In this document: positions 1 to 64,000 of the stretch, one piece after another
Numbering within the stretch: position 1 is the stretch's first letter
Layout of the letters: every line of letters begins with the position of its first letter
DNA from: Planctomycetota bacterium
GTDB lineage: Bacteria > Planctomycetota > J058 > JAJDCQ01
Assembly (NCBI GenBank): GCA_029260755.1
Contig: JAJDCQ010000135.1
Coordinates: 1 to 64,000 of the forward strand
Direction: 5' to 3'
DNA length: 64,000 bases
The notes under the pieces: model-generated
What the model was told of the DNA's origin: nothing
What the model saw: only the letters and a program-made list of their open reading frames with translations
Database searches by the model: none
Translations under genes and position numbers: made by a program

Positions 1-37
1 GTTAATGCGAACATCCGAGACCTGACCCCTTCGACTT
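1..37. repeat. REP-like repeat, copy 1 (one arm)
   Basis: The first 37 bases match bases 485-521 exactly, including the ten bases CCTTCGACTT that follow the GACCTGACCCC core. A shorter version is at 36184-36206. Only one arm of the palindrome is inside the window; the other arm, if present, lies to the left. Such GGGGTCAGGTCTCG-type palindromes resemble the REP sequences mobilised by REP-associated tyrosine transposases, but no transposase is present here. Confidence 0.75.
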
Positions 38-428
38 CTCCGGCGGCAGCTTCCGGAGCGAGGCGCGCGCCGTCTCGCCCGACGGGCTGACGATCGTCGG
101 ATTCAGCGAGTCCGACATCGCTCCGACGCCGGCGAATCCGAACTCCAACGAGGCATTCGTTTACGACCCGCGCCGCGGAGGGCTTCGGCGCCTCTCGGAC
201 CTTCTCGCCGGGGTCGACCTCCAGGGCTTCACGCTTGCCCAGGCCCACGGCGTGTCGGCCGACGGTCTGTCGGTCGTCGGGATCGGGGTCGACCAGTCGG
301 GCCTCTTCCAGGAGGCGTTCGTCGCCACCCTCGACCCCGTCCCCGAGCCCTCGACCTACGCGCTCATCGCCCTGGGCCTCGTCGCCGCGGCCGTCCTCCG
401 CCGCCGCGGCGTCCACGCCGGCGCGTAG
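6..428 (+). pseudogene. 5'-truncated PEP-CTERM / HAF-repeat protein fragment
   Basis: The frame ending at TAG 426-428 encodes two HAF-like repeats (VSPDGLTIVG and VSADGLSVVG, about 55 residues apart), then the sorting signal VPEPSTYALIALGLVAAAVL followed by RRR. PEP-CTERM tails direct exported proteins to an exosortase. The frame is closed by TAA at 3-5 inside the REP-like repeat, and no ATG with a ribosome site lies between the repeat and the first HAF repeat. The upstream part of the gene therefore appears to have been lost or separated when the repeat arrived. Flanking by the same repeat in direct orientation (1-37 and 485-521) fits that view. A short intact gene starting at an alternative codon is less likely. 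No exosortase gene is in the window. Confidence 0.6.
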
Positions 429-451
429 CGAGCGCTCGCGAGGCGAGCGAT

Positions 452-521
452 GGGGACAGGTCTCGGATGTTCGCATTAGCGGGCGTTAATGCGAACATCC
501 GAGACCTGACCCCTTCGACTT
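452..521. repeat. REP-like palindrome, copy 2 (both arms)
   Basis: Arm 452-478 (GGGGACAGGTCTCGG...) is the reverse complement of 487-513 with one mismatch, separated by a short GC-rich loop. As RNA it would form a hairpin of about 27 bp. It lies 24 bases after the stop of the PEP-CTERM fragment. The rest of the gap, 522-765, shows no convincing gene or signal. Confidence 0.75.
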
Positions 522-754
522 GCCGCCTGCCGAACCTCGTGCGAAGTCGTTTCCGACGGGCGCGTCGTTCGGGCGGGCGGCCTGCTTCGAGGCGGATCCC
601 GGCGTGCCGAGCCGCGGCTTCCCGATCGGAACGCTCCTGGGCAGCCAGCGCGGGGCCCGGGCCTTCGGCGCGATCCGAGGTCCCATGGATGCGGCTCGGG
701 CGAGGAACCCGGGTGGCATTTGGGGTCGTCCGGTCGCTGCTCGGGAGGGCCCTA

Positions 755-776
755 CTAGTCCGTGGCTAGTCCGTGG
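755..776. repeat. 11-bp tandem duplication at the end of fetB
   Basis: CTAGTCCGTGG occurs twice back to back (755-765 and 766-776). The second copy encodes the last codons and TAG stop of the minus-strand permease gene; the first copy duplicates them downstream. It looks like a recent slippage event. Confidence 0.7.
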
Positions 777-1569
777 ACGGCGGGGACAGCAGCTCCGCCC
801 GGAGCTGCCAGGCTTCGGTGAAGAAGCGGCGCGCGAGGATGCTGCCGAGGATCGCGGCGGCGACGGCGTTCGCGAAGACGAGCATGAACATCACGACGAT
901 CTGGTAGCGGGCGGCCAGGAACGGGTCGGCGCCTGCGATCATCTGTCCGGTCATCATCCCGGGGAGCTGCACGATCCCGACGGTGAGGAGCGCGTTCACC
1001 GATGGGATCAGGGCCGCCCGGAGCGATGCGCGGAGGGCGTCGTCGACCGCCTGGCGCGGGCTCGCGCCCAGCGCGAGGAGCTCCTCGATCGCGTCGCGTC
1101 GCGCGGCGACCTCGGCGACGAGGCGCTCGGCGCCGAGGGCCGCCGCGTTCATCGCGCTCGCGGTGATCATGCCGGCGATCGGGATGAAGTATCGAGGCGA
1201 CCACCAGGGGTCGGGCTGGACGATCAGCGCCGTCACGACGACGGCCGTCGTGGCCGACGCGACGGTCAGGGCGAGCCCGGCGGCGGGGAGCGTCCCCGGC
1301 GGCGGTCGGGCGACGCGGCGCGCGGCCGTCCAGGTCGCGACAGACAGCATCACGACGAACGCGAGCAGGACGAGGAGCGGCGCCTCCGCCTCGAAGACGG
1401 CGAGGAGGACCCAGCCGACGAGGAGGAGCTGCGCGACCGTCCGCACCGTCCCGATGAGGAGCGTCTTGCCGAGGCGTAGTCGGAACACGGCCGCGAGGGC
1501 GATCGTCGCCGCGACGAGGGCGCCCGCGAGGAGCAGCCCGACGAGGCCGATGTCGACCGGCCCGTTCAC
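766..1569 (-). CDS. fetB: ABC exporter permease, FetB/YbbM (UPF0014) family
   Basis: A 267-residue polytopic membrane protein, normal length for the UPF0014 family whose E. coli member FetB, with ATPase FetA, has been linked to iron export. Hydrophobic segments run throughout (first about 5-30, then 36-60, 62-82). The family-typical regions FIPIAGMITASAMN (about 128-141) and LPGMMTGQMIAGADP (about 202-216) are present. The GTG start at 1569 overlaps the TGA stop of the upstream ATPase gene by four bases (GTGA), so the two are probably translationally coupled. Substrate (iron or another metal) is inferred from the family only. Confidence 0.85.
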   Translation of the reverse strand: MNGPVDIGLVGLLLAGALVAATIALAAVFRLRLGKTLLIGTVRTVAQLLLVGWVLLAVFEAEAPLLVLLAFVVMLSVATWTAARRVARPPPGTLPAAGLALTVASATTAVVVTALIVQPDPWWSPRYFIPIAGMITASAMNAAALGAERLVAEVAARRDAIEELLALGASPRQAVDDALRASLRAALIPSVNALLTVGIVQLPGMMTGQMIAGADPFLAARYQIVVMFMLVFANAVAAAILGSILARRFFTEAWQLRAELLSPPSTD

Positions 1570-2339
1570 GACTTCGGCTCGCGGGCGCCGATCGCGCCCG
1601 ACGCCGCGAGGAACGCGCGGGCGCGCTCGTCGCCGGGATCGGCGAGGACCTCGGCCAGCGGCCCCCACGCGGCGACCCGGCCTTCGATGAGGACGAGCAG
1701 GCGCGCCCGGTCGCGGCCGAGCAGCTCGCCGAGTCGATGCGTCACGACCACGACCGAGCGGCCCTCGCTCTCCGCGCGCCAGGCGTCGAGCGCATCGAGG
1801 AGCGCCGCGGCCGTCTCCGGATCGAGGGCGGAGGTCGGCTCGTCGAGGAGCAGCAGGCGCGGCTCGAGGAGCAGCGCCCGCGCGATCGCGACGCGGCCTC
1901 GCTCGCCGTCCGAGAGCGTCGCCGGATCGCGGTCGAGGAGCGTCTCGGGGAGCTGGGCGATCTCGCGCGCCGCCGGCAGGCGCGCGTCGAGCTCGGCCGC
2001 GGAGATCAGCCCGAGCCGGACCGGGAGGGCGAGGGCGGACCGGACCGACTCGCCGGGCAGCGCCGTCCGGGCCGGGACGAGGCCGACGTGGCGGCGCAGC
2101 TCCCGGACGTTCCACGCGGTCACGGCCCGGCCGGCGACGGTCACCTCGCCGGCGCTCGCGTCGACGAGCCGATCGAGGAGTCGGAGCAGCCGCGACTTCC
2201 CGGCGCCCGAGGGTCCGACGATCACCGCGAGCTCGCCGACCGCGAGCGCGAGGTCGACGCCATCCAGGATGACGCGCCCGTCGAGCGCCTGCAGGCGCGC
2301 GGCGGTGAGCGTGAACGCGTCGGTCGTCGGCTCCGGCAT
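1566..2339 (-). CDS. fetA: ABC exporter ATP-binding subunit, FetA/YbbL type
   Basis: A 257-residue ABC ATPase with Walker A GPSGAGKS (about residue 40), signature LSDGERGR (about 144), Walker B LLLLDEP, D-loop SALDPE and H-loop histidine in VVVTHR. It would power the adjacent FetB-like permease; together they form a complete half-size exporter. ATG 2339 was chosen because the ABC domain starts within the next 15 residues. The pair is transcribed away from the divergent gene at 2418, with only 78 bases between them for both promoters. Confidence 0.85.
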   Translation of the reverse strand: MPEPTTDAFTLTAARLQALDGRVILDGVDLALAVGELAVIVGPSGAGKSRLLRLLDRLVDASAGEVTVAGRAVTAWNVRELRRHVGLVPARTALPGESVRSALALPVRLGLISAAELDARLPAAREIAQLPETLLDRDPATLSDGERGRVAIARALLLEPRLLLLDEPTSALDPETAAALLDALDAWRAESEGRSVVVVTHRLGELLGRDRARLLVLIEGRVAAWGPLAEVLADPGDERARAFLAASGAIGAREPKS

Positions 2340-2417
2340 GGCAGCGACGATCTTAGCCGGCGCCCGTCGACCGCATCGACGTCGCCCGGCCGCGCTCACC
2401 GCGCTATCCTCATCGCG

Positions 2418-3458
2418 ATGGTCATCGACCGGCTCGACAACGCCGAGGACATCCTCTTCCGGGAGCGGGCGCGCGGCTGGGTCCGTCCGCCGCGGTGGCT
2501 TGTGGTGCTCTACCTCGGGATCGTCGGCTTCGCCGTGTACTACGCGATCGCGGTCGGGAGCGGGATCGAGTGGGCGGCGCCGATCGGCCCGATCGAGGTC
2601 CCCATCGGGGTCTTCCTCGTCGGCGCGATCGCGGTCGCCGAGGTCTGGCGGCTCGTCGGGTGGGCCACGACCCGCTACGTCGTGAAGAGCCCGCCCCGCC
2701 TGACCGTCTCCTGGGGACTCCTCCGCGTGCGGCTCCAGCGGCGCCTCTGGTTGAAGCCGGAGGAGACGACGGTCGATCCGTCGGGGCGTGGGCTGGTCGT
2801 GCGGACCCCGCACGGTTGCGTCTGCCTCGAGGGCGTCGACCGGTCGAGCCTCGAGTCGCTCCGCGGCGCGATCGGCATCACCGCGTCGGGCCAGGATCCC
2901 GTGGAGCCGCCCCCGCCGAAGCGGGTCGGCGTCCGCTGGCTGGTCCTCCTCGGCCTGGTCTCGGTCCTCGCCCTCGTCGCCGGCGAGCTCCGGGCGCGCG
3001 CGAACGCCCGCTCCTACGCGGCGCTCGTCCGCGCAAACGCGGTGCTCGCCGCGACGACGGGCGCGATCGACGGGGCGGTCCTCCCGGCGGAGTCGGCGGC
3101 GAAGGCGCTCCTGGACGCCGAGCTCCAGCGTCGACACGGTCCCCACGCGTCGGGGTCCGTGGTGGTGAGCGTCGAGCACCTTTGGGACGACCTCGGCGGG
3201 GTCTGGACGACCTGGCGCTTCAGGACGATCAGTCAGCCCATCGCCGCCGAGCGCCCTGAGTTGGTGGGCAGCGTCATCGTGATCCGGTGCACCCGCGATC
3301 TCCACCTCATCCCGGACGCGGGGCGCGTGACCGTCGAGGCGAAGTCCGGGTGGGAGGGACAGCTCATCCTCGACGAGGTCTGCCGGCAGCTCGACGCGGC
3401 CGGGGTGAGCTACACGGTCGTGCCGCCCTCGACAGGTGGCGAGGATGAGGAACGATGA
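2418..3458 (+). CDS. Unknown three-helix membrane protein
   Basis: Encodes 346 residues that I do not assign to a family. Visible features are hydrophobic segments at about 27-46 (LVVLYLGIVGFAVYYAIAV), 55-75 and 172-190 (WLVLLGLVSVLALVAGEL). Between the second and third lies a beta-rich stretch (RLTVSWGLLRVRL...) that could be a PH-like fold, as in other bacterial membrane proteins of this layout. The C-terminal 150 residues would be outside the membrane or in the cytoplasm. The next gene starts 61 bases on, so the two may be co-transcribed. Confidence 0.65.
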   Translation: MVIDRLDNAEDILFRERARGWVRPPRWLVVLYLGIVGFAVYYAIAVGSGIEWAAPIGPIEVPIGVFLVGAIAVAEVWRLVGWATTRYVVKSPPRLTVSWGLLRVRLQRRLWLKPEETTVDPSGRGLVVRTPHGCVCLEGVDRSSLESLRGAIGITASGQDPVEPPPPKRVGVRWLVLLGLVSVLALVAGELRARANARSYAALVRANAVLAATTGAIDGAVLPAESAAKALLDAELQRRHGPHASGSVVVSVEHLWDDLGGVWTTWRFRTISQPIAAERPELVGSVIVIRCTRDLHLIPDAGRVTVEAKSGWEGQLILDEVCRQLDAAGVSYTVVPPSTGGEDEER

Positions 3459-3519
3459 CGTTCGCTGCGCCGGCGCGCCGTCTCTCTCCTGTTCGCCCGA
3501 CCCGGAGGCCCGACCGACC

Positions 3520-5976
3520 ATGACGACCGACCGAGACCGCGACGCCGCGCGCTCCGAGGCGGACCTCCCCTCCGAGGCGAGCGCCAGCTACGCCCACGGC
3601 CAGCTCGCCCGGGCGCTCCGCGCCGCCGAGACCCACGACGATCCCGAGCTCCGCGCGCGGGCCGTGGCGCGCGCCGAGGCGTGGACGAAGGTCTTCGCCG
3701 GGATGCTGTCGGGCGCGCTGCAGGTCGGCTCGCGCGCGCCGATCGCGGAGACGCCGGCGTGGGCGACGCCCGAGGTGGTGACCGGCGGCTTCGTCACGGG
3801 TGAGCTCGTCGCGGGCGGCCCGCTCCGGCCGCACGAGGAGGCGCTCGCCGCGACGCTCACGCCTCGTCCGGCGCCGGGGACCGAGCGGGCGGCCCTGAAC
3901 GCGCACTTCGTCTCCGAGGGCGGGCTGGCCGAGCTGCGCTCGGTCCTCACCTCCGGGCGATTCCGGATCGGCGTTCCCGAGGAGGGGGCGCTCCTCGCCG
4001 TCGCGTGGCTGCTCGGAGAGAACCGAGCGACCGAGGCGCGGGCGATCCTCGACGCGATCGGGCCGTTCTTCGGGCGGCTCCGCTTCTACCCGATGCCGGC
4101 CGAGCGCGCCGCGCCCGACGACGCCGCGGGTTCGGTGCTCGTCCATCGCGAGGACCTCGACGACGCGCGCGCCCGCCTCGCCGAGCGGGTCGTCCGCGCG
4201 CCGCTCGCCCGCATGCGCGAGGCGCTCGAGGTCTGGGCTCCGCTCACCGACCGCTTCGTCGCGCTGTTCGCCGAGACGGTCGAGGGCGAGCCGCCGACGC
4301 TCGCGACCGATGCCGACGAACGCCCGATCCGGGACTCGGAGGGACGCTGGTCCATCGCGGGCGGCTGGCCGTGTCAGCGCTACGCCGACGACTGGGCCGA
4401 GCGGGCGCGGGCGCTCCTCGACGAGGAGCGGCGGCTCCGCGCCGAGTACCCGCTCTGCGGCAAGCCCGCCCGCGGCCACGAGAACCTGGCGCGCCTCCGC
4501 GGGCACCTCGAGACCGCCGCCGCCGACCCGAGCCGGCTGACCGGGCGCGATGTCGGCATCGTCCGCGTCGTCCTCGCATCGATCGCCTGGAAGCGAGGGC
4601 TGCCCGGCGCCGCCGACGGACGCTGCGCCGCCCTGCGCGCGGCGCAGGCGGCTCAGTCGGCCCGGCCCGCCATCGGGGACCACGCGCCGCTGCTGCTCGC
4701 GCGGCTCGCGGCCCTCCCCGGCGCGCTGGGCCTCGAGCCGTCCGACGCCGACGCCGCGGTCCGCCCGATCGAGGCCGACGAGGCGGCCGACCACCCGCGC
4801 CTCATCGCGGGCGAGCCGATCCCGGCGCGCCTCGTCGCCGACGTCGACCGCGCGCGGATCGGCAGCCTCGACGAGCTCGTCGCCCGCGGCGTCGTCCCGT
4901 CGGCCGATGTCCTCGCCACGCTCGTCCCGCGCGTCGCGGCCGCCGCGACCGCCGCGGCGATCGACGATCCCGTCCAGCGGCGCCTGTTCGGAGCCGTCTA
5001 CGTGGCGTTCCGGGCGCGCCGGTCGCTCCTGCTCCTCGACCTCGCCAGTCAGGTCCGGCTCGAGGAGCTGCCTTGGGCCGCCGCGCTCGCTCCGCCGGCC
5101 TCGTCGGCTCGGGTCGGGCCGAGCGGGGAGTGCACGCCGCGGAGCGCCGAGACGGCCCGCGTCGCCCTGCGCGAGGTGACCGCGCTCTGCTTCCGCGCCT
5201 TCCCGTGGGCGATCCTGCCGAACACCCTCCTCCAGGAGATGCGGCCGCTCGCGAAGGCGGCCAGGCTCGAGCGGCTGCCGCTCCTCGACGAGCTCGCCGC
5301 CGACATCTTCATGGGCACGTTCTCGGGCAAGTTCCTCGCCGCCGCGAAGGAGGCGGCGCGGACGCTCGAGGGCTCGCTCTACGCCCGCTACTACGACCTC
5401 GAGCCCGCCGCCGTCCTCGCGATCGACGACGTGACGGCGACCGGACCGAACGCGACGCGCGCCTCGTCGGCGTTCGCCAAGCTCTGCGCGGAGCGCGCCG
5501 GCCCGCGCGACGGCGAGCGGAGGTTCTCGGTCGCCGCCAACGGCAAGGTCATCGAGGCGGCGCAGATCCTGACGACGCACAACCTCGCGTCGCCGTTCGA
5601 GGCGCTCGGAATCGCCGAGACCCTCGGCGACGAGCTCGACGAGCTTCCCCGGCGCACGCTCACGTGGATCGTCGACCGGCTCGCCGCGCCCCCGAACCAC
5701 TGGCGAGCGCGCCTCAAGATGGTGAAGAACGTCGCCTACGCGTGGCGACAGATGGTGTTCTTCCTCTCTGTCGCCACGGGCGAGCCTCAGGCGTTCCTCC
5801 GGTTCGCCGAGGAGCATCTCGGCGACGAGCGACGGACGAGCGTCCGCGAGCGGCTGCAGCCCGCGATCCTCGGCCTCTCCCAGGCGATCGAGGGCGGAAC
5901 CGTCACCGCGCCCGCCCGCCGGCTGCTCGGCTGGACGACCGAGAAGCACTGGCTCGTCGCCGAGCAGCCCGGCTGA
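3520..5976 (+). CDS. Large unknown cytoplasmic protein (818 aa)
   Basis: ATG 3520 is chosen over an in-frame GTG at 3436 because a GGAGG lies at 3504-3508 and the region upstream has no protein-like character. The product has no signal peptide or clear membrane segment. It is alanine/arginine/leucine-rich and predicted mostly helical. A conserved-looking block near 570-640 ([17 protein letters not shown] and [16 protein letters not shown]) suggests a real family, but I cannot name it or its activity. A motif [17 protein letters not shown] sits near 310. Codon use matches its neighbours. Confidence 0.7.
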
Positions 5977-6082
5977 CCGACCGCGGGGCCGGCCGCCTGA
6001 CCGGCCGGGCTTCCATCCCGCTCGACGCGGTCCTATCATCCCGCCTCCACACCAAGCTCTCGGACGAGAAGAGGAGGCCCTC

Positions 6083-8026
6083 ATGGAGCCGGTCAAGGAC
6101 GCCATCGCCAAGCGCGCGCACGTCGGGACCATCGGTCAGTACCGGGCCCTCTACGCCCAGTCGGTCGAGGATCCGGCCGGCTTCTGGGCCAAGCAGGCGA
6201 AGCGCCTCGACTGGTTCGTCGACCCGCTCGTCGTCCGCGAGGAGGAGGAGGCCGAAGGGACGGTCGACTTCTCCTGGTTCGGCGGCGGCAAGCTCAACGC
6301 CGCCTGGAACTGCGTCGATCGCCACGTCGCCGAGCGGGGCGACAAGACCGCGATCATCTGGGCGAAGGACGAGGTCGGCGAGTACGAGCACATCTCGTAT
6401 CGGCGCCTCAAGCAGGAGGTCTGCCGGGTCGCGAACGTGCTCCGCGCGCATGGCGTCCGCAAGGGCGACCGCGTCTGCATCTACCTGCCGATGATCCCCG
6501 AGCTCGCGTTCACGATGCTCGCGTGCGCCCGGATCGGCGCGATCCACTCGATCGTCTTCGCCGGCTTCAGCGCCGAGAGCCTGAAGGACCGGATCGAGGA
6601 CGCCGGCGCGAAGGTGCTCGTGACGGCGAACGAGGGGCTCCGGGGCGGCAAGACGATCCCGCTGAAGGCGACCTCGGACAAGGCGGTCGACGCGGTCGGC
6701 GACCTCGTCGAGACGATGATCGTCGTCCGGCGGACGGAGACCGAGGTCCCGATGAAGGCCGGCCGCGACGTCTGGCTCCACGAGGAGGCGGCGCGACAGC
6801 GCCTCTCGTGTCCGGCCGAGTGGATGGACGCCGAGGACCCGCTCTACATCCTCTACACGTCGGGGTCGACCGGGAAGCCCAAGGGCGTCCTCCACACGAC
6901 CGGCGGCTACCTCACCTACGCCGCGTTCACCCACGAGCTCGTCTTCGACGTCCACGAGGACGACATTTACGCCTGCGTCGCCGACATCGGATGGGTGACT
7001 GGCCACAGCTACATCATCTACGGGCCGCTCGCGAACGGCGCGACGACGGTGATGTTCGAGTCGACGCCGCTCTACCCCGACGCGAGCCGCTACTGGCGTC
7101 TCGTCGACGACCTCGGCGTCACGATCTTCTACACGGCGCCGACGGCGATCCGAGCGATCGAGCGCCTCGGCGACGAGTGGGTGACGAAGACCTCGCGGAA
7201 GTCGCTCCGGATCCTCGGGACGGTCGGCGAGCCGATCAACCCCGGCGTCTGGCAGTGGTACCACGACGTCGTCGGCAACGGGAAGTGCGCGATCGTCGAC
7301 ACGTGGTGGCAGACCGAGACGGGTGGGATCATGATCTCGCCCCTTCCGGGCGCGACGCCCTGCAAGCCGGGGTCGGCGACCCTGCCGCTCCCCGGGATCC
7401 AGCCGGTCCTCGTCGATGACGAGGGCAACGAGGTCGAGGGCAACGACGTCCGCGGGAACCTGTGCATCAAGGGGAGCTGGCCCGGCCAGGCGCGGACGAT
7501 CTGGGGCGACCACGCCCGCTTCGTCGACGTCTACTTCACCCGCTTCCCCGGGTACTACCTGACCGGCGACGCGTGCCGCCGCGACGAGGACGGCTACTAC
7601 TGGATCACCGGCCGCATCGACGACGTCCTCAACGTCAGCGGGCACCGACTCGGCACGGCCGAGGTCGAGAGCGCGCTCGTCGCGCACCAGGCGGTCGCCG
7701 AGGCGGCCGTCGTCGGTATGCCGCACGACGTGAAGGGGACGGGGATCCACGCCTACTGCATCTGCACGCCGGCGTGGGAGGAGAAGGATCGCGCCGAGGT
7801 GATCGACGTCCTGAAGAAGCAGGTCCGCGAGGTGATCGGCGCGATCGCGACGCCGGACCGCCTCATGGTCGTCCCGGGCCTCCCGAAGACGCGGTCGGGC
7901 AAGATCATGCGTCGGATCCTGCGCAAGATCGCCGCCGCCGAGTACGATGACCTCGGCGACATCACGACGCTCGCGGACCCGAGCGTCGTCGAGAAGATCG
8001 TCGATGACCACAAGGCCGGGAAGTAG
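6083..8026 (+). CDS. acsA: Acetyl-CoA synthetase (acetate-CoA ligase)
   Basis: A 647-residue AMP-forming acyl-CoA synthetase, the normal length of Acs. It converts acetate, ATP and CoA to acetyl-CoA in the cytoplasm. Visible motifs are the P-loop-like [11 protein letters not shown] (about residue 257), the acetate-pocket region [10 protein letters not shown] (about 409-418), the hinge YYLTGD and [18 protein letters not shown], and near the C-terminus [11 protein letters not shown], whose lysine is the catalytic and acetylation site in Acs. The tryptophan in WWQTETGG favours acetate over longer acids. A strong GAGGAGG (6071-6077) precedes the ATG. It is monocistronic, with a repeat element directly downstream. 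Confidence 0.96.
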
Positions 8027-8035
8027 CCCTCGCAT

Positions 8036-8320
8036 GGGCTATCAACTTCGCTCAGGTCCGATGGGCTCGCCTTCGGCGAGCAGATGTCACCACGGAGGCA
8101 CGGAGACACGGAGAAGCGACCGAGGGCGCCGTATCCCGGCTCGCGCGAGCCGACCGGCTCCAGGGATGGCTCCCTCTCGGTGTCCGTCACGCGAGGCGAC
8201 GGGAGCCAAGAGAAGGAGCGCCGGGATCGGTCCGCGACGTGGCATCATCCGAAGCTGCTCCGTGCCTCCGTGCCTCCGTGGTTCCATCTCTTCATCGACG
8301 TGAGCGAAGTTGATATGCCC
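8036..8320. repeat. CACGGAG-type inverted-repeat element, copy 1
   Basis: The left arm (8036-8113) holds CTATCAACTTCGCTCA, a GGCTCGCCTTCGGCGAGC mini-palindrome and three tandem CACGGAGR units. The right arm (8258-8316) holds the inverse: three tandem CCTCCGTG-type units and TGAGCGAAGTTGATA. The centre of about 145 bases is not obviously coding. The right edge reaches the ATG at 8315 of the downstream hydrolase. Related copies lie at 27383-27725 and 38836-39094. No transposase or target-site duplication is evident. This element fills the whole 288-base gap between acsA and the next gene. Confidence 0.85.
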
Positions 8321-9559
8321 TGCCCTCGCTTGTCCGCCCGTCACGTCCGCCCCCTGCTCCTCCTCCTCGCCGCCGCGGGCGCCCTCGCCGCGGTCGCCGC
8401 GGGGACGCCGCGCCCGGCGACGCCGGAGCGCGACGACGACGGCGCGGTGCTCGAGGAGGCCGCGTCGTTCGAGATCGAGGTCGACGTCGGCTCGGGCCCG
8501 AAGCCCTACACCGTCGACGGCGTGATCGCGCGGCCGGCCGCGCTGTCGCCGGGGAACCGGGCGCCCGCGGTGCTCCTGATCCACGGGAGCAACGACGGGA
8601 GCCGGCTCCGGAAGGACCTCGACGTCACGATCGCCGGGGCGCGGACGGCCGACGGAAAGGAGGCGAAGCGCTTCCGCGCGATCGCCCACGCCCTCGTCCG
8701 CGAGGGCTTCGTCGTCTACCGCCATCACAAGCGCGGCTACGCGACCGACCGGAACGACGATCGCCTCGACGTCGTCCGGACGATCACCCTCGCCCGCTCG
8801 ACCGGCGACAGCCGCCGCGCCCTCGCCCGGCTCCGCGAGAGTCCGTGGGTCGATCCCAGGCGGATCGTGCTCCTCGGATACAGCGAGGGGACGATGCTCG
8901 CGCCGGTCATCGCGAAGGACGACGACGGCGTCCTGGGCGTGGTCCTCATCGGCTGCGTCGTCGACTTCGACCGGGTCGCGCGGTTCCAGACCGTCGACAA
9001 GCCGATCGCCGACGCCTTCGCCGCGTTCGACCGCGACGACGACGGGAGGATCGACGCACGGGAGCAGATCGCCCCGGGGCCGCCCGGCAGCCCTCGGCCG
9101 GCATGGATCCGGGCGACGGGGCGGCTCGACCGGGACCGCGACGGCGCGATCTCGCGGAGCGAGGCCGACGTCCACCTCGCCGCGACGGCCTTCCGGCCGT
9201 TCAAGGACGGAAGCGCCGACCCCGAGAGCTACTGGCACGGGCACTTCCGGGTGCCGACCAACCTCGAGGCGCTCCCGGCCTTCCGAAAGCCCGTCATCCT
9301 CATCCAGGGCGAGGAGGACTGGCGGACGCCGGCGCCGCACGCGCGCGAGCTCGAGGCGAGGATGAAGGCGGCCGGCCACCCGAGCATGACCTTCCGCTAC
9401 TACCCCGGGCTCGGCCACGGCCTGAGCCCGCCGCGGCCCGCGCCCGAGGGCGGCGTCTTCCGGGAGGAGACGGCGGGGCCGCCGAGCGCGGAGGTGCTCG
9501 CGGAGATGGCGGCGCTGGCGCGGGAGCGGTTCGGGCGGGAGCGCGACGGGCCGTTCTAG
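8315..9559 (+). CDS. Exported alpha/beta hydrolase with two EF-hand-like loops
   Basis: Residues 1-30 form a signal peptide (RHVRPLLLLLAAAGALAAVAAG). The alpha/beta-hydrolase core shows LLIHGSNDGS near 88, nucleophile elbow GYSEGT near 190, a likely acid in GEEDWRTP near 332 and histidine in LGHGL near 369. Between the nucleophile and the acid, in the cap position, are two calcium-loop-like sequences, DRDDDGRIDAREQ (about 239) and DRDRDGAISRSEA (about 271). Such a cap could make activity calcium-dependent. The substrate is unknown; the family includes dienelactone hydrolase and acyl peptidase relatives. The ATG lies inside the terminal arm of a repeat element, with no clear ribosome site, so the start is the best guess from the signal peptide. 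Confidence 0.8.
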   Translation: MPCPRLSARHVRPLLLLLAAAGALAAVAAGTPRPATPERDDDGAVLEEAASFEIEVDVGSGPKPYTVDGVIARPAALSPGNRAPAVLLIHGSNDGSRLRKDLDVTIAGARTADGKEAKRFRAIAHALVREGFVVYRHHKRGYATDRNDDRLDVVRTITLARSTGDSRRALARLRESPWVDPRRIVLLGYSEGTMLAPVIAKDDDGVLGVVLIGCVVDFDRVARFQTVDKPIADAFAAFDRDDDGRIDAREQIAPGPPGSPRPAWIRATGRLDRDRDGAISRSEADVHLAATAFRPFKDGSADPESYWHGHFRVPTNLEALPAFRKPVILIQGEEDWRTPAPHARELEARMKAAGHPSMTFRYYPGLGHGLSPPRPAPEGGVFREETAGPPSAEVLAEMAALARERFGRERDGPF

Positions 9560-9620
9560 AGACAGGAGTCTCGGGCGGAGCACCCCGACGCGTCCGCAAC
9601 GGCTCGGCGACGCCAGGCCC

Positions 9621-9703
9621 AATCCGCGCAATCCGCGTAATCCGCGGTTTCGTTCTTACGGCGCAAGAACGAGTGGAACCGCGGATTACGCGGACTACGC
9701 GGA
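9621..9703. repeat. CCGCGGATT-type hairpin, copy 1
   Basis: Left arm 9621-9657 (three tandem AATCCGCGN 9-mers, then GTTTCGTTCTT) pairs with right arm 9665-9703 (AAGAACGAGTGGAACCGCGG and on, with ACGCGGA units) around a 7-base loop. A second copy lies at 36394-36482. It sits 62 bases after the hydrolase stop and may also end its transcript. Confidence 0.85.
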
Positions 9704-10185
9704 GTGCGAGTTGCCAGGGTCCGGGTTCATTGCCATTGCGCGCGATCGGTCCAGGACCACCCCCCCCGCGAGCACTGCCACACCATCCGGCCACCCGTTT
9801 GCGATCTCACCCCCCGTGGACGACATCGGCCGAAACCGTTCCCAATCCGGCGCCCATTCGCTTCATCAGCGAGAACGGCGTGCGCGCCATCCGGTCCAGG
9901 TTCCTTCCCGGAACCTGAAGGCCCGGAAGACGCGTGACATTTCTCTGACACAGATTGCCGTTTTACCTTGCTGTGACGGAGTTTGCGCGCCAGACCGGGG
10001 TCCCGAAGCCCGTCGTCTTCATGAGGGGAATTCACGCGAGAGAGAGACCGCTCTCCTTTCCGGAGAGCGTGTCGCCCCGACGACCGATCCGCGCGCGCCG
10101 CGTCTTCGGCCAGCCCGTTCCGGGGCCGGTCGAGGTCGAGGTCTGCCTGGTGAGGCGACGGGATCGATGGGACCAGGAGACTCCG
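9704..10185. other. Long leader region upstream of the lipoprotein esterase
   Basis: About 480 bases with no supported gene. The segment around 9940-9990 is lower in G+C than its surroundings (ACATTTCTCTGACACAGATT, then TTTTACCTTGCTGTGACGG) and is the likeliest promoter zone, but I cannot define -35 and -10 boxes with confidence. Confidence 0.35.
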
Positions 10186-11394
10186 ATGGGGGTGAATCGT
10201 AACGCTCGGGTAGGGATGTGGACGCGCCGCGCCGTGGGTGTCGCGGCGGCGATCGCACTCGTCCTTCCGCTCGCAGCGGGTTGCAGCAGTGGATCTCGTG
10301 GCTCCGGCTCGGCGTCGAGCGGGGGCACGATCAGCGGGCCGATCGGCGGTGGGCCGGGGACGAACGGGAACACGATCCCGGCGATCACCTCGAGCGCGCC
10401 GGTGACGGCCCAGGTAGGCCAGCCCTACCAGTACAATGTCGCGGCGAACGACGCGGACGGCGATCCGCTCGGCTACACGCTCGCCGTCTCACCCGCGGGC
10501 ATGGTGATCGACGCGCAGACGGGCGCGATCACCTGGACGCCCGCCGCCGGCCAGGAAGGCCAGCATCCGGTCACGGTCGTCGTGAACGACGGGACCGACT
10601 CGATCAACCAGGACTTCGTCGTCGTGGTCACGGCGGCCACGAGCAGCGGCGGCGGTGGGACCGGCGGCGGTGGCACGGGCACGGGCGGTGGCGGGACCGG
10701 CGGCGGCGGCGGGGCGACCAACCCGAACGCCAGCGGCGGCTCCGGCGGCGGCAGCCAGGGTCAGGTCGTCTCCCACAACTTCACGTCGGGCCAGAGCTCG
10801 TCGCGCTACTGGACCTACGTCCCGACGAGCTACGTCGACGGCGGCGCGGCGCTTCCGGTCGTGGTCGCGATGCACGGCCAGGGCGACGTCGGTCGCAGCA
10901 TGTGCCAGCTCTGGCAGCAGACGGCCGAGGCGAACGACGTCATCGTCGTCGCTCCCGACGATGCGGATCAGAGCGGCTCCTGGAACTTCGGCGACGACGT
11001 CGCGTGGGTCGGCGCGGTGATGACCGAGGTCGGAACCCGCTGGAACATCGACGAGAAGCGGCGTCATCTCTGGGGCTTCTCGGCGGGCGCCCACTGGACG
11101 CTCGCGATCGGCCTCGCCAACGCCAACTTCTTCGCCTCGATCGGCGCCACGTCGGGCACGCTCACGAGCGCGCAGCAGATCGGCGTCTGGCCGAACCAGG
11201 TCCAGCGGCAGATCCCGGTCGCCCTCGCCAGCGGCGACCAGGATCCGAACCTGCCCGGCGTCCGGGCGGCGCGTGACGCGCTCAACGGCGCCGGCCACCA
11301 GGTCTTCTACGAGGAGTTCAACGGGGGCCACACCGTCACGCCGGCGGTGGTGGACAACGCCTGGACGTTCATGGAACCGTTCCAGGCGCCCTGA
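10186..11394 (+). CDS. Lipoprotein esterase, PHB-depolymerase-like, with Ig/cadherin-like domain
   Basis: A 402-residue surface protein. Lipobox LAAGC (cysteine about 28) predicts a lipoprotein after the signal sequence. Residues about 65-150 form a He_PIG-type Ig/cadherin-like domain (VGQPYQYNVAANDADGDPL, then GAITWTPAAGQEG). A glycine-rich linker (about 150-200) joins it to an LpqC/PHB-depolymerase-like esterase domain with nucleophile elbow GFSAGA near 296, an aspartate in ASGDQDPN and a histidine in NGGHTV near the C-terminus. It probably hydrolyses ester bonds in polymers or feruloylated glycans outside the cell; the substrate is not determinable. CAGGAG at 10174-10179 supports the ATG chosen. 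Confidence 0.82.
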   Translation: MGVNRNARVGMWTRRAVGVAAAIALVLPLAAGCSSGSRGSGSASSGGTISGPIGGGPGTNGNTIPAITSSAPVTAQVGQPYQYNVAANDADGDPLGYTLAVSPAGMVIDAQTGAITWTPAAGQEGQHPVTVVVNDGTDSINQDFVVVVTAATSSGGGGTGGGGTGTGGGGTGGGGGATNPNASGGSGGGSQGQVVSHNFTSGQSSSRYWTYVPTSYVDGGAALPVVVAMHGQGDVGRSMCQLWQQTAEANDVIVVAPDDADQSGSWNFGDDVAWVGAVMTEVGTRWNIDEKRRHLWGFSAGAHWTLAIGLANANFFASIGATSGTLTSAQQIGVWPNQVQRQIPVALASGDQDPNLPGVRAARDALNGAGHQVFYEEFNGGHTVTPAVVDNAWTFMEPFQAP

Positions 11395-11472
11395 CGGCCC
11401 CCACCGGGCTCGCCCGGCCGGCCGACCACGGTCGATCGGACGGGCCCGGCGATCGGTCTTTCCTCAGCCGGA

Positions 11473-11516
11473 GCACCGGATGTCTGGCGAGAGGCATCCG
11501 GTGCCCCGGCGCCTTT
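11473..11516 (+). terminator. Hairpin terminator after the esterase gene
   Basis: GCACCGGATG (11473-11482) pairs perfectly with CATCCGGTGC (11495-11504) and is followed by a short T-run at 11513-11516. The T-run is nine bases from the stem, so termination may be weak. Confidence 0.5.
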
Positions 11517-11642
11517 TCGTACGCGCGGCTCCCGTCGAACCCGTCGGGGTCCCGTCCGGTTGCCCAGCGCTCCCCGAGATGCTAGAAAGTCCGTTTCCCG
11601 CCGCGTTTCCGGCGGCGGACGACTCTCGGGGGATCGGCCCGC

Positions 11643-12728
11643 GTGCTCCTAGCGATCGTTCTTCTCCTGGCCGGCCTGGTGATCCTCACCGCCGGGGCCG
11701 AGCTCATGGTCAAGGGCGCTGCGACCGTGGCGTTCCGCTGGGGCATCAGCCCGCTCGTCGTCGGCCTGACGATCGTCGGCTGCGGCACCTCGGCCCCCGA
11801 GATGGTCGTCAGCATCTACGCGGCCCTCACGCCTCCCGAGGTGGTGGATGGGGTCGTCAAGAGCCAGCTCGAGCTCAGCATCGGCAACATCCTCGGCTCG
11901 AACATCGCCAACGTCGGCCTCGTCCTGGGGATCGCGGCGCTCATCCGGCCGATCAAGGTGACCGTCCGCACCGTCAAGAAGGAGATGCCGATCGCGCTCG
12001 CGGCCATGTTCACCGTCTGGCTGTTCGCGTGGGGTGGCCGTTTCGACCGCTGGGAGGGGATCATCCTCCTCGGCGGCTTCGCGCTGTTCCTCCTCTACTG
12101 CGTCCGCACGGCCAAGACCGAGGCCGAGGTCGAGGTCGAGTCGACCACCCCGACGACCTACCCGTGGCTCTTCCTCGTCCTCGGCGTGATCGGCCTCGTC
12201 GGCGGCGCCTACCTCTTCGTCGAGAGCGCCACCTCGATCGCCCGCGACCTCGGCGTCAGCGACCGGGTGATCGGCCTCTCGATCGTCGCCATCGGCACCT
12301 CGCTCCCCGAGCTCGCCACGAGCGTCGTCGCGACCCTCCGCGGCCAGGACGACATCAGCGTCGGGAACATCATCGGCTCGATCATGTTCAACAGCCTCCT
12401 CGTCCTGGGGTCCGTCGCGACGATCGCACCCGACGACATCGCGAGCACCGTCGCGAACGTCGACGTCCCCGTGATGGTCGGCGTCACCCTCGCGTCGTTC
12501 CCGCTCATGTGGCTCGGCTTCGACATCAACCGGCTCGAAGGCGCGGCGATCCTGCTCATGTACATCACCTACATGACCTGGGTCGGCTACACCGAGCTCG
12601 TCACGCCCAAACCGGCGGCCCCGCCGGGAGCGGGCGTGGACGGATCGGGGGCGCTCGTCCTCCCCGACGATCCGCAGGAGGACCGCGCGCTCGCCTGGAC
12701 CCTCACGACCGCCCCATCGACGGCCTGA
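11643..12728 (+). CDS. Sodium/calcium exchanger family (CaCA, YrbG-like) protein
   Basis: A 361-residue inner-membrane antiporter with the duplicated CaCA fold. Alpha-repeat 1 shows GCGTSAPEMVVS and GNILGSNIANVGLVLG. Alpha-repeat 2 shows AIGTSLPELATSV and GNIIGSIMFNSLLVLG. About ten hydrophobic helices are visible. Family members exchange Ca2+, or other cations, for Na+, K+ or H+. GTG 11643 begins immediately before the first helix. It is followed after 7 bases by trkA, so calcium/sodium and potassium handling probably share one transcript. The 40-residue C-terminal tail is hydrophilic and not part of the fold. Confidence 0.88.
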   Translation: MLLAIVLLLAGLVILTAGAELMVKGAATVAFRWGISPLVVGLTIVGCGTSAPEMVVSIYAALTPPEVVDGVVKSQLELSIGNILGSNIANVGLVLGIAALIRPIKVTVRTVKKEMPIALAAMFTVWLFAWGGRFDRWEGIILLGGFALFLLYCVRTAKTEAEVEVESTTPTTYPWLFLVLGVIGLVGGAYLFVESATSIARDLGVSDRVIGLSIVAIGTSLPELATSVVATLRGQDDISVGNIIGSIMFNSLLVLGSVATIAPDDIASTVANVDVPVMVGVTLASFPLMWLGFDINRLEGAAILLMYITYMTWVGYTELVTPKPAAPPGAGVDGSGALVLPDDPQEDRALAWTLTTAPSTA

Positions 12729-12735
12729 CCCGCGG

Positions 12736-14073
12736 ATGCACATCCTCATCTGCGGCGCCGGCGAGGTCGGGACCCACACGGCCGAGGTCCTCGACGAGTC
12801 GGGCCACGACATCACCGTCATCGATACCGACGAGGATCGGCTCGCCAAGATCAACGAGTCGATGGACGTCCGCACGTTCCAGGGCAACTGCGCCAACGCG
12901 GACATCCTGCGTGAGGCCGGCGCGGAGGGCGCCGACGCGATCGTCGCCGCCGTCGACAGCGACGAGGTGAACCTGCTGACGGCGGCCGTCGCGCGCGGCA
13001 TCGGCGTCAAGAAGGCGATCGCCCGGGTCCACCACAGCGCCTACTTCGAGCAGCGAGGCCTCGACTACCAGAGCCACCTCGGGATCGCCCAGCTGATCTG
13101 CCCGGAGTACTCGACCGCCCTCGCGATCGCCGACACCGTCTGCAACCCCGGCGCCCTCGCGATCGAGAGCTTCGCCCGCGGGCGGATCGAGATGCAGGAG
13201 TTCGCCGTCAGCGACGGCGCGCCGGCGGTCGGCAAGCCGCTCAAGGATGTCAGCTTCCCGCCCGGCACCCGGCTCGCGGCGATCACGCGCGACCACCAGG
13301 CGTTCCTTCCCGAGGCCTCGACCGTCGTGCAACCGGGCGACGTCGTCGTCCTCGTCGGCAACGCGAGCGTGTTCGAACGCGCGCTCGGCCTCTTCCACCT
13401 CGAGGAGGCCGGGCGCCGCCGGCTCGTGATCATGGGGGGCTCGCCGACGGCGGTCTGGGTCGCGCGCGAGCTCAAGGGCAAGTTCTCGATCAGGATCTTC
13501 GAGACCGACCGAGCGCGGGCGGAGAGCATCGCCGAGAAGCTCGACTGGGTCACCGTGATCAACGCCGATCCGATCGACCCGTCCGTCTTCCTCGAGGAGC
13601 ACATCTCGCGGGCGAGCGCGTTCGTGGCGCTCCTCGACGACGACGAGCACAACATCCTCGCCTGCGCCTACGCGAAGAGCATGGGCGTCCCCGAGGTGAT
13701 CGCGATCGCGCAGCGACAGACCTTCCTCCATCTGCTGCATCACATCGGGATCGACCACGTCTTCAGCCCGCGCCGGACGGCGGCGCGCGAGATCGCCCTC
13801 GCCCTCGACGAGAGCCCGCTCGTGCGGATGGCGAGCCTGGCGGAAGGCATCATCGACGCCTACCGCGTCCGGGTCGGGCGCCGCGCGCCGGTGAGCCTCA
13901 AGCCGTTGAAGGAGGTGCCGCTCTCGCCCGACTGGATGGTCGCCGCCGTCCAGCACGGAGACCAGGTTCGCGTGCCGGTGGCGAACGACTCGCTCCAGGC
14001 GGGCGACATAGCGCTGGTGATCGGGCGGGACGGCCAGGAGAAGAAGCTGAAGAAGCTCTTCGCGCTCAAGTGA
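12736..14073 (+). CDS. trkA: Trk potassium uptake regulatory subunit TrkA
   Basis: A 445-residue peripheral protein with duplicated RCK modules: N1 (MHILICGAGEVGTHTAEVL, a Rossmann GxGxxG), C1 (about 140-220), N2 (RRLVIMGGSPTAVWVARELK, about 230) and C2 (about 365-445). It binds NAD(H)/ATP and gates the TrkH channel. In the second module the Rossmann glycines are altered (GGSPTA), which is common in TrkA. Its last codon and stop overlap the GTG of trkH by four bases. Confidence 0.95.
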   Translation: MHILICGAGEVGTHTAEVLDESGHDITVIDTDEDRLAKINESMDVRTFQGNCANADILREAGAEGADAIVAAVDSDEVNLLTAAVARGIGVKKAIARVHHSAYFEQRGLDYQSHLGIAQLICPEYSTALAIADTVCNPGALAIESFARGRIEMQEFAVSDGAPAVGKPLKDVSFPPGTRLAAITRDHQAFLPEASTVVQPGDVVVLVGNASVFERALGLFHLEEAGRRRLVIMGGSPTAVWVARELKGKFSIRIFETDRARAESIAEKLDWVTVINADPIDPSVFLEEHISRASAFVALLDDDEHNILACAYAKSMGVPEVIAIAQRQTFLHLLHHIGIDHVFSPRRTAAREIALALDESPLVRMASLAEGIIDAYRVRVGRRAPVSLKPLKEVPLSPDWMVAAVQHGDQVRVPVANDSLQAGDIALVIGRDGQEKKLKKLFALK

Positions 14074-15611
14074 GCTACCGCTTCGTCCTCAACCAGTTCG
14101 GCCTCCTCGTCGTCGTCCTGAGCGCCATCCTCGGCCTGATGGCCCTCTGGAGCGCCGCCGAGCTCGCCTTCGGTGACGCGCGCGAGTGGCCCGCCCTCTG
14201 GGCGCTCCTCGCGAGCGCGGCGGCCGGCGCCGGCCTCGGCGGCGGCCTCTGGGCGGTGACGCGGCGCAACCGCGGCCGGCTCGGTCGGCGCGAGGCGTTG
14301 CTCCTGGTCGCGATGAGCTGGCTCATCGGCGCCGCGCTGTGCGCCGCGCCGTACCTGATCTGGGCGCATCTCTCCGAGGACGCCGGCCCCGAGCACCCGT
14401 TCCGCTCCTTCGTCGACTGCTACTTCGAGTCGATGAGCGGGCTCACCACGACCGGCGCCACGATCCTCTCCGACATCCCCCCGATCCCGCGGAGCATCCT
14501 CCTCTGGCGAGCGATGACCCACTGGCTCGGCGGGATCGGGATCGTCGTCCTCTTCGTCGCGGTGCTGCCGAGCCTCGGGGTCGGCGGCAAGAAGCTCTTC
14601 CGGGTCGAGGCGCCCGGGCCGTCGCCCGAGGGCGTGCGGCCGCACATCCGCGAGACGGCGCGGGCGCTCCTCGGGATCTACGTCGGGCTGACGGTGACCG
14701 AGATCGTCGTCCTGAAGCTCGTCGGCCTCGACTGGTTCGACGCCCTCTGCCACACCCTCGCCACCCTCGCGACCGGCGGCTTCAGCACCCACAACGCGAG
14801 CATCGGTCACTTCGAGGGGAGCTCCGTCCACGTCGTCATCATCATCTTCATGTTCCTGGCCGGGGTGAACTTCTCCCTCTACTACCAGCTCGTGAAGGGG
14901 CGCGTCGGGAGCGTCTGGCGCGACACCGAGCTGCGCGTCTACGTCGGGTTCGTCGTCCTCGGGAGCGCGATCGTCACCCTCTCGATCCTGAACACGCCGA
15001 TCGTCCTGACGAGCGGCGAGACGGTCGGACCGTCGGCGGGGATGGCCGCGCGCGAGGGCGTCTTCGCCGTCCTGACCGTCCAGACGACGACCGGCTTCTG
15101 CTCGGGCGACTTCGACAGGTGGCCCTTCGTCGCGAAGGCCACCCTCCTCGCGCTCATGTTCGTCGGCGGGAGCGCGGGCTCGACAGCCGGCGGGATCAAG
15201 GTCATTCGGATCTGGATCGCGATCAAGGTGATGTGGGGGGAGATCGAGAAGGCGTTCCGCCCGAACGTGATCCGGCCCCTGCGGATCGGCCGGACGACGA
15301 TCGACGCCGACCTGCGCCTCGGCACCCTCGCCTACGTGCTCGGCATCGTCATCCTGTTCGGCGTCGGCGGCGGGCTGATCATGATGCTCGAGCCGCCCGA
15401 GTCCGGGTGCGACTTCACCACCGCCTCGACCGCGAGCGCCGCGACGCTCCTCAACATCGGTCCCGGTCTCCACAAGGTCGGCGCGACCCAGAACTACGGC
15501 TGGTTCACCGCGGGCAGCAAGGCCGTCATGTGCGTCCTGATGGCGATCGGTCGGCTCGAGGTGTTCGCGATCCTGGTGCTGTTCCAGCCGCACTTCTGGC
15601 GCGACGACTAG
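14070..15611 (+). CDS. trkH: Trk potassium uptake channel subunit TrkH
   Basis: A 513-residue integral membrane protein of the TrkH/KtrB superfamily. The four pore loops are recognisable: TTTGATI (about 127), ATGGFSTH (about 232), TTTGFCSGD (about 340) and the fourth, degenerate SAATLLNIGPG (about 455). A positively charged KVIRIW segment follows the third repeat, where the gating loop is found in TrkH. It conducts K+ under control of TrkA. The GTG start is within the trkA stop (GTGA), arguing for coupled translation and stoichiometric assembly. Confidence 0.95.
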   Translation: MSYRFVLNQFGLLVVVLSAILGLMALWSAAELAFGDAREWPALWALLASAAAGAGLGGGLWAVTRRNRGRLGRREALLLVAMSWLIGAALCAAPYLIWAHLSEDAGPEHPFRSFVDCYFESMSGLTTTGATILSDIPPIPRSILLWRAMTHWLGGIGIVVLFVAVLPSLGVGGKKLFRVEAPGPSPEGVRPHIRETARALLGIYVGLTVTEIVVLKLVGLDWFDALCHTLATLATGGFSTHNASIGHFEGSSVHVVIIIFMFLAGVNFSLYYQLVKGRVGSVWRDTELRVYVGFVVLGSAIVTLSILNTPIVLTSGETVGPSAGMAAREGVFAVLTVQTTTGFCSGDFDRWPFVAKATLLALMFVGGSAGSTAGGIKVIRIWIAIKVMWGEIEKAFRPNVIRPLRIGRTTIDADLRLGTLAYVLGIVILFGVGGGLIMMLEPPESGCDFTTASTASAATLLNIGPGLHKVGATQNYGWFTAGSKAVMCVLMAIGRLEVFAILVLFQPHFWRDD

Positions 15612-15623
15612 ACGGGAACGGGC

Positions 15624-16238
15624 ATGACCGACCGAACCGAACACACCACCAACGACCCGGCCGAGGCGAAGGGCCGACCGCCGACCGCGCAAGACGGCGG
15701 CAGCGTCCGCTCCGAGAGCCTCTTCGGCATCGGGTTCGTCCGGAGCGTCGGCGCGGCGGTGCTGGCCGTCGGCTACGGGATCTGGACGTTGACGTCCTTC
15801 GATGATGGCGGCCTCGCCGCCCTCCCCCATCCGGGCTGGCTCGCCGCCGGGCTGACCGCGCTCCTCGGCGGGTGCCTCGTCTGGCAGCGGCGCATCCGCG
15901 ACCTGGTCGCCCTCGGCCTGGCCGCGACCGGAGCACTCGTGTGGGCGCTCGGAGCGGCGGTCGACACGTCGAGCGCGTCGCTCGGCTCCGCCCTCGCCGC
16001 CGGGATCGCGTCGACGCTGGCGCTGCTGATCGCGGTTCCCGAGCTCGTCCTCGGGCTCGTTCTGGGCTTCGACCCGAACGGTCTGAGCGAGGCGCGCGAA
16101 GCGTGGGACGAGGCCGGGCGTCCGAGGAAGCGTCGGCGCGGACGACGAAGGGTCGCAGCCAAAGACGACGCAGCCAACCACGACGCGGACGGCGACGACG
16201 CCGACGACGCAGCAAAGAGGCCGACCGCGACGAAGTAG
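15624..16238 (+). CDS. Small four-helix membrane protein with charged tail
   Basis: A 204-residue protein starting 13 bases after trkH. It has a hydrophilic N-terminus, about four hydrophobic segments (34-54, 63-85, 89-110 and 115-145), then a basic patch (RKRRRGRRR, about 172) and an Asp/Ala-rich tail. I recognise no family. Its position suggests a role linked to the Trk/CaCA transporters. It ends 14 bases from the convergent dctM stop. Confidence 0.65.
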   Translation: MTDRTEHTTNDPAEAKGRPPTAQDGGSVRSESLFGIGFVRSVGAAVLAVGYGIWTLTSFDDGGLAALPHPGWLAAGLTALLGGCLVWQRRIRDLVALGLAATGALVWALGAAVDTSSASLGSALAAGIASTLALLIAVPELVLGLVLGFDPNGLSEAREAWDEAGRPRKRRRGRRRVAAKDDAANHDADGDDADDAAKRPTATK

Positions 16239-16252
16239 CGACTCGAGACGCG

Positions 16253-17734
16253 TCAGTCCCCGTCGTCGCCGTCCGCGTCGTCGTCGTCCCAGTCGTCATC
16301 GTCATCGTCGCCCATGATGTCGCCGAACCCCGCGCGCTTCATCAGGTCATCCATCGCCCCGCCCGTCGATGGAACATCGTCGTCGTCCTCGTCCGCCCCC
16401 TCCAACGAGGGCTCCGGCGGCGACGGGAACGGTTGCCAGAACGGCTTGCCCTCGAGCAGATTCACCGGGCCCATCGAGACGGTCGGAACGTAGGTGACGA
16501 TCACGACGGCGACGAGGAGCAACCCGGCGAACGGGACGACGCTCCTGATCACGTCGCCGAGCGGCTTCTCGAAGATCTGGCTCGAGACGAAGAGGTTGAG
16601 CCCGAGCGGCGGCGTGAGGTAGCCGAGCTCGAGGTTGACGATGAAGATGATCCCGAGGTGAATCGGGTCGATGCCCAGCCCCGCCGCGATCGGAACGAGG
16701 AGCGGGACCAGGATCATGATCGCGCTCATGATGTCCATGAAGCAGCCGACGAGCAGGAGCAGCACGTTCAGGACGAGGAGGAAGGCGACCGGACCGAGGT
16801 CCAGGCTCGCCACCCACGCCGCGGCCGCCTGCGGCACCTCGAGCTCGCCGAGGAGGGCGTTCAGCCCGAACGCCATCACGAAGATCACGAGCAGGCTGCC
16901 CATGAGGGCCGCCGCCTCGGCGCAGACGCTCGGGAGGTCGTCGAGCTGGAGCTGCCGGTGGACGAAGACCTCGATCACCAGGGCGTAGACGACGCTGACG
17001 GCCGCCGCCTCGGTCGCGGTGAAGATGCCCGAGTAGATCCCGCCTAGGATCACGAACGGCAGCAGGATCGCCCAGACGCCCTCGCCGAGCGCCTCCTTGA
17101 TGACGGCCGCAGACGGGCGGGTGAGGCTCTCGCCGCGGAGCTTCCCGGTGACGACGCAGTAGCCGCCGAGCAGCAGCCCGATGAGGATCCCCGGCCCGAC
17201 GCCGGCGAGGAAGAAGCTCTCGATCTGGATCCCGCCGGCGAAGATCGCGTAGACGATCATCGGGATGCTCGGCGGGATCAGGATCCCGAGCGTCCCCGCG
17301 CTCGTCACCAGACCGGTGGAGAACCGGTCCGAGTACCCCTGCTTCATCAGCGCGGGATACATCACCGACCCGATCGTGATCACCGTGACCGGGCTGCTGC
17401 CGCTGATCGCCGCGAAGAACATGCACGCGCCGACGGTGGCGACGCCGAGGCCGCCGGGCACGAAGCCGACGAACGCCTTCGCGACGTCGACGAGCCGGGA
17501 CGAGATCGCCCCGCGGCTCATGATCGTCCCCGAGAGGACGAAGAACGGGATCGCGAGGAGCGGCGGCTTGTCGGTCAGCCGCCGGATCTCCTCCATGAGC
17601 GGCGCCTTGAACGGGTCGCCCGACTCGCCGCCGAGGACGTAGCCCGCGACGGTCGCGATCCCGATGACGACGAACAGCGGCACCCGGAGGAGCAGCAGGA
17701 CGATGAGGATCGCCACGATGAGGAGCCCGCTCAC
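16253..17734 (-). CDS. dctM: TRAP transporter large permease DctM with acidic C-terminal tail
   Basis: A 493-residue membrane protein with the DctM fold: VVIGIATVAGYVLG, FFVLSGTIMSRG, GPGILIGLLLGGYCV and FMDIMSAIMILVPLLVP motifs and about 12 helices. It forms the Na+-driven translocation channel with DctQ. GTG 17734 overlaps the dctQ stop by four bases. Oddly, about 55 extra residues after the last helix end in a run of aspartates with few interruptions. Typical DctM stops soon after the last helix, so this tail is a lineage-specific addition. Confidence 0.93.
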   Translation of the reverse strand: MSGLLIVAILIVLLLLRVPLFVVIGIATVAGYVLGGESGDPFKAPLMEEIRRLTDKPPLLAIPFFVLSGTIMSRGAISSRLVDVAKAFVGFVPGGLGVATVGACMFFAAISGSSPVTVITIGSVMYPALMKQGYSDRFSTGLVTSAGTLGILIPPSIPMIVYAIFAGGIQIESFFLAGVGPGILIGLLLGGYCVVTGKLRGESLTRPSAAVIKEALGEGVWAILLPFVILGGIYSGIFTATEAAAVSVVYALVIEVFVHRQLQLDDLPSVCAEAAALMGSLLVIFVMAFGLNALLGELEVPQAAAAWVASLDLGPVAFLLVLNVLLLLVGCFMDIMSAIMILVPLLVPIAAGLGIDPIHLGIIFIVNLELGYLTPPLGLNLFVSSQIFEKPLGDVIRSVVPFAGLLLVAVVIVTYVPTVSMGPVNLLEGKPFWQPFPSPPEPSLEGADEDDDDVPSTGGAMDDLMKRAGFGDIMGDDDDDDWDDDDADGDDGD

Positions 17735-18756
17735 AGGAGCTCCTTCTTCTCGGGCGGCCGCGGGTTGACCAGGTGGTCGACCGTCGCCGCGCCGAACCGC
17801 AGCGCCATGAGCGAGAAGGCGGTCGCCGCGGCGGCCGTGATCGTCCACGCCGGCAGGCGTGTCGACGGACGGACCTCGCCGCCGGGGAGGTCGACGGTGA
17901 CGATCTGGTTCACGGCCAGGATCACGATGTAGCCGCAGAACGCGGCCGTGACGCCCAGCCCGGCGGCGGAGGTCCAGGGAACCGCGGGCCTCGGGACGGC
18001 CTTCGCGAGCGCCTCGACGAAGATGTGCTTGCCCTCCCGCGTCGCGAGGCTGCCCCCGAGGAAGGCGACCCAGGCGAGGAGGATGAGCGACAGCTCCTGA
18101 CTCCAGATGTACTTCGACGGCAGCTTCGGGCAGAGGATCAGCCCGAGGGCGCCGAGGGCGCCGGCGACCGCGACGCCCGACCACCGGCGATGGCGGGCCG
18201 CCACGAACGCGTAGCCGGCGACCGACGCGAGGAGAAGGGTGAGGCAGACCCAGCGGCTGGGGACGTCGACGACGAACCGGGCGAAGGCGTAGCCCGCCAC
18301 CAGCAGCCCGACGCCCGCGCCCGCGCCGAGCCCCCACGACCACGGCCGCTCACGCTTCCGCTGGATCGACGCCGAGAGGATGATGCCCGCCGCGAACGTC
18401 ACCGCCGCGAGGATCGCCGGACCGACCCAGTCGTTCAGGAACGCGGCAGCGCCGGAGCCGAGCTCGAAGAAGAGGCCGAGGAGGCTGGCGAGCTTCGTGC
18501 CGATCTTGCTCTCCGGCGAGGAGAACGACCGATCGACGATGTCGAGGGAGACGGTCGCCGTCATCGCGAGGAGCGCCGCGGTGATGAACGCCTTCTCGAC
18601 CGCGTGGACGCCGTCGTCGACGATCGAGGCGAGCCGCGGCAGCGGCGCGCGCGCCAGGCGCTCCGCTCGCTCACGCCACGGAAGCGCCTCGTCGGCGCTC
18701 GCCGCGGCGGCCAGCGCGGTGGACCGCTCGGCGGCGGATCGCTCGACGAATCCCAT
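17731..18756 (-). CDS. dctQ: TRAP transporter small permease DctQ, oversized
   Basis: A 341-residue protein, about twice the usual 160-180. The DctQ signature is split: N-terminal helix VEKAFITAALLAMTATVSLD (about 52) and the later WSQELSLILLAWVAFLGG then REGKHIFVEAL (about 220-255). Between them about 130 residues with four extra hydrophobic helices are inserted. A similar enlargement is known in some TatT-associated TRAP systems. The start ATG 18756 is 36 bases after dctP. Confidence 0.85.
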   Translation of the reverse strand: MGFVERSAAERSTALAAAASADEALPWRERAERLARAPLPRLASIVDDGVHAVEKAFITAALLAMTATVSLDIVDRSFSSPESKIGTKLASLLGLFFELGSGAAAFLNDWVGPAILAAVTFAAGIILSASIQRKRERPWSWGLGAGAGVGLLVAGYAFARFVVDVPSRWVCLTLLLASVAGYAFVAARHRRWSGVAVAGALGALGLILCPKLPSKYIWSQELSLILLAWVAFLGGSLATREGKHIFVEALAKAVPRPAVPWTSAAGLGVTAAFCGYIVILAVNQIVTVDLPGGEVRPSTRLPAWTITAAAATAFSLMALRFGAATVDHLVNPRPPEKKELL

Positions 18757-18792
18757 CAGGCGCTCCCGTGAAGGACGGCGCGGACGCCCGTC

Positions 18793-19854
18793 CTACTCGC
18801 CGGCCTTCTTCGCCTCGAGGATCGCATCGAGCATCGCCTTCCCGCCTTCGCTCGCGGTCTCGCGTCGAATGTCCCAGACCGGACGCGTCGCCTTCCGGAA
18901 CGCGGCGCGCTCCTCGTCGGTCGAGTGATGGACCTTGATCCCCTTCTTCTCGAACTCCTCGAGGAGGATCGGCTCCATCGCCCGGACGCCCTTCCGCCCA
19001 CGGCTCTGGAGCTTCGCCGCCGGGGCGAAGAGGATGTCCTGGAGGTCCTTCGGGAGCCTGTCGAACCACGCCTTGTTGATCACCAGGAGCGCCGGCTGAT
19101 AGATGTGCCGGCTGACCGTGTAGTGATCGATCGCCTGGTGCCAGCTCGCCGCGAACGTGAAGAGCGGCGTGTTGTCGAAGCCCTCGACGACGCCGGTCTG
19201 GAGCGCGCCGAGCACCTCGCCGACCGAGATCGTGACCGGGCTCGCCCCGAGCGCCCGGTAGGTCTCGACGTGGACCGGGCTCTCCTGGCTCCGCATCTTC
19301 TTCGCCTTGAGGTCGTCCGGCGTCTTCACGAATCCGCCCTTGGTCCCGAAGCTGCGGTAGCCGTTCTCGGAGTACATCAGCAGCTTGAAGCCCTTCTCCT
19401 CGAGCATCTTCTCGAGGTGCGGGCGCGCGACGCCGTCGAGGATCCCGTCGGCCTGCTCGGCCGAGTCGAACAGATACGGCAGCTCGAGGATGTCGACGTC
19501 GGCCACCATCGCCGACATGGCGGCCGTGCTGACGCCGCAGAGCTGGAGGGTCTCGCCCTTGAAGACCTGTCGGACGAGGCTCTGCTCGTCGCCCTTGATC
19601 CCGCCGAGGTAGACGCGGACCTTGACCCGGCCATTGCTCCGCTTCTGGACCTCCTTCTTGTAGCGGTTGAGGAGGTCCGCCCAGGGCGTCCGGTCGGGGG
19701 CGACCGTGCCGATCTTGAGGGTGAACTCGGCGTCGTCGGCCCGCGCGCTCTCGACCGCGCGGTCGCCAGCCCCCGGGAGGACGACGAACGCGAGCGCGGC
19801 GAAGGACGCGACGAGCCCGATCGCCAGGCGCCTGGTCGTGGTGGTCGCACTCAT
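18793..19854 (-). CDS. dctP: TRAP transporter solute-binding protein DctP
   Basis: A 353-residue periplasmic protein. The signal peptide ends near AESARA-DD (about 39). DctP family features follow: LKIGTVAPDRTPWADLLNRY, the mid-domain LKAKKMRSQESPVH containing the arginine that usually salt-bridges the ligand carboxylate, and GALQTGVVEGFDNTP. Substrates of the family are organic acids; which one cannot be told. ATG 19854 shares one base with the TAA of tatT (TAATG), so translation is coupled. Confidence 0.92.
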   Translation of the reverse strand: MSATTTTRRLAIGLVASFAALAFVVLPGAGDRAVESARADDAEFTLKIGTVAPDRTPWADLLNRYKKEVQKRSNGRVKVRVYLGGIKGDEQSLVRQVFKGETLQLCGVSTAAMSAMVADVDILELPYLFDSAEQADGILDGVARPHLEKMLEEKGFKLLMYSENGYRSFGTKGGFVKTPDDLKAKKMRSQESPVHVETYRALGASPVTISVGEVLGALQTGVVEGFDNTPLFTFAASWHQAIDHYTVSRHIYQPALLVINKAWFDRLPKDLQDILFAPAAKLQSRGRKGVRAMEPILLEEFEKKGIKVHHSTDEERAAFRKATRPVWDIRRETASEGGKAMLDAILEAKKAGE

Positions 19855-20759
19855 TAGAAGTACTCCTCCTTCTCCTCCAGCAGCTTCTTCGCCGTCCGCT
19901 TGGCGACCCTGTTCTCGGGGATCACGTCGGGCAGGACGTCGTCGGGCGTCTCGAGCACCTCGTTGAGGAGGCGATCGAAGAGCTCCTCGTCCTGGTTCTT
20001 GACGGCGTAGTTCGAGGCGAACAGCACCTTCGTCTCGAGGTAGTTCGGCTGGATCTCGATCGCCTTCTCGAAGTGCTCCTTGCTGGCCGGCATGTCGCCG
20101 CCCGGGAAGGGGATCTTCGTCCGGTAGACGCCGAAGTAGCGATGCGGCGCGCCGTGGAGGAACGTCTCGTCGAGCTGGCGGCAGTGATCCATGATCGCGG
20201 CGGCCCGGTCCTTGTTGGCGAGGATCGTGGTGAAGCCATCGAGCAGCGCCCACTTGCCGAGGTTCGTCGCATACCAGTAGATCGCGGCGATCCCATCGGC
20301 CTCGATGAGGGTGACGGCCTCCTCCCACTCGCCGCCCGCCTTGATCTTCTCGGCGAACGCGGGGCTGTGGAGGTAGATCGCCCGCTCGGCCGCCTTCACC
20401 CCTTCGTCGTAGGCGGCGAGCATCCCGTCCTCATCGTCATCGAAGCGAAGATGGGCGTGGGCGAGGAAGTAGTAGGCGTAGGCGAGCTTCAGCTGGATGT
20501 CCGCCCGGTTCGAGGCGAGCCCGGCCGCCTCCTTCCACCTCGCGATCGCGTCATCGACCGCCTGGCGCTCCCCGCGGTCCGCCCAGAGGGCATCGGCCTC
20601 GGCGAAGAGCTCTTCGGCGCGGGTCGCCTCGGCGTCCTCGACCGGCGCCTCGGAGGTCGGCGCCTGCTCATCGTCGAGGAGGCTGCCGCGACTGCTGCAC
20701 CCGAGGGTGAGGCCGATCAGCATCGCCGCGGGGAAGAGGACGAGGGTCGTCGATTTCAT
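19854..20759 (-). CDS. tatT: TRAP-associated TPR lipoprotein TatT
   Basis: A 301-residue lipoprotein (signal peptide, lipobox LTLGC, cysteine at 21). The body is all-helical with TPR-like repeats, for example RADIQLKLAYAYYFLAHAHL, DEGVKAAERAIYLHSP and HFEKAIEIQPNYLETKVLFA. TatT of Treponema pallidum (Tp0956) forms a trimer that binds the TRAP substrate-binding protein. The gene order tatT-dctP-permeases here matches that TPAT arrangement. It is first in the operon, divergent from the peroxiredoxin gene with 186 bases between them. Confidence 0.88.
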   Translation of the reverse strand: MKSTTLVLFPAAMLIGLTLGCSSRGSLLDDEQAPTSEAPVEDAEATRAEELFAEADALWADRGERQAVDDAIARWKEAAGLASNRADIQLKLAYAYYFLAHAHLRFDDDEDGMLAAYDEGVKAAERAIYLHSPAFAEKIKAGGEWEEAVTLIEADGIAAIYWYATNLGKWALLDGFTTILANKDRAAAIMDHCRQLDETFLHGAPHRYFGVYRTKIPFPGGDMPASKEHFEKAIEIQPNYLETKVLFASNYAVKNQDEELFDRLLNEVLETPDDVLPDVIPENRVAKRTAKKLLEEKEEYF

Positions 20760-20945
20760 GGTCGCCTCGCTGGGACGGGGTCGCCTCGATCGGGATTCGC
20801 CCGATTCGGAGACGGAACGCCCTTTCGCGCGAAGATCTTAACGCGCCGTCAGGCCCCGTCAACGGCGCCCGGGAAGCGGCAAGCGCCTTGTCCGTTCGAG
20901 CCGTGGCTGGCAGGATGCCGCCTTCGCTCGGAAGGAGTCGACCCC
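20760..20945. promoter_or_regulatory. Divergent promoter region (TRAP operon / peroxiredoxin)
   Basis: The only space for promoters of both transcripts. A slightly A/T-richer stretch (CGCGAAGATCTTAACGCGCC near 20825-20845) is visible, but no reliable -35/-10 pair. GGAAGGAG at 20930-20937 is the ribosome site of the peroxiredoxin. Confidence 0.4.
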
Positions 20946-21488
20946 ATGAAACGACGCAGCCCGCGGACGATCGCCGCGGTCGCCGCCCTCGCCGCCATCT
21001 TCTCGGCCACCGGGCTCGCCTACGCGGCGGACCTGAAGGTCGGCGACGAGTGCCCGGATGTGACCCTCACCCTCGACGACGGCAGCGCCCTGAAGCTGCG
21101 CGAGGTCGGAAAGCCCATCGTCCTCTGGTTCTACCCGAAGGACGACACGCCCGGCTGAACGCGTGAGGCCTGCACCTACCGCGACCGGTCGGTCGACTTC
21201 GAAAAGGTGGGTGCCCTCACGATCGGCGTCAGCTTCGACGGCGCCGAGAGTCACAAGCGGTTCAAGAAGAAGCACGGCCTCGAGATGCCGCTCGCGATCG
21301 ACGACGGCAAGGTCGCCGAGGCGTTCGGCGTGGCCGTCCGCGCCTTCGGAAAGATGAAGGTGCACAGCCGCGACACGATCGTCATCGGCGCCGACGGCAA
21401 GATCCTCGCCGTCGGCCGCAGCGTGAACCCGGTGAAGAGCGTCGACGAGGTGCTCGCCGTCCTCGTGAAGGCGGCGAAGAAGAAGTGA
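20946..21488 (+). CDS. bcp: Exported Bcp-type peroxiredoxin, predicted selenoprotein (Sec at TGA 21156-21158)
   Basis: The frame from ATG 20946 (strong GGAAGGAG upstream) has a signal peptide cleaved after AYA (residue 27). It then shows the Bcp/AhpC-TSA core VGDECPDVTLTLDDGS and LWFYPKDDTPG, an in-frame TGA as codon 71, then TREACTYRD and a continuous peroxiredoxin C-terminal half to TGA 21486-21488 (180 residues). In Bcp the motif is PGCTxEAC, with the first Cys peroxidatic and the second resolving five residues later. Here the TGA replaces the peroxidatic Cys and Cys76 is in the resolving position. The frame, the exact site and a hairpin after the TGA (21173-21209) favour selenocysteine over a pseudogene or error. 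The enzyme would reduce peroxides in the periplasm with thiol donors. The selA, selB, selC and selD genes are not in the window. Confidence 0.85.
21173..21209 (+). promoter_or_regulatory. Candidate bacterial SECIS hairpin
   Basis: CGACC (21182-21186) pairs with GGTCG (21191-21195) around apical loop GGTC (21187-21190). A lower stem CACC (21173-21176) pairs with GGTG (21206-21209) across an internal loop. The apical loop starts 28 bases after the TGA and begins with GG, within the usual geometry of bacterial SECIS elements (guanosine at the start of a small apical loop, 16-37 bases from the UGA). Confidence 0.6.
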
Positions 21489-21981
21489 CCGAAGGGGCCG
21501 CCGGCGCCGGCTACCGCCGGCGCGGCTGGCTCGCGGCGACAGCCGCCGTCGCAGGCCTGATCGTCGTGGCCGTCGTCGTCGCGGCCGTCTGGTCGATCGG
21601 CGAGTCGCACCGCCGCGCCGAGGCCGAGTGGCTCTTCCACGCCCTCGCGACCGGATCGGCTTCGACTCCCCGTTCGACGCGGACGGAGAGGCCTACTCCG
21701 TGCCCTGGTTCGAAACGGTCGAGCCGACGTTCGTCAACGAAGGCTTCGGACACCGCACCTACGAGGTGCGCCTCGAGGCGCCGACCGGCAGCGGCGAGCT
21801 CACCGTCGAGGCGAGCTGGCGCGGCGGCGCGTGGAAGGTCGACCGGGCGATCCTCCTCTGGCGCGACAACGGTGGGAACGAGCAGGAGAGCGACGCCACC
21901 GAGGCGATCGAGAAGCTCTCGTACCACCGGAACCGGGTGTTCCTTCCGACGCTGACGGTGCTGACCGCGCGCGAAGGGTAG
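21485..21981 (+). CDS. Membrane-anchored unknown protein, frameshifted
   Basis: GTG 21485 overlaps the peroxiredoxin stop (GTGA). The first part encodes a single membrane anchor (WLAATAAVAGLIVVAVVVAAV) and a helix EAEWLFHALATG. Then the protein-like frame shifts. From about 21650 the frame that reads GFDSPFDADGEAYSVPWFE continues to TAG 21979-21981 with a beta-rich domain (TYEVRLEAPTGSGELTVEAS). Regaining one base in the CCCC run at 21668-21671 would join the halves into a protein of about 165 residues. This may be a sequencing or assembly indel, or a recent inactivation. No family was recognised. Confidence 0.6.
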
Positions 21982-22011
21982 CGAGCTCGCTCGCTGCTCG
22001 GAACGAGTGAC

Positions 22012-22154
22012 GATCCACAGATTACACAGATGACACAGATTACGAGTTGCCGAAGGCGATCGTCCCTCGCGACGGTGCAGCCGCCCGTGCCTGCCTCGGC
22101 AAGGGCAGCGAATCGCCCGCGGCAATCTGTGTAATCTGTGTAATCTGTGGATCG
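22012..22154. repeat. CACAGATTA-type inverted repeat
   Basis: Left arm 22012-22044 (GATC followed by three tandem CACAGATKA 9-mers) is the near-perfect inverse of right arm 22121-22154 (three tandem TAATCTGTG units then GATCG). A loop of about 76 bases separates them. The element lies in the 348-base gap 21982-22329 between two convergent genes. The rest of that gap shows no gene. Confidence 0.85.
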
Positions 22155-22329
22155 TTCGACGCCACGGCCATCGCACGGGATGGCTCCCGAGACTCGAGCG
22201 CCACACGAGCCCAGCCGGTGCGCCAGTGCACCGGAGATCGGCGGGCGGCGGACGACCACCGTGATCGCCCGCCGCCCGTGGCGTCTGCCGAGTCGCGGCC
22301 TTCGGAACCCGCTCGGCGACGCGCCGCTC

Positions 22330-25074
22330 TCAGCGCCCGGCGCCCGCCCCCGCAGGCACCGGCGCCGTCTCCGCCCGCGCCGGCGGAGCGCCGGCGCCCG
22401 GCCGGCCGATCGTGATCGTGCCGGCGGCGATGTCGAAGGTGATTCCGTCGTGGTGGATCCGCATGCCGCCCTCGGTGAGCTCGACCCGGGCGTTGCGGAT
22501 CCGGGCGGTCGTCGGCGACTCGACGGTCACCTGACGGAGACCGGCGGCGCCGAGGATCTGACGAAGGTCGACGTGATCGGCGGTGATCGCGACGTCGATC
22601 CCGTCGAGGCGACCGATCGAGACGTTGCCGGTCCCCGGATCGACGGTCGACGCGGCCGAGAGGCGCACGTGGGTCGGCCCGCCGAGGGTCACCGCCGCGT
22701 TCGTCTCGGCGCCCTGCTGCAGCGACACGGTCGAGCCGGCGCCGAACGAGATCGCGAGGTCGAGGTCGGTCTCGATCGGCGAGGCGAGGGGCGAGGCGGG
22801 CCGGAGGCTGCCGGCGCCGCTCACCGGCACGTCGTGCGGGATCAGCGCCGCCGGGTCGAGGCGGAAGCCGATCGCGGCGCCGAGGTCGACCTGAGCCCGC
22901 CCGTCGAAGGCGAGGGCGAGGTCGCGATGCCGGAGGCTCCCAGCCGTCAGGACGAGGCGGGCGTCGACGCTCGCGCCGCGCTCGCCGCGCGAGAAGCCCG
23001 GCGTCTCGAGGACGCTCGTCCGGGGATTCTCGCGGAGCATGCGCCCGCTGTGGACGCGGAAGCTCGTCCCCGGCCCGATCGTGCCGTCGAGGCGCCCCTC
23101 GTCGCCGACCGGCGCCGCGACGCGGCCTTCGCCGTCGCGCAGCTCGACGCCGGCGCCGACGGCCACGCTCCGCACCTGGAGCTCGGGGCCGTTCGCGGTG
23201 CCGACGCGGACGTTCGCGGCGACCCGGGCGTCGACGTCGGCCTCGCCGTCGATCTCGGCGGTGACGCCGTTCGCGGTGATGGTCGTGTCGCGTCCGGTGC
23301 CGGCGATGCGGGCGTCGACGCTCGTCCGGGCGCCGCCGCCGATCAGGTCCCGGTGAACGCCGGCGAAGACCCGCGCGTCGACGTCGACCCGCGCACCCGG
23401 CGCGATCGTCGATTCGAGGGCGAGGCCGTGCTCGTCCTCGGGGTTCAGGAGATCGACGATCCCGTCGCGGTCGGTCGCGCCGCCGAGCCGGATGTCGGCC
23501 CGGGCGAACGTCAACGGCTCGCCGCCGCCGAGGCCGCGGCGCGTCCCGAGGCGGACGTCGGCGTCGAGGACCGGTCGCGCGCTCTCGTCCTCGGGCGTCC
23601 GCGGGTCGTCCTGCGGACGCACCGTGACGGTGTCGCCCGAGAAGCGCAGCCCCGCGTCGCGCAGCCGCCCGAGCTCGGACGCCTGGACCGGGCCGCGCAC
23701 CGTCAGGTTCGCGACGCTCTCGTTGTCGATGGTGAGCTCGCGGGCGTCCTCGGGGTTGCCCGTCAGCGGTCGGAGCCGGATGTCGCCCGACACGTTCGCG
23801 CCGGCCTCGATCCCCTCGCGCGCCTCGAGCCGGCCGCCGCCTGGCAGGTTCGCCCGCAGGTTCCGGAGGTCGCCGCCGGCCGTCAGCGCGAACGCCACGT
23901 CGAGGACGAGGTCGTCGGGATCATCGAAGTCGATCGCCTCGCCGTGCGTCCCGGTCGCCCGGACGCTCACCCGGTCGAGGGTGGCGCCCCCGAGGCTCGG
24001 GTCGCGAAGCTCGCCCTCGACCGTCGCGCTCGCCTCGAACGAGTTGTCGCGATTCGGATCCGTCCGGAACGTGCGGCCCTCGAAGCGCCCGGCGGCGTGC
24101 AGGCTGAGGCGGTGGTCGGAGAGGCGGACGCGGCCCTGGTCGTTGCTCAGGTCGATCGTGTGCGGGTCGGCGATCGCGTCGAACTGCACGCTCATGTCGG
24201 TGACCGGCACGGCCTCGACCGCGTCACCGACGGCGCCGAACGGGTTCCCGCCGACGCCCGGACGGCGCTCGCCCGACGGCATCGGAAGCCAGTCGAGGAG
24301 GTCGGTCGCCGTCGCCGGCCAGCGCTCGATCGGGAGGCGACCGCTGATCCGCATCGGCTGGTCGTCGTCGTCCTCGAGGTCGACCCACTTCTCCGAGAAC
24401 GTGATCCCGAGGATGCGCGTCCGCTTGAAGCGCTGGACGACGCCGTTCGGCTTGATCCGGAAGTCGGGCACGAACGCGCCGGCGAGCCCGGTGCCGCCCG
24501 TCTTGAAGACGAGGTTGCCCTCGCCGTCGCGATAGATCCGCTCGACGGTGAGGTTCTGGGGCCAGAAGTCGAAGCCCATCAAGTTCACGTTGAGGGCGAG
24601 ACGCATCACGCCGCCCTCGTCCATCGTCATGCGGTTGAACCGGAGCGGGCCCAGCGCCATCGGCTGGCTCGGGATCATCTCGAGGGTCCGGATCGTCGAC
24701 TCGCGCTCGCCCCGACGCTTGCGGAAGGCCGCCCGGAGATCGACGGTCGAGCCGTTCGGGATCGTGAACGCGCCGAGCTTCGCCCGACGCCGCGCGCCGC
24801 GGCCGTCGTCGATCTTCATCCGCGCGCCGAGGCTGATCGATCGGAACGCCCGGAGGTACTGCTCGAGCTCCGCGCGGGTCGGGTTGCGGAGCGGAACGGA
24901 GAGGTCGTCGAGCTCGGGCATGGAACCGCCCGCGACCGCCTCGAAGTCCGCCTCGCGGTCAGCCGCGGTCCGGGCGCGCGGCGGAGGGGCCGACTCCTGC
25001 GCGACGGCGACGGGTGAGGTCGCGGTCAGAGCGACGAGAGCGGCGAGGGCGAGGACGGCGGGGCGGGCAAGCAT
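22330..25074 (-). CDS. Large exported repetitive beta-rich protein (914 aa)
   Basis: The signal peptide (LARPAVLALAALVALTATSPVAVA) is followed by 890 residues without membrane segments. From about 270 onward it alternates short beta-strand-like phrases rich in V/A/D/R/G, such as DADVRLGTRRG, VDARIAGTGRDTT and VDARVAANVRVG. It reads like a repetitive beta-helix or AsmA/DUF-type lipid-transfer protein. I cannot name a family. The N-terminal 250 residues hold two more globular blocks (AFTIPNGSTVDLRAAFRKRR; KWVDLEDDDDQPMRISG). The start at 25074 fits the signal peptide. It is monocistronic and divergent from the gene at 25272. Confidence 0.75.
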   Translation of the reverse strand: MLARPAVLALAALVALTATSPVAVAQESAPPPRARTAADREADFEAVAGGSMPELDDLSVPLRNPTRAELEQYLRAFRSISLGARMKIDDGRGARRRAKLGAFTIPNGSTVDLRAAFRKRRGERESTIRTLEMIPSQPMALGPLRFNRMTMDEGGVMRLALNVNLMGFDFWPQNLTVERIYRDGEGNLVFKTGGTGLAGAFVPDFRIKPNGVVQRFKRTRILGITFSEKWVDLEDDDDQPMRISGRLPIERWPATATDLLDWLPMPSGERRPGVGGNPFGAVGDAVEAVPVTDMSVQFDAIADPHTIDLSNDQGRVRLSDHRLSLHAAGRFEGRTFRTDPNRDNSFEASATVEGELRDPSLGGATLDRVSVRATGTHGEAIDFDDPDDLVLDVAFALTAGGDLRNLRANLPGGGRLEAREGIEAGANVSGDIRLRPLTGNPEDARELTIDNESVANLTVRGPVQASELGRLRDAGLRFSGDTVTVRPQDDPRTPEDESARPVLDADVRLGTRRGLGGGEPLTFARADIRLGGATDRDGIVDLLNPEDEHGLALESTIAPGARVDVDARVFAGVHRDLIGGGARTSVDARIAGTGRDTTITANGVTAEIDGEADVDARVAANVRVGTANGPELQVRSVAVGAGVELRDGEGRVAAPVGDEGRLDGTIGPGTSFRVHSGRMLRENPRTSVLETPGFSRGERGASVDARLVLTAGSLRHRDLALAFDGRAQVDLGAAIGFRLDPAALIPHDVPVSGAGSLRPASPLASPIETDLDLAISFGAGSTVSLQQGAETNAAVTLGGPTHVRLSAASTVDPGTGNVSIGRLDGIDVAITADHVDLRQILGAAGLRQVTVESPTTARIRNARVELTEGGMRIHHDGITFDIAAGTITIGRPGAGAPPARAETAPVPAGAGAGR

Positions 25075-25140
25075 GGGCGAAATCCTTCAGGGCTCGAGTC
25101 GACACGACCCAGAGCACGTGGCTTGCCAGCCGCAAGCTGC

Positions 25141-25170
25141 TTGACATCAAGAACTAGAGTTTCGTAAAGA
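25141..25170 (+). promoter_or_regulatory. Possible promoter upstream of 25272
   Basis: TTGACA at 25141-25146 is a perfect -35 consensus. Seventeen bases later is GTAAAG, a weak -10. A GCTTG/CAAGC inverted repeat lies just upstream (25121-25137). The region is the divergent gap between two genes and is A/T-richer than its surroundings. Confidence 0.35.
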
Positions 25171-25271
25171 GCCGTGCCCCGCCGAGAGAGTGATGCACCC
25201 TCGGCACGCGATCGAGACGAACGAAACGAAGACCGCGGTTCCGGGAAACGCCTCTGCTGCAGAGCACCGTC

Positions 25272-26240
25272 ATGACGAAGGCGTCCGAACGTGGAGAGGC
25301 CGAGGCGAGAGGCGAGGTCGCTGGCCTCCTCGACGTGATCGAGGCCGCGACGGCCACCGGGTTGTGCCGAGTCGACATCCACTTCTTCCGGACCCGGACC
25401 TGGAAGCAGGCGATCGCCGAGACGACGCTCGGCCTCCTCGGGGGAGGCATCGGACACGCCGATCCGGGAGTCGAGCCGCCCCTCGAGCCGCTCGGGATCC
25501 GGCTCGAGCTGCGCGGGGACGACGACGAGATCACCGCGCACGAGCGCCATCCACTCCCGGACGGGTCGTCGATGACCGCTGCGAAGCTGCTCCTCGGTGC
25601 GGCCGTGACGGCGGCCACGACGTCCGGAGCGACGCTCGCGATCCACGGCGAGCGGGAGCGCTGGGTCGAGCTCACGCCGGACGACGACGGCCGACTCCGC
25701 TCGGGTCTCGTCTCGGCGGGCGAGGCTCGGCAGCGCCTCGGCGAGCTCGGTTACGAGATCACCGACGGGCCCGACGGCCCGGCGATCCGACACACCCACC
25801 GGACGCCCGCCTCGCTCCTCGGCGTTCTCTTCCTCCCGCTCGCGCTCCCGTTCTACCTCGTCCTGAGGGTCTTCGGCGCGCTGACCTGGGGTGAGGTCAT
25901 CCGCGGGGTCACGTCGCCGTTCCTCGGGACGAGGTATCGCCTGAAGCTCCGCGCCGACGCCAACGGCCTCGCCGCCGTCGTCGAGCCCGACCTCGCGAGC
26001 CTGCCGGTCTCGGTCCGCGTCGCCGGACGCCTCCAGGCGCTCTTCACCCTGCCGGGTGCTTACCACCTCCGACGGCGCGACCGGGGACCGACGCTCTACG
26101 CGGTCGTCGACGGGGCGCTCCACGCCATCCCCCACGACGCGGTCCCTCTCGGCGCCCGCAAGCGGGCAATCCGAGCCGGCGCGGTCCTCGATCAGGAGCA
26201 CGCGGCCCCGCTTCTCGAGGCCGTCGTCCTGCCCGACTGA
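25272..26240 (+). CDS. Unknown protein with one central membrane segment
   Basis: A 322-residue protein that I do not recognise. The N-terminal half is soluble and acidic (about 1-175). A single hydrophobic hairpin-like stretch, SLLGVLFLPLALPFYLVLRVF, lies near 180-200. The C-terminal 120 residues are soluble and contain TRYRLKLRADANGLAAVVE. There is no signal peptide. The 66-base gap to the downstream K+ channel gene leaves co-transcription possible. A short palindrome CTCTGCTGCAGAG is just upstream of the ATG. Confidence 0.65.
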   Translation: MTKASERGEAEARGEVAGLLDVIEAATATGLCRVDIHFFRTRTWKQAIAETTLGLLGGGIGHADPGVEPPLEPLGIRLELRGDDDEITAHERHPLPDGSSMTAAKLLLGAAVTAATTSGATLAIHGERERWVELTPDDDGRLRSGLVSAGEARQRLGELGYEITDGPDGPAIRHTHRTPASLLGVLFLPLALPFYLVLRVFGALTWGEVIRGVTSPFLGTRYRLKLRADANGLAAVVEPDLASLPVSVRVAGRLQALFTLPGAYHLRRRDRGPTLYAVVDGALHAIPHDAVPLGARKRAIRAGAVLDQEHAAPLLEAVVLPD

Positions 26241-26306
26241 TCGGCCCGGAAGGGCCGACCCGGCCGTGCTGGGAACGCGCCGCCGCCGCTGGTAGGCTCT
26301 CGCCCC

Positions 26307-27380
26307 ATGGCAGCATCCAAGCCGCCGAACGTCTTCGCCCTGTGGGGTCGGGCGATGGTCGCGATCGTGATCATCGTCCTTCTCGGCACCGCCGGATTCT
26401 ACGCCGCGGAGCGCTCGGGCTCCGAGCCGCTCACGCCGCTCCAGAGCCTCTACCTCACGGTCGTCACGATCTCGACCGTCGGCTACGGGGACTTCGCCCC
26501 CAGGACGGCCGCGGGTCAGGTCCTCGCTATCATCCTGATCTCGGCCGGCTACGGCATGGTGATCTACGCGATCGCCCTCTTCACCGACCTCGCGATGAGC
26601 GGCGAGCTCGGTCGGATCCTCGGGAGGACTCGGATGGAACGGTCGATCGCCGCCCTCGACGAGCACGTGATCGTGTGCGGCCACGGGCGCGTCGGCGAGA
26701 TGGTCTGCGACGAGCTGGAGCGCTCGCGCGTCTCCTTCGTCATCGTCGAGCGTGATGCCGAGAAGATCCCGAAGCTGACCGAGGAGGGGCGCCTCCACGT
26801 CTACGGCGACGGGACCGACGATGAGGCGCTCGAGGCGGCCGGAATCAGACGCGCCCGATGCGTCATCGCCACCGCCGGCAAGGACGCCGACAACGTCTAC
26901 ATCTGCCTGACGGCGCGTGAGCTCAACCCGGGCGCGGCGATCGTCGCCCGGGCCGACAACCCGCTCGCCGACAGCAAGCTCCGGCGCGCCGGCGCCAACC
27001 GCGTCGTCTCACCGAACCAGACGGCCGCCGTCCGGATCGCGCTCGCCGCCACGCAGCCGGCCGTCCAGGACTTCTTCGACATCCACACCGCCCGGGCGGC
27101 GGGCCTCCGGGTCGAGGAGATCAAGCTCGACCCGAGCTGGGGCCTGGCCGGGCAGACGCTCGCCGAGGCCGACTTCCGGCGCCGCTTCGGAATCGCCGTC
27201 ATCCTGCTCGTCCGCAGCAAGACGGGCGAGACCCACGTCATCCCCGGCGGAACCGTCACCCTGACCGAGGACGACCTCCTCGTCTGCCTCGGTCGGCGCG
27301 AGCAGTTCGACCGGTTCCTCGCCGAGCTCGTCCCCGACGCCGACGCGATCCCGAACGAGCCCGTCGAGGACGCGTCTTAG
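26307..27380 (+). CDS. Potassium channel with RCK (TrkA-N/TrkA-C) domain, MthK/Kch-like
   Basis: A 357-residue two-helix K+ channel. Transmembrane helix 1 is about 14-34, then the pore loop with selectivity filter TVVTISTVGYGDF (filter TVGYGD about 54-59), and transmembrane helix 2 (LAIILISAGYGMVIYAIALF). A cytoplasmic TrkA-N Rossmann domain (HVIVCGHGRVGEMVCDELE, about 119) and a TrkA-C domain (about 265-345) follow. Ligand or nucleotide binding to the RCK ring gates the pore. With trkAH at 12736-15611 it makes a second K+ pathway in this window. A CACGGAG-type repeat begins immediately after its stop. Confidence 0.93.
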   Translation: MAASKPPNVFALWGRAMVAIVIIVLLGTAGFYAAERSGSEPLTPLQSLYLTVVTISTVGYGDFAPRTAAGQVLAIILISAGYGMVIYAIALFTDLAMSGELGRILGRTRMERSIAALDEHVIVCGHGRVGEMVCDELERSRVSFVIVERDAEKIPKLTEEGRLHVYGDGTDDEALEAAGIRRARCVIATAGKDADNVYICLTARELNPGAAIVARADNPLADSKLRRAGANRVVSPNQTAAVRIALAATQPAVQDFFDIHTARAAGLRVEEIKLDPSWGLAGQTLAEADFRRRFGIAVILLVRSKTGETHVIPGGTVTLTEDDLLVCLGRREQFDRFLAELVPDADAIPNEPVEDAS

Positions 27381-27382
27381 CG

Positions 27383-27725
27383 GGGCTCGCCTTCGGCGAG
27401 CAGATGTCACCACGGAGACACGGAGGACACGGAGGATTCACGGAGACGCGCGGGCGGCGCCTACCGGGTTGGTTGGTGTCGCTTCGCGACGAGGATGAAA
27501 CCACCGAGGCACGGCGGCACGGAGGAGCTTCGGGTGCGCAAGATCTCCGTCGAAGAGAACGACGAACGGACGGACGAGCGCGTTCAGCCCGGGTCGAGCT
27601 CCTCGCGTCCTTCTCCGGGAATCCTCCGTGTCCTCCGTGTCTCCGTGGTTTCATCCTCTTCGCCGAAGGCGAAGCCGGTGGGTCCGCGGTCACCTGAGCG
27701 AGCTTGATAGCCCCTATGCGGGCTC
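27383..27725. repeat. CACGGAG-type inverted-repeat element, copy 2
   Basis: It opens with GGCTCGCCTTCGGCGAGC and tandem CACGGAGR units (27410-27440). It closes with the inverse tandem CCTCCGTG units (27622-27649) followed by TCGCCGAAGGCGA and TGAGCGAGCTTGATAGCCC, the same outer sequence as copy 1. A further degenerate CACGGMGG run lies inside at 27503-27525. The interior CGCCTACCGG... is shared with copy 3. It fills the whole 349-base gap and abuts the kinase stop codon at 27730. Confidence 0.85.
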
Positions 27726-27729
27726 GCCG

Positions 27730-30654
27730 CTACCGGTCCTCGCGCACGGCGAGCGCCTGCGCGCGGAACTTTCTTGCCGCCTCGTCGTCGCCGAGCGCCT
27801 CGAGGATCTCGGCGCGGCGCTCGCACCGCCACGGGATCCAGCTCGGAGGCTCGGAGACTCTCGCGAGCGCGCGACGCGCCGACGCCGGGTCGCCGAGCGC
27901 GAGGTGGACCTCGGCGACCGCCTCGCCGATCCGTCGTTCGTCGACGGTGGTCGGCATCTTCCCGTTCGCCTCCGTGAGGTGACCGAGCGCCTCGTTCCAG
28001 GCGCCCCGATGCCGGGCGACGAGCGCGGCGAGCTCGAGCGACTGTGGCCGGTCCGGGATGACGTCGGCGAGCGCCGCGCGGAGCTCGCCGATCCTCGCGC
28101 ACGTCTCGCATCCCGTCGCTCCGTGCGGCTCACTCGCGACGCTCCGACGCGCCGCGCTGACGAGATGACCCGCCGCCGTGTTGAGCTCGTGTCCCTTCGC
28201 GGCGCTCCAGAGGATCGGGTTCAGTGACTTGATCCCGGCGCCGGCGGCGGTGGCGGCCCTCCCGGCCTCGAGCAGCTCCGGCGTGAGGCCGGCCTCACGG
28301 ACCGCGACGAGGAACTTGATGAAGCTCGCCCGCACATCGAGCCGGCGTCGCCCGACGCCGTCCCTCCTCGACGCCTCCCGGAAGAGCGCCTCCGCCCGGT
28401 CGAGGAGCGCCGCCCCGTCGACGTCGGGCGCGAGGAGAAGGCCGCGCGCGAGCCCGCGACGGAGCCTCGCCGCCCTTCGCGCGCCGTCGGGGCCGACCGC
28501 GAGCCCGACCGCCCGGGCGATCTTCGCGAGGATCCAGCCCGGAACGCGCCCCCGATCCTCCGCGTCGAGACGCAGCGTCCGCTCGATCAGCTCCACCGGC
28601 GAGAGGAGCTCGGGCGCCACGCGTTCGTCGAGAACGCGCCGCCACCTGGCCGCGACCCGCCCGCCCGGGTCCCTCGCGACCCGCTCGTCGATGATGACCG
28701 ACAGCGACGGCCAGAGCGCCTCGGGATCGAGGTCGTCCGGGTCCCGCGTCGCCGCGCGGACGTCCGCGATGAACGGGTCGAGCGAGCCGTCGGTGGTGGC
28801 GAGCAGCGCTCGATCCTCGAACGTGGCGAGCCCGACCCGCATCAGGAGCAGCCCGCGCGCGCGACAGGCCTCTCGCTCGGCGGACGACAGACCGGCAGCT
28901 CCGAAGATGATGGCGTCGGCGAGGAGGACATCGACCGCGAATCGCTCGGCGCCCTCCGCTCCGGGGTCGAAGTGGTCGATCACCGCGACGACGACCGACT
29001 CGAGGAGGCGGTCGCGAACCCGATCCGCCCGGCCGAGCCGCTCGGTGCGATCGAGCGCGACCTGGATGAGTCGTCCGACGAGCTCCTCGTCGAACGGCGG
29101 CATGTCGACCCGCATCTCGAGCGCGGTCCGGGCATGCTCGAGGGCGGCGAGGAGCGATGGATCCTCGTCCGGCGTCCCGGCCGTCGCCAGGTGCTCTGCG
29201 ACGGCGCCGCGAACCCACCGCATCGCGAGCGAAGCCGTCGGCGGGGGATGCCTGCCGAAGAGGCTCCGGAGACTCGCCTCGGCCGACGGCTCGAGGGCGA
29301 CCCCGTCGATCCGCGCGTAGAGCTCCTCGAACAGAGCCGCGTCGGCTTCCTCGACCCGGCGGTCCGCCGCGAGGGTGACCGCGTCGCCGTGGCGACCGCC
29401 CGACGCGAGGACACGCACGCGCGCGCCGACGCGCCCGTCGACGTCCGCGACCGACGCCGGGTCATCGAGCATTCTTCGAAAGTCCGTGATCACGCCGATG
29501 CGGTCCCGGTGATCCCCCGAGACGACGCCGAGGCGCTGGAGATCCGCGACGGCCGCCTCGGCTCGCTCGAGGTCGAGGAGTCCCTCGTCGATCGAGGTGC
29601 TCATCAACGCCTCGAACGCGCTCTTCAGCCGTTCCCGCGCGACCTCCCGGGCGACGTTGCGGCGACGAGCGGCGAGCAGGAGACCGGTGGCCGCGGCCGC
29701 GACGGCCAGGCCGAAGACGACGAGGATGGCGACGCCCGGGGCCGCCCGACCTCGCGGCAACCGCCGCGCGAAGCGGCGCCAGCGGCTCGGCGGTCGGGCC
29801 GCGACGGGCGCTCCCCGGATCCAGGCCTCGAGATCATCCGCGAGCGCGGCGGCGTTGGCGTAGCGATCCGCCGCCTCCTTCTCGAGCGCCTTCTGGCGGA
29901 TCGCGTCGAGCTCGGGCGCGACGTCGTCCCGTCCGAGCGCCGCCGGCTCCTTCGTGAGGATCCGCGCGATGATCCCGAACGCGTCGCCGCCGCCAAACGG
30001 CGGCTCGCCGGTCAGGAGGGTGTGGAGGACCGCGCCGAGGGCGAAGACGTCGGTCGGTGGACCGATCTCGTCGCCCTCGTCCTCGCCGCACTGCTCGGGC
30101 GCGAGGAACGCCGGCGTCCCGGCGACGACGCCGGTCTTCGTCAACCGCTCACCGCCGATCTCGAAGGCGAGGCCGAAGTCGAGGACGCGCGGACGCCCGC
30201 TCACCCGCTCGACGATCACGTTGCCCGGCTTGAGGTCGCGGTGGACCACGCCGAGCTCGTGGGCGTGATCGACGGCGCGAGCGACGGCCGCCACGAGCGC
30301 GGCGGCGTCGGTCGGCGCGAGCGTCCCCTCGCGGCGCAGACGCTCCTCGAGCGTCTCCCCGTCGACGAGCTCCATCGCGAGCCACGGTCGGCCGCGCTCG
30401 TCGGCGCCCGAGGCGTGGACGCGGACGATCCCGGGATGGTCGTCCATCCGCGCGAGCACCTCCGCCTCGCGCCGGAACCGGGCGAGGAACGCGGCGCGCT
30501 CGTCGGGCGCCGCGTCGTCGCCGGCCGTCACGACCTTCACGGCGTGAAGCGCGCCCGTCCCCTCGTGACGGCCGCGGAGGACCGCGCCCATCCCGCCGGC
30601 GCCGATCGTCCCCTCGATGATGTACGGCCCGATCCGTCGTGGCACGGCGTTCAC
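27730..30654 (-). CDS. Transmembrane Ser/Thr protein kinase (Hanks type) with large C-terminal domain
   Basis: A 974-residue protein. The kinase domain (about 8-285) has glycine loop GAGGMGAVLRG, catalytic lysine in HAVKVV, HRDLKPGNV catalytic loop, DFGLAFE and GTPAFLAPEQ activation segment. A membrane helix (GVAILVVFGLAVAAAATGLLLAA, about 306-328) is followed by 640 residues of mostly helical, TPR-like sequence, presumably on the other side of the membrane as the sensor. GTG 30654 is used; an in-frame GTG three codons on is equally possible. Targets are unknown. The gene is divergent from treZ. Confidence 0.9.
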   Translation of the reverse strand: MNAVPRRIGPYIIEGTIGAGGMGAVLRGRHEGTGALHAVKVVTAGDDAAPDERAAFLARFRREAEVLARMDDHPGIVRVHASGADERGRPWLAMELVDGETLEERLRREGTLAPTDAAALVAAVARAVDHAHELGVVHRDLKPGNVIVERVSGRPRVLDFGLAFEIGGERLTKTGVVAGTPAFLAPEQCGEDEGDEIGPPTDVFALGAVLHTLLTGEPPFGGGDAFGIIARILTKEPAALGRDDVAPELDAIRQKALEKEAADRYANAAALADDLEAWIRGAPVAARPPSRWRRFARRLPRGRAAPGVAILVVFGLAVAAAATGLLLAARRRNVAREVARERLKSAFEALMSTSIDEGLLDLERAEAAVADLQRLGVVSGDHRDRIGVITDFRRMLDDPASVADVDGRVGARVRVLASGGRHGDAVTLAADRRVEEADAALFEELYARIDGVALEPSAEASLRSLFGRHPPPTASLAMRWVRGAVAEHLATAGTPDEDPSLLAALEHARTALEMRVDMPPFDEELVGRLIQVALDRTERLGRADRVRDRLLESVVVAVIDHFDPGAEGAERFAVDVLLADAIIFGAAGLSSAEREACRARGLLLMRVGLATFEDRALLATTDGSLDPFIADVRAATRDPDDLDPEALWPSLSVIIDERVARDPGGRVAARWRRVLDERVAPELLSPVELIERTLRLDAEDRGRVPGWILAKIARAVGLAVGPDGARRAARLRRGLARGLLLAPDVDGAALLDRAEALFREASRRDGVGRRRLDVRASFIKFLVAVREAGLTPELLEAGRAATAAGAGIKSLNPILWSAAKGHELNTAAGHLVSAARRSVASEPHGATGCETCARIGELRAALADVIPDRPQSLELAALVARHRGAWNEALGHLTEANGKMPTTVDERRIGEAVAEVHLALGDPASARRALARVSEPPSWIPWRCERRAEILEALGDDEAARKFRAQALAVREDR

Positions 30655-30783
30655 GGTTCGCTCACCGAGGATCGTCCTCCGTCGGACGTCCGACTTGGCC
30701 GGCGGCGGAGGCCTCTGTTACGATCGCCGCGCCGAGGGCACCATGCCGCACATCCCGTCGACCAGCAACCGCCCGCCCGCCCC

Positions 30784-32709
30784 ATGACCGTTCGCCGCGA
30801 CCCGCTCGCCCATCTCCGCCTGGACACGGCCGGCGCGCCGCCCGAGATCACGCGGGCGCCGACCGGCGCGCATCCGCTGGCCGGCGGCGGCGTCTCGTTC
30901 CGGGTCTGGGCGCCCCACGCCGGGTCGGTCTCCGTCGAGCTGCTCGCCGGTCCGGGCGCGCCGGCGACGGTCCCGCTCGCCGCCGAGGACGAGGGCTTCT
31001 TCGCGGCGACCCTCGCCGAGGCAGGCCCCGGGACCGACTACCTCTACGCCCTCGACGGGGCCGACCCGCGGCCCGATCCGAGGAGCCGCCACCAGCCCGA
31101 CGGGGTCGCCGGGCCCTCGCGCGTGATCGATCCGACCCGGTTCGGGTGGACCGACGAGGCGTGGACGGGGGTCGACCTCGAAGACCTCGTGATCTACGAG
31201 CTGCACGTGGGGACGTTCACCGCGGCGGGAACGTTCGACGCGGCGATCGAGCGGCTGCCCCATCTCGTCGAGCTCGGGGTGACGGCGATCGAGCTCCTCC
31301 CGATCGCCCAGTTCCCGGGCGGGCGCAACTGGGGCTACGACGGCGTGTTCCTCGACGCGCCCCAGAGCAGCTACGGCGGCCCCGAGGGCCTCGCCCGCCT
31401 CGTCGACGCGTGCCACGGCGCCGGCCTCGCCGTGATCCTCGACGTCGTCTACAACCACCTCGGCCCCGAGGGGGACGTCACGGCGGACTTCGGCCCCTAC
31501 AAGAGCCGCCGAACGAGAACGCCGTGGGGCGACGCGATCAACGTCGACGGCCCCGACTGCGACCCGGTGCGGCGGTTCATCATCGACAACGCGCTCCAGT
31601 GGCTCGAGGACTACCACGTCGACGGCCTCCGCCTCGACGCGATCCAGGAGATCCTGGACCGGTCGGCCCGCCCGATCCTCGCCGAGCTCGCCGCCGAGTG
31701 GGATGCGAGCCGCCGGCGGCTCGGGTGTCGCGCGTGGCTGATCGCCGAGAGCGACCTCCAGGATCCGAAGGTCTGCACGCCGATCGCCGAGGGCGGCTGG
31801 GGGATCGACGCCCAGTGGACCGACGACTTCCACCACGCGATCCACACGATCCTGACGGGCGATCGCCACCTCACCTACGTCGACTTCGGCGAGACGCGTG
31901 ACCTCCGCAAGGCGCTCCTCGAGGGGTTCGTCCTCGACGGCTGTCGGTCCGAGTTCCGCCGGCGACGCCACGGCGCGAGCGCGATCGAGCTTCCGGGCTC
32001 CGCCCACGTCGTCTACATCCAGAACCACGACCAGGTCGCCAACGGGAGCGCCGGGCTCCGCCTCCCGACCCGGGCGGGGCGCGAGGCGAGCAAGCTCGCC
32101 GCGGCGGTGATGCTCTGCTCGCCGAACCTGCCGATGCTCTTCATGGGGGAGGAGCTCGGCGCGACGACGCCCTTCCACTTCTTCACCAGCTTCACCGACC
32201 CGCGGCTGACGGCCGACGTCGCCCGCGGCCGTCGGCGCGATCTCCCCGAGCTCTCGGAGGCGAGCTTCGCCGCCCCGGGCGACCCGGCCACGTTCGAGGC
32301 GAGCAAGCTCGACTGGCGCGGCCTCGACGAAGGCGACGAGCGGACGCTCGGCTTCGTCCGGCTCTACCGCGACCTGATCGCGCTCCGTCGCCGTCACGGC
32401 TGCCTCCGCAACGGCCGCAAGGATGCGACGCGGGTCGTCGCCGGCGACGACTGGATCGTGATGGAGCGATCGGGGGGGCCATCGGAGGCCGACGCCTGCC
32501 TCGTCGCGAACCTGAGCGCCGACGACGCGAAGGTCCCGCTCCCGTTCCCGGGGCGAGGCTGGCGCCGGATCCTCTTCACGGCGGACGCCCGCTACGACGG
32601 CCCCGCCGGCATCACGGCGCCGCCCGAGCGGCTCGACGTCGACGCCGAGCGCGTCCCGGAGGTCGAGCTCCGACCCCACACGGGAGCGCTCTACCTCCTC
32701 GAAGGCTGA
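30784..32709 (+). CDS. treZ: Malto-oligosyltrehalose trehalohydrolase
   Basis: A 641-residue GH13 enzyme. An N-terminal CBM48/E-set domain (VSFRVWAPHAGSVSVEL, about 36-110) precedes the (beta/alpha)8 barrel. Conserved regions are DVVYNHLGPEGD, GLRLDAIQEI with the nucleophile aspartate (about 281), AESD with the general acid glutamate, and QNHDQVANG. It releases trehalose from maltooligosyl trehalose. The usual partner treY and glycogen genes are not beside it. The start ATG 30784 has no strong ribosome site but is the first in-frame ATG before the domain. Confidence 0.88.
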   Translation: MTVRRDPLAHLRLDTAGAPPEITRAPTGAHPLAGGGVSFRVWAPHAGSVSVELLAGPGAPATVPLAAEDEGFFAATLAEAGPGTDYLYALDGADPRPDPRSRHQPDGVAGPSRVIDPTRFGWTDEAWTGVDLEDLVIYELHVGTFTAAGTFDAAIERLPHLVELGVTAIELLPIAQFPGGRNWGYDGVFLDAPQSSYGGPEGLARLVDACHGAGLAVILDVVYNHLGPEGDVTADFGPYKSRRTRTPWGDAINVDGPDCDPVRRFIIDNALQWLEDYHVDGLRLDAIQEILDRSARPILAELAAEWDASRRRLGCRAWLIAESDLQDPKVCTPIAEGGWGIDAQWTDDFHHAIHTILTGDRHLTYVDFGETRDLRKALLEGFVLDGCRSEFRRRRHGASAIELPGSAHVVYIQNHDQVANGSAGLRLPTRAGREASKLAAAVMLCSPNLPMLFMGEELGATTPFHFFTSFTDPRLTADVARGRRRDLPELSEASFAAPGDPATFEASKLDWRGLDEGDERTLGFVRLYRDLIALRRRHGCLRNGRKDATRVVAGDDWIVMERSGGPSEADACLVANLSADDAKVPLPFPGRGWRRILFTADARYDGPAGITAPPERLDVDAERVPEVELRPHTGALYLLEG

Positions 32710-32717
32710 GCTCAGCC
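32704..32717. terminator. Palindrome spanning two convergent stop codons
   Basis: GGCTGAGCTCAGCC is a perfect 14-bp palindrome that supplies the TGA of treZ and the TGA of the minus-strand gene, which end two bases apart. It has no T-run and no loop, so it is more likely constrained coding sequence or a compact bidirectional end than a classical terminator. Confidence 0.35.
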
Positions 32718-33623
32718 CTCCGCCACGTCGGCTCGACGCGCCGACTCGTACGGGGCCTCGGGGTCGGTGCTCTCGCGGACGAGGACGTCGCGGGCGAGCT
32801 CGATCGCGCCGCGGAGCTCCTCGGCGGGACCCTCGAGGACGACGTGGGGGCGCTCGGCGGGGTCGTCGCGCTCCTTCACGACGAGGGCGACGAGGCGGGC
32901 CCGGCGGGCGAGCGCCCGCCCGATCTGCTCGACGGTGACCCGGTCGAGGAGCGCCTCGTCCGACGGCGGTCCCACCGGCGCTCCATCGGGGCGCCCGACG
33001 ACGCCGCGAAGCTGCTCGGCGAGCCCGTCGGCATCGACGGCGGCGAGACGGAGGCGGCGGCCGTCCTCGAAGAAGACGACGACGGCGCGCGACGAGCCGG
33101 TCCGGATCCGCTCGAACGGGCCCGTCCGCTCGACCTCGACGGCCCGGACGCTCCGCCGGTCGCCCTTGGCGAGGGCGTCCTTGCCGGGCTCCATCCCGCC
33201 GAACGTCGACTTGAGCGCCCAGAACGAGACCTCGTCGCCGACGACGTAGAGGGCGCCCCAGTGGCGGCCGGCCTCGCCGTCCCAGCACCCGTACCAGGAG
33301 AGCCGCGGACGGTGGTGCGCCCGCGGCCCGACGCGGTTCGTCAGGACGAGGAGGTGCTCCCGGCGCGCGTCGCGCGACGTCGTGACGACGTTCACGAGGA
33401 TGAGCAGGACGAACAGGAGGATGCCGCCGCCGATCGCGAGGACCACCGCGGCGGCGGTGCCGCGGTCTTTCCAGTCGTCCTGGAGGACGATCCCGAGCGA
33501 GACGCCGATCACGACGAGGGGGACGAGGACGACGAGGGTGACGACGATCGCGGCCGCGACGTGCCGGCCGACGGCCGGCCCGTCGACCGGCGGCCCGACG
33601 CCGCCCCCGTCGGCGGCGCTCAC
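32712..33623 (-). CDS. Two-helix membrane protein, unknown
   Basis: A 303-residue protein with two adjacent hydrophobic segments (about 20-47 AAAIVVTLVVLVPLVVIGVSL; 62-85) and a soluble C-terminal region of about 200 residues. That region contains a PH-like beta pattern (HLLVLTNRV...; VVVFFEDGRRLRLAAVD). It is not identified. GTG 33623 overlaps the stop of the upstream zinc-ribbon/TPR gene by four bases, so the two proteins probably act together. Confidence 0.65.
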   Translation of the reverse strand: MSAADGGGVGPPVDGPAVGRHVAAAIVVTLVVLVPLVVIGVSLGIVLQDDWKDRGTAAAVVLAIGGGILLFVLLILVNVVTTSRDARREHLLVLTNRVGPRAHHRPRLSWYGCWDGEAGRHWGALYVVGDEVSFWALKSTFGGMEPGKDALAKGDRRSVRAVEVERTGPFERIRTGSSRAVVVFFEDGRRLRLAAVDADGLAEQLRGVVGRPDGAPVGPPSDEALLDRVTVEQIGRALARRARLVALVVKERDDPAERPHVVLEGPAEELRGAIELARDVLVRESTDPEAPYESARRADVAEG

Positions 33624-34723
33624 GCCCCGCCCCCGCCCCCGCCGAGCTCGCTCAGGAGGCGCTTCGCCGGGACGAACTCGGGGTTCACCGCGAGGGCGGC
33701 CTCGAGGCGCTTGCGGATCTCGTCCTCTCCCCGGCCGCGGCGACGGGCGACCTCGGCGAGCAGCTCGTGGAGGCGCACGTCGCGCCCCTTCTGGGCGAGG
33801 AACCGGTCGCCGGCGTCGGCCGCCGCGTCGAGGTCGCATCCCTCGCCGAAGACCGTGCCGTCGCCGCCGCGGAGCGACGCCCAGAGCTTGCGCTCGAGGA
33901 GCGCGCCGTACCCGGGCGAGATGGCGAGGCCCTTCTCGACGCTGGCCCGCGCGCCCTCCTTGTCGCCGCTCTCGCTCAGGCAGGCCGCCTCGAGCGCGAT
34001 GAGCTCGATCTCCTCGGGGCGCTTCTGCAGCGCCTCGCGGACCAGGACGAGGCCACCCTCGGGGTCGCCATACCGCAGCCGGCCGGCCGCCGCGCGCGCC
34101 ATCCGGTCGACGTAGGCCCGGTCGTCGTTCGCCTTCTGCTTCTCGAGCTCGGCCCACTCGTCCCAGCCCTCGGTCTCATCCTCGTCGTCGCTCCCGATCG
34201 CCTCCTTGACGGCCTCCCGCGCCTCCTCGGCCTTGTCCTTCGGCGCCTGGACGTCGGCCCCGATCCCCATGCGTCCGTCGGCCGAGGCGCGCGGCGCCCC
34301 GTCGAGGATCCGCGTCGGGATCTCCCGCTCCTCGAGGACGCTCTCGATGAACGCGGCGTCCGCGAGGGACGGCGCCTCGTGGACCGTCTCCCACTCGGTG
34401 CCGTCCTCCTCGTCGTCGGTGTCCTCGCCCGAGAGCTCGGCCATCCCTCGGAGCCCGCCGGCGATCATCTCGGCGAGGGTCCGCTCGAGCGCGCCGCGGT
34501 CGGTCGTCGCGGTGAGCCGGACGCCGCACTCGGGGCACGAGGAGGCGGCCGGCGGGAAGATGTGGACGCAGCTCGGGCAGTAGACGATGACGTCGAGCGG
34601 GATCCCGTGATCCTCGGTCGGCGCCTCCTCCTCGGGGAGCTCGGCGACGAGCTCGGCGCCGCACTCGGAGCAGCTCGCGATGTGGGGATCGAACTCGTAG
34701 CGACAGCTGGGGCAGAAGGGCAC
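33620..34723 (-). CDS. Zinc-ribbon protein with DUF2007-like and TPR regions
   Basis: A 367-residue protein. Two zinc ribbons open it: CPSC/CSEC (about 4-21) and CPSC/CPEC (about 49-66). A central block (EWETVHEAPSLADAAFIESV, then LEEREIPTRI) matches the pattern of DUF2007 putative signal-transducing domains. The C-terminal half has TPR-like helices (YGDPEGGLVLVREALQKRP; GARASVEKGLAISPGY; IRKRLEAALAVNPEFVPAK). It ends in a glycine run. A scaffold or regulatory role with the membrane partner is inferred from coupling only. Confidence 0.7.
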   Translation of the reverse strand: MPFCPSCRYEFDPHIASCSECGAELVAELPEEEAPTEDHGIPLDVIVYCPSCVHIFPPAASSCPECGVRLTATTDRGALERTLAEMIAGGLRGMAELSGEDTDDEEDGTEWETVHEAPSLADAAFIESVLEEREIPTRILDGAPRASADGRMGIGADVQAPKDKAEEAREAVKEAIGSDDEDETEGWDEWAELEKQKANDDRAYVDRMARAAAGRLRYGDPEGGLVLVREALQKRPEEIELIALEAACLSESGDKEGARASVEKGLAISPGYGALLERKLWASLRGGDGTVFGEGCDLDAAADAGDRFLAQKGRDVRLHELLAEVARRRGRGEDEIRKRLEAALAVNPEFVPAKRLLSELGGGGGGA

Positions 34724-34861
34724 GGGTTTCCTCCGTTGCCGGGAACCGATCGATCGTCCCGGGATGGCCGGGAGCGGCAGGATACCGGGGCGTCCGCCGG
34801 ACCGGCAAGACGGCTCGACGCCCCTCGGGGCCGCCCCCTATGATGGGGCGAGGAGGAGCCG

Positions 34862-36172
34862 GTGCCCGACGAGAGAGACGACCCGACGACCCCCACGGAC
34901 GGAGCCGGCCCGAGCGCCCGCACGGCCGACCTCGAGGCCCGCGCCGCCCGGATCGTCGCGCGCCTGCGCGAGGCCGGCCACCGCGCCCTCTTCGCGGGCG
35001 GCTGCGTCCGCGACCGGCTGCTCGGACGCCCGATCGCCGACGTCGACATCGCGACGAGCGCGCGCCCCGAGGAGGTCCGCAGGCTCTTCCGGCGGACGAT
35101 CGGCGTCGGGGCGGCGTTCGGGGTGATCGTCGTGATCGACCGGCCGCGCGAGGGCGAGGCGGTCCACTTCGAGGTCGCGACGTTCCGCTCCGACGGCGAC
35201 TACGGCGACGGGCGGCGCCCCGACTCGATCACCTTCTGCGACGACCGCGAGGACGCGCTCCGGCGCGACCTGACCGTCAACGCCCTCTTCTGGGACCCCG
35301 ACGAGGGCAACGTGATCGACCACGTCGGCGGCGTCGCCGACATCGAGGCGCGGGTCATCCGCGCCGTCGGCGACCCCCGCGAGCGGTTCGCCGAGGACCA
35401 TCTCCGGCTGCTTCGGGCCGCCCGGTTCGCGGCTCGCCTCGACTTCGAGCTCGAGGCGGAGACGGCCGCGGCCATCCGCGAGCTCGCCCCGAAGGTCGCG
35501 ACCGTGAGCGCGGAGCGGATCCGCGACGAGATGACCAAGATCATCACTCACCCGAGCCGTCGGCGCGGCCTCGAGCTGACCGCCGAGCTCGGCCTCCTCG
35601 CGATCGTCCTCCCCGAGGTCGACGCCCTCCGCGCGGGCGACGGCGCCCGCTGGAAGCAGACGCTCGGCATCCTCGAACGCCTCGAGGCGAAGCCGACCGA
35701 GACGCTGCTGTGGGGCGGGCTCCTCCACGAGCTCGACGCGAAGACGGCCGACGCGATCCTCGAGCGCCTGAGGTTCTCGACGAAGGCCCGCGTCCGCGCC
35801 GTCGAGCTCGTCCGCGACGCCGGCCGCTTCGGGGAGGCGCGAACGATGAGCACCGCCGCGCTCAAGCGGTTCCTTCGGCGCGACGGGTTCGAGGAGCACC
35901 TCGAGCTCCACCGCGTCGACCGCCTCGCCGCCGGCGCCGCCCTCGACGACTTCGAGCACTGCCGCGACCGGCTCGCGGCGTGGCGCGCGGCGCCGCCCGC
36001 CGACGGCCTCCGCCCGCCGCCGCTGGTGACCGGCGGAGACCTCAAGGGCTGGGGCTACCCGCCGGGGCCGGCGTTCAAGACGATCCTGACCGCGGTCGAG
36101 GACGCGCAGCTCGAGGGGACCCTCCGGAGCAAGGACGAGGCGGAGGCGTTCGTCCGGGAGCGGATGTCGTGA
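34862..36172 (+). CDS. cca: CCA-adding tRNA nucleotidyltransferase / poly(A) polymerase family
   Basis: A 436-residue class II nucleotidyltransferase. The head domain has LFAGGCVRDRLLGRPIADVDIAT (GG...RD and DxD metal ligands, about 40-62). It continues with RRDLTVNALFWD and the neck motif DHLRLLRAARFAARLDFE (about 181-198). It adds or repairs the 3' CCA of tRNAs. GTG 34862 with AGGAG just upstream is the start. No other tRNA-processing gene is adjacent. Distinguishing CCA-adding from poly(A) activity needs the basic neck residues to be compared. Confidence 0.88.
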   Translation: MPDERDDPTTPTDGAGPSARTADLEARAARIVARLREAGHRALFAGGCVRDRLLGRPIADVDIATSARPEEVRRLFRRTIGVGAAFGVIVVIDRPREGEAVHFEVATFRSDGDYGDGRRPDSITFCDDREDALRRDLTVNALFWDPDEGNVIDHVGGVADIEARVIRAVGDPRERFAEDHLRLLRAARFAARLDFELEAETAAAIRELAPKVATVSAERIRDEMTKIITHPSRRRGLELTAELGLLAIVLPEVDALRAGDGARWKQTLGILERLEAKPTETLLWGGLLHELDAKTADAILERLRFSTKARVRAVELVRDAGRFGEARTMSTAALKRFLRRDGFEEHLELHRVDRLAAGAALDDFEHCRDRLAAWRAAPPADGLRPPPLVTGGDLKGWGYPPGPAFKTILTAVEDAQLEGTLRSKDEAEAFVRERMS

Positions 36173-36183
36173 GCACCGCTATG

Positions 36184-36206
36184 GCGAACATCCGAGACCT
36201 GACCCC
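36184..36206. repeat. REP-like repeat, copy 3 (single arm)
   Basis: GCGAACATCCGAGACCTGAC plus CCC, identical to the core of the repeats at 1-37 and 485-521. It starts 11 bases after the cca stop. No opposing arm is nearby. Confidence 0.7.
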
Positions 36207-36218
36207 TGGCCCCCTCGT

Positions 36219-36360
36219 TCGTTCCAGGAACGACGGAATCTCACGCAAAGGCGCAAAGGCGCAAAGGGGCCCTGCCAGGTCGAGATCTCGGATCAGAGCA
36301 ACGATCCCTTTGCGCCTTTGCGCCTTTGCGTGAGCTCACTTCGCTGTTCCAGGAACAGCG
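36219..36360. repeat. CGCAAAGG-type hairpin flanked by GTTCCaGGAAC palindromes
   Basis: TCACGCAAAGGCGCAAAGG and following bases (36241-36268) are the exact inverse of 36306-36333 over 28 bp, with a 37-base loop. Each arm is three tandem CGCAAAGG units. On the left is the palindrome TCGTTCCAGGAACGA (36219-36233); on the right CGCTGTTCCAGGAACAGCG (36342-36360). It would form a very stable RNA hairpin. Confidence 0.9.
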
Positions 36361-36393
36361 CCGACACGGCAGTGACGTCGCACCGACCGGAAC

Positions 36394-36482
36394 GAATCCA
36401 GCCAATCCAACAATCCGCGGTTTCGTTCTCTTTCGCACACGGACGAGTGGAACCGCGGATTTCGCTGATGACGCGGATTACG
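36394..36482. repeat. CCGCGGATT-type hairpin, copy 2
   Basis: Shares CCGCGGTTTCGTTCT and GAGTGGAACCGCGGATT with the copy at 9621-9703; the outer 9-mers are more degenerate. With the two preceding elements it fills most of the 376-base gap 36173-36548 between convergent genes. Confidence 0.75.
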
Positions 36483-36548
36483 AGTGGCCTGCCGACGTCC
36501 GGTTCACGGTCGTCGCGCGAGCCCTGACCCCTTCGTCTGTCTCCGAGC

Positions 36549-37244
36549 CTACTTCCCGGGCGGCTCGTCGTACGCGCCGGAGCCTTCGCCGGGTGGCGGC
36601 GGGGCGCCGTCGTCGGACGGTGGCGGCGGGGCGCCGTCGCGGGACGGGGGCGGCGGGGCGCCGCCGTCGCCGAACGGGTCGCCGGGCGCGGGGCCGTCGG
36701 CCGGCCGGCGCGGGGCGTACGGGTCGCGGTCCTCGCGGTCGACCCGCTCGTCGCCGGGGTCGCCCGGGCGGTGGTAGGTGTCGGAGTCCGGCAGGTAGAG
36801 CTCGTCGGGCGGCGGCCCCTGGGTGCGCCGCGCCGTGAGCGACTCGATCAGGTCGATGAACCGGCGCGCATCCTCGGGGGTGTGGAAGAGGATCTTCGTC
36901 AGGTACTGGTCGCTCTGGCCCCAGAGGTAGACGTAGTTGTTCTCGTAGAGGTCGATCTTGGCGACGTTCCGGTAGTAGATCTTGACGTAGTTCTGGTAGC
37001 GCTCGCGCCGCCCGCGGACGACGCCCTGGAAGTACCAGGCGAACGAGAACTCGTCGACGTGCGCCGAGAGGATGCGCGGGCTCCTCGCCCGGGCGATCGT
37101 CTCCTCGAGCTCGCGCCGCGCGTCGAACGTGCCGAGGTCGCTCAGCGTGAAGACCTGCGCCTCGTAGGGCACCGTCGCGGGGCAACCCGTCGCGAAGACG
37201 CAGAGCGCCGCTGAGAAGAGGACTGCCAGACCGGACCGGTTCAT
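36549..37244 (-). CDS. Lipoprotein with proline-rich C-terminal repeats
   Basis: A 231-residue predicted lipoprotein (signal peptide, lipobox FATGC with cysteine about 18). The globular part (about 25-145) is not recognised; it contains EFSFAWYFQGVVRGRRERYQ and YVYLWGQSDQYLTKILFHTP. The C-terminal 85 residues are low-complexity, with three repeats of DGAPPPP type. The start ATG 37244 is set by the signal peptide. Confidence 0.7.
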   Translation of the reverse strand: MNRSGLAVLFSAALCVFATGCPATVPYEAQVFTLSDLGTFDARRELEETIARARSPRILSAHVDEFSFAWYFQGVVRGRRERYQNYVKIYYRNVAKIDLYENNYVYLWGQSDQYLTKILFHTPEDARRFIDLIESLTARRTQGPPPDELYLPDSDTYHRPGDPGDERVDREDRDPYAPRRPADGPAPGDPFGDGGAPPPPSRDGAPPPPSDDGAPPPPGEGSGAYDEPPGK

Positions 37245-37453
37245 CGTGGCTTCACCCGTGTCGATTATTCCGCGGAGTCCCGAAGACGCGGCGAACGCTC
37301 GGCCTTCGGGGTCGCGACCCCCGCCCCGAACCATCTTGCCTCCGCGGCCGGACCTCGGCAACCGGGCGACGCGCTTTCATCGCCACAGGAGGCGGCGCGG
37401 TCGAGAGTTGCCGCATCGGTCGGCGGTCGCCGCCGGACGCCGGACGGTCGCCG

Positions 37454-38227
37454 TCAGAGGGCGGTCCAGCCCCCGTCGACCATGAGAACGTGGCCGGTGA
37501 CGTAGCCGGCGGCCGGCGAGGCAAGGAAGACGACGGCCGGCGCGATCTCGTCGGGGCGAGCGGGGCGACCGAGCGGCGTCTTCGCCTCGATGACCGCGCG
37601 GGTCGCCGGCTCGTCGAGGGTGTGGGCGGTCATCGCCGTCCGGGTGTAGCCGGGACCGATCGCGTTCACCCGGATCCCGTGGGGCGCCCACTCGACGGCG
37701 CAGGTGCGGGTGAGCTGGACGACCGCGCCCTTGGTCGCCGCGTAGGGCGCCGAGAGCGGGTCGGCGACGAGGCCGGCGAACGAGGCCAGGTTGACGATCG
37801 CGCCGCCCCGCTGGGCGTCGATCCAGCGGCGCGCCGCCGACCGCATGCACCGGAAGACGCCCGAGAGGTTGAGCGCGATCATCCGCTCGAGATCATCATC
37901 GGGGTAGTCCTCGGCCGGCGTCCGCTGACTCATCCCGGCGTTGTTGACGAGGATGTCGACCGGGCCGAGGTCGGCCTCGACGCGGTCGAGCATCGCCTCG
38001 ACGCTCTCGGTGCGGGTGACGTCGGTCGCCACCGCGATCGCGCTCGCGCCCGAGGCGCGCAGCGTCTCGACCGTCTCGGCGGCGCTCGACGCGTCGATCT
38101 CGGCGACGGCGATCTTCGCGCCCCGGGCGGCGAGCGCCGCCGCGATCGCCGCGCCGATCCCGCGGCCCGCGCCGGTCACGACGGCGGTCCGGCCGTCGAG
38201 GTCGAACATCGTCCGGTAGTCGATCAT
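37454..38227 (-). CDS. Short-chain dehydrogenase/reductase
   Basis: A 257-residue classical [11 protein letters not shown] nucleotide-binding motif (about 17-24), DV adenine-ring motif (about 68), NNAG (about 94-97), and active-site Ser in NLASFAG and YAATK (about 162-166). It ends in the family-typical [12 protein letters not shown]. It is probably an NAD(P)H-dependent oxidoreductase like FabG or glucose dehydrogenases; the substrate is not predictable. ATG 38227 begins ten residues before the Rossmann fold. It is divergent from the gene at 38310. Confidence 0.9.
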
Positions 38228-38309
38228 CGCTCGAGTCCTTGCGCTCGGCTCCCCCGGGCTCACCGCGCTCTCTTTACGACGGCGCGGCGCGACAGTAGCA
38301 TCCGCCGCC

Positions 38310-38813
38310 ATGAATCTCACCTTCGACGGCGCCCATGTGGCGAAGTTCATCCATCTGCTCGGCATCGCCCTGTGGTTCGGCTCGTCCGCGAGCGTCGGGC
38401 TGCTCTCGGCCCGCTTCAAGCGCGAGACCGACTGGAACGGCCGCCTCGCCATCCAGCGCGCGATCGCCTCGATCGAGATGAAGGGCGTCCTCGCCGGGCT
38501 CGCCCTCTCGGTGATCGGCGGCCTCTGGATGCTCCACCACGTCCTCCAGCAGCCCGGTCGGGAGCTGGGGAAGGAGGCCTGGCTGCACGCGAAGCTCACG
38601 TTCGTGTTCATCGCGGCGGTCGCCGCCGTCGTCGGGATCGTCCTCCACCGCGGCGGGCTCCGCCGCTCGGTGGAGGAGGGCGCGGCCGCGACCCCCGCGA
38701 CGACCGAGCACGACGAGGCGTTCTTCCGCGCCAAGAAGGGCTGGATGTTCACCCAGATCGCGATGGCGCTCGGGCTCGGCGGCGCCCTCTTCTTCGTGAT
38801 CTTCGGGCGCTAG
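38310..38813 (+). CDS. Four-helix membrane protein, HemJ/CopD/DUF2269-like
   Basis: A 167-residue protein with four hydrophobic helices: [20 protein letters not shown] (about 13), [17 protein letters not shown] (about 60), [20 protein letters not shown] (about 93) and a C-terminal one. The histidine in helix 1 and the W-L-H-A-K-L motif before helix 3 recall HemJ-type and CopD/DUF2269 proteins. I do not claim protoporphyrinogen oxidase activity. Monocistronic. Confidence 0.6.
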
Positions 38814-38835
38814 CTAGCGCCGCCTCTCCGGCCTC

Positions 38836-39094
38836 CGGCTCGCCTCCGGCGAGTGATGAAACCACGGAGGCACGGAGACACGGAGGATTCACGGAGAAAC
38901 GCGGGCAGCGCCTACCGGATTGGCGTCGCTCCGGGACGAGGACCACCGAGGCACCGAGGGGCCTCGGCCCGACCAGGTCTCCCCTTGTCGGATCGTGGTC
39001 GCCTCGATCCCGCCTAGGATCGCGCCAGACAGAGGATCCTCCGTGTCCTCCGTGTCTCCGTGGTGCCATCCTCTTCGCCGAAGGCGAAGCGAGC
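38836..39094. repeat. CACGGAG-type inverted-repeat element, copy 3
   Basis: Tandem CACGGAGR units at 38862-38900 are inverted at 39037-39063, followed by CCATCCTCTTCGCCGAAGGC. The interior (CGCCTACCGG, GGCGTCGCT, GGACGAGGACCACCGAGGCA) is shared with copy 2. It occupies nearly the whole gap between two convergent genes. Confidence 0.85.
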
Positions 39095-39105
39095 CGACGA
39101 CTCTC

Positions 39106-40116
39106 CTAGCGATCGGTCGCCCGGCGCCGCCCCGGCGCCTGCATCCGGGCGCTCTTGCGGCGCGCCATCTCCTTCGCGATCGCCAGCGCCCGGCGCGGCG
39201 GCTGCCCCGAGATCAGGAGCTCGAGGTCCGCGACGAGGGCGACCGCATCCGGGTAGCGGTACTTCGGAGGGCGCGCCGTCATGTGGGCGACGACGGCGTC
39301 GATGTCCGGCAGCAGGCTCGGCACGAGCGTCCCCGGCAAGGGCACGTTCTCGCGAAGGTGCCGCAGGACCGTCTCGCCCTTGTTGTTGCCCCGGAGCGGG
39401 ACGACGCCGGTCAGCAGCTCGAACAGGAGGATCCCGAGCGAGTAGATGTCGCTCCGGACGTCGACATCGGGCCGACCGAGCGCGCTCTCGGGCGAGACGT
39501 ACTTCGGCGTCCCGAGCCCGATCCCGATCTCGGACCCGTCGTCGTTCCGGGTGCCCCTGGGCTGCACCTCGGTCGCCAGGCCGAAGTCGGCGAGCTTGCT
39601 CTCGCCCGTCACCCGGCAGAGCAGAACGTTCGAGGCCTTCACGTCCCGGTGGAGGATTCCGCGCGACGCCCCGTGGTGGAGCGCCTTCGCGACGTCCCGC
39701 ACGATCCGTAGCGAGGAGCCGACGTCGAACTTCCCGTGGGCCCGGACGAGGTCCTCGACGACCGTCCCGTCGACCAGCTCCATCCCCAGCCAGTGGAGGC
39801 CGTCGGTGACGCCGGTGTCGAAGACGGTGACGATGTTCTGGTGGACGAGGCGGGCGGCGAGGTGCGCCTCGTGGTGGAAGCGCTGGACGAAGTCGGCGTC
39901 CGCGGCGATCGCCGGGGCGAGCACCTTGACCGCGCTCGGGCGGGCGAGCGCCTCGTGAACGCCGCGGTAGACGACGGCGTGGGTGCCCCGCCCGAGGAGG
40001 TCCTCGATGACATAGGGACCGACCTGCGTGGGCCGAACCGGGAGCGAGGCGAGCTTCGCCACCCGGCCCGATGCTCGTCGCGGCGCCCCATGCTCCCCTG
40101 GAGTGTCGCCGGCCAC
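39106..40116 (-). CDS. Soluble Ser/Thr protein kinase (Hanks type)
   Basis: A 336-residue kinase lacking membrane or sensor domains. The glycine loop is atypical (GRGTHAVVYRG, histidine for glycine). It has lysine in SAVKVLAP, HRDVKASNVLL catalytic loop, DFGLATE and GTPKYVSPES. It ends with a 40-residue basic tail. GTG 40116 is the only start upstream of the domain. It lies 84 bases after gspF on the same strand but is separated from it by a strong hairpin, so it is probably its own transcript. Confidence 0.88.
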   Translation of the reverse strand: MAGDTPGEHGAPRRASGRVAKLASLPVRPTQVGPYVIEDLLGRGTHAVVYRGVHEALARPSAVKVLAPAIAADADFVQRFHHEAHLAARLVHQNIVTVFDTGVTDGLHWLGMELVDGTVVEDLVRAHGKFDVGSSLRIVRDVAKALHHGASRGILHRDVKASNVLLCRVTGESKLADFGLATEVQPRGTRNDDGSEIGIGLGTPKYVSPESALGRPDVDVRSDIYSLGILLFELLTGVVPLRGNNKGETVLRHLRENVPLPGTLVPSLLPDIDAVVAHMTARPPKYRYPDAVALVADLELLISGQPPRRALAIAKEMARRKSARMQAPGRRRATDR

Positions 40117-40145
40117 CGGCTACCCCTTCCGCAGGGCCCGTACGA

Positions 40146-40175
40146 ACGAAAGGGCCCCCAGAGGGGCCCTTTCGT
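40146..40175. terminator. 13-bp GC-rich hairpin terminator after gspF
   Basis: ACGAAAGGGCCCC (40146-40158) pairs perfectly with GGGGCCCTTTCGT (40163-40175) across loop CAGA. It lies 24 bases beyond the gspF stop on the minus strand. There is no long U-run, but the stem is strong in both directions. Confidence 0.65.
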
Positions 40176-40199
40176 CGTCCGATCCGTCGAAACCGCTCG

Positions 40200-41453
40200 C
40201 TAGAGCTTCTGGATCAGCTGGATCAGCGGCATGAAGAGCGCGACGACGATGAAGCCGACGGCGCCGCCCATACCGACGATCAGGACCGGCTCGATGATCG
40301 ACGTGAGCGAGTCGACGAGGACGTCGACGTCGTCGTCGTAGTTGTTGGCGATCTTGATGAGCATCTTGTCCAGCTCACCCGTCTCCTCGCCGATGTCCAC
40401 CATGTTGACGGTCATGTCGTCGAAGACGCCGCTCTGCTGGAGCGGGCGCGCGATCGATTCACCCTCACGGATGGAGGCGTGAACGTCGTCGATCGCTCGG
40501 GCGATGACGGCATTGTCGACCGCCTCCCGGACGATCGACAGCGATTCCAGGATCGGAACACCGGACGCGATGAGCGTTCCCAGCGTTCGACAGAATCGTG
40601 AGATCGTCGACTTGCGGATGATCACGCCGAAGAGCGGCATGCTCAGCTTCGATTTGTCGAGGATGTAGCGGCCCTTGGGCGTCTTCCCGACCGCGACCAG
40701 GATCGCCCACAGGGCGAACGGGACGACGAAGAGCAGGTACCAGTAGGTCGCGACGACGTGGGAGATCGTCAGGAGCAGCTCGGTCGGCGCCGGCAGCCGC
40801 ACGCCCGTCTCCTCGAACATCTTCTTGAAGGACGGGATGACGAACTTCATGATTCCGGCGAGGATACCGACGGCGACGACGGTCACGACGATCGGGTAGA
40901 CGAGCGCGCCGATGACCTTCTTGCGCAGCCGGAGCGACTTGTCCATGAAGTTGGACAGGCGCTCGAGGATCGTGTCGAGGACACCACCCGCCTCACCGGC
41001 GCGGATCATGTTGACGAAGAGCTTGTCGAAGGCCTTGGGGTGCTTCGCCATCGCCTCCGACAGGGTCGAGCCGCCCTCGACGTCGTCCGCGACATTGCCG
41101 AGGACCGTCTTGAGCGTTCCCGGCTTGAGCTGACCCTCGAGGATCCGGAGCGACCGAACGATCGGCAGACCGGCGTCCTGGAGCGTCGAGAGCTGCGTCG
41201 TGAACGTCGCGAGCTGACTCAGCCCGACCCGGCCGAACGAGATGCTGAAGCCCTTCTTCTTGGGCTTCGCGGCGCCGGGCGCGGCGGCGGCTGCGCCGTC
41301 GCCCTTGCCCCCGCCAGCCTTCTCCTTGACCTTGGTCGGGAAGTAGCCGAGACCACGGATCTTGTTGAGGGCCTCATCGCGGCTGTCAGCCTCGATTTCC
41401 TTCTTGACCTTCTGGCCCTTGGCATCCATGGCCTCGAACGCGAAGACCGGCAT
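40200..41453 (-). CDS. gspF: Type II secretion / type IV pilus inner-membrane platform protein GspF/PilC
   Basis: A 417-residue protein with two T2SSF domains: LATFTTQLSTLQDAGLPIVR (about 80) and ISRFCRTLGTLIASGVPILE (about 285). Membrane helices are at about 180-200, 235-258 and 385-410. The N-terminal FAFEAMDAKGQKVKKEIEA is the usual GspF start. It anchors the assembly ATPase and pseudopilins. No gspE, gspD or pilin gene is adjacent, so the system is dispersed. GGAGG just before the ATG is a strong ribosome site. Codon choice looks less GC-extreme than the neighbours, consistent with higher expression. Confidence 0.93.
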   Translation of the reverse strand: MPVFAFEAMDAKGQKVKKEIEADSRDEALNKIRGLGYFPTKVKEKAGGGKGDGAAAAAPGAAKPKKKGFSISFGRVGLSQLATFTTQLSTLQDAGLPIVRSLRILEGQLKPGTLKTVLGNVADDVEGGSTLSEAMAKHPKAFDKLFVNMIRAGEAGGVLDTILERLSNFMDKSLRLRKKVIGALVYPIVVTVVAVGILAGIMKFVIPSFKKMFEETGVRLPAPTELLLTISHVVATYWYLLFVVPFALWAILVAVGKTPKGRYILDKSKLSMPLFGVIIRKSTISRFCRTLGTLIASGVPILESLSIVREAVDNAVIARAIDDVHASIREGESIARPLQQSGVFDDMTVNMVDIGEETGELDKMLIKIANNYDDDVDVLVDSLTSIIEPVLIVGMGGAVGFIVVALFMPLIQLIQKL

Positions 41454-41761
41454 GGGGAGCCTCCTCCGTCCCTAACCCGGGAAGCAGGGCCCGGGCTCGA
41501 AACCCGCTACAGCGGGCAATCTGGGGATCTTAGCCGAAAGCCGCCCGCCGATGCAATCCCGGGCGACACGCGTTGCGAGATCGCACCCACGTCTCCCGTC
41601 CGCCGGCGGACGACGGGCCGATGCCGCAGCGCGGCGCAACCGACCGAGCTCGCGACATCGCTCCCCTCGCGAGGAAATACGCGCGAGGCGACCTCGGGTT
41701 CGAAGCGGATCGCGTCTCTCCTTGCACCCGCTCGGGGGCGCGGGCATCATGCCGCGCTTCC
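41454..41761. other. Divergent intergenic region gspF / GPH transporter
   Basis: About 308 bases must hold both promoters. A small hairpin CCCGCTACAGCGGG is near 41502-41515. The stretch from 41573 is open in the frame of the transporter but has no protein-like composition and no ribosome site. Confidence 0.4.
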
Positions 41762-43153
41762 ATGAACGCCCCCCGATACATCCTCTACGGTTGCGGCCAG
41801 GTCGGCATGATGTGCCTGACCCGGTTCCTCCTCCAGTGGATCGTGAAGTTCGCCGACGACGGCGGCTCGCTCGGGGCGAGCGTGGCGACCGGCGGCCCGA
41901 CGGGCGCCTTCGGCGCGGCCGTCCCGATCCCGCTCTTCCTCGGAGCCGCCATCGGCGCGGCCCTGTTCGCGTTCCGGATCTTCGACGCGGTCACCGATCC
42001 GCTCGCGGGCGGCCTGAGCGACCGCTGGGTCAGCCGCGGCGGCCAGCGCCGGTCGCTCCTCTTCTTCGCCCTCCTCGTCCCGCCGATCGGCCTGGTGCTC
42101 TGCTTCACCCCGACGATCGACATGGCGCCGGCCATCCGCTGGCTCTTCGTCGGCGGCGGAATGTTCGTGTTCTTCGTCGGTTACACGTTCTACGCGATCC
42201 CCTACTGGAGCCTCGTCGAGGACTACAGCCAGGGCGATCCGACGGTGCGGCGGCGCCTCTCGAACACCCTCGGCGTCTCGCTCCTGTTCGCGACGGGGAC
42301 GATCGGGATCGTCAGCGGGATCCTCGTCAGCAAGCTCGGCTACCGCGACTCCTCGATCATCTTCGCGATCGGGTCGTCGGTCCTCATGGTCCTGCCCTAC
42401 TTCGCCTCCCCGCCCGGTCTCTCGGACGCCCAGCCGAGCGCGATCGCCGCGAAGCGTGAGGGGCCGGGGATGCTCCGGGCGGTCTGGTCCTCGCTCTGCA
42501 ATCGCCGCTACTTCGCGGTGCTGCTGATGTTCTCGGGCTCGCAGATGTCGTTCACCGTGATGACGAGCGCGGCGCCCTTCATCGCCGAGAAGCTCCTCGG
42601 CGGCGACGAGGCGGACGTCGGGCTGATGATGGGCCCGTTTCTCTTCACGGCGCTCATCGCGGCGATCTTCGTCCCGCGCTTCAGCCGCGCCCTCGGCTGG
42701 GAGAAGGCGCTCGTCGTCGCCTCGGTCGCGCTCGGCGTCGTCTACGCCGGCACCGCCGGCCTCGGCTTCTCGATCGTCATCTCTCCGATGATCACGGCGA
42801 TGGTCGTCTTCGCCGCCGGCGGACCGATGGCGGCGGTCCTCCTCGGCCTCGAGGGCGAGGCCGTCACCGAGTGCGCCCGCGACGCCGACGGCGAGAGCAC
42901 CAGCGTCTACTTCGGCGTCTACAACGTCGTCGTCAAGTTCATGAACGGCCTGGCCGTCTTCGTCGCCGGGATCCTGACCGACCTCGCCCGCCAGCAGGTG
43001 CGATGGGATCTGCTGGAGAGCTGGTTCGGGATCGACACGAGCGGCGGCAACTTCTGGGTGCGGTCCATGGGGCTGACGGCGGGCGGCCTGCTCGTGATCG
43101 GGGTCGGTCTCTACATCCTCGTGCGCCCCAGGACGAAACAGCCGGCGAGCTGA
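41762..43153 (+). CDS. Sugar:cation symporter, GPH family (MFS_2)
   Basis: A 463-residue twelve-helix transporter. The family signature FDAVTDPLAGGLSDRWVSRG (about 75-95) contains the aspartates used for cation coupling in MelB-type carriers. A second-half motif, YFGVYNVVVKFMNGLAVFVAG, is also typical of the GPH family. It likely imports glycosides, pentosides or related solutes with Na+ or H+. ATG 41762 directly precedes ARG-TYR and the first helix. No glycoside hydrolase is adjacent. Confidence 0.82.
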   Translation: MNAPRYILYGCGQVGMMCLTRFLLQWIVKFADDGGSLGASVATGGPTGAFGAAVPIPLFLGAAIGAALFAFRIFDAVTDPLAGGLSDRWVSRGGQRRSLLFFALLVPPIGLVLCFTPTIDMAPAIRWLFVGGGMFVFFVGYTFYAIPYWSLVEDYSQGDPTVRRRLSNTLGVSLLFATGTIGIVSGILVSKLGYRDSSIIFAIGSSVLMVLPYFASPPGLSDAQPSAIAAKREGPGMLRAVWSSLCNRRYFAVLLMFSGSQMSFTVMTSAAPFIAEKLLGGDEADVGLMMGPFLFTALIAAIFVPRFSRALGWEKALVVASVALGVVYAGTAGLGFSIVISPMITAMVVFAAGGPMAAVLLGLEGEAVTECARDADGESTSVYFGVYNVVVKFMNGLAVFVAGILTDLARQQVRWDLLESWFGIDTSGGNFWVRSMGLTAGGLLVIGVGLYILVRPRTKQPAS

Positions 43154-43234
43154 ATTCTCGGGAACCACCGAAGGATCGGGCCCGTCCGGTGACATAGACC
43201 TCCGAGCCATCATCTTCGGCCGGAGATCCTCGCA

Positions 43235-43882
43235 ATGTCATCATCATCTACGACGCCATCGATGAGTCCAGGCGCCTTCGATCAGGCGTGGCGCGCCCGC
43301 GCCCTCGCGGGCGAACCCGACGCGGTCGCCGCCATGAGCGACCACGCCCTCGCCCCGCTGTGGCAGTTCTGCTTCTACCGGGTCGGGAAGAGCCGGCATC
43401 TCTGCGAGGAGGTCGTCCAGGAGACGCTCCTGCGGGCGATCTCCGAGCTCGACCGCTACGACCCGGCCCGAGGCGGCGACGACGTCGTCCCGTGGCTGAA
43501 GGGCCTGGCGCGAAACGAGATCCGCCGGGCGCTCGCCCACGAGCCGGGCGGCGCGAGCCTCGATCAGCTCTGGCAGCGGATCGACCGGGAGTTCCTGGCC
43601 GTCCACCGCCGCCTCGAGACCGAGCCGCTCGCCGACGAGGTGATCGCCCGCCAGGAGACCTCCGAGCTCGTCAACGCGGCGATGGCGCAGATCTCCACCC
43701 CGCACCGCGAGGTGCTCGAGGCGAAGTACGTCCGCGGGCAGACCGTCCGCGCCCTCGCCGACGCGTGGAAGACGACCGAGAAGGCGATCGAGTCTCGCCT
43801 CTCCCGAGCGCGAGTCGCCTTCCGCGAGACGTTCCTCGCGCTCGTCCGAACGCTCGAGGCCGAGCACGCCGCCGCCACCTGA
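43235..43882 (+). CDS. ECF-type RNA polymerase sigma factor
   Basis: A 215-residue sigma-70 family protein. Region 2 (about 30-100) contains LWQFCFYRVGKSRHLCEEVV and DVVPWLKGLARNEIRR. Region 4 (about 145-205) contains STPHREVLEAKYVRGQTVRALADAW and the recognition helix TEKAIESRLSRARVAFRE. It starts 54 bases before the next gene, whose product has the FecR anti-sigma-like domain and presumably controls it. CGGAGA precedes the ATG. Confidence 0.88.
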   Translation: MSSSSTTPSMSPGAFDQAWRARALAGEPDAVAAMSDHALAPLWQFCFYRVGKSRHLCEEVVQETLLRAISELDRYDPARGGDDVVPWLKGLARNEIRRALAHEPGGASLDQLWQRIDREFLAVHRRLETEPLADEVIARQETSELVNAAMAQISTPHREVLEAKYVRGQTVRALADAWKTTEKAIESRLSRARVAFRETFLALVRTLEAEHAAAT

Positions 43883-43936
43883 GCGCCGCGCGTCCTCCGC
43901 CCCTCGCCGCGACCCCGAACACACCCGGAGCAGATC

Positions 43937-46900
43937 ATGTCCCCGACCGACCACCCCCGAAACGACCCGTCGATCGCCGAACGCAACGTCGATCGCCTCC
44001 TGAGCGAGGCCTACCAGCCGGAGGTGCCGCCGCCGGCGTTCGCCGCCGGGCTGCGATCCCGCGTCCTCGACGCCGCCCGCGAGGCCGCCGCGACGCGCGC
44101 CGCCGCGACGCCCGCCCCGGCGTCGCCCCCCACCCCGGAGCCGAGCCACGTGCCGGTCGCCCGTCCGGGCGGGCCGAGCCGATTCTCGGTCGGGCTCCTC
44201 GCCGCGGGGCTGGCCGCCGGCTTCGGGCTCGCCCTCCTCTCGTGGCCGGTCACGACGCCCCGGGCGGGCGACGGCGGCCGCGACCGCGACGTCGTCTGGG
44301 TCGGCGGCCGCGCCTACGTGCCGGCGACGAGCCGGACCGGCGCCGACGACCCCGCCCCCGACACCGCCCTCGTCCCCGCGCCGACCACCGCCGACGCGGG
44401 GCGCGGCGCCGCGTCGGCGCCGCCGCCCATCGACGTCGCGCCGGCCGGCGCGACCGTCCCGGCGGCGAGCCCGCCCGCGCCCGAGCCCGAGCGGGCCGCC
44501 GTGGGCACGCGCATCGCGACCGCCGCCGGTCAGCGACGCCGCGTCGCCCTCGATGACGGCTCGGTCCTCTACGTGAACGAGGCCTCCGAGGTCGCCATCG
44601 ACGGCCACCGCCGCGTGACCCTGCACGCCGGCGAGGTCTTCGTCGAGGTCGCGCCCCGCGAGGCGGCCGACGGTGACTCCGCGATGCGCGAGAGCGAGGC
44701 GACCTTCGTCGTCGCCACCGGCTCGCGCCGCGTCCTCGCCCTCGGCACGCGCTTCGGCGTCCGCGCCGAGCCCGACGCCGGCCACGCCCGCGTCCTCGTC
44801 ACCCAGGGCAAGGTCGCCGTCGACGGCGTCGACCGGGCCGTCCCCGCCGGCGCGCAGCTCCGCGCCCGGCTCGGCGGCGCCGACCCGCGCTCCGAGCACG
44901 TCGAGCCCGCCCCGCGGGCGAGCCATCTGCTGAGCTGGACGCGCGACCTCATCGCCGCGTCGCGGACGCCGCTCGTCCCCGCGAGTCGGTTCGCCGGCGG
45001 CGCGCTGGTCGCCCTCGACCCGCACGGCTCCGAGATCCGCCTCGAGCTCCAGCGCCACGACGTCGACGTCCACATCGAGGACGGCGTCGCCCGCACCACG
45101 ATCGACCAGACCTACTGGAACCACGCGTGGAGCCGCCTCGAGGGGACGTTCTACTTCCCGCTCCCGGCGGACGCCTCGCTCTCCCGGCTCGCGATGTACG
45201 TCGGCACCGAGCTCATGGAGGGCGGCATGAGCGAGCGCGCCCGCGCCCGCGCCGTCTTCGAGACGATCCGCCACCAGCGCCGCGACCCCGCCCTCCTCGA
45301 GTGGATGGACGGCAGCACGTTCAAGATGCGCGTCTTCCCGCTCGAGGCCCGGAGCGAGAAGCGGATCATCCTCAGCTACACCCAGCGCCTCGACACCCTC
45401 CACGGCGCGACGAGCTACCGCTTCCCGGCCGGGCACAGCCTCGGCCTCGTCAGCGACCACGCCGTGAGGATCCGGGTGAAGGACGGCGCCGACCGCGGCT
45501 GGTCGAGCCCGAGTCATCCCCTCCGGGCGCGCCGCGACGGCACCGATCTCGTCCTCGAGCACGAGGCGAGCAACGTGATCCCGAACCGCGACGTCGTCGT
45601 CACCCTCCACCCCGAGGGCGGAGCGTCGACCGGCGCTGGACTCGCCGAGGCGCGCTTCCAGAGCGTCACCCACGACGGCCACCGCTACCTCGCGCTGCGC
45701 TGGTCGCCGCACCTGCCAGCCGCCGAGCAGGTCGGCGCGCGGCTCCGCCCGCGGCGGCACTGGGTCGTGATGTTCGAGGCGACCGGCGACCGGGACCCGG
45801 TCCTCGCCCGGGCCGGCGCCGACCTCGTCGGCTCGCTCCTCGCCGCCGCCGAGCACGACGACGTCTTCTCGCTCGTGACCGTCGGCAGCCGCCAGCGCGC
45901 CCTCGCGACGACGCCGCTGCCCGCGACCGCCGAGAACGTCGCCGCGGCCGGCGCGTTCCTCGACGGAACGCATCTCATCGGCGCGCTCGACCTCGGGCTC
46001 GCCCTGACGACCACCCGCACCCTCATCGACGCCAGCGCGAAGACCGCCGCGGCGTCCGGCGCCGACGAGGTCGTCCTGCTGCACGTCGGCTCGGCGATCC
46101 CCGCGCTGGGCGACCGCCGCCGCGACGCCCTCCTCGACCGTCTCCCCGAGGACGCCCGCTACGTCGGCGTCGGCGTCGGCCAGCGCTGGGACGCGGCGTT
46201 CATGCGCGAAGCGGCCGCCCGGACCGGCGGCCTCGTCGCGCACGTGAACCCCGATGAGGACGTCGCCTGGCGGGCCCGTGAGCTCGCCGACGCGATCGAC
46301 GCGCCCGGCGTCACCGGCGTGTCCGTTCAGTCGGATGAGATCCGGCTCCTGTCGACCTCGGCGAGCGTCCGCAGCGGCGAGGAGCTCTTCGCCGTCTGCC
46401 GGCTCGACGCCGACGCGGCGCTGCCGAAGAGCGTCACCGTCGAAGGCCGGCGCGAGGGCCAGCCGTTCGCTGCCACCTTCTCGGTCTCCGACGTCGACGA
46501 CGACGCCGGGCACCTGCCGCGCACCTGGGCGCGCCTGGAGATCGACCGGCTCCTCGCGGACGACGCCGCGGGCAACCGCGAGGCGATCGTCGCCCTCTCG
46601 ATGGCGAGCTACGTGATCAGCCCCTACACCTCGCTCCTCGTCCTCGAGAACGACGCGATGTACGAGCAGTACGGCGTCGACCGGGGCCGGAAGGACCACT
46701 GGGCCCGCTACCCGGCGCCCGAGCACCTCGAGGCCGAGAAGCCGGACGACGCGGGCGACGGCGGCGACGACGCCGAGCCCGCCGCGCCGCCGAGCGTCGA
46801 CGAGGTCCTCGCGACGATCCAGGTCCGCCTCTCCGCCCCGCTGATCGTCTCGACCGGTCGCGACTGGGCGTGGAACGGCACCGCCCAGCAGCTCCTCCAG

Positions 46901-49900
46901 GCCGGCGTCCACGCCTCGGGCTGGGTCGACGGCGTCTGGGGCGACAGCACGATCGTCGTCAACGGCCGGCTCGGGCTCGAGGATCGCGGGATCGACCTCC
47001 GCGGCCTCGGCTCCGGCCTGAGCCTCGAGGCCGGCATCGCCGGCGCCCGGCTCCGGACTCTGCTCGGCGACGGCCGGCCCACCGGCCAGCTCGGCCAGAG
47101 CTTCGAAAGCAACACCCAGGGCTGGTTCGTCGTGAACGGCAGCACCCTCGTCCGCGCGAACGATCGGATCGACGCCGAGCTCGAGCGAACGCTGGTCGAT
47201 CTACCGGGTCTCCGCGTCCAGATCATCGACGAGGACCTCGTCTGGCTCGACGAGCTCGGCATCCAGAACTCGATCGATCCGCGGACCGGGATCACCTACG
47301 CCTGGGACGTCAACGACCGCTGGCTGAACCGCGGCCTCGTCCGGTCGACGGTGTGGGGCGGCGACGCCTCGGCGATCCAGGACTTCACCCGCGCCATCGA
47401 GCTCGGCACGACCTTCGGATCAGGCTTCGCCGACTTCGAGCTGTCGTCGGGCGGCACCGGCCTCTTCATCCGCGACGGGATCGTGGTCGACGGCACGTTC
47501 CAGCGGTTGCCGCGCAACATCAACGCGGCCTCCCGGGAGGACCTCGCCGGCTTCTTCTTCATCCCCGTGGACGATCGTGGTCGGGCCCACGCGAGCTACC
47601 GGATGACGCTCGCCCAGGCGTTCGCCCGGTTCGGCCAGGACGTCGCCTACCAGCGGCCGCGCCTGACCTCGACGCCGGACCACTTCGGCGACCTCCTCCG
47701 GTTCGCGCCGGCTCTGGCGACCACCCAGGCCGACATCGTGGCGACGGTCGAGGCCGAGGCCGCCCCCGCGGCCAGCTCGCCCGCCGGCGAGGTCGCCGCC
47801 GACGCGGCCGCTCTCATCGCGAAGGCCCGCGACCACGGCTGGCGCCGGGTCGTCGTCGGCGAGGGCGACGACGCGTTCGCCGTCACCTTCGACGGCGCCG
47901 GGCGCTTCGCCTGGGAGCGCCGCCTCCGCAACGGCCTGCTCGAGCGGGCGGTCTGCGACGGCGAGAGCGTGCTGCACGTCTACCCGGAGCTCGGCCTCGC
48001 GGCGCGCCGGACGATGAGCCGCCACCACCGGTCGATCCTCGAGCGGATCGTCCCCTCGGCGCTGCCGCCGGCGAGCGAGCTGGCTCGCCTCGGCGACGTC
48101 GTCGCCACCGACGAGCGCACCGTCGTGATCGTGCCGCGTGGAGCCGCCGACGAGGACGAGGCGACCGACGGCCGCGAGGTCGAGGTCGCCCGTCTCCGAC
48201 TCACCTTCGCCGACGACGGCCGCCTGGCCGAGCGGACGCTCCTGCGCGCCCCCGCCGGCGCGGCGCCGACCGCGGGCACGGTCATCGCCCGGGCCGTCTT
48301 CGCGGCCGACGGGACGACCACCTGGCGCGACGCCGAGGGTGAGGAGCTCGCCCGGCAGACGCGCCCGACCGAGGACGCCGACGCCCCCGAGCTCGCGCCG
48401 TCGACGGACGACCTCGTCGTCCTGCCGATGCCGGCGCGCACGTTCCAGCACGTCCAGGGCCGGATCGCGTCCGGCGACCTCGCGAAGGACAGCATCGAGG
48501 CGGCGGACGCCGAGCTCGCCGCGCTGGCCGGCGCGAACGGCGCCTGGAACATCGCCGAGCGGCTCGCCGACCACGAGCCGAAGATCTTCGCGCAGGGCGA
48601 CCGGCGCCTCGGCGTCCACGTGCTGCTGGCCGCCAGCCAGCCGGCCACCTGGGGGATCACGCCGGCCCGACGGTTCGACGTGAACGGCAAGAGCGTCATC
48701 GTCGATCCCAAGGGTGACCACCCCGCGTCGCCGGTCGCCGCCTACCTCCACGCCCACCTCGGATCGCTCCACGGAGCCGGGTTCACGCTCCCGGCGGCCA
48801 ACGGCGAGGGGCTCGCCGGAGCGCTCGCCCGGACCCGCGGTCTCCTGACGGTCCTCGCGACCAGCCCGGCCGGCGACGCCCGCGACAGCGCCGTGAAGCA
48901 GGCGCTGCAGCTCGCCGCCGAGCTGAACGATCGGATCCCCGCCCTGGCGTGGGGGCTCGTGATCGCCGCCGGCGACGCGTCGAGCACGCCCGCCGGGTAT
49001 CGCGCCGCGGCCGACGCGATGGCGTCGTTCGAGGACGTCCCCGGGCTCCGCTTCGCCTCGCTCACCGAGCGTGCCCGCTGGCTCGTCTCGACCGGCGAGG
49101 AGAACGCGGCGAGCCCGATCCGCGACGCCCTCCGCGAGCCGTGGCTCGAGGCGTCGACCCACGGAGCGATCCCGCCGATCGACCCGGTCCTCCGGAGCGC
49201 GCTCGGCGCCGAGAGCTTCTCGAAGCTCTTCCGCGAGGTCGCCGACCGGCTCGCCGCCGCGAAGCGTCCCGACGCGATCGTCCGGCTCTCGCGGGCCGCG
49301 ACCCTCGCCGGCGATCCGAGCCTGGCCGCCGAGCTCGACGGCCGCGCCCTCGCCGAGGCGACCGACGCGCAGCGCCGCCCGGTCCTCCTCCGGATGCTCG
49401 CCTACCTCCTCGTCGACGGCGGGGCGGACGCCCGCACCGACGTCGTCATCGGCCAGCTCCTCGAGGGCGAGGGCGCCGACGAGCCGCGACTCTGGCGGCT
49501 CGCCGCCGCGACCGCCTCGCGCCGCGGCGACGAGGCCCGGGCGATCGGCGCCCTCGAGCGCGCCCTCGACCTCGAGTTCGAGCGGCTCGCCGAGCGCGAC
49601 GCGGCCCGGGCGAAGGCCCGCGCCGGTCTCGGCGGAACGGCGAAGGCGGACGGAGCCGACCAGGCCGAAGGGGTCGTCGACCTGGCGGCGCTGCGGGCCG
49701 AGTACGGTCGCCTCCTCGCCCACTACCGGCAGGTCGCGATCGCGCTCGCGACCCTCGACGAGCCGATGCCCCGGTCGCTCCTCGCGAAGATCATCCGCTC
49801 GGCCGACCGCTGGCGCAGCCTCGAGAACGACCCGACCCAGGCGTGCCAGGCGGCGTCCGCGGCGCTCACCGCGGCCGGCGAGGACGAGCTCGCGTGGGAC

Positions 49901-50188
49901 TACATGACGACGCCGCTCTCGCACCGCCCCGGCGAGTCGAAGGCGTGGTCCGACCTCGCCGGGCTCGCCACGGCCCGGGGCGACTTCGACCTGGCCGACC
50001 GCTGCTGGGGGCAGGCGTTCGAGCTCGAGCGGAGCAACGCCGAGATCCTCTGGCAGCGGGCGATCCTGCTCCAGCAGCGGGGTCGTCGCGCCGAGGCGAA
50101 TGACGTCCTCGAGCAGATCGCCGACGGCGACTGGCAGCCCCGCTTCGACTGGATCAAGAACGAGTCGCGCCGACGCCTCGGTAAGTAG
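43937..50188 (+). CDS. Giant FecR-VIT-vWA-like-TPR membrane protein (2083 aa)
   Basis: A cytoplasmic N-terminus (about 1-80, anti-sigma position) and one membrane helix (FSVGLLAAGLAAGFGLALLSW, about 82-102) are followed by a Pro/Ala linker. A FecR domain (about 190-312) contains RRVALDDGSVLYVNEASEV and RVTLHAGEVFVEVAP. A VIT domain (about 358-487) contains YFPLPADASLSRLAMYV and GSTFKMRVFPLEARSEKR. A vWA-like domain (about 607-785) has a degenerate MIDAS (MFEATGDRD in place of DxSxS). Then come a long unassigned region (about 800-1700) and TPR-like helices (about 1720-2083). It follows an ECF sigma gene by 54 bases, so it is probably its membrane anti-sigma/sensor. A strong terminator closes the pair. 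Confidence 0.85.
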   Translation: MSPTDHPRNDPSIAERNVDRLLSEAYQPEVPPPAFAAGLRSRVLDAAREAAATRAAATPAPASPPTPEPSHVPVARPGGPSRFSVGLLAAGLAAGFGLALLSWPVTTPRAGDGGRDRDVVWVGGRAYVPATSRTGADDPAPDTALVPAPTTADAGRGAASAPPPIDVAPAGATVPAASPPAPEPERAAVGTRIATAAGQRRRVALDDGSVLYVNEASEVAIDGHRRVTLHAGEVFVEVAPREAADGDSAMRESEATFVVATGSRRVLALGTRFGVRAEPDAGHARVLVTQGKVAVDGVDRAVPAGAQLRARLGGADPRSEHVEPAPRASHLLSWTRDLIAASRTPLVPASRFAGGALVALDPHGSEIRLELQRHDVDVHIEDGVARTTIDQTYWNHAWSRLEGTFYFPLPADASLSRLAMYVGTELMEGGMSERARARAVFETIRHQRRDPALLEWMDGSTFKMRVFPLEARSEKRIILSYTQRLDTLHGATSYRFPAGHSLGLVSDHAVRIRVKDGADRGWSSPSHPLRARRDGTDLVLEHEASNVIPNRDVVVTLHPEGGASTGAGLAEARFQSVTHDGHRYLALRWSPHLPAAEQVGARLRPRRHWVVMFEATGDRDPVLARAGADLVGSLLAAAEHDDVFSLVTVGSRQRALATTPLPATAENVAAAGAFLDGTHLIGALDLGLALTTTRTLIDASAKTAAASGADEVVLLHVGSAIPALGDRRRDALLDRLPEDARYVGVGVGQRWDAAFMREAAARTGGLVAHVNPDEDVAWRARELADAIDAPGVTGVSVQSDEIRLLSTSASVRSGEELFAVCRLDADAALPKSVTVEGRREGQPFAATFSVSDVDDDAGHLPRTWARLEIDRLLADDAAGNREAIVALSMASYVISPYTSLLVLENDAMYEQYGVDRGRKDHWARYPAPEHLEAEKPDDAGDGGDDAEPAAPPSVDEVLATIQVRLSAPLIVSTGRDWAWNGTAQQLLQAGVHASGWVDGVWGDSTIVVNGRLGLEDRGIDLRGLGSGLSLEAGIAGARLRTLLGDGRPTGQLGQSFESNTQGWFVVNGSTLVRANDRIDAELERTLVDLPGLRVQIIDEDLVWLDELGIQNSIDPRTGITYAWDVNDRWLNRGLVRSTVWGGDASAIQDFTRAIELGTTFGSGFADFELSSGGTGLFIRDGIVVDGTFQRLPRNINAASREDLAGFFFIPVDDRGRAHASYRMTLAQAFARFGQDVAYQRPRLTSTPDHFGDLLRFAPALATTQADIVATVEAEAAPAASSPAGEVAADAAALIAKARDHGWRRVVVGEGDDAFAVTFDGAGRFAWERRLRNGLLERAVCDGESVLHVYPELGLAARRTMSRHHRSILERIVPSALPPASELARLGDVVATDERTVVIVPRGAADEDEATDGREVEVARLRLTFADDGRLAERTLLRAPAGAAPTAGTVIARAVFAADGTTTWRDAEGEELARQTRPTEDADAPELAPSTDDLVVLPMPARTFQHVQGRIASGDLAKDSIEAADAELAALAGANGAWNIAERLADHEPKIFAQGDRRLGVHVLLAASQPATWGITPARRFDVNGKSVIVDPKGDHPASPVAAYLHAHLGSLHGAGFTLPAANGEGLAGALARTRGLLTVLATSPAGDARDSAVKQALQLAAELNDRIPALAWGLVIAAGDASSTPAGYRAAADAMASFEDVPGLRFASLTERARWLVSTGEENAASPIRDALREPWLEASTHGAIPPIDPVLRSALGAESFSKLFREVADRLAAAKRPDAIVRLSRAATLAGDPSLAAELDGRALAEATDAQRRPVLLRMLAYLLVDGGADARTDVVIGQLLEGEGADEPRLWRLAAATASRRGDEARAIGALERALDLEFERLAERDAARAKARAGLGGTAKADGADQAEGVVDLAALRAEYGRLLAHYRQVAIALATLDEPMPRSLLAKIIRSADRWRSLENDPTQACQAASAALTAAGEDELAWDYMTTPLSHRPGESKAWSDLAGLATARGDFDLADRCWGQAFELERSNAEILWQRAILLQQRGRRAEANDVLEQIADGDWQPRFDWIKNESRRRLGK

Positions 50189-50212
50189 TTACTCCACGGA
50201 CGTTTTCCGCGG

Positions 50213-50261
50213 GAGGGGTCGGCTCCAGGAGCTTCCTGGGCCCGACCCCTCTCTCTTTTTT
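50213..50261 (+). terminator. Intrinsic terminator after the giant gene
   Basis: Ten-base stem GAGGGGTCGG/CCGACCCCTC (50213-50222 with 50242-50251), an inner stem CCAGGA/TCCTGG, then T6 at 50256-50261. It is the clearest rho-independent terminator in the window. Confidence 0.88.
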
Positions 50262-50339
50262 CGAGAAAGGCGTGATGGCCTCGAGCGAGCACGGCAGACC
50301 CCGTCGAGCGCCGGTGGTGGCGCCCGCCCTGGAGGTATC

Positions 50340-53300
50340 ATGCTCGCGACGATGACCGACCCGACCACGAACCTGACCGACGAGTCCCTCGTCCTGCGCT
50401 GCGCCCGCCCCGGCGGCGACGAGGCGGCGGCGACCGAGCTCCTCGACCGCCACTGGGCCCGCGTCTTCCGCGTGGCCGTCCAGCTCCTCGACGGCGACCC
50501 CGGCGCGGCCGACGACGTCGCCCAGGAGACCTTCCTCGGCCTGCTCTCGTCGGCGGGTCGCTTCGAGCGAGGGCGCGCGTTCGACCCCTGGCTCTTCGGG
50601 ATCCTCCGCCGGACCGCGCTCCAGCACCGGCGCGGCGAGGGCCGCCGGAAGAAGCGCGAGCGGGCGCAGGCGCCGCGCGATCTCCCGGCCGACCTCGACG
50701 GCGACCTCGCCGACGACGCGAGCCGGAGCGAGGAGGCGGCGCTCGTCCGCGAGCATCTCAGGTCGTTGCCGCGCGACTGCCGTCACGCCCTCGCCCTCCG
50801 CTACATGGAGGGCCTGTCGCTCGCCGAGGTCGCCCGGGCGCTCGGCTGCCCCGAAGGCACCGCCTCCTCGCGGATCCGTCGCGGGCTCGAGAGGCTGCGC
50901 GAGCAGCTCACCCCGGTCCTCGGCGCGGCGTCGGTCGCGGCCGGGCTGGAGCGGTGGATCGCCACCGCGATGGACGCAGCGGCTCCGGAGGCGCCCGGCG
51001 CGGCGGCCCTCACAGCCTCCGCCGCGTCGATCGCGGCGGGTGCCGATGCGACGCCCGACCCCGACGCGTCCACGACCTCTCCCGCGAAGGGCGGCCGCGC
51101 GGCGAAGCCCATCGCCTTCGCCGCCGCGACCGTCGCGGCCGTCGCCATCCTCGGCGTCCTCCTCTGGCCCGCCGACCGCGACCGCTCCATCCCCGCGACG
51201 ATCGCCGCGACTGGCAGCGGCGCGACCAGCTCGACGAACCCGAACGGGAACGCGAGCTCCGGCGACGGATCGACGACCGGCGAGGCGACGGACGCCGGGG
51301 GCGGCGCCGGCGACGCCGCGAGCGCGGGCGGCGACCGGGCGACCGAAGACGCGACGGTGAGCGGTCGCCTCCGCACGACCGAGCCGCTCCGCGACGCGTG
51401 GGTGGCCGTGATCGCGCCCGAGACGCTCGACCCGCCGGGCGTCCCGCCCGCCTTCCGCGACGGCGCCGGGATGCGCCGCGCCCTGGGTCGCGAGGGCTTC
51501 TCGTGGAACGTCCCCGAGGGAAGCACGCCGGTCGGCGAGAGCGGAGCGTTCACGCTCGAGCTGCCGCCGGGCGAGCATCTCCTCGCCGCCGGCGCCCACG
51601 GCTGCCGCACGCGGCTCGTCTCGATCGTCACGCCGATCGCCGAGCCGCTCGACCTCGAGCTGACCTGGCTCGCCCCCGCGACCCTCGAGCTGCACGTCGT
51701 CGACGATCGCGGCGAGCCTTACGGCCGGTGCTGGCTCTCCGTCCCGAGCCCGGCCCGCGACGCCGGCTGGGTCGACGGGCTGGACGCCTGGGCGAGCCCG
51801 CGCGAGCGCGGAGACTGGATCCCGCGCATCATCCGGCGCGGCACGATCGGTCCGATCCCGCTCGACGACGACGGGCGCGGTCGTCTCCTCTGGCCGGCCG
51901 GCGACTACCCGTCGCTCCGCCTCGCGATCCACGAGCCCACCCGCGAGCGCGGGATGCCGCCGATGCTCATGGGCAGCCTCGAGGCCCCGAGCGGCGCGCT
52001 CTCGCTCGCGCCGGACGCGGTCACCGAGCGACGCGTCGAGGCGTCGTGGCGCTCGCGCTCCTACCGCGGCCACAGGAGCGCCGTCGACGTCCTCGTCATC
52101 GACGCCGACGGCCAGCCGGTCCCCGACGCGTGGGTGCAGATCCGACGCCACGCGAGCGACGACGTCGAGGGGCTTCGACGCTCGGCGACGACCGCCGCGT
52201 GGACGTGGGTGACCGGCTCCGACGGCCGCGTCCTGATCCGCGGCGCGAAGACCGGCCAGCCGTTCTTCATCGCGGCGCGCCAGGGCGACCGCTGGAGCGG
52301 CCTCGGGCAGCAGTTCCAGGTCGGCGAGAGCGAGGAGCGCCACGTCGTCCGCGTCACCCTCGATCGACCGTTCGTGACCGGCGATCTTCGCCTCGAGCTC
52401 CGCGACGCGACGACGGGCGACCCGGCCGGATCCGAGATCCAGATCGCGGCGCGCGGGTCGTTCGTGTCGTTCGGCGTTCGCTGGGACGTCTGGCTCGAGC
52501 CGCTGTCGGGCCAGCCGAGCGCCGGCTCCGCCCACTGGCGGATCGAGTCCGCCGGCGTCCTCCTCATCGACGACCTCCCGCCGGGGCGGTGGCGGGCGCA
52601 CGTCCGTCAGCCGGAGGGCGATCGGGCGATCTCCTACCTCCCCGCGAAGGCCGAGCTGACCACCGAGGCCGGCGCGCGGGCCGAGGTCACCGTCTCGCTG
52701 ACGCGAGCCGGCACCGTCCGCGGCCGGGTGCGGGCGGACGGACGTCCCGTCCTCGAGGGGCAGGGCGCGATGGGCGCCGTCCACATCTTCGACGCCGAGA
52801 CGCGCGAGCGCGCCACGTCGGTCGACATCGACGGCGCCGGCCGCTTCGTCGCCTCGAGCCTCCCGCCCGGCCGTCGCTACCACGTGGTCGTCGGACGCGT
52901 CCCCGGCTTCCTGCCCGGGATCTTCTTGAGCCTCCCGTCCGACGGCGAGGAGCAGGTCCTCGACCTGTCGCTCGAGGTCGGCCTCGAGCTCGCCGTCGTC
53001 GACCCCGAGGGCAAGCCCGTCGCGGGCGCCCGGGTCGAGGAGGTCGGCATCGGCGACCTGACGGCCACCCGGAGCGACGCCGGCGGAGTCGTCCGCTGGC
53101 GCGGCGGTCGCCTCCGCCGCGCCGTCGAGCTCCAGGTGAGCCAGATGGGCCGCGACCCGGTCACCGTGAAGATCGCCCCGAGCCGCGCGCTCCCCGAGAC
53201 CGCCCGCGTCGTCCTCGCGCCAGCCGCGGGCACCGTCCCGCTCCGGGGCCAGGTCGTCGACGACGACGGCGAGCCGGTCGCCGGAGCGGAGGTCGAGCTC

Positions 53301-53732
53301 GGCGGCTCGCCGGTCGCGGTGACCGACGCGGCGGGCGCGTTCGGCACCTGGGTCGAGCCCGACACTTACAACGTCTCGCTGCTACGGGAAGGCCACGCCC
53401 GGAGGCGGATCGCGATCGAGGTCGGCCGCGACGGGCTCGTCGACGAGCGGTTCACCCTCCCGCGAGGAGCGCGCGTGACCGGGCGGCTGGTCGGGACCGA
53501 GAAGGCGCTCGCCGCCGTCACCCGCATCTACATCTTCGACCCGACCGGGCGCCGCGGCGCCAAGATCCGGCCGGCCGACGACGGCACGTTCGAGAGCGCC
53601 CACCTCCTCCCCGGCGCGTGGACCCTCCGCGTCGCCGGAAAGGGCGGCCGCGACGACGTCCTCGTCGAGCGCGCCCTCGAGCTCGCCGCCGGGGTGGACA
53701 CCGAGGTCCGGATCGAGCTCGTCGGCGAGTGA
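50340..53732 (+). CDS. ECF sigma factor fused to membrane helix and exported carboxypeptidase-regulatory-like domains (1130 aa)
   Basis: Sigma region 2 (about 31-97; DDVAQETFLGLLSS, FDPWLFGILRRTAL) and region 4 (about 135-189; LPRDCRHALALRYMEGLS, then LAEVARALGCPEGTASSRIRR) are typical ECF modules. A Ser/Ala linker and one membrane helix (PIAFAAATVAAVAILGVLLW, about 257-276) follow, then about 850 residues of repeated Ig-like carboxypeptidase-regulatory/SpaA-like domains (ADGQPVPDAWVQIRR; DPEGKPVAGARVEE; DDDGEPVAGAEVELGG). The sigma would stay tethered to the membrane until released. Fused ECF proteins occur in Planctomycetota. GGAGG at 50331-50335 supports ATG 50340, though an ATG four codons on is possible. 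Confidence 0.88.
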   Translation: MLATMTDPTTNLTDESLVLRCARPGGDEAAATELLDRHWARVFRVAVQLLDGDPGAADDVAQETFLGLLSSAGRFERGRAFDPWLFGILRRTALQHRRGEGRRKKRERAQAPRDLPADLDGDLADDASRSEEAALVREHLRSLPRDCRHALALRYMEGLSLAEVARALGCPEGTASSRIRRGLERLREQLTPVLGAASVAAGLERWIATAMDAAAPEAPGAAALTASAASIAAGADATPDPDASTTSPAKGGRAAKPIAFAAATVAAVAILGVLLWPADRDRSIPATIAATGSGATSSTNPNGNASSGDGSTTGEATDAGGGAGDAASAGGDRATEDATVSGRLRTTEPLRDAWVAVIAPETLDPPGVPPAFRDGAGMRRALGREGFSWNVPEGSTPVGESGAFTLELPPGEHLLAAGAHGCRTRLVSIVTPIAEPLDLELTWLAPATLELHVVDDRGEPYGRCWLSVPSPARDAGWVDGLDAWASPRERGDWIPRIIRRGTIGPIPLDDDGRGRLLWPAGDYPSLRLAIHEPTRERGMPPMLMGSLEAPSGALSLAPDAVTERRVEASWRSRSYRGHRSAVDVLVIDADGQPVPDAWVQIRRHASDDVEGLRRSATTAAWTWVTGSDGRVLIRGAKTGQPFFIAARQGDRWSGLGQQFQVGESEERHVVRVTLDRPFVTGDLRLELRDATTGDPAGSEIQIAARGSFVSFGVRWDVWLEPLSGQPSAGSAHWRIESAGVLLIDDLPPGRWRAHVRQPEGDRAISYLPAKAELTTEAGARAEVTVSLTRAGTVRGRVRADGRPVLEGQGAMGAVHIFDAETRERATSVDIDGAGRFVASSLPPGRRYHVVVGRVPGFLPGIFLSLPSDGEEQVLDLSLEVGLELAVVDPEGKPVAGARVEEVGIGDLTATRSDAGGVVRWRGGRLRRAVELQVSQMGRDPVTVKIAPSRALPETARVVLAPAAGTVPLRGQVVDDDGEPVAGAEVELGGSPVAVTDAAGAFGTWVEPDTYNVSLLREGHARRRIAIEVGRDGLVDERFTLPRGARVTGRLVGTEKALAAVTRIYIFDPTGRRGAKIRPADDGTFESAHLLPGAWTLRVAGKGGRDDVLVERALELAAGVDTEVRIELVGE

Positions 53733-53744
53733 GCCTGGCCGAGG

Positions 53745-53849
53745 TCAGGCCCGCTCGATCAGGTCCCAGAGGTTGCCGTAGAGGTCGGCGAACACCGCGA
53801 CCGTCCCGTACCGCTCACGAGGATGCGCCCGCGCGCGGGTCAGGTCATG
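53745..53849 (-). pseudogene. VOC/glyoxalase-family C-terminal remnant
   Basis: Read on the minus strand, about 34 codons before TGA (53745-53747) give RERYGTVAVFADLYGNLWDL plus IERA. This is the typical C-terminal end of VOC (glyoxalase/bleomycin-resistance) proteins, with the metal-ligand region. The rest of a VOC domain is absent upstream, where another gene now starts at 53860. It looks like the tail left after a deletion or replacement. Confidence 0.5.
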
Positions 53850-53859
53850 ATCGGAGGGC

Positions 53860-55224
53860 GTGGATGAGACGATCCGAGAGCTACAGCGGCGCGCGCGCAC
53901 GCTTCCGGGCGACGGGAACGCCGTCGGCCGGCTGCTCGAAGCGCTCGAGCGGGCCGACCGTCAGCGCGAGATGTTTCTGGAGGCCTGCCGCCTCGCGCGC
54001 GCCGGCTCGCCGCGGGCCGCGGAAGTGCGCGACGGGTGGCTCCGGTGGAGCGGCGACGGGATCCCCGGCGGCAGCGAGAGGAGCCTCCGCAGCGCTCGGA
54101 TCAATCTCGCGAGCCTCGTGCCGGACGAGGTCGACGATTCCTTTCGCCTGGCCCGGGCGAGCGCCTCCCGTCTCCTCGCGAGTCGGAGAAACGCCGACGC
54201 CGTCGCCGTCCTCGACCCCGTCGCCCTGACCGTCCTGTGGGCTCGCACCCTCGACGCGGAGACTCGGGTGCTCGGCCTCTGCGGGGACGACGTGGTCGTC
54301 CGAAACGCCGACGCCCTCGCGCTCCTCGACGGCGGTGACGGCTCGATCCTGGCTCGGGGCACCCTCGGCGACGACGTCGTGGGCATCGGCGGCGAGATCT
54401 CGAAGATCCGACTGATCGGTGACCGGGCGATCGTCGTCGTCGAGGGAGGGGAGCCCGTTCCAGGCGCCAGACGCCTCGAGGCGGCCCTCCCCTCCTGGGC
54501 AACGACCAAGGCGAGGGCGACTGACCGACCCCACGGACGGGTCGCCTGCGTGGAGATCGGCGACCGCATCGGCAAGCTCGTGTGGGCCTGGGAGCTCGAG
54601 CAGTTCCGGCCCTGGAGGCACCCGAGGGCCGTCGTGACGGGCGACCGGATCCTCGTCGATCACGGCTCCGCCCACCTCACGGCGCTCGATCTCGGCGACG
54701 GCAGCCCATGCTACCACCGCGACATCCTCGGTCTCGAGCTCGAGCGGCGAGACCCCTGGCGGAAGTACCAGCTCGAGGTCGAGTGGCGGCGACCCGACGG
54801 GGTCGGCGACGCGCGCGAGGACGAGCTCGTATCCGAGCTCCCGCTCCTCGGCGGCCCGGATCCATGCGACGTGGTTCCCGAGGCGACCGACTTCGACCGT
54901 CCCCGAGTCATCCTCGGACGAGACGACGCGATCCGATGGCGCATCCCGATCACGCCGTCCGGCGACCTCTCGCTCGCCCGGGATTGCCTCTACCGAGCCG
55001 ACGTCGAGCTCGATCGCGTCATCGTCGAGGCGCGTGAGCTCGACACCGGCGCGGTCCGCTTCCGCGAGCGGATCGCCCTGCCCGAGGTGCCCGGGGGATG
55101 CAGGGTCATGATGATCCCCTCCGAGGGAGGTCTCCTCGTCGTCGTCCAGGCGTGGCCATCGTCGAATCACCCGAGCAACCACCCCGATCCGCTTCGCGGG
55201 CTCCTCATCCGGATCGAGGCCTGA
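53860..55224 (+). CDS. Beta-propeller-like protein, paralogue A
   Basis: A 454-residue protein without signal peptide. The N-terminal helical part (about 1-65: DETIRELQRRARTLPGDGNA, ADRQREMFLEACRLARAG) is shared with the next gene. The rest is repeated beta-strand units of PQQ/WD-like type (DAVAVLDPVALTVLWARTLDA; ADALALLDGGDGSILARG; HLTALDLGDGS). It is probably a propeller platform of unknown function. GTG 53860 has CGGAGGG upstream. The next paralogue starts five bases after the stop, making a two-gene operon. Confidence 0.7.
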   Translation: MDETIRELQRRARTLPGDGNAVGRLLEALERADRQREMFLEACRLARAGSPRAAEVRDGWLRWSGDGIPGGSERSLRSARINLASLVPDEVDDSFRLARASASRLLASRRNADAVAVLDPVALTVLWARTLDAETRVLGLCGDDVVVRNADALALLDGGDGSILARGTLGDDVVGIGGEISKIRLIGDRAIVVVEGGEPVPGARRLEAALPSWATTKARATDRPHGRVACVEIGDRIGKLVWAWELEQFRPWRHPRAVVTGDRILVDHGSAHLTALDLGDGSPCYHRDILGLELERRDPWRKYQLEVEWRRPDGVGDAREDELVSELPLLGGPDPCDVVPEATDFDRPRVILGRDDAIRWRIPITPSGDLSLARDCLYRADVELDRVIVEARELDTGAVRFRERIALPEVPGGCRVMMIPSEGGLLVVVQAWPSSNHPSNHPDPLRGLLIRIEA

Positions 55225-55228
55225 GGCG

Positions 55229-56677
55229 GTGGACGAAGCGATCCGCGAGGCCCGCCGGGCCGCCCTGCGCGCGCCGGACGACGCCGACGCGACGGCGGGC
55301 TACCTCGACGCCTTCGCGCGCGGCCACGACCGGCGCGCGCTCTTCCTCGAGATCTGCCACCTCGCGCGGTCGGGCCTCGCCGAGGCGACCGCCCGGCGCG
55401 ACGCGTGGGTCCTTTGGAGCGAGCACGGCGGCTCCGGGAGCCGGGCTCCGGCGCCGCCGAGCGAGCCGCCGCTGCGGGTCGCGCGGATCGCGGTCGGTCG
55501 GGAGGGGGCCCTGCGCGCGGCCACGGGCTCGATCCTGATCGCGACGAACACCGAGGGCCGCATCGTCGGGATCGATCCGGCGACGCTCGAGGTCGCCTGG
55601 AGGCGCGAGCTCCACGGCGCCGCGCTGATCGGGCTTCGCGGCGACGACCCGGTCCTGCTCCAGCGACGGAGCTCGGCGCGCTCCGACCAGTCCGCCCGGG
55701 AGACGCTCGTCGTCCTCGACGGCGCGACCGGCGACGAGCGATGTCGGCGCCTCCTCGACCTCGGCGCCCCGGGGAGCCGCGTCGGCGGCCTGGCGGGCTG
55801 GGGCGACCGGCTCGTCGTCGTCATCCTCGCGCGCCGCGGGCCGCGCTATCCCCACGCGCCCGTGGACCTCCCGACGCGCTCGGAGATCCACCTCGCCCCG
55901 GTGTCGGCGCCGGCGTTCCCGGCCTGGGTCGCCGCCCTCGAGATCGGCGACGAGGAGCACTTCGGCGACGAGCTGTGGCGACGCTCGCTCTCGATCAACT
56001 CGCACCACCTCCCCCAGGCGGTCGTCTGCGGAGACACGGTCCTCGTCCGCCACGGCGAGGATGATCTCCACCGTCTCCGCCTGGCCGATGGCGAGATCCT
56101 CGGCGCCCACCGGGTCGCCCTCTCCTTCGGGGGCCTCACCTCGACCGCCCGGGTCCACGCCGACGGAGTCGCCTGGTGCGACGCCGAGGGCATCGCCGTC
56201 GTCGACGCGGCGACCGGAGCGCGCCGGGACTCCCGCAAGCAGCCCGCCCTCACAGCGGTCGACCCGTTCGCGCAACCGCAGGTGGCGATCGCCGGCGACC
56301 GCCTCGCCGCCCTCCAGCGCCTCGGCGCCCTCGACGCGCCCGGCCTGCTCTCGCTCGTCCCGCTCGACGCCCTCCGCGACGGCGCGCCCCTCGAGGACGT
56401 CGCCCGCTGGCTCCACCCGATCCCGGCGGACGGACCGACGACCGTCTCGCTCGCCGGCGACGTCGTCTGGGTCGCCTACGCGGCCCTCGATGGCGGACTG
56501 ACGGTCGAGGCGCGCGAGCTCGACGACGGACGCGTCCGCCTGCGTCTCGCCCCGCCGCTGGCGGAGTCGCCCCGGATCCACCCGCGCTCGCGCCTCACCG
56601 TCATCCCCGAGGACCGCGGCGCCCTCGTCGTCGTCGCGCCGCCCGAGGGCGCCTGGCACCTCGTTCGAATCGGCTGA
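55229..56677 (+). CDS. Beta-propeller-like protein, paralogue B
   Basis: A 482-residue protein with the same plan as the preceding gene: helical N-terminus (DEAIREARRAALRAPDDADA, HDRRALFLEICHLARSG) then propeller-like repeats (TEGRIVGIDPATLEVAWRREL, LVVLDGATGDERCRRLLDLG, GIAVVDAATGARRDSRKQ). Both end with a similar strand pair, RLTVIPEDRGALVVVAPPEG here and MMIPSEGGLLVVVQAWP in A. Tandem duplication is likely. The proteins are probably cytoplasmic. Function unknown. Confidence 0.7.
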   Translation: MDEAIREARRAALRAPDDADATAGYLDAFARGHDRRALFLEICHLARSGLAEATARRDAWVLWSEHGGSGSRAPAPPSEPPLRVARIAVGREGALRAATGSILIATNTEGRIVGIDPATLEVAWRRELHGAALIGLRGDDPVLLQRRSSARSDQSARETLVVLDGATGDERCRRLLDLGAPGSRVGGLAGWGDRLVVVILARRGPRYPHAPVDLPTRSEIHLAPVSAPAFPAWVAALEIGDEEHFGDELWRRSLSINSHHLPQAVVCGDTVLVRHGEDDLHRLRLADGEILGAHRVALSFGGLTSTARVHADGVAWCDAEGIAVVDAATGARRDSRKQPALTAVDPFAQPQVAIAGDRLAALQRLGALDAPGLLSLVPLDALRDGAPLEDVARWLHPIPADGPTTVSLAGDVVWVAYAALDGGLTVEARELDDGRVRLRLAPPLAESPRIHPRSRLTVIPEDRGALVVVAPPEGAWHLVRIG

Positions 56678-56779
56678 GCCCCCGCCGCCGGCGTTGCGCC
56701 GGCTCGCCACCGCTGCGATGCTCGCCGCCTCGCGGAAGACCCGCGACCGCCCCAGCCGTCCTCGAGGAGAGCTCCCCCG

Positions 56780-57700
56780 ATGCGCCTGATCGTCCCCGCT
56801 GGCCTGCTCGCCGCCAACGTCGCCGTCGCCGTCGGCCTCGTCTTCATCGCCCCCGCGCCGAGGGCGTCCGCCCGCGGCATGGCGGTCGAGACGGTCGCCG
56901 TCGCCGATGGGATCTCGATGCTCAAGGGCCGCGGCGGCAACGTCGGCGTGCTCGTCGGCGATGACGGCGTCCTCATCATCGATGATCAGTACGCCCCATC
57001 ATCGAAGGACATCATCGCGGCGGTCGGCGCGCTGTCCGAGCAGTCGATCCGCATGGTCGTGAACACCCACTGGCACGGCGACCACGTCGGCGGCAACGAG
57101 AACATGGCGAAGGACGGCGCGACGATCGTCGCCCACGAGAACGTCCACGCGCGGATGAGCTCGGAGCAGACGATCGCCGCGTTCGGTCGCAAGGTGCCCG
57201 CGAGCCCCGAGATCGCCCGGCCCGATGTGACCTACGGCGACGACGGACTGACGCTCCACTGGGGCGGCCAGACGATCCGGGTGCAGCACCCCAAGAGCGC
57301 CCACACCGACGGCGACTCGATCCTCGTCTTCGAGGAGGCGAACGTCCTGCATCTGGGCGACACCTTCTTCAACGGCACCTACCCGTTCATCGACGCGAGC
57401 AGCGGCGGCTCGATCGACGGCATGATCGCCGCGGCAGCGAAGGCGCTCGAGATCGCCGGCCCCGAGACCAAGATCATCCCCGGCCACGGCGACCTCTCGA
57501 ACGAAAACGAGCTCCAGGCCTACCACGACATGCTCGTCGCCGTCCGCGGCGCGATCGCGAAGCTCGTCGACGCCGGCAAGAGCATCGACGAGATCGTCGC
57601 GGCCAAGCCGACGGCCGAGTGGGACGAGCAGTGGGGCGGCGGCTTCATGAAGGCCGACATGTTCACGAAGATCGTCGCGGGCACCCTCGGCGCGAAGTAG
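56780..57700 (+). CDS. Exported metallo-beta-lactamase-fold hydrolase
   Basis: A 306-residue protein with a signal peptide (about 1-30). Zinc motif THWHGDHVGG (about 94-103), further ligands HTDGDS (about 174), LGDTFFNG (about 194) and GHGDLS (about 239) give the full HxHxDH...H...D...H set. The family includes quinoprotein relay system hydrolases and class B3-like enzymes; the substrate is uncertain. GAGGAGA precedes the ATG. The 102-base gap from paralogue B leaves co-transcription open. Confidence 0.88.
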   Translation: MRLIVPAGLLAANVAVAVGLVFIAPAPRASARGMAVETVAVADGISMLKGRGGNVGVLVGDDGVLIIDDQYAPSSKDIIAAVGALSEQSIRMVVNTHWHGDHVGGNENMAKDGATIVAHENVHARMSSEQTIAAFGRKVPASPEIARPDVTYGDDGLTLHWGGQTIRVQHPKSAHTDGDSILVFEEANVLHLGDTFFNGTYPFIDASSGGSIDGMIAAAAKALEIAGPETKIIPGHGDLSNENELQAYHDMLVAVRGAIAKLVDAGKSIDEIVAAKPTAEWDEQWGGGFMKADMFTKIVAGTLGAK

Positions 57701-57853
57701 CGCGCCGCCCCGTCCCCCGAGACGAGAGGCGGCCGGCCGTCACGGCTCGGCCCCGAGGGACCGGTCCGCGACGACCGGCGCGCCCACCCCGACCGCCGGG
57801 GCGTCGAAGGGCGCGGTCGCCTGCGTCGACTCGCCGCGCCGTGAGGAGTCCAT

Positions 57854-58567
57854 CTAGTCGTCGAGGGTGACGTCCTCGTCCTTGATCATCCGCACGACCG
57901 AGACGGTCATGCTGCCCTTGCCGACGGTCGCCCGGGCGAGGGCGGTGCCGGCGTCGGCCGAGGCGCCGAGGTTGATCCGCGCCTGCACCTCGATCACGTG
58001 GACGCCGGTTCCCACGTCCTCGAGGATGAAGTTGAACGAGTTGGCCGCCATCGTGTCCTGGATCAGCTCGACCTCCTCGGGCCGGAGGAGCGACTCGTCG
58101 ATGATGACCGCGCCGGTGTCCGGGTCGACGCTGAGCGCGCCATCGAGGAGGCCCTGGAACGTCGCGGAGAGCTGCTGGTTCCGGCGCGAGAAGACGACCT
58201 TGCCGGGGTGCGCCTCGCGCCCATCGACGAGGACACGCACCTCGACGCTCGCCTCGGCCGTCGCGCTGTCTCGGTTGCCCCCCTTGCTCCTCGCGAGCGT
58301 CTGGGTGTAGAGGCCGGCCTCGAGCGAGACGGTCACGACGAGGTCCTTCTGGCTCGGCGTGCGGATCCGGTTGCTCAGGATCGTCCCCCAGTCGCCCTTG
58401 CTCTCGCCGGCGGTCGTCGGGCCGCTCACCAGGTTGATGTCGCCGACCTTGGCCGTCGCCTTCGCCGACGGTTGATTGTCGTTCGCGACGGCCGGGGCCG
58501 CGAGGCCCACCGCGCCGATGAAGAGAGCCATCCCCGAGATGGCCACGATCGCACTCGTCCGCTGCAT
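57854..58567 (-). CDS. Exported protein of unknown function
   Basis: A 237-residue secreted protein: the signal peptide ends at AVA-NDN (about 29). The mature part is beta-rich (KDLVVTVSLEAGLYTQTLAR; ASVEVRVLVDGREAHPGKVV; NSFNFILEDVGTGVHVIEVQ) and has no cysteine. The pattern suggests an Ig-like or jelly-roll fold, perhaps surface-associated. ATG 58567 with AGGAG 8 bases upstream is a good start. It is convergent with the hydrolase gene 153 bases away. Confidence 0.72.
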   Translation of the reverse strand: MQRTSAIVAISGMALFIGAVGLAAPAVANDNQPSAKATAKVGDINLVSGPTTAGESKGDWGTILSNRIRTPSQKDLVVTVSLEAGLYTQTLARSKGGNRDSATAEASVEVRVLVDGREAHPGKVVFSRRNQQLSATFQGLLDGALSVDPDTGAVIIDESLLRPEEVELIQDTMAANSFNFILEDVGTGVHVIEVQARINLGASADAGTALARATVGKGSMTVSVVRMIKDEDVTLDD

Positions 58568-58912
58568 GACTGTTCTCCTGCGTCTCGCCGTCCGCCGAAC
58601 CCCGCGCTCGCGCGCCGCTGCCCCCAGGACCGACAAGGCAAACACCGGTCCACACGGCCCGGCGGACGGTCGGCGCGATCGAGGAACACGTCCAGGGAGC
58701 CACGAGAGGGCCGCTCACGCCGGATTCGTGATTCCGTGCTCGGTCGTCGAACCGGCGCCCTCGACGCCGGGCGATCCCCGCGTGCGCAACGCAAACGAGA
58801 ACGAGGGTCGCGGAGCCCTGAAGAAAATGGGGCAAGCCGACGAGGGTTTCGCGCGAACGGAAGGGCCGGTTAAGCTCGGCCGTCCCTCTCGAGGCTCCGG
58901 AGCTCGAACGCC
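58568..58912. other. Divergent intergenic region
   Basis: About 345 bases between divergent genes. I see no gene and no repeat of the families found elsewhere. It must contain two promoters, but no box stands out. Confidence 0.4.
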
Positions 58913-60481
58913 ATGCCGCATCCGCTGATCATCGTCGCCGCCGTCCTCGGTGGCCTGCTGGCGCTGGTGGTCATCTACGACCTCTTCCAGCGCAGCCACG
59001 CGATCCTCAGGAACTTCCCGATCATCGGGCACTTCCGCTACATGCTCGAGACGATCGGGCCGGAGCTGCGGCAGTACATCGTCACGAGCAACGACGAGGA
59101 GCGCCCGTTCAGCCGCGACGAGCGGACGTGGATCTACACGAGCAGCAAGAAGAAGAACAACTACTTCGGCTTCGGCACCGACAACGAGCTCGAGCGGCAG
59201 AACAACTACCTCGTCTTCAAGCAGGCGGCCTTCCCCTATCGCGAGCCCGAGGCCGGCGAGCCGGGCGCGGGCCCCGACTACGACATCCCGTGCGCCAAGG
59301 TGCTCGGCGCCGCCCGCGGCCGGAAGAAGGCGTTCCGACCCAGCAGCATCGTCAACGTCAGCGCGATGAGCTACGGCTCGCTCTCGCGGAACGCGATCGA
59401 GGCGATCAACCGCGGGGCGGCGCTCTGCCACTGTCTCCACAACACGGGCGAGGGCGGCGTCGCTCCCTATCACAAGCTCGGCGGCGACCTGATCTGGCAG
59501 CTCGGGACCGGCTACTACGGCGCGCGGACCGACGACGGTCGGCTCGACATGAAGAAGCTCATCGATGAGTGTGCCGCCACGCCCGCCATCAAAGCCATCG
59601 AGGTGAAGCTGAGCCAGGGCGCCAAGCCCGGCCTCGGCGGCGTCCTCCCCGGCAAGAAGGTGACGGCGGAGATCTCTCGGATCCGCGGCATCCCGGTCGG
59701 GAAGGACTGCCTCAGCCCGAACCGGCACCGCGAGTTCGACTCGGTCGACGGCATGCTCGACCTGGTGGAGAAGATCGCCGAGGAGACCGGGCTGCCCGTC
59801 GGAATCAAGAGCGCCGTCGGCGAGATCGCCTTCTGGGAGGAGCTCGCGACCCTGATGGCGAAGGGCGACCGCGGCGTCGACTACATCGCCGTCGACGGCG
59901 GCGAGGGCGGGACGGGCGCGGCGCCGCTCGTCTTCTCCGACCACGTCGCCCTGCCGTTCAAGATCGGCATGGGGCGGGTCTACCGCGTGTTCGCCGAAGA
60001 GGGCGTCCACGAGAGCGTCGTCTTCGCCGGCGCCGGCAAGCTCGGCCTGCCCGAGTCGGCCATGTTCGGCTTCGCCCTGGGCTGCGACATGATCCAGGTC
60101 GCCCGCGAGGCGATGATGGCGATCGGCTGCATCCAGGCGCAGCGCTGCCACACCGGCCACTGCCCCGCCGGCGTCGCCACCCAGAACCGCTGGCTCATGC
60201 GCGGCCTCGACCCGACCCTCAAGTCGGCCCGGCTCGCCAACTACGTCAAGGTCCTCCGCAAGGAGATCCTCTGGCTCTCGCGAGCGTGCGGCGTCGTGCA
60301 CCCCGCCCTCTTCTCCGCCGACCACATCGAGATCCTCGACGGCCGCTTCGGCGCGACCGGCTTCTCGGAGGTCTTCGGCTACGAGCCCGGCTGGGGGCTC
60401 CCGAGCGAAAAGGATCGGGCCGAGATCGAGCGGATCATGACGTCCAAGACCGAGGAGCCAGCCGCCGCGGCGGCGTCGTGA
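58913..60481 (+). CDS. FMN-binding glutamate-synthase-family protein (GltB-like GOGAT domain)
   Basis: A 522-residue protein with an N-terminal membrane helix (LIIVAAVLGGLLALVVIYDL), then the GOGAT synthase barrel: PSSIVNVSAMSYGSLS, EGGVAPYH, EVKLSQGAKPGLGG, DYIAVDGGEGGTGAAP and the iron-sulfur cysteine motif CIQAQRCHTGHCPAG. It lacks the glutaminase and C-terminal domains of full GltB. Such stand-alone proteins are common, and their physiological reaction is not settled. Its stop overlaps the GTG of the next gene (GTGA). Confidence 0.9.
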   Translation: MPHPLIIVAAVLGGLLALVVIYDLFQRSHAILRNFPIIGHFRYMLETIGPELRQYIVTSNDEERPFSRDERTWIYTSSKKKNNYFGFGTDNELERQNNYLVFKQAAFPYREPEAGEPGAGPDYDIPCAKVLGAARGRKKAFRPSSIVNVSAMSYGSLSRNAIEAINRGAALCHCLHNTGEGGVAPYHKLGGDLIWQLGTGYYGARTDDGRLDMKKLIDECAATPAIKAIEVKLSQGAKPGLGGVLPGKKVTAEISRIRGIPVGKDCLSPNRHREFDSVDGMLDLVEKIAEETGLPVGIKSAVGEIAFWEELATLMAKGDRGVDYIAVDGGEGGTGAAPLVFSDHVALPFKIGMGRVYRVFAEEGVHESVVFAGAGKLGLPESAMFGFALGCDMIQVAREAMMAIGCIQAQRCHTGHCPAGVATQNRWLMRGLDPTLKSARLANYVKVLRKEILWLSRACGVVHPALFSADHIEILDGRFGATGFSEVFGYEPGWGLPSEKDRAEIERIMTSKTEEPAAAAAS

Positions 60482-61764
60482 TCGACGACGACCTGCGCGA
60501 GCTGGAACGCCGGGCGCGCGCGAGCTCGGACCCGGCCGACTGCCTCGCCGCGGCGGAGGCGCTCCGGCGCGCCGGTCGAGCCGACGACGTCCTCGACGTG
60601 CTGCGGCCGGCCGCCGCCGAGCCGGCGGTGCGGGCCGAGCTGGCGAAGATGCCGGCGTGGACGCACCAGGACGGCGACGCCGGCGCGACGCGCTGGCTCG
60701 ATGTCCCGCCGATTCGGTCAATGCCCCGCCTTCGCTGGACGCACCGAGCTCGGTCCATGTCGGCCATCTCGGGGGGGCTGCTCGCCGGCCCGCTCGGCGT
60801 CGCGGTTCCTGGTCACTCCGGGACGATCCTCGACCCCGGGACGCTGCTCGCCACCGTCGTTCTCGACCCGGACACGGGCGAGGAACGGTCGCGCCTCCGC
60901 GGACTCCCGATCCTGATCGCCGACGGCGGCGTCGTCCGGGGGAGCTTCCCGATCCGCTCGCTCTCTTCGGGCGACCTCCTCGACGGAGGCGAGCTCTGGT
61001 CGATCGGGATCGGCCCGCCTTCCCTGGGGCACCTGACGATCGGCCACGTCGAGAGCCGGCTCATCGTCAGTGTCACCCGTGCCACCGAAGGACATGTCGA
61101 GATCTTCGACTGGCCCGATCCGATGCAGCGACCGCGCCGGACCGCTCGCTTCGAGGAGCTCAGTCTCCCCGGCGATCCCGTCCGGCGAGGGCTCCAAGAC
61201 GAGCGGCCGATCCTCCCCGACCCGAGCTGCTTCGCGGTCGTCGTCGGGAGTGAGCTCGATGGAGATCGGCACGGCGTGCTCATCGACGCCGCCTCGAACG
61301 AGGCGCGCTGGACGTTCGCGGGGGTTCCGGTCGCCGGTGACGGCGACGACCTCCTCATCCTCGGCCGATCCGGCCATCGCCTCCGGGCGCTCGACGGGGC
61401 GACCCGTTGGGTGGCGTCGCGCCAGATCGGGCCGGCGACGCGAATCCTCGCCTCCGACTGGGTCCAGATCGGAGGCGACGAGCGGGGTCGTCTCATCCTC
61501 GATCGCGCGACGGGAGAGCTTCGGGCGGCGATCTCGGGGCGAGAGGCGACGAGCCTCGAAGCGGCCGCCCGGAACGTGATCTACGGCTACGACGAGGCGT
61601 CGCGGCCCGCGTCGATCACGGCCGTAACCTCGGATGGCGAGCTCCTCTGGCGCTTCCCGCTCGAGGACGAGCTCGTGGGCGAGCTCATCGCGCTCGTCCC
61701 CGCGAGCGGACGTATCTACGGGGCGAACCGCGGTCGCGTCGTCTTCTGCCTCGAGGAGAGCTGA
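60478..61764 (+). CDS. Beta-propeller-like protein, paralogue C
   Basis: A 428-residue protein of the same plan as the tandem pair at 53860-56677. A short helical N-terminus (DDDLRELERRARASSDPADC, LRRAGRADDVLDVLRPAA) precedes PQQ/WD-like strands (TLLATVVLDPDTGEERSRLR; HGVLIDAASNEARWTFAG; GHRLRALDGATRWVAS; RGRLILDRATGELRAAISG). No signal peptide. Translation is coupled to the GOGAT-like gene by a GTGA overlap. It ends ten bases from the convergent kinase gene. Confidence 0.7.
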   Translation: MIDDDLRELERRARASSDPADCLAAAEALRRAGRADDVLDVLRPAAAEPAVRAELAKMPAWTHQDGDAGATRWLDVPPIRSMPRLRWTHRARSMSAISGGLLAGPLGVAVPGHSGTILDPGTLLATVVLDPDTGEERSRLRGLPILIADGGVVRGSFPIRSLSSGDLLDGGELWSIGIGPPSLGHLTIGHVESRLIVSVTRATEGHVEIFDWPDPMQRPRRTARFEELSLPGDPVRRGLQDERPILPDPSCFAVVVGSELDGDRHGVLIDAASNEARWTFAGVPVAGDGDDLLILGRSGHRLRALDGATRWVASRQIGPATRILASDWVQIGGDERGRLILDRATGELRAAISGREATSLEAAARNVIYGYDEASRPASITAVTSDGELLWRFPLEDELVGELIALVPASGRIYGANRGRVVFCLEES

Positions 61765-61774
61765 GCGAGGTCGC

Positions 61775-64000
61775 CTACTGCCCCGACGCGAGGGCCGCCC
61801 GGACCTGGCTCGCCTTCGGCTCGGGCAGGCCGAGCCGCAGCGCCTCCTCGAGGTCCTCGCGGCAGCCGTCCGCGTCGCCGAGCGCCCGCCGGAGCAGCCC
61901 GCGCTCGAGGCGCGTCCCCGGATCGGTCGGCTCGAGCTCGACCGCGCGGTCGACGTCCTGCAGGGCTCCCGGCCCGTCGCCGAGCGCGCGCCGGCTGCTC
62001 GCGCGCCGCAGGTGGGTGATCGCCCGTTCGGGTCGCTCGAGCTCGATCGTCCGATCCCAGTCGGCGAGGGCGGCCCGGTGCTCGCCGCGGCTCGCGCGGA
62101 TCAGGGCGCGGTTGTGCCAGGCCGCCGCGTGACGTGGGTGGGCGGCGATCACCGTGTCGAGGTCGTCGAGCCCGCCGGCGACGTCCCCTCCCATCGCGCG
62201 CGCCATCCCGCGGGTCACCCACGAGGAGGCGATCGAGGGATCGAGCTCGATCGCGCGGCTCGCGTCGGCGAGGGCGCCCGGGAGGTCCCCGGACGCCGCC
62301 CGGATCTCCGCGCGGTCCGCCCAGGCGTGGGCGTAGTCCGGCTCGATCGCGACGGCCCGGTCGAGGTCGGCCCGCGCGCCGGCGGGGTCGCCGGTCCTCG
62401 ACCGACCGGTCGCCCGGTTGACGAGGGCGCGGTAGTCGCTCGGGTCGAGCGCGATGCCCCGGTCGAGGTCCGGCAGCGCTCCGGCATGATCGTCGATCTG
62501 GATCCGCATCAGCCCGCGGTTGCTCCACGCCGCCGCCCGGTCGGGGAACGCGGCGATCGCCCGGTCGAGGTCGGCGATCGCGTCGTGCGGGCGCCCCGCG
62601 ACGGCGAGGGCGCGGCTCCGCCCGCAGAGGGCGTCGTAGTGGGTCGGCGCTCGATCGAGGACACGCCCGTAGAGGGCGAGGGCGTCGGCGATCTGCTCCG
62701 CGTCGACGAGCGCGTGCGCCCGGCTCACCATCGCGGCGAGGTCGTCGCCGGCGGCCTCGGCCGACACGCCCGCGCCGGCGAGGTGCCTCCCGACCCGGTT
62801 CCAGTAGGGCCCGTCGCCGCCGAACACGCCGCGGGTCGCCAGGACGATCTCGGTCGCCTCGGCCGTCCCGAGCTGGCAGAGCGCGATCGCCGCCCGCGTC
62901 GCGCGGCGCCCGTCGCACTCGGCCTCGAGATACCGGGCGAGGGCGGACAGCGCGGCCTCGGGCGCGTGGGTGCCGATCCGCCCGAGCGCCTCGGCGCACA
63001 GGCGCGCCTCGAGGAGCCGCGCCCCGCCGAGGCTCCGCGCCTGGGCCGCGGCCAGCACCTCGATCGCCGTCCGTCCTTCCCCGGCGCCCGCCCGCCCCTC
63101 GACGCGGCGGAGGGCGCGCCGGATCACCTCGGGCTGCGCTGGCGGGTGGGCGAAGGGGATCGCCCGCTCGATGAACGGCTCGAGCCCCTCGATCCGCGTC
63201 CCGCCGCGCCGGCGCTCCCCCTCGCTCGGCTCGACGACGGCGAGGAGCGCTTCGGTCCGAACCCGGAGGAGCTCGGCCGAGACGGCGTCGAGCGCGCCCG
63301 CGAGCGCCTCGACCGCGGAGGCGTCGGCGGCGGCGACGAGCTCGAAGAGGGCGTCCTCGGAGGCGTTCGGCGCTCCGAGCTCGCCGCGACGACACCGGGC
63401 GAGGACGGTCGCCACGACCTCGCCGCCCCGCCCGCCGGGGGCCTCGACGGCGACCGCGGCCGGATCGTCAGCCGGATCGCGCCGCCCCCCACGCTGCTGG
63501 AGGAGCGCCCAGCCGAGGAGCCCTGCCGCGACGAACACCACCGCGAGCGCGGCCGAGAGCGCCGCCACGGCGGGGTTCCGGCGCACCCACCCGCCGGCGC
63601 GCTCCCCCACACCGGTCGGCCGGAGCGAGATCGGCGCGCCCTCGACGAAGCGGCGGAGATCGGCGGCGAGCTCGGCGGCGCTGCCGTAGCGATCGCCCGG
63701 CGCCTTGGCGAGGCAGTGGAGCACGATCCGCTCGAGGTCCTCGGGGATGTCGGAGACCCAGAGCCTCGGCGGGCGCGGAGGCTCGAGCAGGATGTGGGTG
63801 AGGATCGACGCGGGCGTCGGCCCCGTGAACGGATGCCGCCCGGTCAGGCTCGCGTAGAGGGTCGCGCCCAGGCCGTAGACGTCCACGGCCGGCCCCATGT
63901 CCCGCTCGCCGAGCGCCTGCTCGGGCGCCATGTACTGGAACGTGCCGAGGATCTCGCCGGTGCGAGTGAGCTCGCCCTGGGCGGACTCGTCGCGGGCGAG
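61775..64000 (-). CDS. Ser/Thr protein kinase with TPR domain, 5' end outside window
   Basis: The visible C-terminal 741 codons begin in the activation segment (LGTFQYMAPEQALGERD), so the ATP-binding lobe and HRD loop lie beyond base 64000. It continues with VDVYGLGATLYASLTGRHPF and LVLHCLAKAP-type kinase end, and a membrane helix (AVAALSAALAVVFVAAGLLGWALL). A long helical region follows, then at least seven TPRs near the C-terminus (for example AIADLDRAIAAFPDRAAAWS, ALPDLDRGIALDPSDYRALV, ALADASRAIELDPSIASSWV). It is the third kinase of the window. An ATG at 63931 is internal to the kinase domain, not the start. Confidence 0.88.
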   Translation of the reverse strand, partial: LARDESAQGELTRTGEILGTFQYMAPEQALGERDMGPAVDVYGLGATLYASLTGRHPFTGPTPASILTHILLEPPRPPRLWVSDIPEDLERIVLHCLAKAPGDRYGSAAELAADLRRFVEGAPISLRPTGVGERAGGWVRRNPAVAALSAALAVVFVAAGLLGWALLQQRGGRRDPADDPAAVAVEAPGGRGGEVVATVLARCRRGELGAPNASEDALFELVAAADASAVEALAGALDAVSAELLRVRTEALLAVVEPSEGERRRGGTRIEGLEPFIERAIPFAHPPAQPEVIRRALRRVEGRAGAGEGRTAIEVLAAAQARSLGGARLLEARLCAEALGRIGTHAPEAALSALARYLEAECDGRRATRAAIALCQLGTAEATEIVLATRGVFGGDGPYWNRVGRHLAGAGVSAEAAGDDLAAMVSRAHALVDAEQIADALALYGRVLDRAPTHYDALCGRSRALAVAGRPHDAIADLDRAIAAFPDRAAAWSNRGLMRIQIDDHAGALPDLDRGIALDPSDYRALVNRATGRSRTGDPAGARADLDRAVAIEPDYAHAWADRAEIRAASGDLPGALADASRAIELDPSIASSWVTRGMARAMGGDVAGGLDDLDTVIAAHPRHAAAWHNRALIRASRGEHRAALADWDRTIELERPERAITHLRRASSRRALGDGPGALQDVDRAVELEPTDPGTRLERGLLRRALGDADGCREDLEEALRLGLPEPKASQVRAALASGQ

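What the first reader, a model, noticed from the sequence alone, without database searches (positions are those of the whole stretch)
20946..21488. Selenocysteine peroxiredoxin: in-frame TGA exactly at the peroxidatic position
Seen: one reading frame from ATG 20946 to TGA 21488 is interrupted only by TGA at 21156-21158. The flanks read FYPKDDTPG-TGA-TREACTYRD. Known: in Bcp-type peroxiredoxins this site is PGCTxEAC, peroxidatic Cys then resolving Cys five residues on. The TGA replaces the first and Cys76 keeps the second. Inference: a secreted (signal peptide, residues 1-27) selenoprotein that ordinary gene callers would split into two fragments. An exported Sec-peroxiredoxin implies a Sec-decoding host and periplasmic peroxide defence of high reactivity.
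Basis: partly seen in the sequence, partly recalled or inferred. Interest (0 to 1): 0.92.

Follow-up and report, generated by a model that had tools for sequence, protein, structure and literature searches.

The report
Exported selenocysteine peroxiredoxin (PrxQ/Bcp type)
A gene that ordinary software would cut in two at a stop codon most likely makes one whole peroxide-destroying enzyme with selenium at its active site, probably outside the cytoplasm; it is a sound new example of a kind of selenoprotein that was already known.

Summary
The frame 20946-21488 is open but for TGA at 21156-21158 (codon 71), exactly at the peroxidatic position of a PrxQ/Bcp-like peroxiredoxin; read through, it matches AhpC-TSA at 2.9e-29. 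The same assembly holds selA, selB, a tRNA-Sec (UCA), and selD and an FdhA-like gene that themselves have in-frame TGA. Of 106 homologous rows, 72 carry an in-frame TGA, and in 68 one lies at this column. As a set, Sec homologues have a SECIS-like hairpin after the TGA far more often (46-53 of 67) than Cys homologues (1-5 of 38). For this gene alone the SECIS evidence is modest: a hairpin (loop GGUC, 28 nt after UGA) fits at six of seven fold lengths, but 117 of 1000 synonymous recodings do as well; only at 63-69 nt is the fold unusually stable. The model is a Bcp fold. A signal peptide is likely by rule of thumb only. Sec-containing Bcp-type peroxiredoxins were listed by 2005 (PMC1088965), so this is a new, divergent, probably exported member of a known kind. 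Selenium incorporation, export and activity are inferred.

The parts
20930..20937 (+). ribosome-binding site GGAAGGAG, 8 nt before the ATG
   Evidence: sequence
20946..21488 (+). selenoprotein gene: peroxiredoxin of PrxQ/Bcp type, 180 residues with Sec71 (Sec inferred)
20946..21026 (+). probable signal peptide, residues 1-27 (MKRRS..., hydrophobic core, AYA-A)
   Evidence: sequence; rule of thumb
21156..21158 (+). in-frame TGA, codon 71, at the peroxidatic position (PxxxTxxU)
21171..21173 (+). codon 76, TGC, putative resolving Cys five residues after Sec
21163..21220 (+). predicted SECIS-like hairpin: outer stem 21163-21168/21215-21220, middle stem 21172-21180/21206-21214, upper stem 21182-21186/21191-21195, apical loop GGUC 21187-21190
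   Evidence: 65-nt fold; controls

Best explanation
The gene encodes one full-length PrxQ/Bcp-like peroxiredoxin in which UGA at codon 71 is decoded as selenocysteine by SelB and tRNA-Sec, probably helped by the hairpin at 21163-21220 (inferred). The protein is probably exported through its N-terminal signal peptide (inferred). In the envelope Sec71 would attack a peroxide, become a selenenic acid, form a selenylsulfide with Cys76 and be reduced by a thioredoxin-like protein (inferred from recalled PrxQ chemistry). Shown here: the open frame, the place of the TGA, the host's Sec genes, the family, conserved P64, T68, position 71 and R142, and predicted RNA and protein folds. The confidence given is for Sec decoding at codon 71; export alone I put at about 0.85.
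For: Frame and TGA; Pfam 2.9e-29 over the whole, halves in register; tRNA-Sec 69.4 bits, cut-off 47, anticodon UCA; SelA TIGR00474 541 bits, cut-off 268, and SelB TIGR00475 369 bits, cut-off 242; SelD 343 bits, cut-off 125, with in-frame TGA; FdhA-like gene with TGA inside the molybdopterin domain match and a loop GGUCU 18 nt on; second PrxQ of this genome with TGA at the same column. TGA at the column in 68 of 72 TGA-bearing rows. SECIS-fitting hairpin in 46-53 of 67 Sec against 1-5 of 38 Cys rows over seven fold lengths; the query fits at six of seven. Fold energy as low in 3 (63 nt), 1 (65 nt) and 2 (69 nt) of 1000 synonymous recodings. P64, T68, position 71, R142 invariant in 42 sequences. 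Model pLDDT 96; top matches Bcp/PrxQ.
Against: No close relative: highest identity 47-48%, so conservation of this TGA in orthologues could not be tested. The loop at 21 nt of most relatives (22 of 40 same-phylum Sec rows at 45 nt) does not form; the query alone has its loop at 28 nt. At 50 nt, and in the 52-nt count, the hairpin is not the best fold; its pairing probability is 0.5 at 50, 0.22 at 55 and 0.85 from 60 nt. With all seven lengths, 117 of 1000 synonymous recodings fit as often, 585 fit at some length, and at 40-60 nt the energy is unremarkable (99-549 of 1000 as low). Shuffle z-scores of other stretches were -0.72, 0.25 and -1.72. The next gene seems frameshifted, so local sequence error or decay is possible. 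The assembly is fragmentary (87.7% complete, 276 contigs) and the Sec genes lie on other contigs.
Confidence: 0.91

Rival explanations
1. Sequencing or assembly error, or a fresh nonsense mutation, turned TGC into TGA: the gene is an ordinary Cys peroxiredoxin or a new pseudogene.
For: TGC to TGA is one base; the neighbouring gene at 21485 shows a frame switch near 21650; 60 of 128 homologous domains have Cys here; the SECIS evidence for this gene alone is modest.
Against: The change would have to hit one codon of 180 and make TGA, not TAA or TAG, in a genome that decodes Sec and has SelD, an FdhA-like gene and a second PrxQ with in-frame TGA; third-position GC is unbroken after the TGA; the 65-nt fold is matched by 1 of 1000 synonymous recodings.
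Confidence: 0.06
2. TGA is a true stop and a short 70-residue product is made, with or without a second product from an internal start.
For: Standard gene callers would read it so; an internal GTG at 21207 opens a 93-residue frame.
Against: Neither piece would hold the active site; family, host machinery and homologues point to read-through.
Confidence: 0.02
3. It is a Sec peroxiredoxin, but not exported: the N-terminus is a membrane anchor, or translation starts further down. (A variant of the best explanation, so its odds overlap with it.)
For: Only a rule of thumb was used; some relatives marked by it, such as L111 and L113, look anchored rather than cleaved.
Against: Strong ribosome-binding site before this ATG, positive n-region, hydrophobic core and AYA-A; the domain begins at about residue 32.
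Confidence: 0.14

Closest known systems
Sec-containing peroxiredoxin Prx, COG1225 (Bcp), motif TxxU (PMC1088965, PMC2398784, PMC9312934: passages read)
   Same: Bcp-type domain, TxxU with the Sec codon at the peroxidatic site, Sec-decoding host, SECIS-like hairpin
   Different: Divergent (47-48% to the nearest rows held), probable signal peptide, predicted loop at 28 nt where 22 of 40 same-phylum Sec rows have it at 21; the passages read name no exported form
PrxU (NCBIfam NF040737); Sec peroxiredoxin of Eubacterium acidaminophilum, whose 2001 paper I saw only as a reference; that the two are one family is recalled
   Same: Peroxiredoxin with Sec at the peroxidatic position (recalled)
   Different: 33 bits against that family's cut-off of 270
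Cys PrxQ/Bcp, solved as 5epf, 3drn, 5iiz, and the related 5enu
   Same: Fold (TM by query 0.84-0.89); sequence matches
   Different: Sec in place of the peroxidatic Cys; signal peptide
Second Sec-PrxQ of the same genome (C238, L015)
   Same: TGA at the same column, Cys five residues on
   Different: No signal peptide by the rule of thumb; loop CGUGAC at 21 nt

Membership tests
Sec-containing peroxiredoxin (COG1225/Bcp, TxxU) | AhpC-TSA/Bcp domain over its full length | tested here: met
   (102 bits, cut-off 26, read through TGA); fold; COG1225 itself was not searched
Sec-containing peroxiredoxin (COG1225/Bcp, TxxU) | PxxxTxxU with the Sec codon at the peroxidatic site, and the conserved Arg | tested here: met
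   P64, T68, codon 71 TGA, R142; columns invariant in 42 sequences
Sec-containing peroxiredoxin (COG1225/Bcp, TxxU) | bacterial SECIS hairpin: loop 3-9 nt, stem 4-16 bp, G in the first two loop positions, 16-37 nt after UGA, MFE -7.5 or lower | tested here: inconclusive
   rules from PMC13188914 Fig 2 legend; met at six of seven fold lengths, but 117 of 1000 synonymous recodings do as well
Sec-containing peroxiredoxin (COG1225/Bcp, TxxU) | host with selA, selB, selC, selD | tested here: met
Sec-containing peroxiredoxin (COG1225/Bcp, TxxU) | selenium in the purified protein | not testable with these tools
   needs 75Se labelling or mass spectrometry
PrxQ equivalogs of NCBIfam (NF053650, NF006960) | score above the curated cut-off | tested here: not met
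   90 of 260 and 75 of 140 bits: nearest models, but outside those narrow families
PrxU (NF040737) | score above the curated cut-off | tested here: not met
   33 of 270 bits
Exported protein | cleavable signal peptide | tested here: inconclusive
   fits a rule of thumb; no trained predictor at hand

The most novel reading that the evidence does not exclude
Selenium-based peroxide defence outside the cytoplasm has arisen several times in this phylum: Sec-PrxQ proteins with signal peptides or anchors fall in several places of the tree, and this one is a lone, divergent line whose SECIS loop has moved from about 21 to 28 nt after the UGA and reads GGUC, like the GGUCU loop of the FdhA-like gene of the same genome.
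Probability: 0.35. Interest if true: 0.45.

Novelty: new member of a known kind. Interest (0 to 1): 0.33.

Why it matters
It is a gene that routine annotation would split and lose. It adds a probably exported selenoenzyme in a little-studied, probably planctomycete lineage. Sec and Cys forms of this enzyme interchange often (17 changes at the fewest on one quick tree of 127 rows), and this genome has two Sec-PrxQ, one probably exported and one not, so the family is a good test bed for why selenium is kept or lost.

Tried and rejected
Rfam searches of the window and of the 801-base stretch around the gene gave nothing of use. A scan for the best single hairpin by energy separated poorly: 53 of 67 Sec and 24 of 38 Cys rows reached -8 kcal/mol; it was dropped for the rule that the hairpin be in the best fold of the stretch. 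The first such count (52 nt, bulges allowed) gave 53 of 67 against 7 of 38, and there the query itself failed; its printed output was cut, its totals were not. SelD's hairpin was missed by a filter and read (loop GUC at 17 nt in six of seven folds). One search also printed many TGAs of other frames of L145, which I did not use. Paper searches (listings only, some shortened) showed no paper on an exported Sec-PrxQ; that is a limited search of open papers. PMC12013277 was searched for five terms without a match. The two pieces of the downstream gene gave no family above a cut-off.

Full report
Observation. The window gives an ATG at 20946, one in-frame TGA at 21156-21158 and a stop ending at 21488. 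With TGA read as a residue the product has 180 residues, beginning MKRRSPRTIAAVAALAAIFSATGLAYA-ADLKVG, with residue 71 in FYPKDDTPGUTREACTYRD. The part before the TGA matches positions 1-40 of the Pfam AhpC-TSA profile (24.9 bits, cut-off 26), the part after it positions 42-122 (57.1 bits), and the whole reaches 2.9e-29. GC at third codon positions is 0.94 before and 0.95 after. GGAAGGAG lies 8 nt before the ATG.

Host. The window is contig 41 of an unnamed 12.26 Mb assembly of 276 contigs, 87.7% complete, 2.6% contamination. It holds a tRNA-Sec (69.4 bits, cut-off 47; ARAGORN: anticodon tca), SelA (541 bits, cut-off 268), SelB (736 residues, 369 bits, cut-off 242; Pfam SelB-wing_3 and beta-barrel over cut-off, SelB-wing_2 just under it and just over it) and SelD (343 bits, cut-off 125) with an in-frame TGA in SGGU. 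In the tRNA-Sec and SelD searches all 14 control genomes rang at the loose threshold, 5 and 2 of them over the cut-off, so only matches over the cut-off count here. A molybdopterin-domain protein (243 bits, cut-off 24) has a TGA within the match, in QCAATUHAPT; I call it FdhA-like from recalled motifs. I infer Planctomycetota, because two loci titled so (L080, L081) fall beside same-phylum rows in the tree.

Homologues. 99 of 148 genomes searched as relatives (own genome included) have a match at 1e-10, and 151 of 392 in a wider, overlapping draw of the phylum at 1e-20. I fetched the TGA-bearing matches that one search listed (its list is cut off) and only part of the Cys ones; of the TGA-bearing matches new only L138 was held, and its column is Cys. 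Counts of Sec against Cys are therefore not a survey. Of 106 rows at 1e-12 from the 123 loci then held, 72 have a TGA in the aligned part. In 68 of these, the query included, one stands at the peroxidatic column; 5 of the 68 (L048, L092, L094, L096, L098) have a second TGA elsewhere. In the other 4 (L028, L030, L084, L104) the column is Cys. Of the 68, 27 keep Cys five residues on; the rest have S, K, I, T and others. 41 of the 68 come from whole-genome searches and 27 from named contigs, of Eremiobacterota, Deltaproteobacteria, Gemmatimonadetes, Pyrinomonadaceae and others. On a quick tree of 127 rows with column 71 masked, Sec and Cys change 17 times at the fewest; 42 of 123 inner branches are weakly supported, so the number is rough. 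The query sits alone on a long branch (0.7) in a supported set of 48 rows, which holds all 18 rows marked for a signal peptide.

SECIS. The rules are from the legend of Fig 2 in PMC13188914 (passage read). A hairpin counted only if it was in the best fold of the stretch after the UGA. In one search loops of 3-14 nt and at least 4 contiguous pairs were asked for; the -7.5 kcal/mol rule was not applied. Over fold lengths of 40, 45, 50, 55, 60, 65 and 69 nt, 46-53 of 67 Sec rows (query included) and 1-5 of 38 Cys rows fit; the query fits at all but 50. Its loop is GGUC, 28 nt after the UGA, on five pairs CGACC/GGUCG. Of 40 same-phylum Sec rows folded at 45 nt, 22 have the loop at 21 nt, 5 have no fitting loop, and the query alone has it at 28. 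The FdhA-like gene has loop GGUCU at 18 nt and SelD GUC at 17 nt. Controls for the query are mixed. A 65-base stretch folds with z -2.99 against shuffles, three other stretches gave -0.72, 0.25 and -1.72. Against 1000 synonymous recodings with local codon use, the energy is matched by 3 at 63 nt, 1 at 65 and 2 at 69 nt, but by 99-549 at 40-60 nt. The rules are met at six or more of seven lengths by 117 of 1000 recodings and at some length by 585. So the family as a whole shows a SECIS signal; for this gene alone it is modest, and the case rests on the place of the TGA, the host and the homologues.

Protein. P64, T68, position 71 and R142 are invariant in 42 aligned homologues. AlphaFold2, with Cys for Sec and residues 28-180, gives mean pLDDT 96. 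Residues 69-80 form a helix that holds both position 71 and Cys76. The 16 best solved matches are Bcp or PrxQ structures and one chain pair named alkyl hydroperoxide reductase, 5enu (sequence matches). The NCBIfam PrxQ models are nearest but below cut-off, so it is PrxQ/Bcp-like rather than a member of those narrow families.

Export. A rule of thumb (positive n-region, 10-residue hydrophobic core before the domain) marks 14 of 68 Sec and 4 of 60 Cys domains, the query among the 14. Some of these look like anchors. It is not a trained predictor and depends on guessed starts.

Known and new. The 2005 Sargasso Sea survey lists 43 Sec peroxiredoxins as COG1225 with motif TXXU (PMC1088965, passages); the 2008 ocean survey lists 253 (PMC2398784, passages); a 2022 review gives COG1225 (Bcp), TxxU (PMC9312934, passages); a 2006 survey names Sec peroxiredoxins in several bacteria (PMC1794560, passages); a 2026 review lists the family too (PMC13188914, passages). 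Planctomycete selenoproteins are described, with no peroxiredoxin in the main text (PMC4807772, passages). The kind is therefore known. What may be new is the exported form and the moved loop; the listings showed no paper on it, in open papers only.

Noticed in passing
window 21485-21981 (+): A gene overlaps the stop of the peroxiredoxin (GTGA). It begins with a hydrophobic segment, and by third-position GC its reading frame seems to switch near 21650: decay, an assembly error or a frameshift. Neither piece matches a family above a cut-off.
   Followed up: partly
window 16253-20759 (-): Divergent upstream cluster of a TRAP transporter: T-component, DctP, DctQ and DctM.
   Followed up: no
L019/L146 (own genome, C156 near 82310): A distant AhpC-like peroxiredoxin with TGA at its peroxidatic site (FYPLDWTPTUSNEV); possible further selenoprotein of this genome.
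   Followed up: partly
L025 (G115, C14 41058-41963): Two Sec-PrxQ genes in tandem, the first marked for a signal peptide.
   Followed up: no
L090 (G073, C11 15890-16930): A Sec-PrxQ with probable signal peptide and a Cys-PrxQ follow each other in one frame when TGA is read through: neighbour genes or a double-domain protein.
   Followed up: no
L055-L082, 17 rows of the tree: A clade of 17 Sec-PrxQ rows, mostly titled Eremiobacterota, with Ser, Thr, Ala or Gln in place of the Cys five residues on: possible one-Sec enzymes.
   Followed up: no
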